Positions 1-36,650 of a DNA stretch of 36,650 bases are shown one piece after another. The notes below the pieces were generated by a model. The model had not been told where the DNA came from and ran no database searches. It saw only the letters and a list, made by a program, of their open reading frames with translations. The stretch is from Elusimicrobiota bacterium (GTDB lineage Bacteria > Elusimicrobiota > Elusimicrobia > UBA1565 > UBA9628). Every line of letters begins with the position of its first letter. Within the stretch, counting starts at the first letter, position 1. The position numbers and the translations under genes were made by a program. Location of the stretch: the NCBI GenBank assembly GCA_016218575.1, contig JACRDN010000003.1, positions 1 to 36,650 on the forward strand. The letters are read 5' to 3'.

Positions 1-1932
1 GCCCGCGAAGTGGGCACCGACGGCAAGCTGGGCGGCCAGGCGGCCGTGCCGGGCGTGGCCGGCACGTGGAAGGACCTCACCGACTCCGTGAACTCGATGG
101 CTTCCAACCTCACGGCCCAGGTCCGCAACATCGCCGAAGTGACCACGGCCGTCGCGCGCGGCGACCTCTCGCGCAAGATCTCGGCCGACGCCAAGGGCGA
201 GATCCTGGAGCTCAAGAACACGATCAACATCATGGTGGACCAGCTGAATTCCTTCGCCTCCGAGGTCACCCGAGTCGCCCGCGAGGTCGGAACCGAGGGC
301 AAACTCGGCGGACAGGCCGTAGTGAAAGGGGTGGCCGGCATCTGGAAGGACCTCACCAACAACGTCAATTTCATGGCCTCCAACCTCACCAGCCAGGTCC
401 GCAACATCGCCGAGGTCACGACCGCGGTGGCCAAGGGAGACCTCTCCCGAAAGATCACCGTGGAGGTCAAGGGCGAGATCCTATCCCTGAAGGACACCAT
501 CAATACCATGGTGGACCAGCTGAACTCCTTCGCCTCCGAGGTGACCCGCGTGGCGCGCGAGGTCGGCACCGAGGGAAAGCTCGGCGGACAGGCCGTGGTG
601 AAGGGGGTGGCCGGGGTCTGGAAAGATCTCACCGACAACGTCAACTCCATGGCCTCCAACCTCACCAACCAGGTCCGCAACATCGCCGAGGTGACCACGG
701 CGGTTGCCAATGGAGATCTTTCGCGCAAGATCACGGTGGAGGTGAAGGGCGAGATCCTTCAACTCAAGAACACGATCAACACCATGGTGGACCAGCTGAG
801 GTCTTTCGCCTCCGAGGTTACCCGGGTCGCCCGCGAGGTTGGCACCGAGGGCAAACTAGGCGGCCAGGCCCGAGTAAAGGACGTGGCCGGCATCTGGAAG
901 GACTTGACCGACAACGTCAACTCCATGGCCAACAACCTCACCAACCAAGTCCGAAACATCGCCGAGATCACCACGGCCGTCGCCAAGGGCGACCTCTCGA
1001 AGAAGATCACGGTCGACGTCAAGGGCGAGATCTTGGCCTTAAAGGACACCATCAACACCATGGTGGATCAGCTGAACTCCTTCGCCTCCGAGGTCACCCG
1101 GGTCGCCCGCGAGGTTGGCACCGAGGGAAAGCTCGGCGGCCAGGCCGTGGTGAAAGGGGTGGCCGGGGTCTGGAAGGATCTCACCGACAACGTCAACTCC
1201 ATGGCCTCCAACCTCACCAACCAGGTCCGCAACATCGCCGAGGTGACCACGGCGGTTGCGCGCGGCGATCTCTCACGGAAGATCACCGTGGAGGTGAAAG
1301 GCGAGATCCTGGCCTTAAAGGACACCATCAACACCACGGTGGACCAGCTGAACGCCTTCGCCTCCGAGGTGACCCGCGTCGCCCGCGAGGTCGGCACCGA
1401 TGGAAAATTGGGCGGCCAGGCCATGGTGAAAGGGGTGGCCGGCATCTGGAAGGACTTGACAGACAACGTCAACTCCATGGCCTCCAACCTCACCAGCCAA
1501 GTGCGCAATATCGCCAAGGTCGTGACGGCGGTGGCCAACGGGAACTTGAAGCAAAAGCTCGCCCTGGAGGCGCGCGGAGAGATCGCGGCCCTGGCCGACA
1601 CCATCAACGCCATGATCGACACCTTGGCCACCTTCGCAGACCAGGTCACCACGGTGGCCCGCGAGGTGGGCGTGGAGGGAAAGCTCGGCGGCCAAGCCCG
1701 AGTTCCAGGCGCCACGGGCCTCTGGAGGGATCTCACCGACAACGTCAACCAGCTCGCGGCCAACCTCACCACCCAGGTGCGGGCCATCGCCGACGTGTCC
1801 ACGGCCGTGACCAAGGGAGACCTCACCCAATCCATCACCGTGGTGGCCCAGGGGGAGGTGTCGGCCTTGAAGGACAACATCAATGAGATGATCCGCAACC
1901 TCCGCCAAACCACGCGCAAGAACGCCGACCAG
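1..1932 (+). repeat. Tandem 276-bp coding repeat (HAMP units), at least 7 copies
   Basis: In-frame units begin at 1, 277, 553, 829, 1105, 1381 and 1657, each starting with a form of A-R-E-V-G-T-E/D-G-K-L-G-G-Q. The inner units are very similar at DNA level, and the last two (from 1381 and 1657) diverge most. The array runs off the left edge, so the copy number is unknown. Near-identical units make it prone to copy-number change by recombination and to assembly collapse. Confidence 0.95.
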
Positions 1933-4677
1933 GACTGGCTCAAGACCAATTTGGCCAAGTTCACGCGCATGCTCCAAGGCCAGCGCGACATAGACACGGT
2001 CTCGCGCCAGATCCTCTCGGAGCTAGCGCCTTTGATCTCGGCCCAGCATGGGGTGTTCTACGTCTACGACGACGACTCCCAGGAGGAGAAGCCCCTGAAG
2101 CTTCTGGCCTCCTACGCCCACAAGGAGAGCCTTTCCCTCCCCGAGCACCTGGGCCTGGGGGAGGGCTTGGTCGGGCAATGCGCCCTGGAGAAGCAGAAGG
2201 TTCTGCTCACGGGCGTGCCCTCCGACTACGTCAAGATCAACTCCTCCTTGGGCGAGGCCGCGCCCTTGAACCTCACGGTGCTCCCCGTCCTCTTCGAGGG
2301 CCAGGTCAAGGCCGTGATCGAGCTCGCCTCCTTCAACCGCTTCAGCGAGATCCACCTCACTTTCCTGGAGCAGCTCACCGAGTCCATCGGGATCGTGCTC
2401 AACACCATCGCGGCCACGATGCGCACCGAGGATCTGCTCAAGCAGTCCCAGTCCCTGGCCCAGGAGCTCCAGAAAACCAACGCAGAGCTCGAGGAGAAGG
2501 CGCGGCTCCTGTCCGAGCAGAAAAAAGAAGTGGAAGCCAAGAACCGCGAGATCGAGGTGGCCCGCCAGGCCATAGAGGAAAAAGCCGAGCAGCTGGCCTT
2601 AACCTCGAAGTACAAGTCCCAGTTCTTGGCCAACATGTCCCACGAGCTCCGGACCCCCCTCAACAGCCTTCTCATCCTGGCGCGGACTTTGGCGGAAAAC
2701 GCCGAGAAGAACCTGCTCCCCAAGCAAGTGGAGTTCGCCAAGACCATCCACTCCTCAGGCAAGGACCTCTTGGCCCTCATCAACGACATCCTGGATCTCT
2801 CCAAGATCGAGTCCGGAACCATGTCCCTCGAAATCAGCGAGGTGCGCTTCCAGGAACTGCAAGACTACGTGGAGCGGGGATTCAGGCAGGTGGCCGCGGA
2901 GAAGGGCCTTGAGTTCTCCGTCGAGGTGGATGAACGCCTCCCCAACGCCCTCAATACGGACTCCAAGCGCCTGCAGCAGATACTGCGCAATCTCCTCTCC
3001 AACGCCCTCAAATTCACCGAGAAGGGCAAGGTCCTCCTGCGCATGATGGTGGCCAAGGGCGGCTGGAGCCGGGAGCAGGAGCTCTTGAACCGCGCCGACT
3101 GCGTTCTGGCCTTCGTGGTGTCGGACACCGGCATCGGGATCCCCCTCGATAAGCAGAAGATCATTTTCGAGGCCTTCCAGCAGGTGGACATGACCACGAG
3201 CCGCAAATACGGTGGCACGGGCCTGGGGCTCTCCATCAGCCGGGAAATCTCCAAGATGCTGGGCGGCGAGATCAACGTGCAGAGCACCCCCGGGCAAGGC
3301 AGCACCTTCTTCCTCTATCTCCCGCTCTCCTACACCCCGCCGCGGCCGCGGCCCTTGGAGCTCGTGACCATGGAGGATGTACAGGCCATCGCGGTCAAGG
3401 AAGCCAAGTCCTTAGAGGAAGAGTCGCAAGTCCCGGAAACTTTGCCCATCGATATAGAGGACGATCGCGGCGCGATCCAGACCGAGGACCGCGTCATCCT
3501 CGTGATCGAGGACGACGTGGCCTATGCCCAGATCCTGCGCGACATGTCGCGCCAGGCCGGCTTCAAGGCCCTGGTCGCGACAAGGGGAGATTCGGGCTTG
3601 GTCTTGGCGCACAAATACCTGCCCCACGCCATCACTTTGGACTTGAAGCTCCCCGACATGGACGGCTGGGCCGTCTTCGACCGGCTCAAGCACGATCCCC
3701 AGACCCGGCACATCCCCATCCACATCATGTCCGTGGAGGAACAGGTCGAGCGCGGCCTGTCCCAGGGCGCCTTCGCCTATCTGGTCAAGCCCGTCTCCGG
3801 CGAGGCCTTGTCCGGGGCTCTGGGCAAGATGCGAGGCTACATAGACCGCCCGGTCAAGAACCTTCTCGTGGTCGAGGACAACGAGGCACAGAGGATGAGC
3901 ATCCTGGAGCTCTTGAACTCCGGCTCCATAAAAATCACGGCCGCCAGCTCCGGACAGGAGGCCCTTGAGGTTTTGAAGAGAGAGTCCTTCGACTGCATGG
4001 TCCTTGACTTGAAGCTCCCCGACATGACGGGCTTCGAACTCATCCGCCGCTTGAAAAGTGAGCTGGGCTCCACGGAAACACCCATCATAGTCTACACCGG
4101 CAAGGATCTCACCAAGAAGGAGGAGCGCCAGCTGCGCCAGGTGACGCAGTCCATCATCGTCAAGGACGCCCGCTCACCGGAAAGGCTCTTGGACGAGGTG
4201 GCCCTGTTCATGCACCAAATCGTCAACCAACTTCCCGAGGCCAAGCGCCAGCTCCTCGAGGAGCTGTACCAATCCCAACCCCTGCTCTCCGACAAGACCG
4301 TCCTCATCGTGGATGACGACGTGCGCAACATCTTCGCCCTCACGAGCGTCTTGGAGCGCTACCGGATGAAGGTGGTCTACGCGGAGAACGGCAAGGCCGG
4401 GCTCGAGATACTGCAGACCACCCCCGGGATAGATATCGTGCTCATGGACGTCATGATGCCCGACATGGACGGCTACGAGACCATGCGGGCCATACGCCGA
4501 ATCGAGCAGTACAAGCGCCTGCCCATCATCGCGCTGACGGCCAAGGCCATGAAGGGCGACCGGGAGAAATGCATCGAGGCGGGAGCTTCCGACTACATCC
4601 CCAAGCCAGTGGAGATCGAGCAGCTGCTCTCGCTATTGCGGGTCTGGCTGTACCACTACATCTTCAGCCCGCAATGA
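1..4677 (+). CDS. Poly-HAMP hybrid sensor histidine kinase, 5' end outside window
   Basis: The reading frame is open from base 1, so the true start lies upstream. Seven HAMP-type repeats of 92 residues fill bases 1-1932. A GAF-like domain follows (about 1950-2400), then a coiled coil, then a HisKA domain with the phospho-accepting His codon at 2641 in the motif [10 protein letters not shown]. The ATPase domain shows the N box (NALKF, about 3001), DTGIGIP (about 3124) and GTGLGLS (about 3214). Three receiver domains end the protein, with phospho-acceptor Asp codons at 3640, 4006 and 4447; no HPt domain is visible. No membrane segment is seen in this part, so it may be cytosolic or anchored upstream. 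Tandem-HAMP kinases with several receivers are known from fungal group III (Nik1-type) osmosensors and from some bacteria. The signal sensed is unknown. The next kinase gene starts 14 nt downstream and probably shares the transcript. Confidence 0.95.
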
Positions 4678-4691
4678 TGGGATAGGAGACC

Positions 4692-6314
4692 ATGCCCAAA
4701 GAAAGCCTGCTGCCGGGGAGCGTTGCCGCCGAGAGGCGGAGCGCGGCGCCTGCCCAGATCAGCGTCCTCCTGGTGGACGACCGGGAGGAGAACCTGCTGG
4801 CCCTCGAAAGCGCCCTAAGCGGGCTCGGGCACAGCCTGGTCAAGGCCCGCTCCGGCCAGGAGGCCTTGAAGCAGCTTCTCGAGCGGGACTTCGCCGTGAT
4901 CCTCCTCGACGTCTACATGCCGGGCATGGACGGCTTCGAGACGGCCCGGCTCATCCGAGAGCGCGAGCGCTCCAAGCTCACCCCCATCATATTCCTGACC
5001 GCGGTGAGCAAGGGCGAGATGCAGGTCTACAAGGGCTACTCGGTCGGAGCCGTGGACTACATCTTCAAGCCCTTCATCCTGGAGGTCCTGCGCGCCAAGG
5101 TATCGGTTTTCGTGGACCTCTTCATGAAGACGGAAGAGATCCGCGCGCAGGCCGAGCTCCTGCGCCAGATCGAGGGGCGCGAGCACCGCAGGGCCTTGCG
5201 GGAGATGAGGGCCCAACGCAACCGCTTCTTCTACCTATCCCTGGACCTGATGTGCACCTTGGGCTTCGACGGCTTGCTCAAGGAGATCAATGTCTCCTGG
5301 GAGAAGACCTTGGGCATCCCCAGAAACGAGCTCCTGTCCAGGCCCTTTATCGAACTGGTCCATCCCGACGACAGGAAGGCAACCCTGTCCTACTGGCGCC
5401 AGCTTGCCTCACCCCTGGCGCGGGGCCTGGAGAACCGCGTGCGCTGCCGGGACGGGTCCTACCGCTGGCTCTTGTGGAACTCCACCCCCTTCCCCAAGGA
5501 TAAGGTTCATTACGCGGTGGCCCACGACATCACCGAGCGCAAGCGCGCCGAGGAGTCCCTCAAGGCCCTCAACGAGACCCTGGAGGCCCGGGTCCGCGAG
5601 AGGACGCGGGAGTTCTCGCGCATCAACATCGAGCTCGAGCGCTCCAACGTCGAGCTGGAGCAGTTCGCCTTCCTGGCCTCGCACGACCTGCGCGAGCCCC
5701 TGCGCAAGGTGGCAAGCTTCACCGAGCTCCTGGCCAGCCGCTACCGCGGCAAGCTCGACCAGAACGCGGACCAATACATCCGCTCCATCGTGAGCGGAGT
5801 GGCACGCATGGGGGAGATGATCTCGGATCTGCTCGAGTACTCCCAGGTCGGCAAAGGGGAGCGGCCCTTCAAGACCGCGGCCCTGGAGGACATCCTGGGC
5901 AAGGCCCTCTTGGACCTCTCCGTGGCGATACATGAAAGCAAGGCCACTATCACCCACGACCCCCTGCCCGCGGTCAAGGGAGACGCCGTGGAGCTGACGA
6001 GCCTGTTTCTCAACCTCCTCAACAACGCCGTCAAGTTCCGGGCAGACGCGCCCCCGGTCATCCATGTCTCGGCCAAGCCCCAAGGCCGGGAGTGGGTCCT
6101 GACGGTTCGCGACAACGGGATCGGCATCGATCCCGCCTACCACGAGCGCATCTTCGCCATATTCAAGCGCCTGCACAGCAAGGACAAATACCCCGGGACC
6201 GGAATCGGCCTGGCGATCTGCAAGAAGATCATCGAGCACCACGAGGGGCGCATATGGGTAGAGTCCGAGCTGGGGCGCGGCACTGCCTTCCATTTAACTC
6301 TCCCGGCGCCTTGA
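4692..6314 (+). CDS. Receiver-PAS-histidine kinase (540 aa)
   Basis: An N-terminal receiver domain (about residues 20-140, phospho-acceptor Asp73 in LLDVYMPGMDG, Lys in IFKPF) is followed by a PAS/PAC domain (about 175-290, ending HDITERKRAEE). A coiled coil and a HisKA domain come next, with His331 in SHDLREPLRKV, then an HATPase with NNAVKF, DNGIGID and GTGIGLAIC. The kinase half resembles the phytochrome/Rcp-type class. No membrane segment is seen, so it is probably cytosolic. The ATG has an AGGAGA site just upstream and lies 14 nt after the poly-HAMP kinase stop. The likely role is in the same phosphorelay: the receiver accepts phosphate from the upstream kinase and tunes this one. The final output regulator is not in the window. 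Confidence 0.93.
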   Translation: MPKESLLPGSVAAERRSAAPAQISVLLVDDREENLLALESALSGLGHSLVKARSGQEALKQLLERDFAVILLDVYMPGMDGFETARLIRERERSKLTPIIFLTAVSKGEMQVYKGYSVGAVDYIFKPFILEVLRAKVSVFVDLFMKTEEIRAQAELLRQIEGREHRRALREMRAQRNRFFYLSLDLMCTLGFDGLLKEINVSWEKTLGIPRNELLSRPFIELVHPDDRKATLSYWRQLASPLARGLENRVRCRDGSYRWLLWNSTPFPKDKVHYAVAHDITERKRAEESLKALNETLEARVRERTREFSRINIELERSNVELEQFAFLASHDLREPLRKVASFTELLASRYRGKLDQNADQYIRSIVSGVARMGEMISDLLEYSQVGKGERPFKTAALEDILGKALLDLSVAIHESKATITHDPLPAVKGDAVELTSLFLNLLNNAVKFRADAPPVIHVSAKPQGREWVLTVRDNGIGIDPAYHERIFAIFKRLHSKDKYPGTGIGLAICKKIIEHHEGRIWVESELGRGTAFHLTLPAP

Positions 6315-6339
6315 CAGGAGTTTTGCGGGCTGTTATATA
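6311..6339 (+). promoter_or_regulatory. Promoter of the amidase gene (TTGACA-17-TATATA)
   Basis: A perfect -35 box TTGACA (6311-6316) overlaps the stop codon of the preceding kinase gene. A -10 box TATATA (6334-6339) follows after 17 bp. Only 6 nt separate the -10 box from the ATG at 6346, so transcription should begin at or within a base or two of the start codon. Confidence 0.7.
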
Positions 6340-6345
6340 AGGAGT

Positions 6346-7032
6346 ATGCTGACTGCCATGGCGCTCGGGCTTGGGCTGGCGAGCTCGGGGCTCTTCCGAG
6401 GTCCCGCCGCTGCGGGGGGCGGGGCCGTCATTCTCGACCCCGGGCACGGAGGAAAAGACTTCGGGGCCATCGCTCAAGGCCGGCGGGAGAAGGACATAAC
6501 CCTCTCCATCGCCCGTAAACTCAAGCTGCGCCTGGACAAGCTCGGGCCCGGCGCGAGGCTGACGCGCGAGGGGGACGATTTCCTGGCTCTGCCCCGGCGC
6601 ATAGAAGAAAGCCTGGCCTGGGAAGGGCAGGTTTTCGTGTCCCTCCACCTCAACAAGGTCAAACGCAAGCAGGAGAGGGGGATTCAAATCTATTCCTATG
6701 GGCTCACCCCCATCCCCGGCGGAAGCCGTCTGCCGCATCTGCCCCCCTTGCCGGCTCCTCCGAGGCAGGCGCGGCTGGCCAGCGAGGAATTGGCCGCTTT
6801 CATGACGCGGGCCCTGCGCGGCCAGGGCCTGGCGGTCAACCCGCCGGAGAAGGCCGCCTTGTACGTGCTGAAGAACCCGCGCATCCCGAGCATCCTCATC
6901 GAGCTCGGCCATTTGAGCCACTCCCAGGAAGCCGCGCGCCTCGCCGATCCGGCCTACCAGGAGAGGCTGGCCGAGGCCCTGGCTCAAAGCCTTGCCGCCT
7001 GGCGCGCTCAAGTTTCGGTGGCCAGCCGCTGA
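6346..7032 (+). CDS. N-acetylmuramoyl-L-alanine amidase (Amidase_3 family)
   Basis: The protein (228 aa) is a zinc amidase that cleaves the bond between N-acetylmuramic acid and the stem peptide of peptidoglycan. The zinc and catalytic residues are visible: His34 in DPGHGG, Glu48 in RREKD, His101 in SLHLN and Glu186 in LIELGHL. Residues 1-26 form a short hydrophobic export signal, so it should act in the periplasm. It has the catalytic domain only, with no AMIN or SPOR domain, and so is shorter than E. coli AmiC. The ATG at 6346 has GGAG only 1 nt upstream, too close to act as a Shine-Dalgarno site. A strong promoter 6 nt upstream suggests a leaderless message. An in-frame ATG at 6358 is the alternative start. 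Confidence 0.9.
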   Translation: MLTAMALGLGLASSGLFRGPAAAGGGAVILDPGHGGKDFGAIAQGRREKDITLSIARKLKLRLDKLGPGARLTREGDDFLALPRRIEESLAWEGQVFVSLHLNKVKRKQERGIQIYSYGLTPIPGGSRLPHLPPLPAPPRQARLASEELAAFMTRALRGQGLAVNPPEKAALYVLKNPRIPSILIELGHLSHSQEAARLADPAYQERLAEALAQSLAAWRAQVSVASR

Positions 7033-7107
7033 CCCGTCTGCGCGCAACAAATTTGTCATTGCCGAACGCCGGCCGCGTGGTATCCTTGCAAAGATGACGC
7101 GCAACGA

Positions 7108-7500
7108 ATGAAGAAAACATTCCTGGCTTTTGTCGCCTCCCTGGGCTTGGCCTATTACCGCCTGCTGGGGGGCCCCATCGACGGAACCGCCTGGGATATC
7201 AAGATCAAGCCCGACTCCCTGTTCTCCTTCTCGCACAAGGACACCCTCATTTTCACCAAGGGGCAACTCAGCGTCCCCGGGTTCGCCTCCTCGGGCTTCT
7301 CCCCGGCCTACTACAACGCCCAAAACATGGATGGGCAATTCGACACCATGTGGGTCGCCTCCTTCAACGACGCCGAGAAGGGCGTGGTGAGCTGGCAGGG
7401 GATGATCAAGGGAGACCAGGTCGAGGGCGTGGTGGTCTGGTGGACCAAGGGCGGGAAGCTCAAGCGCTACACGTTCAAGGGCAATCGAAAGACGGTCTAG
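7108..7500 (+). CDS. Exported small protein of unknown function (130 aa)
   Basis: I do not recognise the family. The first 20 or so residues (MKKTFLAFVASLGLAYY) look like a signal sequence. The remainder is rich in Gly, Trp and beta-prone stretches (GTAWDIKIKPD, FSHKDTLIF, VVSWQGMIKGD, GVVVWWTKGGK), suggesting a small beta-barrel or sandwich. No catalytic motif is evident. There is no Shine-Dalgarno site before the ATG. A TATCCT -10-like hexamer (7081-7086) would start RNA near an upstream ATG at 7094, which opens a 5-codon frame whose TGA overlaps this ATG. The gene is convergent with the HExxH protein, with 21 bp between stops. Confidence 0.75.
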   Translation: MKKTFLAFVASLGLAYYRLLGGPIDGTAWDIKIKPDSLFSFSHKDTLIFTKGQLSVPGFASSGFSPAYYNAQNMDGQFDTMWVASFNDAEKGVVSWQGMIKGDQVEGVVVWWTKGGKLKRYTFKGNRKTV

Positions 7501-7521
7501 CCTAGAAGTTCCTTCTTTGAG

Positions 7522-8712
7522 TTATTCGCAGATGATACCTTTCCACCTCAAGTTCTTCTCGAGCCTCTCCAGCTCCTGCTGATATCGCGCCTTCACGGCG
7601 GCAACGTAGGGATAAAGCCTGGGCAGCTTCTTCGACGCCAAATAAGGCGCGGTCTCTGCAAAGATTGTCTTCTTATTGGCGCAAGGGTTCGACTCCATGG
7701 AAGAATCGCCCCAAATATGGGCATTTTCCCTCTCAAGCATCTGATTAATGGCCACTAAGGCGCGCACGTTTCGCGCTGGGATGTATTGTCCGTAATAGAG
7801 CGTCTTATACGCCTCCATTGGGGATTTCCCGGCATCCTCTAGATCGGCCATTGCCCGCAAAGTATCCTTAAGGCCACCCAGAATTTTTTCCGACAGGAGA
7901 GGACCCATCACGGACTTGGGGTCCGTTTTTAAGGATTTTTCCAGGGCATCCGCGAGAATCCGGCGCCGAGCCGGATCGAAGAGCTTGGCGGTCTCGAATG
8001 CTTGGCTCTCATACTCCAGCTTCAGCCTTGTTTCTTCCAAAAGCCCCTCGTCGCATAAGCCCTGAGGGCACCCCCCGGGAACGCTCATCAAGTCCCTCAC
8101 CGGATTGCGATGGTATTGCCAGGCGTGGAGAAGCTCATGGGCGATGATCTCCCCAATCGAATCCTGGAAAGCCTTCGCTGTCTTGGGGTCATTCCGACCC
8201 ATTTTCTCCGCCAGCTCAAGGATCCTTACGAAGTATTCGGTGTAATTCACCTTGATGGTTCCATTCGGGAAATACCCCCGGTCGGGGTAAACATACTCGG
8301 GATCATCCTCGGCCGACCATCCTGCGACCGAACTCTTGGTGTAAACTACATTCTTATGATTGATGACCGCGACGGTCTCCAAGGCTGTCTCTTGAAGGTG
8401 GGGCGGAAGGCTCTCGAACGCGGCCTCGTAGGCCTTTCCCACCAAGGCTATTTCCCTCCTATGCTCCAGGCGGTCCGGGTCCGAGCCGTGCTTGCCGTCC
8501 AGCTCGCAGATGATCTTAAACTTCGACCCGGCCGCGGTCTTTGCGGCCACGGGCCCCGGCTTATCGCCGCGCTTCCAGCATTGGGGGCAGTCAGTCGAGC
8601 TTGACAGTTCTTGGAAAGCGGGAGAATTGTCCGCCGTGATCCCAAATACCCCCTGGGACCAGCCGTAAATTCCAAACCATAAGACGAGACAGCCGGCGAG
8701 AAAGTTCTTCAT
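7522..8712 (-). CDS. Exported protein with HExxH metallopeptidase motif (396 aa)
   Basis: The sequence HELLHAWQYH contains a zinc-protease signature (His192, Glu193, His196), preceded by an alpha-helical stretch as in gluzincin/zincin folds. The third zinc ligand cannot be assigned by eye. A signal peptide starts at the ATG at 8712 (MKNFLAGCLVLWFGIYGW). A TTG 14 codons upstream would add a polar tail ahead of this signal and is less likely. Cys pairs (CPQC, CPQGLC) suggest disulfides or metal binding outside the cytoplasm. I cannot place it in a named peptidase family, so activity is inferred from the motif alone. A TATCCT hexamer 6 nt before the ATG suggests a leaderless transcript. Confidence 0.8.
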   Translation of the reverse strand: MKNFLAGCLVLWFGIYGWSQGVFGITADNSPAFQELSSSTDCPQCWKRGDKPGPVAAKTAAGSKFKIICELDGKHGSDPDRLEHRREIALVGKAYEAAFESLPPHLQETALETVAVINHKNVVYTKSSVAGWSAEDDPEYVYPDRGYFPNGTIKVNYTEYFVRILELAEKMGRNDPKTAKAFQDSIGEIIAHELLHAWQYHRNPVRDLMSVPGGCPQGLCDEGLLEETRLKLEYESQAFETAKLFDPARRRILADALEKSLKTDPKSVMGPLLSEKILGGLKDTLRAMADLEDAGKSPMEAYKTLYYGQYIPARNVRALVAINQMLERENAHIWGDSSMESNPCANKKTIFAETAPYLASKKLPRLYPYVAAVKARYQQELERLEKNLRWKGIICE

Positions 8713-8718
8713 GGGCCC

Positions 8719-8724
8719 AGGATA
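8719..8724 (-). promoter_or_regulatory. Candidate -10 box for the HExxH protein gene
   Basis: TATCCT on the minus strand lies 6 nt before the ATG at 8712. It fits the -10-to-start spacing seen repeatedly in this window. No clear -35 box is present. Confidence 0.35.
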
Positions 8725-8809
8725 ATCTCCCTGGCTTGAAAATTCATGGGCCAAAAGGGAATCGCGGTTGGGATTTAAGCCTACAAGAATTTTAGGACTT
8801 TAGACCTAT

Positions 8810-8853
8810 GACTTACCCACCGAAATTTCCCGGGAAGTTTTGGTGGATAAGTC
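8810..8853. repeat. 44-bp palindromic element, copy A
   Basis: Two 22-bp arms meet at CCCGGG. The left arm begins GACTTACCCACCG and the right arm ends GGTGGATAAGTC. They differ at three positions, all compatible with G-U pairing on one strand. The core CTTAyCCACCGAAnTTCCCGG recurs at 31709-31752. The element lies between the promoter side of the HExxH gene and the 3' end of the deaminase gene, and no protein is encoded here. Confidence 0.7.
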
Positions 8854-8880
8854 GGGGTGGGAGATAACTCCAGAAGGCGG

Positions 8881-9318
8881 CTACTTGCCGATATCCTCGT
8901 TCCAGAGGCGGGGGTTCTCCGCGATGAAGCGGCTCATGAGCCCGGCGCACTCCTCATCGTCCAAGTCCACGACCTCGACCCCGTGGGAGCGCAGGAACTC
9001 GGGGCCTCCGGGAAAATTCCGGGACTCCCCGGCGAAGACCTTGCGGATGCCGAACTGGACCACGGCCCCCGAGCAGAGATAGCAGGGCATGAGGGTGGAG
9101 TATAGAACGGTCCCGGCGTAGCCGCCGATGCGCCCGGCCTGGCGCAGGCAGTCTATCTCGGCGTGGGCCATGGGGTCTCCCAGCTGGACCCGGCGGTTGT
9201 GCCCGCGGCCCAGGATCTTACCGTCCTTGACCAGGACCGAACCGATGGGAATGCCGCCCTCGGCCAGGCCTTGGCGGGCCTCCTCGAGCGCGGACCGCAG
9301 AAACGGGTCTTTTGCCAT
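8881..9318 (-). CDS. Nucleoside/cytosine deaminase family enzyme (145 aa)
   Basis: This is a zinc-dependent deaminase of the CMP/dCMP deaminase superfamily. The signature is complete: His52 and Glu54 in AHAEID, Cys79 and Cys82 in MPCYLC. The C-terminal part (ENPRLWNEDIG, and the GVEVVDLDDEEC stretch before it) closely resembles yeast cytosine deaminase Fcy1 rather than tRNA adenosine deaminase TadA. Cytosine to uracil conversion is therefore the favoured reaction, though guanine deaminase-like activity cannot be excluded. The start is placed at the ATG at 9318, which has GGAGG 5 nt upstream. An in-frame ATG at 9330 has no such site. A CATAAT -10-like box at 9329-9334 fits a very short leader. 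The protein should be cytosolic. It is divergent from the FKBP gene. Confidence 0.88.
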   Translation of the reverse strand: MAKDPFLRSALEEARQGLAEGGIPIGSVLVKDGKILGRGHNRRVQLGDPMAHAEIDCLRQAGRIGGYAGTVLYSTLMPCYLCSGAVVQFGIRKVFAGESRNFPGGPEFLRSHGVEVVDLDDEECAGLMSRFIAENPRLWNEDIGK

Positions 9319-9376
9319 GACGCCCTCCATTATGATAAATTTTCCGGGAGTTTAGGTTAAAATCCAGGAGAAAGTC

Positions 9377-10093
9377 ATGAAGAAATTAGGTTTGATTCTC
9401 ATCCTCGGCGGCGTCGCCGCCTCGGTTACATTGGCCAAGGATTCCCGCCTCGACTTCAAGAGCGAGGAGCAGAAAGTCCTCTACACCTTGGGCTGGGCCC
9501 TGGGCCGGAACATCTCGGTCTTCAACCTGGCTCCCGAGGAACTCCCCTACGTCTCGGAGGGCCTCAAGGACTCGGTGCTCGGCAAAACCACCGCCCAGGT
9601 GGACTTGAACGCCTACGGCGACAAGATCAACGGCCTGGCCCAGGCCCGGGTGACGGCCCAGGCCGAGGCCCGGAAGAAAAAGGAAAAGCCCTTATTGGAG
9701 AGCGCCGCCAAGGAGACAGGGGCCCAAGTCCTGCCCTCCGGCTTGGTCTATAAGGAACTCAAGGCCGGCACGGGCCCTTCCCCCAAGGCCAGCGACACGG
9801 TCAGCGCCAACTACACCGGAACTTTGGCCGACGGCACGGTCTTCGACAGCTCCTCCAAGCACGGCGGACCCCTGGATTTCCCCCTGAACGGGGTCATCCC
9901 TTGCTGGACCGAGGGCATCCAGAGGATGAAGGTCGGCGGGAAGGCCAAGATCGTCTGCCCCTCGTCGCTGGCCTACGGCGACCGCGGCCAGCCGCCGGTG
10001 ATTCCAGGGGGCGCCGCCTTGGTTTTCGAGGTCGAGCTCGTCAAGATCGCCAAGCCCGAGGCGGAGAAAAAAGCCGGCCTGAAGGGGAAATAG
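9377..10093 (+). CDS. FKBP-type peptidyl-prolyl cis-trans isomerase, exported (238 aa)
   Basis: The architecture is that of Mip/FkpA proteins: a signal peptide (residues 1-20, ending TLAK), an alpha-helical N-terminal dimerisation region (about 25-115, YTLGWALGRN) and a C-terminal FKBP domain (about 130-228). FKBP hallmarks are VSANYTGTLADGTVFDSS, LNGVIPCWTEGIQRMKVGG and YGDRG.PPVIPGGAALVFEVEL. The role is proline isomerisation and chaperoning of exported proteins in the periplasm. An AGGAGA site sits 7 nt before the ATG. A TAAAAT box at 9358-9363 gives a short leader. Confidence 0.94.
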   Translation: MKKLGLILILGGVAASVTLAKDSRLDFKSEEQKVLYTLGWALGRNISVFNLAPEELPYVSEGLKDSVLGKTTAQVDLNAYGDKINGLAQARVTAQAEARKKKEKPLLESAAKETGAQVLPSGLVYKELKAGTGPSPKASDTVSANYTGTLADGTVFDSSSKHGGPLDFPLNGVIPCWTEGIQRMKVGGKAKIVCPSSLAYGDRGQPPVIPGGAALVFEVELVKIAKPEAEKKAGLKGK

Positions 10094-10094
10094 C

Positions 10095-10208
10095 TCAGGG
10101 ATCCGAGCAGTCCCGCATATACCCGCAGCGCGGGCATACGATCTTGCAGTGTTTCTCCTCCATGCGGTCGCCGCAGAGGGCGCAGACGTAAGCGAATAAA
10201 GCGGCCAT
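10095..10208 (-). CDS. Small zinc-ribbon protein (37 aa)
   Basis: This short frame encodes two CxxC knuckles, Cys9/Cys12 (CALC) and Cys25/Cys28 (CPRC), plus a DCSDP tail. That is a compact zinc ribbon with extra Cys21 and Cys34. GGGAG lies 6 nt before the ATG, strong support for translation. The gene follows the CPXCG protein gene on the same strand by 14 nt, so they probably form an operon. The stop lies 1 nt from the convergent FKBP stop. Function is unknown; such small zinc proteins often bind RNA or partner proteins. Confidence 0.7.
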   Translation of the reverse strand: MAALFAYVCALCGDRMEEKHCKIVCPRCGYMRDCSDP

Positions 10209-10222
10209 GGAATTCTCCCGAA

Positions 10223-10546
10223 TCAGGATCTGTGGGCGTCGACTTGCAGTTCGCCGTCCTCATTGCTGACACGCAAAACAATGGGACGGCAGCAGACCTG
10301 GCAGTCCTCGTAGAGGCTTTGTCCATCTTCCTCGGACGTCAAGCGGACCTCAAAATCCTCGGAGCAGTAGGGGCAGGCCACTTGGAGCCATTGCTCGGTG
10401 CGCACGGCGCTGGGGGCCGCCGAAACCTCGTTGAAAACCGATTGAAGCTCCTCGTCTCGAGGGCCTGGCATGCGGCCTCGCGGACTGGCGCCCTCTGATT
10501 TTCTTCTGACCGTCGTCTTCCTGGTGGTCTTGGTTCTCACAAGCAC
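10223..10546 (-). CDS. CPXCG-motif cysteine-rich zinc protein (107 aa)
   Basis: The C-terminal half matches the short Cys_rich_CPXG family (PF14255): CPYCSEDFEV followed by EDCQVCCRPI and a beta strand (ELQVDAH). CPYC and CQVC would bind one zinc ion. The cellular role of the family is not established. The N-terminus is a basic, low-complexity extension. I favour the GTG at 10546 because AGGAG lies 7 nt upstream. An ATG at 10471, with a weaker GAGG site, would give the more usual family length of about 80 aa. Confidence 0.8.
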   Translation of the reverse strand: MLVRTKTTRKTTVRRKSEGASPRGRMPGPRDEELQSVFNEVSAAPSAVRTEQWLQVACPYCSEDFEVRLTSEEDGQSLYEDCQVCCRPIVLRVSNEDGELQVDAHRS

Positions 10547-10587
10547 AGAATAACTCCTGGCTAATTTTTGCGCAAGACCCAAGTGGT

Positions 10588-10613
10588 CCTAGGCGCCGCC
10601 GTTGGCGCCTGGG
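10588..10613. other. Hairpin in the gap beyond the malate synthase-isocitrate lyase stop
   Basis: AGGCGCC (10591-10597) and GGCGCCT (10604-10610) form a perfect 7-bp stem with a 6-nt loop, extended by about three outer pairs. No run of T follows on either strand, so it is not a classical terminator. It sits 77 nt beyond the stop of the fusion gene. Confidence 0.45.
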
Positions 10614-10641
10614 ATTGGAAGAGACGTCGTTATGGAACGGC

Positions 10642-10674
10642 TGGTGCCAGGCACGCTTCGCGAGCCAGGCACCA
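10642..10674. repeat. 33-nt near-perfect hairpin with GTGCC-type ends
   Basis: The stem is TGGTGCC / GGCACCA, then GGC/GCC, then CGC/GCG around a TTC loop, with two symmetric A-A mismatches. It lies just beyond the stop of the fusion gene (minus strand). The outer GTGCCwGGC core also ends the element at 35632-35714. It may be a REP-like unit or a transcript 3' end structure. Confidence 0.5.
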
Positions 10675-10689
10675 AGAGGAATGACGCCA

Positions 10690-13350
10690 TCAAGCCCCCT
10701 TGCTGACTTTCTCCAGAGTGAGCCACCGATTGGTGCCGGCGAACTTCTGGTGCATGCGGGTGCGCGGCTCGCCGTCGGGAGACTGGACCTCGGCCAGCTG
10801 GAGGTCGGCCAAGGCCTCGAGGCCCTTCCTACGGAACTCCTTGAGGGAGGACTCCAAGGCCATCCCCACGGTCCGGAAGGCGAGCAGCGTGGAGAACTGG
10901 AGGGTGTAGCCAAGCTGGCCCAACTGCTTGTTCGACAAGAGCTTGCCCTCCTTCTTGGCCTTGCCCCAATGCAGAGAGGGAGAGAGGTTGAAGCCCAGAA
11001 TCTGCTCGGGAAAATACTTATGCACTCCCTCGGAAAACCTTGCGGGCCCCTCAAGATCGGTGTCGTTGAACTCCGGCCAAATCACGTCAACGCCCAGGGA
11101 GGCCGCCTCGAGCGCGCGGTCCACCGCGTGGTCCACCCCCCCCTCCCTCCCGCCCGGAACGGCCCCGTCCACCGCGTCGGTGCGGGCGATCACGACGAGG
11201 TTGACCCCCGCGGCCTGAGCCGCCGCCTTGACCGCGATGAGCTTCTCGATCCACTTATGGGTCGGCACCAAGACCTTGGACCTCTTGACCCCATGGTGGG
11301 CGATGATGTGCCCGCAGGTCCTCTCGGCCGGATCCTGGTCCTCCAGGTGCACTCCACCCACGCCGGCCCTGATGAGCTCGCGGGCCAAAGTGAAGGTCTG
11401 GGTCGGCCCGCCGAAGCCGGCCTCTATGTCGGCGAATATCGGAGGAACGTTCAAGACTTCTCCTCCATTGTCGTAGAAATGTCGGTCGCGGGTGCCCTCG
11501 ATGCCGCGCAAAAGCTCCCGGGCCAGCTCCACCATGGAATGGGAGGGGTAGATCCCGATGTCGGGATACATGCTGTGGGCCACGGCGAGCTGCCAGCCGC
11601 TCGCGTAAATCGCCTCGAAGCCGAGGTCGGTCAAAAGCGAGGCTGTCATGGCGTCGTAGGCCCCGGCCGTGTGCAGGAAGGACTTCTCCGGCTGGGTCCG
11701 GCGCAGGGCGAATTTCTCCTTGAGAAGGCTCCTCAGCTTGTCGGCGGGGTGGATCTGCTCCAGAGGCGCGTACATCTTTAAGAATTCGGCGACGGGGTAG
11801 CTCCAGGCCTTGACCCCCTCGGGCAGCGCGGGGTTGATGGTTTCTTTGATCATGGTTAGGCTCCAATGGCTTGCGCGTCTATATTTCTCCGCCGTCCCGG
11901 GATCCGGGCTCTCCAGCTCCTGCAAGATCTTGGCGAGCTCCCCCTCGAACCACTCGGCCACCAGCCCCTCGGTGACTGCCGTCCCCTCGACGGTCTTGAC
12001 CCCATGTCGGATGCGCTGGGCGACCATGAGGCGGTAGATCCGGTCCGTGGCCAGGTCCTCCATGAAGTTACCGATGAGGCGCCCCTCTCGGTCGTAGCCC
12101 TTGATCATCCGGGCCCCGAGCCCTGAAAGCACGCCGAAGCGATACTCGATCATGGTGCGGATGGCGTCCTTGGTCCCGGACGCCGTGACCGCCCCCGCTC
12201 CCGCCGGGCTGGGGGCCAGATCCGGACGGCGCGGGGCCTCGGGATGGGTCACGGAAAGCTGGTTCGGGGCCGGAAACTGGGAAATCGCGCTTTCGTGCTG
12301 GTCCGGGTGCCCGGTCCAGGCCCCATCGAAGCCCAGGGCCGCCTCGTTCTTCTTGTCGGCGCGCAGCCGCTCCTCGGCCCGGCGATTGATCTCAGGGTTC
12401 TGGCGGTCCGGGAAAAGCGCCGTCATCCCTCCTATGGCCAGGGCCCCGCGCCGGTGGCATGCGTCCACCAGTCGCACGCGGATATTCTGGAAGAAGGGGA
12501 TGTCGTGGGGGATCGTGTTGCGGTCCGGAAGGATCCAGGCAGGGTCGGCCAGCTTGAATTGGAGGAGGCTCGCCATGTAATCCCAGCGCCCCAGGTTGAG
12601 CCCAATGACGTGCCGCCGCGCGGCGTAAAGGATCTCCTCCACCTGATAGGCGGCGGGCAGGGACTCGATCAGGAACATGATCTTGGTCGTCCCCTCCGGC
12701 ACAGAGATCTCTGCCTCCATGGCGGCCAACACGTCGCTGTACCAGGCCGCCTCCTCGAAGGACTCGACCTTGGGGATGTAAAAGCAGAGCTTGGCCTGCA
12801 GCTCCGGCTTTTTCGCGGCGGCCCGGCGCTCCTCGGCGGTCGCGAAAAACACCGAGGCCAAGTCGAAAAGCGAGGCGCTGGCGCGCTCGCCCCCCAATGC
12901 GTTGGCCTCGTCCAAGTGCAGGCCGCGAGGGCGGTAATACATGACCTGGGAGCTGGGCCTGGCGCGCGCGGTCTTCCCCGTCGCCGGATCGGAGTAGGAC
13001 AGCGTTGCCTTGATGGCCGCTATAGTGTTCTCTTGCGCGGCCCTGACGTGAGCCCAATCCGTGGTGATGGAGTCCTCTCCGTCGGGCATGCAGCCCGGGT
13101 CAGGGGAATTGCGCATGGCTACGAGAATCTTGGCGTTGTCGGCCGGGCCCGTGATTTGGTTGCGCTGGTCCTTGGCCCAGCCCGGCAAAGCGAGGCGCCA
13201 AGATCCGGTCGTGGCGGGAGAGTCCGGCAGATAGCCGGGCAAACGGTCCTCGTGGGCCGCGAACAGGGCCTTTCTCCTCGAATCGAGAAGCTCCTGGCGC
13301 CGGGCCTCGAAGGCCTTGTGCAAAGGCGGAAAAAAATCAAGCGCGCTCAT
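10690..13350 (-). CDS. Bifunctional malate synthase-isocitrate lyase fusion (886 aa)
   Basis: Both glyoxylate-shunt enzymes are on one chain. Residues 1 to about 525 are malate synthase A-like: the RPRGLHL motif carrying the catalytic Arg, Glu229 in FLIESLPA, GLNLGRWDY, and catalytic Asp432 in FMEDLAT. Residues from about 530 are isocitrate lyase: GWQLAVAHSMYPD, GGVHLEDQ, VVIARTDA, SPSLHW, and the catalytic Cys679 in TCGH. The usual KKCGH loop reads E-R-T-C-G-H, so the Lys pair is missing. The lyase part, about 360 residues, is shorter than the E. coli enzyme (434). Isocitrate plus acetyl-CoA would give succinate and malate, with glyoxylate passed between domains. The known nematode fusion has the opposite domain order. 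The gene is divergent from aconitase. Its Shine-Dalgarno site is weak (AAGG). Confidence 0.92.
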   Translation of the reverse strand: MSALDFFPPLHKAFEARRQELLDSRRKALFAAHEDRLPGYLPDSPATTGSWRLALPGWAKDQRNQITGPADNAKILVAMRNSPDPGCMPDGEDSITTDWAHVRAAQENTIAAIKATLSYSDPATGKTARARPSSQVMYYRPRGLHLDEANALGGERASASLFDLASVFFATAEERRAAAKKPELQAKLCFYIPKVESFEEAAWYSDVLAAMEAEISVPEGTTKIMFLIESLPAAYQVEEILYAARRHVIGLNLGRWDYMASLLQFKLADPAWILPDRNTIPHDIPFFQNIRVRLVDACHRRGALAIGGMTALFPDRQNPEINRRAEERLRADKKNEAALGFDGAWTGHPDQHESAISQFPAPNQLSVTHPEAPRRPDLAPSPAGAGAVTASGTKDAIRTMIEYRFGVLSGLGARMIKGYDREGRLIGNFMEDLATDRIYRLMVAQRIRHGVKTVEGTAVTEGLVAEWFEGELAKILQELESPDPGTAEKYRRASHWSLTMIKETINPALPEGVKAWSYPVAEFLKMYAPLEQIHPADKLRSLLKEKFALRRTQPEKSFLHTAGAYDAMTASLLTDLGFEAIYASGWQLAVAHSMYPDIGIYPSHSMVELARELLRGIEGTRDRHFYDNGGEVLNVPPIFADIEAGFGGPTQTFTLARELIRAGVGGVHLEDQDPAERTCGHIIAHHGVKRSKVLVPTHKWIEKLIAVKAAAQAAGVNLVVIARTDAVDGAVPGGREGGVDHAVDRALEAASLGVDVIWPEFNDTDLEGPARFSEGVHKYFPEQILGFNLSPSLHWGKAKKEGKLLSNKQLGQLGYTLQFSTLLAFRTVGMALESSLKEFRRKGLEALADLQLAEVQSPDGEPRTRMHQKFAGTNRWLTLEKVSKGA

Positions 13351-13396
13351 TAGCCTTGAATTCTATGTAAGTCCGGTGGCAGACTGCAACTTTTGC

Positions 13397-13402
13397 TAAA
13401 AT
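13397..13402 (+). promoter_or_regulatory. Candidate -10 box of aconitase gene
   Basis: TAAAAT lies 6 nt before the acnA ATG in the 58-bp gap between two divergent glyoxylate/TCA genes. No good -35 box is visible, which could mean activator dependence. Confidence 0.45.
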
Positions 13403-13408
13403 GGAAAT

Positions 13409-16150
13409 ATGAATCCCAGATCCATTGACAGCTTCCAGACTCGGACCTCGCTCAAGGTCGGCTCAAGGGAGTACCGAATTTTCAGCCTGGCGGCCCTGGA
13501 GAAAAAGGGCTTGAACCTCTCGCGCCTTCCCATCTCGCTGCGCATTTTCGTGGAAAACCTCCTGCGCCACGAGGACGGCGTCACGGTCAGCAAGGACGAC
13601 ATCGCGGCCGTGGCCCGGGCCGCGGGCAAGGAACCCGAGGAGCGCGAGGTCTTCTTCATGCCCGCCCGGGTGCTCATGCAGGACTTCACCGGAGTCCCGG
13701 CGGTGGTGGACCTGGCGGCCATGCGCCAGGCCATGAAAAGAATGGGAGGCTCTCCGGATCGGATCAACCCCCTCCAGCCCGTGGACCTCGTGATCGACCA
13801 TTCCGTGCAGGTGGATTCCTTCGGCACGCCAGGCGCCTTCGCCGAGAATTCTGCCATCGAATTTAAGCGCAACAAGGAACGCTACGCCTTCCTTAAGTGG
13901 GGCCAGAAGGCCTTCCGAAATTTCCGCGCCGTTCCTCCCGAGACGGGCATCGTGCATCAAGTCAACCTCGAGTACCTGGCCAAGGTGGTCTGGCGCTCCG
14001 CCCAGGACCAAGAGGTCTGGGCCTACCCCGACACCGTCATCGGAACCGACTCGCACACCACCATGATCAACGGGCTCGGGGTTCTGGGCTGGGGGGTAGG
14101 AGGCATCGAGGCCGAGGCGGCGATGCTGGGACAAGCCATGCCCATGCTCATACCGGAGGTGGTCGGCTTCAAGCTCAGCGGAAAGCTGAGGGAGGGAGCC
14201 ACCGCCACCGACGCGGTCCTGACCGTGACGGAAATGCTCCGCCGCAAGGGCGTGGTGGGAAAGTTCGTCGAATTCTACGGCCCGGGGCTCTCCTCCCTGG
14301 CCTTGGCCGACCGCGCGACCTTGGCCAACATGGCCCCGGAGTACGGGGCCACGGTCGGATTTTTCCCGGTGGACGAACGCACCCTCGAGTACCTGATTCT
14401 CACCGCCAGGCCCGCGGAAGAGGTCGAACTCGTGGAGAAATACTGCCGGGCCCAGGGGCTCTTTCGCGATGACAAGCTCGAGCCGCTCTTCCATGACGGG
14501 CTAGAGCTGGACCTGGGCAAAGTCGAGGCCTGCTTGGCCGGGCCCAAGCGGCCCCAAGACCGCTTGACGCTGGGCGCGGTCAAATCCTCCTGGGAGAAAA
14601 ACCTGCCCGCTTACCTCAAGGAGAAGGACAAGAAGGGGCGCCTCCCCGCACCAGCCGGAACCGAGGTCGAGGTCAAGGCCGACGGCAAAGCCTTCAAGAT
14701 CGGACACGGCGCGGTGGTGATCGCGGCCATCACCTCCTGCACCAACACCTCCAACCCCTCGGTGATGCTGGGAGCCGGGCTTTTGGCCAAGAAAGCCGTC
14801 GAGAAGGGCTTGCGCGCCAAGCCCTGGGTCAAGACCAGCCTCGCCCCTGGATCGAAGACCGTCATGGACTACCTGGAGGCCTCCGGGCTCAAGGCGCCCC
14901 TGGAGCGTCTCAATTTCCATTTGGTCGGCTACGGCTGCACCACTTGCATCGGAAACTCGGGGCCCTTGCCGGAGGCCGTGGCCGAGGCGATCTCGAACCA
15001 GAACCTGATCGCGGCCGCGGTGCTCTCCGGCAACAGGAATTTCGAGGGCCGCATCAATCCCCTGGTAAAGGCCAACTACCTGGCGTCCCCCCCGCTGGTC
15101 GTGGCCTACGCCTTGGTCGGGCGCATGGATATTGACCTCTCCAAAGAGCCCCTGGGGGCTGGAAAGGACGGAGCCCCCGTCTACCTAAAGGACATCTGGC
15201 CCTCCAACGAGGAGGTCGCCCGGACCGTCGCGGCCTGCGTCAAGAAAGAGATGTTCGCCCGGCAGTACAGCGATGTTTTCGCCGGGGACTCCGATTGGAG
15301 CTCTCTCGAGGTGGCCCAGAGCTCCCTCTACGAGTGGGACTTGGGCTCCACTTACGTGCGCCTGCCTCCCTACTTCGAGAGCTTGAAGCTCTCGCCAGAA
15401 CCACTGGCCAACATCCGGGGGGCCCGCGCCCTGGCGATTTTCGGGGATTCAGTCACCACCGACCACATTTCCCCCGCGGGAAACATCCCCAAGGATGGCC
15501 CCGCCGGCCTCTACCTCCAGACAAAAGGCGTCAACCCCAAGGACTTCAATTCCTTCGGGGCGCGCCGCGGCAACCACGAGGTCATGGTGCGCGGGACTTT
15601 CGCCAACATCCGGATCCGAAATCTCATGATCGAAGGGGCCGGCGGCTACGCCCTGCACCTGCCTAAGAAGAAGCTCATGCCCATCTTCGAGGCCTCGGAG
15701 CTCTACCGCCGAACCGGAACTCCCTTGGTCATCCTGGCCGGCAAGGAGTACGGCTCTGGCTCCTCGCGCGACTGGGCCGCCAAGGGGCCGGCTCTCCTGG
15801 GGGTCAAGGCCGTGATCGCCCAAAGCTTCGAGCGCATCCACCGCTCCAATCTCGTCGGAATGGGGATACTCCCCCTGCAGTTCAAGGCCGGGGAGAGCGC
15901 TCAAAGCCTGGGGCTGACCGGCCTAGAGGTCTTCGAGATTTCCGGGCTGGCCGCGGGCCTTAAGCCCCGCCAGGAAATCTCGGTCAAGGCCGTCGGCGAA
16001 GCGGGACAAGTCGCCGCGTTCAAGACCCTGGCCCGCATTGATACCGCGATCGAGCTCGAGTACTACCGCTACGGGGGCGTGCTGCGCTATGTCCTCTGCC
16101 GGATGCTCAATCAAAAGGAACCGGCCCTAAGCGGCTCAGACGGAAAATAA
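13409..16150 (+). CDS. acnA: Aconitate hydratase A (913 aa)
   Basis: This is full-length AcnA/IRP-type aconitase, which isomerises citrate and isocitrate in the cytosol. The [4Fe-4S] ligands are Cys444 (SCTNTSNPS) and Cys510 and Cys513 (GYGCTTCIGNSGPL). Other hallmarks are IGTDSHTTMINGLGVLGWG and the swivel-domain motif GKEYGSGSSRDWAAKGP. The length is close to E. coli AcnA (891 aa). The isocitrate it makes is the substrate of the divergently encoded fusion enzyme. The start has no Shine-Dalgarno site but a TAAAAT box 6 nt upstream. The 3' end overlaps the convergent protease gene by 44 bp. Confidence 0.97.
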   Translation: MNPRSIDSFQTRTSLKVGSREYRIFSLAALEKKGLNLSRLPISLRIFVENLLRHEDGVTVSKDDIAAVARAAGKEPEEREVFFMPARVLMQDFTGVPAVVDLAAMRQAMKRMGGSPDRINPLQPVDLVIDHSVQVDSFGTPGAFAENSAIEFKRNKERYAFLKWGQKAFRNFRAVPPETGIVHQVNLEYLAKVVWRSAQDQEVWAYPDTVIGTDSHTTMINGLGVLGWGVGGIEAEAAMLGQAMPMLIPEVVGFKLSGKLREGATATDAVLTVTEMLRRKGVVGKFVEFYGPGLSSLALADRATLANMAPEYGATVGFFPVDERTLEYLILTARPAEEVELVEKYCRAQGLFRDDKLEPLFHDGLELDLGKVEACLAGPKRPQDRLTLGAVKSSWEKNLPAYLKEKDKKGRLPAPAGTEVEVKADGKAFKIGHGAVVIAAITSCTNTSNPSVMLGAGLLAKKAVEKGLRAKPWVKTSLAPGSKTVMDYLEASGLKAPLERLNFHLVGYGCTTCIGNSGPLPEAVAEAISNQNLIAAAVLSGNRNFEGRINPLVKANYLASPPLVVAYALVGRMDIDLSKEPLGAGKDGAPVYLKDIWPSNEEVARTVAACVKKEMFARQYSDVFAGDSDWSSLEVAQSSLYEWDLGSTYVRLPPYFESLKLSPEPLANIRGARALAIFGDSVTTDHISPAGNIPKDGPAGLYLQTKGVNPKDFNSFGARRGNHEVMVRGTFANIRIRNLMIEGAGGYALHLPKKKLMPIFEASELYRRTGTPLVILAGKEYGSGSSRDWAAKGPALLGVKAVIAQSFERIHRSNLVGMGILPLQFKAGESAQSLGLTGLEVFEISGLAAGLKPRQEISVKAVGEAGQVAAFKTLARIDTAIELEYYRYGGVLRYVLCRMLNQKEPALSGSDGK

Positions 16151-17048
16151 CCTCCGGCTCCGGACGCGGCAGGCTCCCAATCGCCGCCGAGATCTTGGTC
16201 ACGTCCTCGCCGCGGCAGCCCTCGCTCGGGCAAACCTTGGACTGGCGGCAGGCCTTCCCAGGCCTGGTCTCGTAGTCTATCTCGCCGCGCACGAGTATCC
16301 CCTCCACGAGTCCGGTTTTGGCGTTGAAAACCGCCGAGCCAGAGTTGCCTCCGTAGGTGTCGAGGTTGGCGATAAAGAATCCGTTGGGCGAGCCATCCCG
16401 GACCTTGGCTCCTCCGGCCACCTTGGTCGGCAGGCCCGCGGGATGCCCGACCACGAAGAGAGGCGTTCCCTGCGCGATGGCCGAGGGATCGCGGTCGAGC
16501 GCGAGCGGCGCGTGCTCCTCTTTTTTCACCGCGCGGTCGAGCCGCGCCAAAGCCCAATCCGCGCCGCGACCCTCCTCCTTGCGCCCGACCAAGGCCTTGC
16601 ACCCGTAAACCTCGCCGGCCGGCACGCTCTTCGGAGTGCCGATGCTCTTATCCATGATTCCGAAGCCGAAAACGAACTTGGTGCTCCTGCAGGCGGACTC
16701 GCTCCTGAGGCAATGCCCGGCGGTGAGCACAAGATCGGGAGCCACCAAGAAGCCGGAGCAGAAGGCCCCGGACCCTTGCTCGTAGAAGGGCTCGTCGGAG
16801 CAGAGGCGCATGCCCTCGCCGTAAGGCGAGGAGGAAAGGAGGGCCTGGCCCCTATCGAGGGAGACATCCCCCGCCTCGAACAAAGCCACCGTGGAGCCGG
16901 CCAAGGCCAGGACTTTTGGGTCCCGGATTTGGTAGAGGTCCTTGCGATCATCGTCCCCGTAGATGACTTCCGGGTCAACCGGGGAAGCGGCCTTGACCGC
17001 GGCGGCCGCAGAAGAAACGGCCAAAAACGCCAATATGGTATATTTCAT
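16107..17048 (-). CDS. Secreted trypsin-like serine protease (S1 family, 313 aa)
   Basis: The catalytic triad is visible: His112 in LTAGHC, Asp164 in ADWALARLD, Ser236 in GGNSGSAVF. A signal peptide begins at the ATG at 17048 (MKYTILAFLAVSSAAAA). An upstream in-frame start would bury it in a polar extension and is rejected. Several Cys pairs (CSGFL, CLRSESAC, CRQSKVCPSEGC) suggest disulfides outside the cytoplasm. It resembles V8/glutamyl-endopeptidase-like secreted proteases more than DegP, and no PDZ domain is present. The substrate is unknown. A TCTAAT box 6 nt before the ATG suggests a leaderless transcript. The 3' end overlaps acnA antisense by 44 bp. Confidence 0.9.
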   Translation of the reverse strand: MKYTILAFLAVSSAAAAVKAASPVDPEVIYGDDDRKDLYQIRDPKVLALAGSTVALFEAGDVSLDRGQALLSSSPYGEGMRLCSDEPFYEQGSGAFCSGFLVAPDLVLTAGHCLRSESACRSTKFVFGFGIMDKSIGTPKSVPAGEVYGCKALVGRKEEGRGADWALARLDRAVKKEEHAPLALDRDPSAIAQGTPLFVVGHPAGLPTKVAGGAKVRDGSPNGFFIANLDTYGGNSGSAVFNAKTGLVEGILVRGEIDYETRPGKACRQSKVCPSEGCRGEDVTKISAAIGSLPRPEPEVIFRLSRLGPVPFD

Positions 17049-17054
17049 GAGGCC

Positions 17055-17066
17055 ATTAGATATAAT
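17055..17066. promoter_or_regulatory. Two abutting divergent -10 boxes in a 25-bp intergenic gap
   Basis: ATTAGA (17055-17060) reads TCTAAT on the minus strand, 6 nt before the protease ATG. TATAAT (17061-17066) lies 7 nt before the PAS gene ATG. The two boxes touch, so only one polymerase could melt this site at a time. Each -35 region lies inside the opposite gene. Confidence 0.55.
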
Positions 17067-17073
17067 TAAACGA

Positions 17074-17430
17074 ATGAACACAATCGAGGACGTCGCGCGA
17101 AGGACCGACGTTCCCGTCATTGTCGCCGATCACAATGGGAACATAACCGATATCAACCCCTCCTTCACGGAGATTTTCGGCTGGAGCCGCACGGAAATCC
17201 TGGGGCGACCCTTGACCGTCATTATTCCCAAGGACTTGCGCGACGCGCACCACCTGGGATTTTCCCGCTTCCTTTCCACGGGAAAGCCGACTCTCCTAAA
17301 TCAAGCCCTAAAGCTCAAGGCAATCAAGAAGGACGGAAGGGAATTCGACGCCGAGCACTACATAGCGGCCGAGCATGACGGCAAGCACTGGACGTTCGCG
17401 GCGACGATCCGGCCGCTCAAGAAGGATTGA
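17074..17430 (+). CDS. Single PAS-domain protein (118 aa)
   Basis: The whole protein is one PAS domain: DVPVIVADHNGNITDINPSF, a GWSRTEILGRP turn, the PxDLRDAHH and LSTGKP segments typical of a common bacterial PAS subgroup, and a KKDGREFDAEHYIA strand. There is no output domain, so it probably works through protein contact with the kinase encoded 6 nt downstream. No heme or flavin ligand can be named by eye. The ATG at 17074 lacks a Shine-Dalgarno site but follows a consensus TATAAT by 7 nt. An in-frame ATG at 17047 would overlap the divergent protease start and both -10 boxes. Confidence 0.85.
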   Translation: MNTIEDVARRTDVPVIVADHNGNITDINPSFTEIFGWSRTEILGRPLTVIIPKDLRDAHHLGFSRFLSTGKPTLLNQALKLKAIKKDGREFDAEHYIAAEHDGKHWTFAATIRPLKKD

Positions 17431-17436
17431 GAGCGC

Positions 17437-17820
17437 ATGCCCGGCGATAGCCAGCTCGTTTCGGAGCTGCGCGCGACTCTAGGAAAGCTCGAGGTCGCTC
17501 TCGGAGCCATCAACGACGCCATCGTCTGGGTCAATGAATCCGGTAAAATCCAGTGGGGCAACAAACCCTTCAACGCCCTGATCAAACGCGCAAGCCTGGA
17601 GGCTCTCGGAAAGGACCTTGTCAATCTCCTGCCCCTGCGCCGCGGGGGAAAAGCCGTGCCTCCCGATTCCCATCCGGCCCACCTGGCCTTGAAGTCGCCT
17701 TCGTCCGTGTCCCAAGATTTCGAGTTTCAACAAGACTCTGAGACCCTGTCCTTGGAAGTTTTCGCGGCCCAAGTCCGCCTTGAAGAGGGGGGGGGCGAGC
17801 GTGGTCTTGGTCCTGCATGA
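17437..17820 (+). CDS. PAS sensor part of a frameshifted histidine kinase
   Basis: The frame encodes a PAS-like domain (ALGAINDAIVWVNESGKIQWGN through LEVFAAQVRLEEGG) and then falls out of frame in a run of nine G at 17787-17795, ending in a short out-of-frame tail. Removing one G joins it exactly to the kinase frame, giving a 376-aa PAS-HisKA-HATPase protein over 17437-18568. As read, this is only the sensor half. It follows the PAS protein gene by 6 nt with a weak Shine-Dalgarno site. The causes could be phase variation, ribosomal or polymerase slippage, a fixed mutation or a base-calling error. Confidence 0.7.
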   Translation: MPGDSQLVSELRATLGKLEVALGAINDAIVWVNESGKIQWGNKPFNALIKRASLEALGKDLVNLLPLRRGGKAVPPDSHPAHLALKSPSSVSQDFEFQQDSETLSLEVFAAQVRLEEGGGERGLGPA

Positions 17821-18568
17821 CATCAGCCGGCGCAAAATGGCGGAGGAAACCCTGCGAAAGGCGAAGGCGGAAACCGAATCCGCCTACAAGGACCTGGAAG
17901 TTTTTAGCTATTCCGTAGCCCACGACCTCAGGGCTCCCGTGCGCAAAATCAACGGCTTCTGCCGGGCCCTGGTCGAGGATTGCGGCGGGGAAATAGGCCC
18001 GAAGGGACATGAATTCCTCGAGCGCCTATGCGCGGCAAGTCAGGACATGGGGCGGCTCATAGACAGCTTGCTCGAGCTTTCCGGCGTGACGCGAACGGAG
18101 CTCCGCCTCGAGCGGGTCGACCTCAGCGCATTGGTGGAATCCATCGCGGCCGGGCTCAGGAATGGCGAGCCCGGCCGGAAAGTCGAATTTGCCGTCGCCC
18201 CTAATCTCGCGGCCATGGCCGACGCGCACCTCCTGCGCAGCGTCCTGGAAAATCTCCTGCAAAACGCCTGGAAATTCACGTCCAAGCACGCTCGGGCGCG
18301 CATCGAGTTCGGCCTGACGCAGGCAGACGGCCAAGCCGCCTATTTCATCAGGGACGATGGGGCGGGCTTCGATCCCGCCTTCGCCGGCAAGTTGTTCACC
18401 CCCTTCCAGCGGCTGCACGGCTCGGCGGAATTTCCCGGAACCGGGATCGGGCTGGCCACCGCGCAGCGCATCATGCGCAAGCATGGCGGCCGCATTTGGA
18501 CGGAAGGCGCCGTAGAGAAGGGAGCGGTATTCTACTTCACCTTGCCCGGAGCAATCTATGGAAAATAA
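17780..18568 (+). CDS. Histidine kinase part of the frameshifted gene
   Basis: Downstream of the G run the frame reads VVLVLHDISRRKMAEE (the end of the PAS domain), then a HisKA with the phospho-accepting His in SVAHDLRAPVRKI, then an HATPase with LLQNAWKF, DDGAGFD and GTGIGLATA. It is the same phytochrome-like kinase class as the gene at 4692. The ATG at 17780 lies just before the G run and has no convincing ribosome site, so independent translation is doubtful. More likely this is the C-terminal two-thirds of one 376-aa protein. It overlaps the following response regulator gene by 11 nt. Confidence 0.75.
   Translation: MKRGGASVVLVLHDISRRKMAEETLRKAKAETESAYKDLEVFSYSVAHDLRAPVRKINGFCRALVEDCGGEIGPKGHEFLERLCAASQDMGRLIDSLLELSGVTRTELRLERVDLSALVESIAAGLRNGEPGRKVEFAVAPNLAAMADAHLLRSVLENLLQNAWKFTSKHARARIEFGLTQADGQAAYFIRDDGAGFDPAFAGKLFTPFQRLHGSAEFPGTGIGLATAQRIMRKHGGRIWTEGAVEKGAVFYFTLPGAIYGK
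17787..17795 (+). repeat. Nine-G homopolymer tract inside the kinase gene
   Basis: Nine consecutive G separate the sensor and kinase frames. Eight G would restore one continuous frame. Tracts of this length slip readily in replication and are the standard substrate of phase variation in several bacteria. They are also a common place for sequencing errors. Confidence 0.9.
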
Positions 18569-18983
18569 GATCATTCTCCTCGTCGAGGACGACCCAGACG
18601 ACGTGACCTTGATGCTGCGCGCCCTTAAGAGAAGCAACATCAAAAACGAAATCGTCGTGGCCCACGACGGGATCGAGGCCCTGGATTTACTCCGCGGCGC
18701 CTCCGTGATGCCCGCGGTAATACTCCTCGACCTCCATCTGCCCAAGATGGACGGCCTCGAGGTCTTGAGCCGCCTTCGGGGAGACAAGCGCACGAAACTC
18801 CTGCCCATCGTGATCCTTACCTCTTCCAAGGAGGAGCAAGACAGGCTCAATGGCTACAGCCTAGGCGCCAACAGCTACATCCGCAAGCCCGTTGATTTCA
18901 CGGAATTCGCCTCCGCCGTGGCCCAGCTCGGGCTGTATTGGCTGCTTCTCAACGAACCCCCGCCGCCCCATAAGGCGAAGTGA
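18558..18983 (+). CDS. Single-domain response regulator, Rcp1/CheY-like (141 aa)
   Basis: This is one receiver domain with acidic pocket EDDPDD, phospho-acceptor Asp58 in LLDLHLPKMDG, Thr/Ser in LTSSKEE and Lys in YIRKPVDF. The RPxxxKMDG-type loop and the length match Rcp1-like regulators that pair with phytochrome-class kinases, consistent with the kinase just upstream (11-nt overlap). It has no DNA-binding domain, so output is through protein contact. The order PAS protein-kinase-regulator on one strand makes a complete three-gene signalling operon. It is convergent with the FAD oxidoreductase gene, 10 bp between stops. Confidence 0.93.
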   Translation: MENKIILLVEDDPDDVTLMLRALKRSNIKNEIVVAHDGIEALDLLRGASVMPAVILLDLHLPKMDGLEVLSRLRGDKRTKLLPIVILTSSKEEQDRLNGYSLGANSYIRKPVDFTEFASAVAQLGLYWLLLNEPPPPHKAK

Positions 18984-18993
18984 TGGATTCCCG

Positions 18994-20121
18994 TTAAAAA
19001 CGGGATAGCCGGAAGCGGTGCATGTTGAGCTCGGGCCTAGCCGAGGTCATGAACTCCGCCATGGTCTTGCCGATCAGGGGCGCGAACTTGAAGCCGTGGC
19101 CCGAAAATCCGCAGGCCACGAAGGCGTTCGCGGCGCCCGGTAGGCGGTCCAGGATGAAATCGCCGTCCTTGGTGTTGTCGTAGTAGCAGACAGAGCCCTC
19201 GCTCTCCGTGAAGTCGGAAAGCTCCGGCATGAAGCGCTTGAGAAAGGCCCGGCATTTTCTTTCAAAGGCGGGTGTGATCTGGGCTCCGGCCTCGGGCTTG
19301 GCCGTCGGCCCCTTGCCGTGGTCCCCGATCTTCATGAAGCCATGGATATGCAGCGGGAACCCGTAGAAACCCTGGCTCAAGGCGGCGAACACGGGGAAGT
19401 GCTCGGGACGATAGCGGCCGCGATTGATGGGGGGCCTCAAGTAAAGCTGCTGCTGGCGAGTCACCTTGAGGGGTATCTTATAGGGCTTGAGGAGCTGGGG
19501 CGTCCAATAGCCGGCGGTGAATAGAAAGCTTTCAGCCTTCCATTGCTTGCCCTCCGAATCCTTGACGGCCAGGATTTTCCCCCGGGCGCGCACCAGACTC
19601 TCCGCCTTGGTCTGCGTGCGGACCCTCACCCCTTTCCTCTGCGCCAGTCCGCAGACCGCCGCGGTCGCGCGCGAGGCCCAAAGCATCCCGCCATCCTTGT
19701 GAAATATCCCGTACTTGATGGCGCGGGTGTTGAGCATGGGGTAATGGCGGCGGAGTTCGCCTTTCTCCATTCTAACCGCATGGACTTTCATTTCCTTGAG
19801 GACCCGGAAGCTGTCCTCCTCGTAGCCGCGCGCGGTCACGGCCAAATCCAGGACTCCGTTCTGCAGGAGGAGGGACTCATTGGCCTGGGCCCCCCACTCG
19901 AGCCAGAGGGGAAGGCTTTTCATGGCCATGGCCGTATAGAAAGCGTCCTTCCCGTAGCTCAAGCGGAAAACGCGCAGGTGGTCGCCCGATGCGGCCGCGG
20001 CGTTGGGGATGCCGCTTTGGTCGAGGAGGACGACGCTCTTGCCCCTAGAGGCCAGCCAATAGGCGGCACTCACGCCCATGATCCCACCGCCCACCACCAC
20101 CACGTCCGGTTTCTCGGCCAT
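18994..20121 (-). CDS. FAD-dependent amine oxidase/dehydrogenase, sarcosine oxidase-like (375 aa)
   Basis: An N-terminal dinucleotide-binding motif (VVVVGGGIMGVSAAY) and the DAO fold place it with monomeric sarcosine oxidase and N-methyltryptophan oxidase. SGDHLRVFRLSYG resembles the flavin-contact loop of that family. Cys312 in GSVCYYDNT aligns with the Cys that binds FAD covalently in sarcosine oxidase. The C-terminal CGFSGHGFKFAPLIG motif is also typical. It should oxidise a secondary amine or N-methyl amino acid with release of H2O2 or reduced carrier. The exact substrate cannot be read from sequence. It is cytosolic, and follows the NYN gene by 14 nt as the second gene of that operon. 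Confidence 0.88.
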   Translation of the reverse strand: MAEKPDVVVVGGGIMGVSAAYWLASRGKSVVLLDQSGIPNAAAASGDHLRVFRLSYGKDAFYTAMAMKSLPLWLEWGAQANESLLLQNGVLDLAVTARGYEEDSFRVLKEMKVHAVRMEKGELRRHYPMLNTRAIKYGIFHKDGGMLWASRATAAVCGLAQRKGVRVRTQTKAESLVRARGKILAVKDSEGKQWKAESFLFTAGYWTPQLLKPYKIPLKVTRQQQLYLRPPINRGRYRPEHFPVFAALSQGFYGFPLHIHGFMKIGDHGKGPTAKPEAGAQITPAFERKCRAFLKRFMPELSDFTESEGSVCYYDNTKDGDFILDRLPGAANAFVACGFSGHGFKFAPLIGKTMAEFMTSARPELNMHRFRLSRF

Positions 20122-20135
20122 GAACTCGCTAAATA

Positions 20136-20573
20136 CTACCTTAGAAAGCGGCTCTCAATCAAAGAGAGCACTCGCTCCACCGGGTCTCCGGGGAAAAACC
20201 GCGCCCAGCGCCCGCCTTCCTCTAGAACCCTGCGCCCTAGCTCCGAGTCTGCCGTGACCACGCAAACCCGTCCCTGGCCGAGGTACCGGCCTGCTCTCAC
20301 GCGATCGAGGATGACGTCATCGGCTTTAAGGCCCTCGGCGAAGCGGATCCTGAAATTGGCGGCTCGGGCCGAGGAGGCCAACGGCGCCCGGCAAGGGCCG
20401 TCGAAGAAAAGCTCCACCTCGACGCGCCCGGCCAATCCCTCGCAAAGCCGGGCCAAGGCCTCAGAAAGGTATCGGTTATCGGAGAGTTCCTGCTCCTCGA
20501 AGGCGGGGCCTGCGTAGCCGAAGCAGCCCCTCACGACGTTGGTCCCGTCGACACAGCAAAGGCGGACCAGCAT
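20136..20573 (-). CDS. NYN-domain protein, YacP-like putative RNase (145 aa)
   Basis: The protein matches the NYN_YacP family, a PIN-like nuclease fold. Acidic and Asn residues expected at the active site are visible: Asp9 and Asn12 in VDGTNVV, Asp in ELFFDGP, KADDVI, and TADSELG. In Bacillus the relative Rae1 (YacP) cleaves ribosome-bound mRNA, so a role in RNA turnover is reasonable but inferred. The ATG at 20573 follows a TATAAT box by 5 nt and has no Shine-Dalgarno site. It is divergent from the TPR-kinase gene (52 bp) and upstream of the FAD oxidase in the same operon. Confidence 0.82.
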   Translation of the reverse strand: MLVRLCCVDGTNVVRGCFGYAGPAFEEQELSDNRYLSEALARLCEGLAGRVEVELFFDGPCRAPLASSARAANFRIRFAEGLKADDVILDRVRAGRYLGQGRVCVVTADSELGRRVLEEGGRWARFFPGDPVERVLSLIESRFLR

Positions 20574-20578
20574 GGCCA

Positions 20579-20584
20579 ATTATA
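20579..20584 (-). promoter_or_regulatory. -10 box of the NYN-FAD oxidase operon
   Basis: A consensus TATAAT on the minus strand lies 5 nt before the ATG at 20573. No matching -35 box is seen. Confidence 0.5.
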
Positions 20585-20588
20585 CAAC

Positions 20589-20618
20589 TTGACAGCCTCC
20601 CCCTACGACCTCTAAACT
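20589..20618 (+). promoter_or_regulatory. Promoter of the TPR-kinase gene (TTGACA-18-TAAACT)
   Basis: A perfect -35 box at 20589-20594 and a -10-like TAAACT at 20613-20618 are 18 bp apart. The ATG at 20626 is 7 nt beyond the -10, predicting a leaderless RNA. Confidence 0.6.
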
Positions 20619-20625
20619 CTCCCAA

Positions 20626-22884
20626 ATGCGTGGCTTCGTGCTGGCCCTCGCCTGTCTCCTCTTGGCCTCCTCCCCGGCGGCCGCGGCCGCCCGGAGCGAC
20701 GGGCCGCCGGCCCATATACTGAGGCAAGCCTACGATTCCATAAAGGAAGACCCTCCGTTTCCGGGGCAGCAGCCCCTCCTCCAGGCCATGGAAGCTCTCC
20801 TGCGCAAAACCCGCGACGCATCCGCCGAACGAAGGCAGGCCGTGGTTCGGGAAGGCCTCGACGAGATCAACGCCGCGGCCTCGAGCCTCGAGCTCTTCTC
20901 GGCGCCGCCGGCCGCCAGGCGCAAGGCCTGCGCGAGGCTTGCCTGGCTCAACAACAGCGCGGGACATTGGGAACAGGCCCTGCGCCTTTCCGATCTCATC
21001 CTGCTGGATCAGCCCCAGGATCCCGACGCTCTCTTGAGCCGCGCCACCGCCCGCTTCGGCCTCAAGGATTACCAAGGCTCCCTCGCCGACGCCGAGGCCG
21101 CCCTGCGGGCCGATCCAGGCAATCCCCTGGCGCACCGGGCCAAGGCCATGGCCGCCTACGGCTTGGGAAACGAGGACGTCGCCTTGGCGCAAGCCAAAAT
21201 GGCATTGGCCCTCGACCCAGACGACGCCACCGCCTCGGCCCTGGCCAAGCTCTCCGAAAACAAGGTGCGCGCTGTGAGCCTCGAACTCTACCGATCCGAT
21301 CTTCCCGCGCAAATCCGGAGGCAGTACCACAACACTTCCGAGCAGATAAGCCAAGTCGAGGAGAATATCCGCTACCCCAGCGGCATCCCCGGGCCTCCTT
21401 CAGCGGCGCGACTTCTGCAAAAGGCGGCGGACAAGATCGCCCTCAAGGACTATCCGGGAGCCGTCGAGGAGGCCGCCCGCGCCCTGGCATCGGATCCCGG
21501 CAGCTTCCTCGGCCATTACTATAGGGCCGCGGCCTACAACCTCCTGGGAGAATACGAGAAGGCCGTCCAGGACGCCACCAGGGCCCTGGTCTTAAGACCG
21601 AGCGACACCGCGGCCCGCGACGCCAGGGCCTGGGCCTTCAACCGGCTGGGGCGCCCCAACGACGCCATCGCGGACTCCTTCCACTCGCTAGAGATCAATC
21701 CCAAAAATCCCTACGCTTTCGCCAACCTGGGGGCTTCCCACGAGCTCCAGGGGGACCTCACCTCCATGCTGAGCGAGCTCAAGGAGGCCGCCCTCTTGAG
21801 CCCCCTTTTTGAGGCCGCTTACCGCGACGCGGCGGCCCGCCACGGGCTCGAGCCGGAGCCCCTGCCTTCCAGCCACTATCAAGGGGCCTCCCCCATCTGG
21901 GCTCAAAGGAAGCAGGCGCGGCGCAATGCCTTCCTGGCCTTGGCCTTGAGCGCGGCCCTTGGGGGGTCCTTGATCGCCTTGGGATTGCTGCGCCCCGGAA
22001 AGCCGCCCCGGCGATCCCACCGGGACGGCGGAGGCGACGGCTTGGCTGAAATCCCCACGGCGGCCAGCGTCCGCGAAAAATACGAGATCGGGAAAACCAT
22101 CGGCATGGGCGGCATGGGCGTCATCTTCGAGGGCTTCGACCGCTCCCTGCAAAGGAAGGTCGCCATCAAGATGATCCGCGAGGAGCTCAAGGTCGAGGCC
22201 GAGGCCAGGGCGCGCCTCCTCGAGGAAGCGCGGACCGTGGCCTGCCTTCATCATCCCCACATCATAGACATTTACTCCATCATCGAGGACGACACCGGCC
22301 TGTACCTGGTCTTCGAGCTGGTCGACGGCGAGCCCTTGGACCACCTCCTGCGCGAAAAGAAACGGCTGTCTCTGGCCGAGAGCAAGCGCCTGCTCAGGCA
22401 GGTCTGCGAGGCCCTCGACTTCGCGCACGAGCGCCAGATCATCCACCGGGATCTAAAGCCCTCCAATATCATGGTGACTCCAGAGGGCGTGGCCAAGATC
22501 ATGGACTTCGGGATCTCCTGCCACGGCATCGGGCGTCAGGACCTGAGCCTGCGCGAGACCGCGGCCGGAACCCCGGAATACATGTCCCCCGAGCAGAGCT
22601 ACGGCCGGGTCCTGCCAGAGTCGGACATCTTCTCTTTGGGGGTCTGCCTATACGAAATGCTCACCGGCCTGAGGCCTTACCCCGGCTCGGCCGGCGCCGC
22701 GATCAAGGCCTCTCGGGACTACCACAAAGCCTCCCAGATCGCGCCCAACATCCCGGCCGCGGCCGATGAGCTCATTGCCTGGGCCCTGCACCCGAATCCC
22801 GACAAGAGGATCCACACGGCGGGACGGTTTTGGAAGCTCCTCGAGGCCATCGAGGAGCCGGCCTTGCCGACTTTAGGCCGATAA
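20626..22884 (+). CDS. Extracytoplasmic TPR receptor with C-terminal Ser/Thr protein kinase (752 aa)
   Basis: A signal sequence (residues 1-21) is followed by TPR-type helical repeats (about 90-205 and 255-410), one membrane span (about 435-455, AFLALALSAALGGSLIALGLL region) and a Hanks-type kinase domain (about 485-745). Kinase motifs are intact: GMGGMG loop, Lys515 in VAIKMI, Glu in the C helix, HRDLKPSN with Asp609, DFG at 627-629, GTPEYMSPEQ. The predicted layout is TPR outside and kinase inside, so it could sense a periplasmic protein or peptide and phosphorylate cytosolic targets. This is the reverse of PknB-type kinases, where the kinase is N-terminal. The promoter is 7 nt from the ATG. 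The 3' end overlaps the EVE gene by 12 bp. Confidence 0.93.
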   Translation: MRGFVLALACLLLASSPAAAAARSDGPPAHILRQAYDSIKEDPPFPGQQPLLQAMEALLRKTRDASAERRQAVVREGLDEINAAASSLELFSAPPAARRKACARLAWLNNSAGHWEQALRLSDLILLDQPQDPDALLSRATARFGLKDYQGSLADAEAALRADPGNPLAHRAKAMAAYGLGNEDVALAQAKMALALDPDDATASALAKLSENKVRAVSLELYRSDLPAQIRRQYHNTSEQISQVEENIRYPSGIPGPPSAARLLQKAADKIALKDYPGAVEEAARALASDPGSFLGHYYRAAAYNLLGEYEKAVQDATRALVLRPSDTAARDARAWAFNRLGRPNDAIADSFHSLEINPKNPYAFANLGASHELQGDLTSMLSELKEAALLSPLFEAAYRDAAARHGLEPEPLPSSHYQGASPIWAQRKQARRNAFLALALSAALGGSLIALGLLRPGKPPRRSHRDGGGDGLAEIPTAASVREKYEIGKTIGMGGMGVIFEGFDRSLQRKVAIKMIREELKVEAEARARLLEEARTVACLHHPHIIDIYSIIEDDTGLYLVFELVDGEPLDHLLREKKRLSLAESKRLLRQVCEALDFAHERQIIHRDLKPSNIMVTPEGVAKIMDFGISCHGIGRQDLSLRETAAGTPEYMSPEQSYGRVLPESDIFSLGVCLYEMLTGLRPYPGSAGAAIKASRDYHKASQIAPNIPAAADELIAWALHPNPDKRIHTAGRFWKLLEAIEEPALPTLGR

Positions 22885-23328
22885 TTTAAGAATCGCGTCC
22901 CATTGAGCCCGGGTGACGGGCTGGACCGAGAGGCGGCTGCGGCTGAAGAGAGGCATGCCCCTCAACAAGGGAATGCCTCGGAGCTCTTCGAGAGATAGGA
23001 ATCTTTTAAAGACCTTCACGAAACGAACGTCCACCTGGTACCAGATAGGGCGCTCAGGCGAGGCCTTGGGATCAAAATGAGCGCCCCTAGGAACGAATTG
23101 GCTCGGATCCGGGTAAGCCTCCCGGACCACCTCGGCCAGGCCGGCGATCCCGGAAGGGTCGGCGTTGGAATGATAGAAGAAGACGCCGTCTCCCGGCCTC
23201 ATCTGCCTCATGTAATTGCGGGCCTGGTAATTGCGCACCCCGTCCCAGCCGCTAGTCCGGCCCGGCGCCCGGCGCAAGCCCTCTATCGAAAAAACCGCCG
23301 GCTCGGACTTCATGAGCCAGTAATTCAC
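22873..23328 (-). CDS. EVE-domain protein (151 aa)
   Basis: The EVE (PUA-like) fold signature is clear: NYWLMKSEP at the start, GWDGVRNYQARNYMR, GDGVFFYHSN and GIAGLAEV, WYQVDVRFV. EVE domains are thought to read modified bases in nucleic acids; the target here is unknown. The start is the GTG at 23328, since the family begins at NYWLMKSEP. It overlaps the hemL stop in a GTGA arrangement, so translation is probably coupled. It is third in a hemB-hemL-EVE operon and convergent with the TPR-kinase gene. Confidence 0.9.
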   Translation of the reverse strand: MNYWLMKSEPAVFSIEGLRRAPGRTSGWDGVRNYQARNYMRQMRPGDGVFFYHSNADPSGIAGLAEVVREAYPDPSQFVPRGAHFDPKASPERPIWYQVDVRFVKVFKRFLSLEELRGIPLLRGMPLFSRSRLSVQPVTRAQWDAILKLSA

Positions 23329-24602
23329 GCGAAGGCCTTGCCGGCCGCCGCGATGGTGGCATCCAAGTCCTCCGCCGTGTGGGCGTAGGAGACGAAGGCC
23401 GCCTCGAATTGAGCCGGAGGCAGGTAGACGCCTTGGCCCAGCATCTTGTGGAAAAAGCGCGCGTAAGCCTTGGCGTCGGCGCGCTTGGCGGTCTCGTAGT
23501 CGTGGATGGGGGAGGCGCAGAAGAATAGCGTGAACATGGACCCCGCGGAATGGATGCGCAGGGGGACCCCGGCTTTGTCGGCTTGCCTTGCGATTCCTTG
23601 GGCGAGGTACTCCGTGAGCTGGGCTAAGCGCTCGTAGGGCTTCTCCTCCTCGAGAATTCGAAGGCACTCCAGGCCCGCCGCCACCGCCACGGGATTTCCG
23701 GAGAGAGTGCCCGCTTGGTAGACCGGGCCCAAGGGAGCCACGAGCTCCATGATATCCCGGCGGCCGCCGTAAGCCGCCAGCGGCATTCCCCCTCCCACGA
23801 TTTTCCCGAGGCAGGTGAGGTCCGGCTTGATCTTCAGCAAGGTCTGGGCTCCGCCCCAGCAGAGGCGAAAGCCGGTGATCACCTCGTCGAAGATGAGAAC
23901 GGACTTGGCCCGGCTCGTGATCCGGCGCAGGCCCTGGAGGAAGCCATCCCTGGGGCTCACCACTCCCATATTGCCCACGACGGGCTCCACGATCACGGCC
24001 GCGATGCGCTCTCCCCAGCGGGCAAAGGCGCCTTCGACCGCCTTCAAATCGTTGTAAGGCAGCGTGATCGTGGTCTTGGCCCAAGACTCCGGCACTCCGG
24101 CCGAATCGGGCGCGCCCAAGGTCATGGCCCCGGAACCCGCCTGGACCAAGAGACTGTCCACGTGCCCGTGGTAGCAGCCGGAAAATTTCACCGCCAGATC
24201 CCGGCCGGCGCGGGCGCGGGCCGCGCGCAAGGCGCTCATCACGGCCTCGGTGCCCGAGCTCGTCAGCCGGACCAGCTCCATCGAGGGGAAAGCCTCCTGG
24301 ATTTTCTCGGCCAGCAGAACCTCCCCCTCGGTCGGAGCCCCGAAAGTCGAGCCCATCGCCGCCGAGGCCTTGACGGCCTCGACGATCTCGGTCCTGGCGT
24401 GGCCCAGGATGAGGGGACCCCAGGACAAGCAGTAGTCTATGTAGCGGCGCTCGTCCGCGTCGAAGAGGTAGGCGCCGGAACCCCTGCGCATGAAGCGCGG
24501 GCATCCCCCGACGGCCCTGAAGGCCCGGACCGGGGAATTGACGCCTCCGGCCAAGACCTTTTGCGCCCGGGCGAACAGTTTTTCGGAGGCTAGGCCAGCC
24601 AA
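23325..24602 (-). CDS. hemL: Glutamate-1-semialdehyde 2,1-aminomutase (425 aa)
   Basis: This PLP enzyme makes 5-aminolevulinate in the C5 haem pathway. Visible motifs are [60 protein letters not shown] and PLP-binding Lys267 in [10 protein letters not shown]. The start is a TTG at 24602, which has GGAGG 7 nt upstream and gives the usual family length of about 427 aa. No ATG fits. The start overlaps the hemB stop by 13 bp and the stop overlaps the EVE start, so the three genes look translationally coupled. Its product feeds HemB directly. hemA (glutamyl-tRNA reductase) is not in the window. Confidence 0.96.
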
Positions 24603-25561
24603 CGGGCCGCCTCCAGGGCGTAATAGGTGAGGATGAAATCGGCCCCGGCGCGCTTGATGCCGAGAAGGGACTCCAAGGCCGTTCTTTTCTCGTCGATCCA
24701 GCCGTTTTGGGCCGCGGCCTTGATCATGGCGAACTCGCCCGAGACGCTGTAGGCCGCCGTGGGCAGGCCGAACTTGTCTCGCACGGCCCTGAGCACGTCC
24801 AGGTAGGCAAGGGCGGGCTTCACCATGAGCATGTCGGCCCCCTCCTCCACGTCGAGGGCCACCTCGCGCAGGGCCTCTCGGATGTTGCCGGGGTCCATCT
24901 GGTAGGAGGCCCGGTCGCCGAAGCCGGGCGGAGACTCGGCCGCCTCTCGGAAGGGCCCGTAGAAAGCGCTGGCGTATTTGGCGGCGTAAGCCAGGATCGG
25001 CGTCATGGAAAGCCCCCCCCCGTCCAAGGCCTTCCGGATGGCGGCCACCTGCCCATCCATCATCCCGCTCGGCGCGATCACGTCGGCCCCGGCCCGGGCC
25101 TGGGACACCGCGGTCTTGGCGGCCAATTCCAAGGTGGGGTCGTTCAAGATCGCGCCGTCTTTGACCACGCCGCAATGCCCGTGATCCATGTACTCGCAGA
25201 AGCAGAGATCCGCCATCAAGATCAGGCCGGGGTAGCGCTCCTTGGCGGCGGAGAGCGCCCTCTGGGTGATCCCGTCCTCGGCGTAGGCGCCGGAGGCTCT
25301 GGCGTCTTTTTTGTCGGGGATGCCGAACAAAATCACCGCTGGGATCCCGGCGGAAACCACGGGCCCCAGGGCTTTGACCAGCTCGTCCACCGAATATTGG
25401 AAATGCCCAGGCATGGACTTGATCGGCCGGCGCTCCCCCTTGCCGGGGCGAACGAAGAAGGGCATGACGAAATCGCGGGGCGAAAGAGCCGTCTCGCGCG
25501 TGAGAAGCCTCATGGCGGGACTGCGGCGCAAGCGCCTGAGCCGAGTCGCTGGAAAAGCCAC
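24590..25561 (-). CDS. hemB: Delta-aminolevulinic acid dehydratase / porphobilinogen synthase (323 aa)
   Basis: The enzyme condenses two 5-aminolevulinate molecules into porphobilinogen. The catalytic lysines are Lys195 (AYAAKYAS) and Lys248 (MVKPALAY). The triple-Cys zinc site is present at Cys120, Cys122 and Cys130 ([14 protein letters not shown]), marking the zinc-dependent rather than Mg-only type. The start is the GTG at 25561, because the conserved [12 protein letters not shown] segment lies upstream of the first ATG (25513) and a TAAAAT box is 5 nt before the GTG. It is the first gene of the hemB-hemL-EVE operon. Confidence 0.96.
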
Positions 25562-25566
25562 GCCCT

Positions 25567-25572
25567 ATTTTA
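25567..25572 (-). promoter_or_regulatory. -10 box of the hemB operon
   Basis: TAAAAT on the minus strand sits 5 nt before the hemB GTG start. It supports that start and predicts a leaderless GUG-initiated message. Confidence 0.45.
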
Positions 25573-25612
25573 TCAAAGAAAAAACCCCGCGGGCCGGGAA
25601 TCCGCTTTTATA

Positions 25613-25618
25613 TATAAT
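25613..25618 (+). promoter_or_regulatory. -10 box of the IMPDH-family gene
   Basis: TATAAT within an AT-rich stretch lies 6 nt before the ATG at 25625. The gap to hemB is 63 bp and holds both divergent -10 boxes. Confidence 0.5.
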
Positions 25619-25624
25619 GGGGGC

Positions 25625-27052
25625 ATGAGAGAGGGCATCACCTTTCGCGACGTTCTCCTCGTCCCGAAGCGCTCCGGCGTCGCCTCGCGCAAGCACGTGG
25701 AGACGGAGGGCCGCTTCTCCAAGGGCGTGGCCCTCAAATGCCCCATCGCCTCGGCCAACATGGACACGGTCACCGAGGCGCGCATGGCCGTGGCCATGGC
25801 CAAACTGGGGGGCCTCGGCGTCATCCACCGCTTTCTCTCCATCGAGGAGGAGGTAAACGAGGTCGCCAAGGTCAAGAGGGCGGAGAACATCATCATCGAG
25901 CAGCCCTACACCGTCTCGCCCGAGGACACCATCGCCCAGGCCCAAAAGCTCATGCGCGAGCATTCCGTCGGCGGCCTGCTCGTGGTGGACAAGGACAGGA
26001 AACTCGTGGGGATAGTCACAGAGCGCGACATCCAATTCCAGGCGGACCCCCGGACGCCCCTGCGCCGGGTCATGTCCAAGAAGCTCATCACGGCCAAGCC
26101 CGGGATATCCCTCGACGCGGCGCGGGACGTCCTGCGCGAGAGCAAGGTCGAGAAGCTCCCTCTCATCGACGGCAAGGGCATGCTCATGGGCCTCATCACG
26201 GCCAAGGACCTTAAGATGAAGAAGCTCCATCCCGAGGCCTCCATGGACAAAAAAGGGCGCCTCCTCGCGGGAGCCGCCGTAGGCGTGGTCGGGGACTACC
26301 TCGAACGCTCCGCCGCCCTTCTCAAAGCCGGGGCCGACGTCCTCGTGGTGGACGTGGCTCACGGCCATGCCGAGCACGTGGTCGAGGCCGTCAAAAAACT
26401 CAAGAGGCGTTGGCCGGAGGCCCAGGTCGTGGCCGGCAACGTGGCCACCTACGAGGGAGCGCGCGACTTGGCCGCCGCCGGCGCGGACGGGATCAAGGTC
26501 GGGGTGGGGCCGGGCTCGATCTGCAGCACCCGCATCGTCTCCGGGGCCGGAGTCCCCCAGCTCACCGCCATTCTCGACTGCGCCCGGATCACCCGCGAGC
26601 GCGGGATCCCCGTCATCGCGGACGGCGGCATCCGGGACTCGGGAGACATCGCCAAGGCCCTCGCGGCCGGGGCCTCCTGCGTCATGCTCGGCAGCCTCTT
26701 GGCCGGCACCGAGGAAAGCCCGGGCTGGATCATCGTGAGAAACGGCAGCCGCTACAAGATTTACCGCGGCATGGCCTCGGTCACCGCAACCATCAGCCGC
26801 AGAAGGCGCGAGAGAAGCGAGGAGGATCTCGACCCCATCGAGGTCGCCGAAATGGTGCCGGAAGGGGTCGAATCCATGACCCCCTACCGCGGCCCGGTGG
26901 CGGACGTGATCTGCCAGCTGCAGGGAGGCTTGCGCTCGGGAATGAGTTACTCAGGAGCCCGAACCTTGGCCGAGTTCTGGGAAAAGGCGGAATTTATCCG
27001 CATCAGCCCCGCCTCTTGGCAGGAATCCAAGCCCCACGCCCTGGAGAAGTAG
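25625..27052 (+). CDS. guaB: IMP dehydrogenase family protein with CBS pair (475 aa)
   Basis: The fold and length match IMPDH, which oxidises IMP to XMP in guanine nucleotide synthesis. Features are [23 protein letters not shown], two CBS domains (about 90-205), GVGPGSIC with catalytic Cys300, and [18 protein letters not shown]. The flap, however, reads [17 protein letters not shown] and lacks the Arg-Tyr dyad that serves as base in usual IMPDHs. The Thr after the next residue pattern reads C-S-T instead of C-T-T. CBS-bearing GMP reductases (GuaB1 of actinobacteria) also carry a GMAS flap, so GMP reductase activity is a real alternative. The start follows TATAAT by 6 nt. Confidence 0.88.
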
Positions 27053-27075
27053 GGGGCCGGCGCGTCGCCGGCCCC
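27053..27075. terminator. Strong GC hairpin directly after the IMPDH stop
   Basis: A perfect 10-bp stem, GGGGCCGGCG / CGCCGGCCCC, with a CGT loop begins at the base after the TAG stop. There is no T run, so it would be an I-shaped or Rho-assisted terminator or an mRNA 3' end stabiliser. Confidence 0.45.
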
Positions 27076-27090
27076 GGCGAAGCATCCATC

Positions 27091-27115
27091 AGCCGCAGGG
27101 CCAAGCCCTGCGGCT
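27091..27115. terminator. Hairpin between the IMPDH gene and rnpB 3' end
   Basis: AGCCGCAGGGC (27091-27101) and GCCCTGCGGCT (27105-27115) form a perfect 11-bp stem with a 3-nt loop. It lies a few bases beyond the 3' end of the RNase P RNA and may terminate it, or both convergent units. No T run follows. The outer arms and the trailing AAATT recur around the element at 31701-31765. Confidence 0.45.
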
Positions 27116-27118
27116 AAA

Positions 27119-27504
27119 TTCAGGAAACCGGCCTGTACCCCGAATTCTGTCCAGGCGGAGTCGCCCCCGCCCTGGAGGATCATTTCTCTCAGCGGCTACC
27201 GGGCGGCCGCCCCTGCCTCGCGGCAGGGACCGCGCGAGCCGCGCAAGCCGCCCTATTGCCTTGCTCCCGGCGGGGTTTGCCGTGCCCCGAGCCTCGCGGC
27301 CCGGGCGGTGGGCTCTTAACCCGCCGTTTCACCCTTGCCAAAGCGCTCAAGCTTTAAGCGCCCGGGCGGTTTGTTTTCTGTGGCACTTTCCATCCACGAG
27401 GCCTTTCGTTCCCGTGGTCCTGCCTTTCGACAGGCGCCGCGCTCTATGGAGTTCGGAAGTTCCTCCCGCCCTCGCAGGCGAGCGATCCTCCGGCCGGTTC
27501 CTAA
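27119..27504 (-). ncRNA. rnpB: RNase P RNA, bacterial type A
   Basis: Conserved RNase P RNA elements read in order on the minus strand: GGGAGGAACTTCCGAACTCC (P4/CR-I region, compare GAGGAAAGTCC), ACAGAAAACAAACCGCC, GGCAAGGGTGAAACGG followed by GTTAAGAGCCCACC, GCTGAGAGAAATGATCC, and GACAGAATTCGG near the 3' end. The 5' end (GGAACCGGCC) pairs with the 3' end (GGCCGGTTTCC) to make P1, which sets the limits to within a few bases. It is the catalytic RNA that matures tRNA 5' ends. It starts just after the zinc-ribbon gene stop, an adjacency also known in other phyla, and may be processed from that transcript. Confidence 0.95.
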
Positions 27505-27508
27505 ATCG

Positions 27509-28243
27509 TCAAACCGCGCGGGCCGCGATGGCCTGGGGGCGGTAGAGAATCCTGAGGCAATTCTCGCATGTGACCAATTGTTTTGCCTTTATGGCCTCCA
27601 CGATCACCTGCGGAGCCAATGAAATGCGGCAGGCGCTGCAGAGCTCTCCCTCTATCGGGACCACGGCGTCCGGCTTGCCGCGGGAACGGATGTGCTCGTA
27701 GACCCGCAGCATCTCCGCGGGCAGGGGAACGGCCAATTGGTCCCTCTGCGCCTTGGCCGCGTCGAAACGCCCTTTGACCTCGGTGAATCGAGCCTCTAAA
27801 ACCGCAATCTGGGCGTTGAACTCCTTCTCCTTATGTCCAAACTCCGACTGCAAGGACTTCTCTTCCTTGCGGCAGACGTCCAAATCTTCCATGATCTGGA
27901 GAATTTCGGTCTCTATGTCGCCGCCCTCGGACCTGGCCTGCTCTATCTCGAGCTGGAGGGCCTTGAAAGCATCGTTGGTCTTGACCTGATTAAGCTCCAT
28001 GGAGTGTTTTCTAACCGCCTCTTCCTTTTGGAAGAGCTCCAGCTCTTTTTCCTTTTTCTTCTTCTCCAGGCCCTGGAGGCGGGCCTTGGCTTGGGACAAG
28101 GCCCCCTTCTCCCCATCGAGGCGCTCCCGTAAAAGCCCTGTCTCCCGGGGCACGGCCTCCATTTGGCTTTTGAGCTTATCCAGGGCGCCGTCCCGTTCCT
28201 GCAGGGCGATGAGAAGGGTGAGGTCCTCCTTGGTCAGCGCCAT
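27509..28243 (-). CDS. Coiled-coil protein with C4-type zinc ribbon (244 aa)
   Basis: Residues about 5-175 are a long charged coiled coil (DKLKSQMEAV, EKKKKEKELELF). The C-terminus has the zf-RING_7/DUF164 ribbon, CSACRISLAP and CENCLRILY, giving four Cys ligands. Members of the family (PF02591) are widespread; a role in nucleic acid or envelope processes has been suggested but none is firmly established. The ATG lacks a Shine-Dalgarno site, and a TATAAT lies 7 nt upstream. rnpB follows immediately on the same strand. Confidence 0.9.
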   Translation of the reverse strand: MALTKEDLTLLIALQERDGALDKLKSQMEAVPRETGLLRERLDGEKGALSQAKARLQGLEKKKKEKELELFQKEEAVRKHSMELNQVKTNDAFKALQLEIEQARSEGGDIETEILQIMEDLDVCRKEEKSLQSEFGHKEKEFNAQIAVLEARFTEVKGRFDAAKAQRDQLAVPLPAEMLRVYEHIRSRGKPDAVVPIEGELCSACRISLAPQVIVEAIKAKQLVTCENCLRILYRPQAIAARAV

Positions 28244-28250
28244 TTAACAT

Positions 28251-28256
28251 ATTATA
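28251..28256 (-). promoter_or_regulatory. -10 box of the zinc-ribbon / rnpB unit
   Basis: A consensus TATAAT on the minus strand lies 7 nt before the ATG at 28243. No -35 consensus is apparent. Confidence 0.5.
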
Positions 28257-28360
28257 CCAAAGAAACCGGCCCGTCGGGCTGTTGACCACGTCGTAATAAA
28301 GAGGCCTCATATCCGTCATGGCGCAAATTAAAAGGGCGAGCGACGCCGACTGCCTGCGCG

Positions 28361-28663
28361 TCAAGCTCTGGCCATTGCACTGCGCGTATTTCCTGCGGCA
28401 GCTTTTTTAAAATCTTCTCGGAGCCGCCGACACAACCGTTTAATAACCTTGGTCCCGAGCCTGTTCTTGGACCGAATCATCTCCACCCGAACCGGAGCCT
28501 CCCAGCCCTTGGGCGGGGCCAGGCAGGAAAGACCGGTATAAAGCTCCGCGATCCAATCGGGGAAAAGACTCCAACTATTCGTTCCCAAAAGACGCTCGGC
28601 GGCGACTTCATAGGAATCGAACATGACTTCGACCCTGGGCGTTATACCGAACTTCTCGAACAT
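28361..28663 (-). pseudogene. C-terminal remnant of a LysR-type regulator
   Basis: The 100-aa frame (from the ATG at 28663) resembles the end of a LysR effector-binding domain: FEKFGITPRVEVMFDSYEVAAERLL, then SLFPDWIAEL, and a final helix ending RRLREDFKKA. The DNA-binding HTH and the first half of the effector domain are absent, and no match to them is seen in the upstream 260 bp. The family assignment is by eye and moderate. It is probably a decayed gene, though GAGG precedes the ATG and a short product is possible. Confidence 0.4.
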
Positions 28664-28922
28664 AGGATGGCCTCGGCACGCTGTCAATACCAGCTGACTT
28701 TCACAAGCCAGTTGAGTCCTTCGGGACTGGCAAGCCGAACGAACAGCGACCACCAGTTGTAGACAAGCCCCACGGACAACCAAGCCGCGGCCAGAGCATC
28801 TGAATCAGTCGGCCCAACTATTGGGCGTTCCAGCCGAGGCGTTGGCATTTGTTGCCGCCACGAATTGTTGATCTGAGCCGCCAAGCATCTCGAGCCCCGC
28901 GGTTCCCCGAATTGCTGGATAC
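28664..28922. other. Non-coding stretch upstream of sdpR
   Basis: Together with the LysR remnant this fills a 734-bp gap between the zinc-ribbon gene and sdpR. I see no convincing gene, RNA or repeat in it. Overlapping short frames on both strands have no recognisable features. Confidence 0.5.
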
Positions 28923-28952
28923 TTGACACGCGCAACCGGTTGATGCTATAAT
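28923..28952 (+). promoter_or_regulatory. Consensus promoter of sdpR-sdpI (TTGACA-18-TATAAT)
   Basis: Perfect -35 (28923-28928) and -10 (28947-28952) hexamers with an 18-bp spacer make this the strongest promoter in the window. Transcription should start near 28959, in the middle of the palindromic operator. Confidence 0.85.
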
Positions 28953-28970
28953 TAGATAGTTATCTAATTA
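28949..28970. promoter_or_regulatory. Palindromic operator for the ArsR/SdpR-type repressor
   Basis: TAATTAGATA (28949-28958) and TATCTAATTA (28961-28970) form a perfect 10-bp inverted repeat around GT. It overlaps the -10 box and the predicted transcription start, so a bound dimer would block initiation. It lies 7 nt before the repressor gene itself, as expected for autorepression. Confidence 0.8.
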
Positions 28971-28977
28971 GACACCC

Positions 28978-29259
28978 ATGAATAATATATTCAAAGCCTT
29001 AGCGGATCCTACTCGACGCGAAATCCTAAAACTCCTAGGCCGCGGAGAAATGACCGCAGGCGCCCTAGCCATGCGTTTCGATATGACCAAACCCACCGTA
29101 TCACACCACTTTGCGGTACTCAAGGAGGCGAAACTGATCACAAGCCGGCGGGAAGGAACCCTGATTTACTATTCGCTCAACACGACCGTCATGCAGGACG
29201 TCATGGGCTGGGCCATGGACATGCTGGATTCATCTCATAAAAGGAGGGAACGAAAATGA
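28978..29259 (+). CDS. sdpR: ArsR-family winged-helix autorepressor, SdpR-like (93 aa)
   Basis: The protein opens with the subgroup motif IFKALADPTRREILKLL, followed by the recognition helix region MTKPTVSHHFAVLKEAKLI and the wing REGTLIYYSLN. It lacks the Cys box of arsenic- or metal-sensing ArsR proteins, which fits SdpR, the repressor whose DNA binding is relieved when its partner membrane protein SdpI captures it. It is followed directly by an SdpI-type gene overlapping by 4 nt (ATGA). Local base composition is less GC-rich than surrounding genes, hinting at transfer. Confidence 0.92.
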   Translation: MNNIFKALADPTRREILKLLGRGEMTAGALAMRFDMTKPTVSHHFAVLKEAKLITSRREGTLIYYSLNTTVMQDVMGWAMDMLDSSHKRRERK

Positions 29260-29903
29260 AGAAGAGCACCCTGGCATGGGGAGCCGGCTTGATCCTCATT
29301 GCTTTCGCGGCAGCGCTGATTACATATCCACAGCTTCCAAGCGAGATGCCGACACACTGGAACATCCACGGAGAAGTGGACGGCTACATGGCCAAGCATT
29401 TTGTAGTTTTTCTCATGCCTGCTATCATGCTGGCCATGCTAGGGCTCACTAAAATATTGCCCTGGCTTTCGCCCAAATGCTTTGAGGTGGACAACTTTCG
29501 GGAGACTTACGAATTCCTGATGATCTTGACTATCGGACTCCTCGGCTACATTCACGCCATCACACTCTGGGCCGGATTATCCGACTCGACCGATGTGAGC
29601 CGCGCTCTCGTGGCGGGAATATTTCTTTTTTTTGGCCTACTGGGGAATGTATTGGGAAAGGTCCGGAGGAACTTTTGGATCGGGGTTCGCGTTCCCTGGA
29701 CCTTGGCCAGCGAGCGGGTCTGGAACAATACCCACCGCTTTGCGGCTCGGCTCTATTGCACCAGCGGAATCACAGGGTGTATCGCGGTGCTTGCCGGCCT
29801 GCCTTTTGTGCCCGCGTTCGTCATGCTGATCGCGGCAGCCTTAATACCGGTCGTCTATTCCCTTGTCGAATATAAAAGTCTCGAGAAACGAGGAGAAATC
29901 TAG
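29256..29903 (+). CDS. sdpI: SdpI-family membrane protein (215 aa)
   Basis: It has an N-terminal DUF1648 segment (LPSEMPTHWNIHGEVDGY) and an SdpI C-terminal region (GNVLGKVRRNFWIGVRVPWTL, NNTHRFAARL), with six or so membrane spans. In Bacillus, SdpI gives immunity to the SdpC toxin and sequesters SdpR at the membrane. No sdpC-like toxin gene is seen nearby, so here the pair may defend against foreign toxins or have another envelope role. An AGGAGG-type site (AAAAGGAGGGAACGAAA region) precedes the ATG, and translation is coupled to sdpR by a 4-nt overlap. Confidence 0.92.
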   Translation: MKKSTLAWGAGLILIAFAAALITYPQLPSEMPTHWNIHGEVDGYMAKHFVVFLMPAIMLAMLGLTKILPWLSPKCFEVDNFRETYEFLMILTIGLLGYIHAITLWAGLSDSTDVSRALVAGIFLFFGLLGNVLGKVRRNFWIGVRVPWTLASERVWNNTHRFAARLYCTSGITGCIAVLAGLPFVPAFVMLIAAALIPVVYSLVEYKSLEKRGEI

Positions 29904-29956
29904 GAAAGTCGCTATGGATTGTTCACCAGTCGCGACGCAATTGCCCCTCAGTAAAA

Positions 29957-31345
29957 TCAATCGGCCAAGCGCGACAAAGGCCTTGAAGAGGCGGCGCTCT
30001 TGCCGGAAGGCAGGCCGGGGGCATGAGGGCGCAAAAGCTCGACCTGCTTGAGAAGCTCGAAAGCCAGTCTTTGCACCACCTCGGGGCGCGCCGAGGCCAG
30101 GTCGGCGGCCTCCGAAGGATCGTTCTCCAGGTCGTAGAGCTCGAAGCTTTCCTTGTAACTGTACCAATGGAGCTTCCACTTCTTGTCGCGTATCACGCGC
30201 TCGTCAATGTCCGGGCCGGCCGGCTGCGCCATGTTGCGCTTGGAGCTGGCGTAGGCCCAAGCCCTCCACGACCCGCCGCGATCGGACAGCAGGGGTGCGA
30301 GGCTGCGCCCCTGCAGTTCCTCTTCTTCGTACCCGATGCCCCCCGCGTCCAGGATGGTCGGCGTCAGATCAATGCGCTCGACAAGCTCCGAGACGCGCTC
30401 GCCGCGCCGATCCGGATATAAGGGATGGTGAAGGATGAGAGGGACCCTCAAGATCGGCTCATACAACCCCTCGGTATGGCCCAAAAGGCCGTGCTCTCCC
30501 AACAGCTCCCCATGATCGGCCGTGATAATGACAAGAGAGCTATCCCACAAATTCTTCTTTTTGAGAAAGTCCACGAACTCGAATATTCTCCGGTCCACCT
30601 CGGCCAAGGCCGCGTCATAGTGGGAGACCAGATGCCTCAAATGCCTCCGGTCCCCGCGGAACTCCTCGGCCCGGCGCTCCATGTCCGCCGGGACGCCCGG
30701 CTCCCCGTTGTAAGCCCTGAAAAATCCCACCGAAAGGGTGGCCGTGTCGTGGGCTATTCCTTCATAACCCGGGTCATAGCGGTCGGGGTCCTTGGATTGA
30801 TAAGGAGCATGGAGATCGTCCACGGTCGCGTAGAGGAAGAAAGGGGCTTGGCTGTTTTTGTCTATCCACCGGGTCATGGCCGGGAAAGACTGGTCAAAGG
30901 GAGCCGGCAGGGCCGTCGCGGTGGAGAAGTAGTTGACGAAGGTCTCGAAGCCCCGCTCCAGCCCCCACGCGGGAAGAAAATAAATCCCCCCGGTGAAGGC
31001 CGCGGTCTTGTAGCCGCCCCGCCGCATTCTCTCGGCCAAGGTGGTCTCGAAGTCGGGCAAGGGGCGAAAGGGCACGCTGCTGTATTGGCCGTGAACCTCG
31101 GGCACGTGGCCCGTCAGCAAGGTCGCGTAATTGGGAAGGCACCAGGAGGACTGGGCCATGGCCCGATCGAAGACCACGGATTCCTTGGCCAAGGCCTCCA
31201 GCCCCGGGGTCGTTTTGCGCGCGTAACCGTAAAAGCTGAAGTGATCGGCCCGCGCCGAACAAATGTCCACGACCACAACGTTGAGTTGCGTTTGCCGCGC
31301 TTGGGCGGGCCCAAGAAAAATGGACAGAAGCAGAAGAGGCAGCAT
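29957..31345 (-). CDS. Exported sulfatase-like hydrolase (462 aa)
   Basis: The alkaline phosphatase/sulfatase fold is clear: an N-terminal VVVVDICSARADHFSFYGY metal-site strand, HAPYQ, and the C-terminal metal motif IITADHGELLGEHG. A signal peptide (LPLLLLSIFLGPAQA) targets it outside the cytoplasm. The nucleophile motif reads Cys69-L-P-N-Tyr73; the Arg of the CxPxR formylglycine signal is replaced by Tyr, so conversion by a canonical maturase is doubtful. It could be a sulfatase, a phosphodiesterase-type relative or inactive. The ATG at 31345 overlaps the upstream remnant stop (TGATG). A GTG one codon earlier is possible. Confidence 0.88.
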   Translation of the reverse strand: MLPLLLLSIFLGPAQARQTQLNVVVVDICSARADHFSFYGYARKTTPGLEALAKESVVFDRAMAQSSWCLPNYATLLTGHVPEVHGQYSSVPFRPLPDFETTLAERMRRGGYKTAAFTGGIYFLPAWGLERGFETFVNYFSTATALPAPFDQSFPAMTRWIDKNSQAPFFLYATVDDLHAPYQSKDPDRYDPGYEGIAHDTATLSVGFFRAYNGEPGVPADMERRAEEFRGDRRHLRHLVSHYDAALAEVDRRIFEFVDFLKKKNLWDSSLVIITADHGELLGEHGLLGHTEGLYEPILRVPLILHHPLYPDRRGERVSELVERIDLTPTILDAGGIGYEEEELQGRSLAPLLSDRGGSWRAWAYASSKRNMAQPAGPDIDERVIRDKKWKLHWYSYKESFELYDLENDPSEAADLASARPEVVQRLAFELLKQVELLRPHAPGLPSGKSAASSRPLSRLAD

Positions 31346-31629
31346 CACGGGATTTTATCATTCCCTAATACCCACTGCAGGCCCCGCATCGCGGCCCCAG
31401 GGAAAACGCTGTGGTGCGTTTCGTCGGGAGCGATCCAAAGCTTGAGCCGAAGGCTCGGATATTCCCGCCGTTTGAGCCCGCCCGCGAAAGCCGCAAGGTC
31501 CTTGACCAGGCCCTGCCCCGCAGCGTCCCGCGTCTCCCGCTCCTCCAGCCGAAAAAGGACGCCCTTGTCGTACCAAAGAGAGGGGTTCACGACGAGGAGT
31601 TCGAGCCTCCGGCGCCAGGTCATGGCCAT
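31345..31629 (-). pseudogene. C-terminal fragment of an alpha/beta-hydrolase (esterase-D-like)
   Basis: The 94-aa frame matches the end of the putative esterase family (IroE/COG2819-like): LLVVNPSLWYDKGVLF, a short helix segment and ETHHSVFPGAAMRGLQWVL, where the His is the catalytic one. The nucleophile elbow and all N-terminal strands are missing, and an in-frame TAA lies three codons before the ATG. It is most likely a truncated remnant that still runs into the sulfatase gene start. A TAAAAT box inside it (31352-31357), 6 nt before the sulfatase ATG, could serve that gene. Confidence 0.5.
31352..31357 (-). promoter_or_regulatory. Candidate -10 box for the sulfatase-like gene
   Basis: TAAAAT on the minus strand lies 6 nt before the ATG at 31345, within the last codons of the esterase fragment. 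No -35 consensus is seen. Translational coupling to the fragment is the alternative. Confidence 0.35.
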
Positions 31630-31700
31630 TGTCGGTTAATGCTAGCATTCTCGGCCCAAGCCATTGCTCGCCAGCGCGCTGGATCTCGCTGGGAAGCGCG

Positions 31701-31765
31701 AGCCGCAGGACTTATCCACCGAACTTCCCGGCGAAGTTCGGTGGATATCTTCGCCTCCCGCGGCT
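31701..31765. repeat. Nested palindromic element, copy B
   Basis: The inner stem is a perfect 15-bp inverted repeat (31713-31727 with 31733-31747), core TATCCACCGAACTTC, around CCGGC. It matches copy A at 8810-8853. It sits inside outer arms AGCCGCAGG (31701-31709) and CCCGCGGCT (31757-31765) that pair with one mismatch and resemble the simple hairpin at 27091-27115, including the trailing AAATT. The surrounding gap (31630-31700 and 31766-31920) holds no gene I can support; it includes the perfect 12-bp palindrome CCAGCGCGCTGG at 31671-31682. Confidence 0.65.
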
Positions 31766-31920
31766 AAATTATTTCCCTTTCTTGACAGGACAAAGGTGGA
31801 CGCCGCGACCCAAGGGTGCGGCGCGCTCTCCCTCCACGAGCAGGCGGGCGGAGGCCGGGGACATCAATCGGCAGGCTTTGGCCGGCTTCACCGAGCTCAA
31901 GCTGAAGCGGCGCCAGCCGC

Positions 31921-31958
31921 AATAAAAAGCCCCGCGGCGCTTTCGCGCCGCGGGGCTT
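31921..31958 (-). terminator. Rho-independent terminator of the cold-shock gene
   Basis: A perfect 14-bp GC stem (31927-31940 with 31945-31958) with a TTTC loop is followed on the minus strand by TTTTTATT. It lies 15 nt after the cold-shock gene stop. Confidence 0.92.
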
Positions 31959-31973
31959 GCCTGCTGACTCTGA

Positions 31974-32177
31974 TTAGAGTTTTCTAACGTTAGCGGCGCG
32001 GGGGCCTTTATCGGAGTCTTGCTTCTCATACTCGACGGCCTGATTCTCCGCGAGGCTCTTGAAGCCATCGCCCAGTATGGACGAATGGTGCACGAAAAGA
32101 TCTTTAGAGCCATCATCCGGCGTGATGAAGCCGAAGCCCTTCTGATCGTTGAACCACTTCACTTTTCCAGTAGACAT
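31974..32177 (-). CDS. Cold-shock domain protein (67 aa)
   Basis: This is a single cold-shock (OB-fold) domain with RNP1 [10 protein letters not shown] and RNP2 LFVHHSSI. It opens with the usual [14 protein letters not shown] and has the typical 67-aa length. It binds single-stranded RNA and DNA and acts as an RNA chaperone in the cytosol. An AGAGGAAA Shine-Dalgarno site precedes the ATG. Its leader contains a short frame with a good ribosome site. A strong terminator follows, so it is monocistronic apart from the leader peptide. Confidence 0.96.
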
Positions 32178-32203
32178 TACTTGTGTTTCCTCTCTGATGT
32201 TAA

Positions 32204-32239
32204 CTAGGACCCAGACCGGACTTCCTTCGTCGCGGCCAT
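32204..32239 (-). CDS. Putative 11-codon leader peptide in the cold-shock mRNA
   Basis: The frame reads [11 protein letters not shown] then TAG. AAGGAG lies 6 nt before its ATG, a better ribosome site than that of the cold-shock gene itself. The stop is 26 nt before the cold-shock ATG. Translation could control mRNA structure or stability. Amino acid content gives no attenuation signal. Confidence 0.4.
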
Positions 32240-32262
32240 GCGAGTCTCCTTACGTCCAGGTT

Positions 32263-32268
32263 AGTATA
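32263..32268 (-). promoter_or_regulatory. Candidate -10 box for the cold-shock gene
   Basis: TATACT on the minus strand would give a leader of roughly 80 nt that includes the 11-codon frame. The -35 region is not recognisable. Confidence 0.4.
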
Positions 32269-32346
32269 GCTTATATTTGAGCGGAAAAGATGGAAAACAT
32301 CCGGTACGGCCTGGGCCGATAACTGCCGTCCAGAAGGTCCCGAGGG

Positions 32347-34248
32347 TCAAGGAATGGACCTCGCGAGGCGAAACCCAACGCCGCCAACGCGGGGGCCCGG
32401 GTCGTCGCCGTAGCGATAGGCGGAGCGGAGGCAGACGGCCCAGTTGACCCAGGAGCCGCCCCGCATGACCCGGCACGAGCCCGCGTTCGGCCCGAAGGGA
32501 TCGACGACAAACCCCGTCGGATAATCCTTCTCGTACCAATCCCCCATCCATTCCCAAACGAGACCGTTCATGTCGAAAAAGCCCATTGGATTGGGCAAAA
32601 GCAGCCCCACAGCGTGGGTGCGGTCTTGAGCGTTCTTATCGTACCAGCCGTACTTGACCAGCTCGTTGTTGTCGTTGTAGCCGAACCAATAGGGCCAATC
32701 AGGAGCGCCCACGCCAGCTCTGGCCGCGCGCTCCCACTCGGCCTCCGTGGGCGCGCGCCAGCCTTCGCAGTCGTAAGGGCTGGCTGCCGTCAGCCTGCCC
32801 GTGATGTTGCCTTGGCCGTCTTCCTCGTAGCAGGGCTTGAGCCCGTCCGCCCTAGAGGCGCTGTTGGCGGCCTTGGCCATTTCAAACCAGGAGACATTAA
32901 CGGCAGGATGATTGGCGTTCATGTACTTGCCGTCCACAAGCCGCCCGTCTCCGTCGCTATGCCGCTTGTCATTGAAATCCCTCGGCCAATAGCTCGGAAC
33001 CCACAGGCGCATCTGCAAGGCCGTCGCGGGCGCTGCCATCATCACGATGCGATGGGAGAGCTCGACATCGTGATAGACCTCGTCGTTTCGATCCCGCGCA
33101 TAATCAAGCGTGCCCATGCCGAACCGTCCCGCCGGGATTTCGATGAGGCGGCCGGCTACGCCGACAATGGACTCGTTCAAAGCGTCCTTGGCCGTGAGGC
33201 CGTCGAGCGTGGGCCGGCTGGGGGGGCGGCTTGTCGGCGCCGCTGTCTTCAGCGTCCAAATCCCAGTCCTATTCCCCACGGCAACCAGGCCGCTCAAGAA
33301 ACCGCCGGCGGCGCCACCGGACGGCAAGCCCAGCGAATCCAAGAGGGCCTTCTTGAATACCGCCATGCTCGCATAACGCGCGGCGGGATCGGAAGATAGG
33401 GCCTTCATGAGCGCATCGCTGAAGGTCTCCGGAATGCTGCTGTCGACTTGATGCGGCGGCGCGTACGTCCAAAGCTGCGACTGCTGCGGATTGATCCCAG
33501 TGACCGCATGGTGGAGCGTGGCGGCCAGGCCGTAGACATCAGAACGGCGATCGCTATTGGCCTTGCGGCCAAACTGCTCGGGAGCGGCGTAGCCTGGCGT
33601 GCCCAGAGCGATCGTGTCGCCGCGGCTCCAGAACCCCCGCTTGCGCACGGCGCCGCCGTCAATGAGCTTGGCGCCGCCGCCATTTGAAAGCATGATGTTG
33701 TCGGGCTTGACGTCGCGAAACACGAAACCGCTGCCATGGACTGCCCGTAGGGCGCCCATGATCGGCTCCAACAGGTTCAGAGCCTGCTGTGGCGAGAGCC
33801 GGCCGACCCTCGCAAGACGATCGGCCAAGCTCTCGCCCTCCACCCATTCGCGCACGAGGTAGAGCTTGCCGTTCTCCTCGAAAGCTTTCCGCGTCTTCGC
33901 GAGGTTGGGGTGGCTAACCGCTCCAAGCAGGGCATGCTCGGCGAAGAACTGGGCCTGCTCCTGGGTTTTCTCGGCGGCCGCAAGATTGGGCTCCAGCGAC
34001 ATCTCCTTGAGCGCCCACGCGCCTTCGGCGTTGGATACTTTATAGATCGTCGTCGCTGTGGCGCCGTTTTCGGCGATCTTGGCATCGACACGGTAGTCGT
34101 TGAGGAGACTTCCCACGCGCAACTGCAGCGGGGCCGCGATCGGGGAAATCGGCGCCGGAGCGGAAAGGCTGCGCGTCTGGGTCGCCTGAACGGCGAAAGT
34201 CGGGACAACCACCACCAATACGAGGGCTGCAACGGCCTGCCGCTCCAT
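32347..34248 (-). CDS. Exported kinase-like protein fused to FGE-sulfatase (SUMF1) domain (633 aa)
   Basis: The N-terminus (AALVLVVVVPTFAVQA) is a signal sequence or anchor. Residues about 50-305 are a protein-kinase fold with Lys81 (WALKEM) and the catalytic Asp179, but HRD reads F-R-D, DFG reads D-G-G (197-199) and the Gly-rich loop is lost. A linker with a possible membrane span (about 308-330) leads to an FGE-sulfatase domain (about 365-633: IEIPAGRFGMGT, NHPAVNVSWFEM, WRAPTEAEWERAARAG, MGFFDMNGLVWEWMGDW, VMRGGSW, GFRLAR). Many such domains are not formylglycine enzymes and work as binding or C-type-lectin-like folds. If exported, the kinase domain has no ATP supply and may be a pseudokinase scaffold. 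It is monocistronic. Confidence 0.9.
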   Translation of the reverse strand: MERQAVAALVLVVVVPTFAVQATQTRSLSAPAPISPIAAPLQLRVGSLLNDYRVDAKIAENGATATTIYKVSNAEGAWALKEMSLEPNLAAAEKTQEQAQFFAEHALLGAVSHPNLAKTRKAFEENGKLYLVREWVEGESLADRLARVGRLSPQQALNLLEPIMGALRAVHGSGFVFRDVKPDNIMLSNGGGAKLIDGGAVRKRGFWSRGDTIALGTPGYAAPEQFGRKANSDRRSDVYGLAATLHHAVTGINPQQSQLWTYAPPHQVDSSIPETFSDALMKALSSDPAARYASMAVFKKALLDSLGLPSGGAAGGFLSGLVAVGNRTGIWTLKTAAPTSRPPSRPTLDGLTAKDALNESIVGVAGRLIEIPAGRFGMGTLDYARDRNDEVYHDVELSHRIVMMAAPATALQMRLWVPSYWPRDFNDKRHSDGDGRLVDGKYMNANHPAVNVSWFEMAKAANSASRADGLKPCYEEDGQGNITGRLTAASPYDCEGWRAPTEAEWERAARAGVGAPDWPYWFGYNDNNELVKYGWYDKNAQDRTHAVGLLLPNPMGFFDMNGLVWEWMGDWYEKDYPTGFVVDPFGPNAGSCRVMRGGSWVNWAVCLRSAYRYGDDPGPRVGGVGFRLARSIP

Positions 34249-34347
34249 ATCTCGTTTAGGGTAACAGACGCCATCGAATTAGCATGGGCTTTTAGGCCAC
34301 TCGCGGCTATCTCCAACGATAAACGTCTTCTTTTCGCGTTGAAAAAA

Positions 34348-34422
34348 TGGTGGGCAGTATAGGATTTGAACCTATGACCCCTGTCGTGTGAGGACAGTGC
34401 TCTACCGCTGAGCTAACTGCCC
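34348..34422 (-). tRNA. tRNA-Val (anticodon CAC)
   Basis: The 75-nt cloverleaf has acceptor stem GGGCAGT/ACTGCCC, a D arm with AGCTCAGCGGTAGAGC, an anticodon stem CTGTC/GACAG with loop CTCACAC (anticodon CAC at 34388-34390, decoding GUG) and a T arm with GGTTCAAATCC. CCA is encoded (34348-34350). Its first bases overlap the end of the transglycosylase frame. Confidence 0.97.
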
Positions 34423-35552
34423 AAAAGCGGCGGCTTATTATAGCAATTCCGCAAGAGGGTGTAATGCCTAAGGATTCCCCGCACGTAATCGGCCACCCGG
34501 GGCCAGAAGTGCCTCCTGCGGGCGTTGCCCGGGCCGGCGTTGTAGGCGGCGATGGCGTCCTTGACGTCGGCGCGGGCCCAGGGATTCTCGGTGGAAAGAA
34601 GCCGGTTGAATGCCAAGCTGGGAGCAAACTGCGCCCACAGCCAGCCCATGTAGCGGATCCCGGCGCGGATGTTGGCCCGCGCGTCGAAGGGATCCGCCCG
34701 CGGCGCGCCGAACAGGCTCCAGGTCCCCGGCATGAGCTGCATGAGCCCGTATTCCCCGGCCCCCCCCAAGGCCCAACGGTTGAAATGGGATTCCCGCAGA
34801 ACCATCGCCGCGGTCAACAGCCAATCGGCGCCAGCCGCCGCGGCTTCTTCCTTGATGACCCTCAAAATTGAAACCACCTCCTTACTGTCCGCGATGACTC
34901 CTTGAGACCTGAGGTACGGGAGGGCGAGGGAATACTCCGGCTCTTGCGGCGCCGCCTGGGCGACAGGAACGGTCTGAAATCGCGCCGCGGAGATGTCTCC
35001 CGCGGGCCTGGGCTCCACGACCGCGCTCGGCCTGGGCAGGCCCAGGTTGTCATATAGAGCGCCGAGATCGGCCGAAGAGGCCCCGCTGTTGATGCGAGCT
35101 TTGAGCTTGTCCAGCATGAGGGCAAGCTCGGGGCGGCCGCCCGCCAGGGCTTTCCTGCGTCCGTACACCGCGTTCAAGGCATCCAGCCTGCGCTGCGCCT
35201 CGGTCTCGAACTGCCTAATATCGGCGAAGCGCGTTCCGTAAATGCTTCTCAAATAATAGGCCAAAAACCCGTCCTTCCAGACCAGGAAGCGCTTCTCAAG
35301 CGCCTCAATCTGGGAGTCCTCCTGGGCATTGAGGGCTCCCTCCTTAATTTCATGGAGGCCGGGCAAGAACCGGCTGGTCATGTCGGAGCGGCCGTCGTTC
35401 TTGAAGAACACCTTGTACTGCTCTATGGCGGACAGCAGATTCCGCGCCCGGGTTTGGGGGCTTGGAGCGGCCTGGGCGCAGCCGGGCAGGGGCCGAGGCA
35501 AGAGCCAGGCCGCCAGGATGAGAACGGTCAAAAGCCGGTTTGATGGTTTCAT
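34413..35552 (-). CDS. Lytic murein transglycosylase, SLT family (379 aa)
   Basis: The C-terminal SLT domain (about 235-365) has the catalytic Glu254 in LRESHFN, GEYGLMQLMPGT and AYNAGPGN. It cleaves the glycan strand of peptidoglycan to 1,6-anhydro products. The N-terminus (LLTVLILAAWLLPRPLPGC) ends in a lipobox-like LPGC, so it is probably a lipoprotein. Residues 30-230 are a helical region of unknown role. The stop codon lies inside the tRNA-Val gene (10-nt overlap), and the tRNA promoter is within its last codons. A TACTAT box is 5 nt before the ATG. Confidence 0.92.
   Translation of the reverse strand: MKPSNRLLTVLILAAWLLPRPLPGCAQAAPSPQTRARNLLSAIEQYKVFFKNDGRSDMTSRFLPGLHEIKEGALNAQEDSQIEALEKRFLVWKDGFLAYYLRSIYGTRFADIRQFETEAQRRLDALNAVYGRRKALAGGRPELALMLDKLKARINSGASSADLGALYDNLGLPRPSAVVEPRPAGDISAARFQTVPVAQAAPQEPEYSLALPYLRSQGVIADSKEVVSILRVIKEEAAAAGADWLLTAAMVLRESHFNRWALGGAGEYGLMQLMPGTWSLFGAPRADPFDARANIRAGIRYMGWLWAQFAPSLAFNRLLSTENPWARADVKDAIAAYNAGPGNARRRHFWPRVADYVRGILRHYTLLRNCYNKPPLLGS
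34437..34465 (-). promoter_or_regulatory. Promoter of tRNA-Val inside the transglycosylase gene
   Basis: On the minus strand, ATTACA (34460-34465) and consensus TATAAT (34437-34442) are 17 bp apart. The tRNA 5' end is 14 nt beyond the -10 box. Confidence 0.6.
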
Positions 35553-35557
35553 ACTGC

Positions 35558-35563
35558 ATAGTA
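35558..35563 (-). promoter_or_regulatory. Candidate -10 box of the transglycosylase gene
   Basis: TACTAT on the minus strand lies 5 nt before the ATG at 35552. It matches the consensus at only four of six positions, so support comes mainly from the recurring spacing. Confidence 0.3.
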
Positions 35564-35631
35564 TGGATCAAACCCGCTTTTCTTGAACAGAAGCTAAAGA
35601 CCTAGGCATCGGTGGGACCTTGGACTGCGGA

Positions 35632-35714
35632 TAGTGCCTGGCTTTAGTAGTTTATTTATTGATGTAATGCAAAATTTAATTTTTAATATCTAAACTATTT
35701 AATGTCTGGCACTA
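35632..35714. repeat. 83-bp AT-rich element with terminal inverted repeats
   Basis: The ends TAGTGCCTGGCTTTAGTAG (from 35632) and the inverse of CTGGCACTA (to 35714) pair over about 23 nt with several mismatches, including a second matched block TAGTTTA/TAAACTA. The 36-nt centre is almost all A and T, in sharp contrast to the GC-rich surroundings. The right end supplies the stop codon of lepB. It may be a MITE-like or REP-like insertion, or a structured 3' end. Confidence 0.55.
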
Positions 35715-36227
35715 ATAAACGCCTCTCACCAGGCCCACGACATCCTTAAGGGATATGAAATAAACCCTTTCGCCCTGGGCATCCCTCCAGACCGAGGAGT
35801 CCTGGGACTCATCGCGGTTGTCGCCCAGGACGAATAATTGCCCGGCCGGAACGGGCAGGGGCCCCAGATTGTCCCCCTCCAAATGTTCCGCGGCGCGGGT
35901 ATGCTGGACATAGGGCTCCTCCAGCTCCTTTCCATTAATAAGGACCTTTTTGGCGCGAATCTCGACCGTTTCGCCTGGTAGCCCGATTACTCTCTTGACC
36001 AAGTCCCCTGGCTCGCCCTCTACCGGGGGGCGAAACACGACGATGTCCTCTCGCCTCAAGGGCCTGAATCTCAGCGTAATCTTGTCCGTGAACAAATGCC
36101 TGCCCACGGGCAAGGTGGGCTCCATGGAGGCCGTGGCGATATAGATGGGCTCGAGGACCCAAAACCTCACGGGCAGGACCACGGCCAAAGCCAGCGCCAG
36201 CAGGAAGATCAGCCTGGAGAAAGACAT
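35712..36227 (-). CDS. lepB: Signal peptidase I (171 aa)
   Basis: This membrane serine protease removes signal peptides from exported proteins. One N-terminal membrane span (residues 5-22) anchors it. The catalytic Ser34 is in TASMEPTL and the Lys78 base in VKRVIGLPGE. Box E GDNRDES is present, with the box D region LFVLGD before it. At 171 aa it is a short form, like Gram-positive SipS. The stop TAG falls at the edge of the AT-rich element. A promoter-like TTGTGA-17-TATTCT ends 5 nt before the ATG. Confidence 0.95.
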   Translation of the reverse strand: MSFSRLIFLLALALAVVLPVRFWVLEPIYIATASMEPTLPVGRHLFTDKITLRFRPLRREDIVVFRPPVEGEPGDLVKRVIGLPGETVEIRAKKVLINGKELEEPYVQHTRAAEHLEGDNLGPLPVPAGQLFVLGDNRDESQDSSVWRDAQGERVYFISLKDVVGLVRGVY

Positions 36228-36232
36228 GCCCT

Positions 36233-36261
36233 AGAATAAGCCCTGTCCGCGAAAATCACAA
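36233..36261 (-). promoter_or_regulatory. Candidate promoter of lepB
   Basis: TTGTGA (36256-36261) and TATTCT (36233-36238) on the minus strand are 17 bp apart, and the ATG is 5 nt further. Each box matches the consensus at four of six positions. Confidence 0.4.
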
Positions 36262-36285
36262 GCCCCGCGAAAAGCTTCCGGATTT

Positions 36286-36294
36286 TGATATAAT
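36286..36294 (+). promoter_or_regulatory. Extended -10 promoter of the tRNA-tuf cluster
   Basis: TGaTATAAT (36286-36294) is an extended -10 element, 12 nt before the tRNA-Gly 5' end. It probably drives both tRNAs and tuf as one transcript, since no separate strong promoter is seen before tuf. Confidence 0.6.
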
Positions 36295-36306
36295 ACTTTT
36301 TTGCAT

Positions 36307-36380
36307 GCGGGCGTAGTTCAATGGTAGAACACAAGCCTTCCAAGCTTGTTACGTGGGTTCGATTCCCATCGCCCGCTCCA
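36307..36380 (+). tRNA. tRNA-Gly (anticodon TCC)
   Basis: The cloverleaf has acceptor stem GCGGGCG/CGCCCGC, a D arm with AGTTCAATGGTAGAAC, an anticodon stem CAAGC/GCTTG with loop CTTCCAA (anticodon TCC at 36339-36341) and a T arm with GGGTTCGATTCCC. CCA is encoded at the 3' end. Confidence 0.97.
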
Positions 36381-36385
36381 GTAAT

Positions 36386-36458
36386 GCTGGGATAGCTCAG
36401 TTGGTAGAGCATCTCCATGGTAAGGAGAAGGTCGTGGGTTCGATTCCCATTCCCAGCT
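36386..36458 (+). tRNA. tRNA-Thr (anticodon GGT)
   Basis: The cloverleaf has acceptor stem GCTGGGA/TCCCAGC, a D arm with AGCTCAGTTGGTAGAGC, an anticodon stem TCTCC/GGAGA with loop ATGGTAA (anticodon GGT at 36419-36421) and a T arm with GGGTTCGATTCCC. CCA is not encoded, unlike its neighbour, so a CCA-adding enzyme is required. The Gly-Thr-tuf order matches the glyT-thrT-tufB end of the E. coli operon. Confidence 0.97.
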
Positions 36459-36509
36459 GAATTTTTGTAGAATAAGAACTCGTGCACACATAATTTAGGA
36501 GAAACGAGA

Positions 36510-36650
36510 ATGGCAAAAGCTAAGTTTGAAAGGAAGAAGCCGCACGTCAACATAGGTACGATCGGCCACGTGGACCACGGCAAGACGACGTTGACGGCGG
36601 CGATCACCCACTTTTTGTCGAAGAAGGGCTTGGCGCAGGCCAAGAAGTAC
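36510..36650 (+). CDS. tuf: Elongation factor Tu, 3' end outside window
   Basis: The first 47 residues match EF-Tu: [20 protein letters not shown] and then the P-loop [17 protein letters not shown]-Tu delivers aminoacyl-tRNA to the ribosome as a GTPase. AGGAG lies 8 nt before the ATG. It sits 51 nt after tRNA-Thr, the arrangement of a tRNA-tufB operon. The frame runs off the right edge. Confidence 0.97.

Follow-up and report, generated by a model that had tools for sequence, protein, structure and literature searches.

The glyoxylate shunt allows sugars to be made from two-carbon food, and one of its enzymes, isocitrate lyase, is under study as a tuberculosis drug target, in which a K-K-C-G-H loop is taken as the signature. 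In the Mycobacterium tuberculosis lyase, the active site is closed jointly by this signature loop and the C-terminal tail of the partner (PMC8099091). Isocitrate lyase and malate synthase are joined in a single polypeptide in several described organisms. The fusion of the nematode Caenorhabditis elegans begins with isocitrate lyase (PMC1630690), while malate synthase comes first in Euglena, according to Nakazawa 2005 as cited in PMC1630690 and PMC8219788, and also in Acanthamoeba, three chrysophytes, and a kinetoplastid (PMC8219788). For bacteria, an ICL/MS fusion was reported from Anaeromyxobacter (PMC1630690), and a table of fusions with unstable metabolites, glyoxylate among them, includes a bacterial isocitrate lyase/malate synthase fusion, fig|404589.10.peg.3099 (PMC4921024).

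The DNA analyzed here, "the window," is a stretch of 36,650 nucleotides from an Elusimicrobiota bacterium (GenBank assembly GCA_016218575.1, contig JACRDN010000003.1) that contains a gene in which malate synthase is followed by isocitrate lyase. An earlier note on this DNA had set that order against the nematode one and concluded that the fusion was independent. The order is indeed unlike that of the nematode fusion, but newness cannot be drawn from it: because malate-synthase-first proteins have been published from Euglena, Acanthamoeba, and chrysophytes, and a bacterial fusion has been reported from Anaeromyxobacter, the order alone is not new.

One reading frame encodes both shunt enzymes

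The fusion gene and its divergent neighbor are laid out as follows.

10690..13350, minus strand: fused malate synthase-isocitrate lyase gene (single ORF, Pfam/NCBIfam domains, one-frame orthologues in seven other species)
11854..13350, minus strand: malate synthase A-type region, residues 1-499 (TIGR01344, PDB match 3cux, Foldseek)
11767..11835, minus strand: inter-domain linker, residues 506-528 (pLDDT, length variation, Acidobacteriota junction)
10693..11736, minus strand: isocitrate lyase region, residues 539-886 (PF00463, PRK15063, PDB isocitrate lyases)
13351..13408, no strand: divergent spacer of 58 bases from the fusion gene to the aconitase gene (ORF coordinates, sequence reading)
13409..16150, plus strand: aconitate hydratase AcnA, 913 aa, the divergent neighbor making isocitrate (TIGR01341)

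As the earlier note had claimed, the ORF reading of the window and the domain profiles agree on one continuous frame of 886 aa, with an ATG start and no internal stops, and the Pfam and NCBIfam profile search places malate synthase at the N terminus and isocitrate lyase at the C terminus (lyase matches at residues ∼554 to 885). An AlphaFold2 model built from a shallow alignment (mean pLDDT 69, pTM 0.48) was applied to the fold and the linker, not to loop geometry, and Foldseek searches with it returned the same two domain assignments, with 3cv2/3cuz as the best matches of the malate synthase part. The linker residues have a pLDDT below 50 in this model, the linker differs in length among species in the orthologue alignment, and it falls at the point where the first gene of an Acidobacteriota pair ends in a stop and the second opens with its own ATG. 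The AcnA neighbor scores 1355 bits against TIGR01341 (cut-off 945), and an aconitase gene adjoins the fusion also at loci L004, L006, and L007.

Downstream of the fusion gene, and like it on the minus strand, the window encodes a small protein (10223-10582) that carries a cysteine-rich CPXCG zinc-ribbon domain (PF14255). Another gene encodes a protein with TPR-like repeats and then a Ser/Thr kinase domain (20626-22884, plus strand). A third (32347-34248, minus strand) has an N-terminal Ser/Thr protein kinase part and a C-terminal stretch matching the PvdO, EgtB, and GldK models, which suggests a formylglycine-generating-enzyme-like domain.

The malate synthase domain keeps its catalytic residues

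Two features carry the catalytic set of this domain.

12274..12942, minus strand: TIM-barrel core (PF01274), with R140, E229, and D257 corresponding to E. coli R166, E250, and D278
12055..12057, minus strand: D432 in an MED motif, corresponding to D447 of E. coli malate synthase A (alignment with E. coli AceB)

The domain is 34% identical to E. coli AceB and alike in its catalytic residues, with all four of the E. coli set (R166, E250, D278, and D447) retained and a 10-residue insertion preceding the MED motif in the alignment. PF01274 matches with 189 bits (Pfam cut-off 26.4) and TIGR01344 with 319.7 bits over residues 2 to 499, below its equivalog cut-off of 594.5; the best PDB match is 3cux (E value of 3e-72).

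The lyase domain has an altered loop and a shortened tail

The lyase domain departs from the canonical enzyme at two features in particular.

11275..11334, minus strand: altered active-site loop, D673-K692 (DPAERTCGHIIAHHGVKRSK), with C679 corresponding to E. coli C195 (alignment with E. coli AceA)
10693..10752, minus strand: shortened C-terminal tail, residues 867-886, replacing the longer canonical lid tail (alignment)

PF00463 matches the fusion with 142.6 bits (Pfam cut-off 26), and the lyase region matches isocitrate lyases in the PDB with E values down to 2.8e-51, whereas PRK15063 (199.8 bits) and TIGR01346 (178.2 bits) fall below their cut-offs of 562 (equivalog) and 275.9. Since both TIGR01344 and PRK15063 score under their equivalog cut-offs, both domains of the fusion are divergent. 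The E. coli AceA is 30% identical to the lyase domain and differs from it in having the KKCGH loop, no insert, and a longer C-terminal tail. The domain is short, as had been claimed, because, relative to the canonical enzyme, it lacks an internal segment of ∼30 residues and ∼16 residues at the C terminus.

The fusion loop, D-P-A-E-R-T-C-G-H, aligns without gaps to A-S-V-K-K-C-G-H of E. coli, so that the signature K-K-C-G-H is absent and R-T-C-G-H stands in its place through K193R, which retains the positive charge, and K194T, at a position where all canonical lyases aligned have K or R. A 7-residue insert follows C-G-H-I, and the next G-G-K of AceA becomes R-x-K. The earlier description of a loop that keeps its Cys and loses its Lys pair is thus borne out, with the insert in addition. 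Outside K193/K194, all 20 active-site positions compared are identical to E. coli AceA (S91, G92, W93, D108, D157, E159, H184, E186, Q188, C195, G196, H197, R232, W287, E289, N317, S319, S321, F349, and T351); together with the malate synthase set, this agrees with the note's view that the remaining lyase motifs and the malate synthase catalytic residues are intact.

R-T-C-G-H is invariant in 15 of the 15 R-T-C-G-H rows of our tree set, and in all members that we found, fused and unfused, in two phyla. Its invariance across fused and unfused members indicates a subfamily trait and not decay, and its presence in both phyla indicates that it predates the fusion and is under selection. Read against the M. 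tuberculosis lyase, the longer loop and the ∼16-residue-shorter tail probably amount to a rebuilt lid over the lyase active site.

Distribution and conservation in Elusimicrobiota

A search for the same domain order, which the earlier note had proposed, found seven further Elusimicrobiota species, giving an intact one-frame fusion in eight species including the source among 341 genomes of the phylum (G000, G192, G196, G206, G207, G208, G212, and G227; duplicate handles for one genome, such as L002 for G208 and L009 for G204, were counted once). The seven other proteins are 76 to 79% identical to that of the window. Close relatives of the whole fusion came from Elusimicrobiota assemblies in all cases, and no plasmid record matched at more than 60% identity. 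A comparison of four closely related species gave dN of 0.08 to 0.10 against dS of 0.36 to 0.56 in the malate synthase domain (dN/dS ∼0.15 to 0.22) and 0.01 to 0.05 against 0.24 to 0.32 in the lyase domain (∼0.05 to 0.15), values that indicate maintenance of both domains by purifying selection.

Damaged copies occur in three genomes: by tblastn, the G204 copy has two frame changes, one near the junction (around residues 510 to 520) and one at 636/637; the G205 copy has one; and the G210 copy has an in-frame loss of approximately residues 115 to 454. The frame changes in G204 and G205 may be real or assembly errors. At L052 (G226:C28, 3280-3486), a remnant with only the last 69 residues occupies the same divergent position beside aconitase. 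Three candidates were set aside: G204 as a split gene pair, where tblastn shows the broken fusion instead; G188 and G186 as further fusions, where both enzymes share a frame but a stop lies between them; and a one-piece Aeromonas caviae match, which consists of two ORFs that share a frame.

The fusion and a canonical K-K-C-G-H pair occur together in 0 of the 341 genomes of the phylum, a small-number comparison, as would be expected if both do the same job. Unfused R-T-C-G-H lyases without a malate synthase are present in G204, G185, and G181. In G185 and G181 such a lyase, with no fused or adjacent malate synthase, is found alongside an ordinary lyase, and those copies may therefore have a different role.

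Two further observations concern related genes. Locus L044 (G210:C81, ∼1338-2500) encodes a 386-aa paralogue of the R-T-C-G-H-type lyase that lacks the E-D-Q and C-G-H loop altogether and is a probable pseudoenzyme or decaying copy; its neighbor is a polysaccharide-deacetylase-like gene, an arrangement also seen in G204 and G185. L039/L055 (G182) and L046 (G181) hold a third kind of malate synthase/isocitrate lyase neighbor pair, with the loop KPGVKKCGHQGGK, that is very divergent from both other types.

Origin of the fusion

Two Acidobacteriota genomes, G480 and G435, encode a malate synthase (66 to 70% identity) and an R-T-C-G-H lyase (73 to 76%) as two adjoining genes. These belong to the same lineages of both enzymes as the fusion but are separate: a stop ends the first gene, the second has its own ATG, and in G480 these lie ∼22 bases apart. 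In a search of 199 Acidobacteriota genomes, no other isocitrate lyase matches were found in G480 and G435, and the fused form occurs in 0 of the 41 genomes of the class holding the pair. In the malate synthase tree, the pair and the fusion are joined with 98/97 support inside an Acidobacteriota-type lineage (100/100), and the fused sequences form one clade (99/95). The lyase tree, a quick tree with very long branches between subfamilies, agrees in joining the pair and the fusion within an R-T-C-G-H clade (SH-aLRT 99). It also places two unfused R-T-C-G-H lyases among the fused sequences, and these may thus be copies that lost their malate synthase part.

Given that the Acidobacteriota pair consists of adjoining separate genes, an aceB-aceA operon is the most likely source of the fusion. 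The simplest story that the sequences suggest is an operon, transferred or shared, that was fused once in Elusimicrobiota, where the operon stop, the spacer, and the lyase start would have been lost a single time in one family. From the unfused Acidobacteriota operon and the single fused clade, we infer that this event was probably independent of the eukaryotic and Anaeromyxobacter fusions. The genes as a set offer a clean before-and-after of gene fusion, the two genes being neighbors in Acidobacteriota and fused in Elusimicrobiota.

Function of the fused enzyme

We consider it likely, on sequence grounds, that the protein is a bifunctional glyoxylate-shunt enzyme derived from an aceB-aceA operon of distinct lineage, and it is from sequence that we infer both of its activities. 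AcnA encoded next door would supply isocitrate, the C-terminal domain would cleave it to succinate and glyoxylate with the usual Mg2+/Cys machinery, and the N-terminal domain would combine glyoxylate with acetyl-CoA to give malate. The odd loop would be a property of the lyase subfamily and not of the fusion, probably acting with the shortened tail as the re-built lid. Hand-over of glyoxylate between the domains could occur by proximity, and channelling is plausible. A broader reading, which we offer tentatively and regard as possible though doubtful, is that the R-T-C-G-H proteins form a working subfamily of isocitrate lyases with a rebuilt two-part lid (longer loop, no K194, shorter tail), which in the fusion would lie beside the tethered malate synthase and permit direct hand-over of the reactive glyoxylate.

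The fusion is the sole malate synthase and the sole isocitrate lyase found in the 97%-complete genome. Separate complete aceA and aceB genes, raised in the earlier note as the case against its reading, were looked for there and none were found; neither the protein search nor the two family profiles returned a second copy of either enzyme. The genome has one isocitrate-dehydrogenase-family gene and one citrate synthase gene, the latter beside a gene that by eye resembles succinyl-CoA ligase beta; it has no match to PF03972 (PrpD).

These data bear on the suggestion in the earlier note of a methylisocitrate-like substrate. Taken further, that reading would have the changed loop act as a specificity switch, the lyase domain prefer 2-methylisocitrate or another 2-hydroxyacid related to it, and the fused malate synthase use the matching keto acid. 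K194T and the 7-residue insert do fall in the signature loop, and unfused copies do coexist with an ordinary isocitrate lyase in G185 and G181, but W93, N317, S319, S321, F349, and T351 are as in AceA where E. coli PrpB has G, G, T, L, L, and P, and the PrpB signature K-R-C-G-H is absent, R-T-C-G-H being found instead. An F/T pair is reported to be an isocitrate/methylisocitrate determinant in the fungus Aspergillus (PMC11982470), and by our own reading the retained F349/T351 appear to correspond to it. The single citrate synthase and an aconitase of the AcnA and not the AcnD type point the same way, and the lack of PrpD together with the aconitase next door leaves the methylisocitrate reading unsupported while supporting an ordinary glyoxylate shunt. 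We therefore judge another substrate to be unlikely.

A reading in which malate synthase is the working part and the lyase domain a weak or inactive leftover, retained for a structural or regulatory role, is very unlikely. Loss is evident in the loopless G210 paralogue, the 69 residues left in G226, and the broken or deleted copies of G204, G205, and G210, but the catalytic loop is invariant among the intact fusions, and their lyase dN/dS lies below that of malate synthase. Scarcely credible is an assembly or frameshift artefact joining naturally separate genes, a missed frameshift or stop having been raised in the earlier note: G204 and G205 copies contain frame breaks, but the same uninterrupted frame and conserved junction in eight species from different assemblies, seven besides the source, largely refute it.

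Shunt enzymes within giant proteins of other Elusimicrobiota

Giant proteins are common in Elusimicrobiota (PMC11573180), and another family of the phylum encodes both shunt enzymes within giant single frames of 6139 and 6934 aa that are ∼80% identical over most of their length.

G007:C16:232568-250987, minus strand: giant frame L056/L114/L115
G008:C33:31053-51857, plus strand: giant frame L057/L116

Partial giant frames are present at L058 (G010) and L059 (G011). The proteins have a hydrophobic signal-like N terminus followed by an amino-acid (Glu/Leu/Phe/Trp) dehydrogenase, a class 1 fructose-bisphosphatase, malate synthase, and isocitrate lyase, in that order. Both shunt-enzyme domains retain their catalytic residues, and the lyase scores above the TIGR01346 cut-off (321.7 bits). 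In the part of the literature covered, no account of central metabolic enzymes within Elusimicrobiota giant proteins came to light.

Comparison with known systems

Our partial coverage of the literature returned no published description of an R-T-C-G-H lyase subfamily or of a bacterial malate-synthase-first fusion, and nothing linking Elusimicrobiota with glyoxylate and isocitrate lyase. What is new, as far as this coverage goes, is a bacterial malate-synthase-first fusion built on the R-T-C-G-H lyase subfamily. A conserved subfamily that seemingly works with a shorter tail and without the Lys pair would reveal the parts of the lid that an isocitrate lyase can do without. Because fused and unfused proteins both exist in nature, glyoxylate channelling is open to direct test.

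The E. coli genes aceB and aceA have the gene order seen in the fusion but are separate. The Anaeromyxobacter fusion is bacterial and combines the same two activities, compared here by description; the strain of fig|404589.10.peg.3099 is presumably Anaeromyxobacter. Of the two lyase copies in that genus, one is described as belonging to the eukaryotic type, with an inserted domain. The nematode fusion likewise holds both shunt enzymes in one chain, in the opposite domain order. The Euglena-type fusion, a eukaryotic protein compared by description, resembles the Elusimicrobiota one in being a single polypeptide with malate synthase followed by isocitrate lyase.
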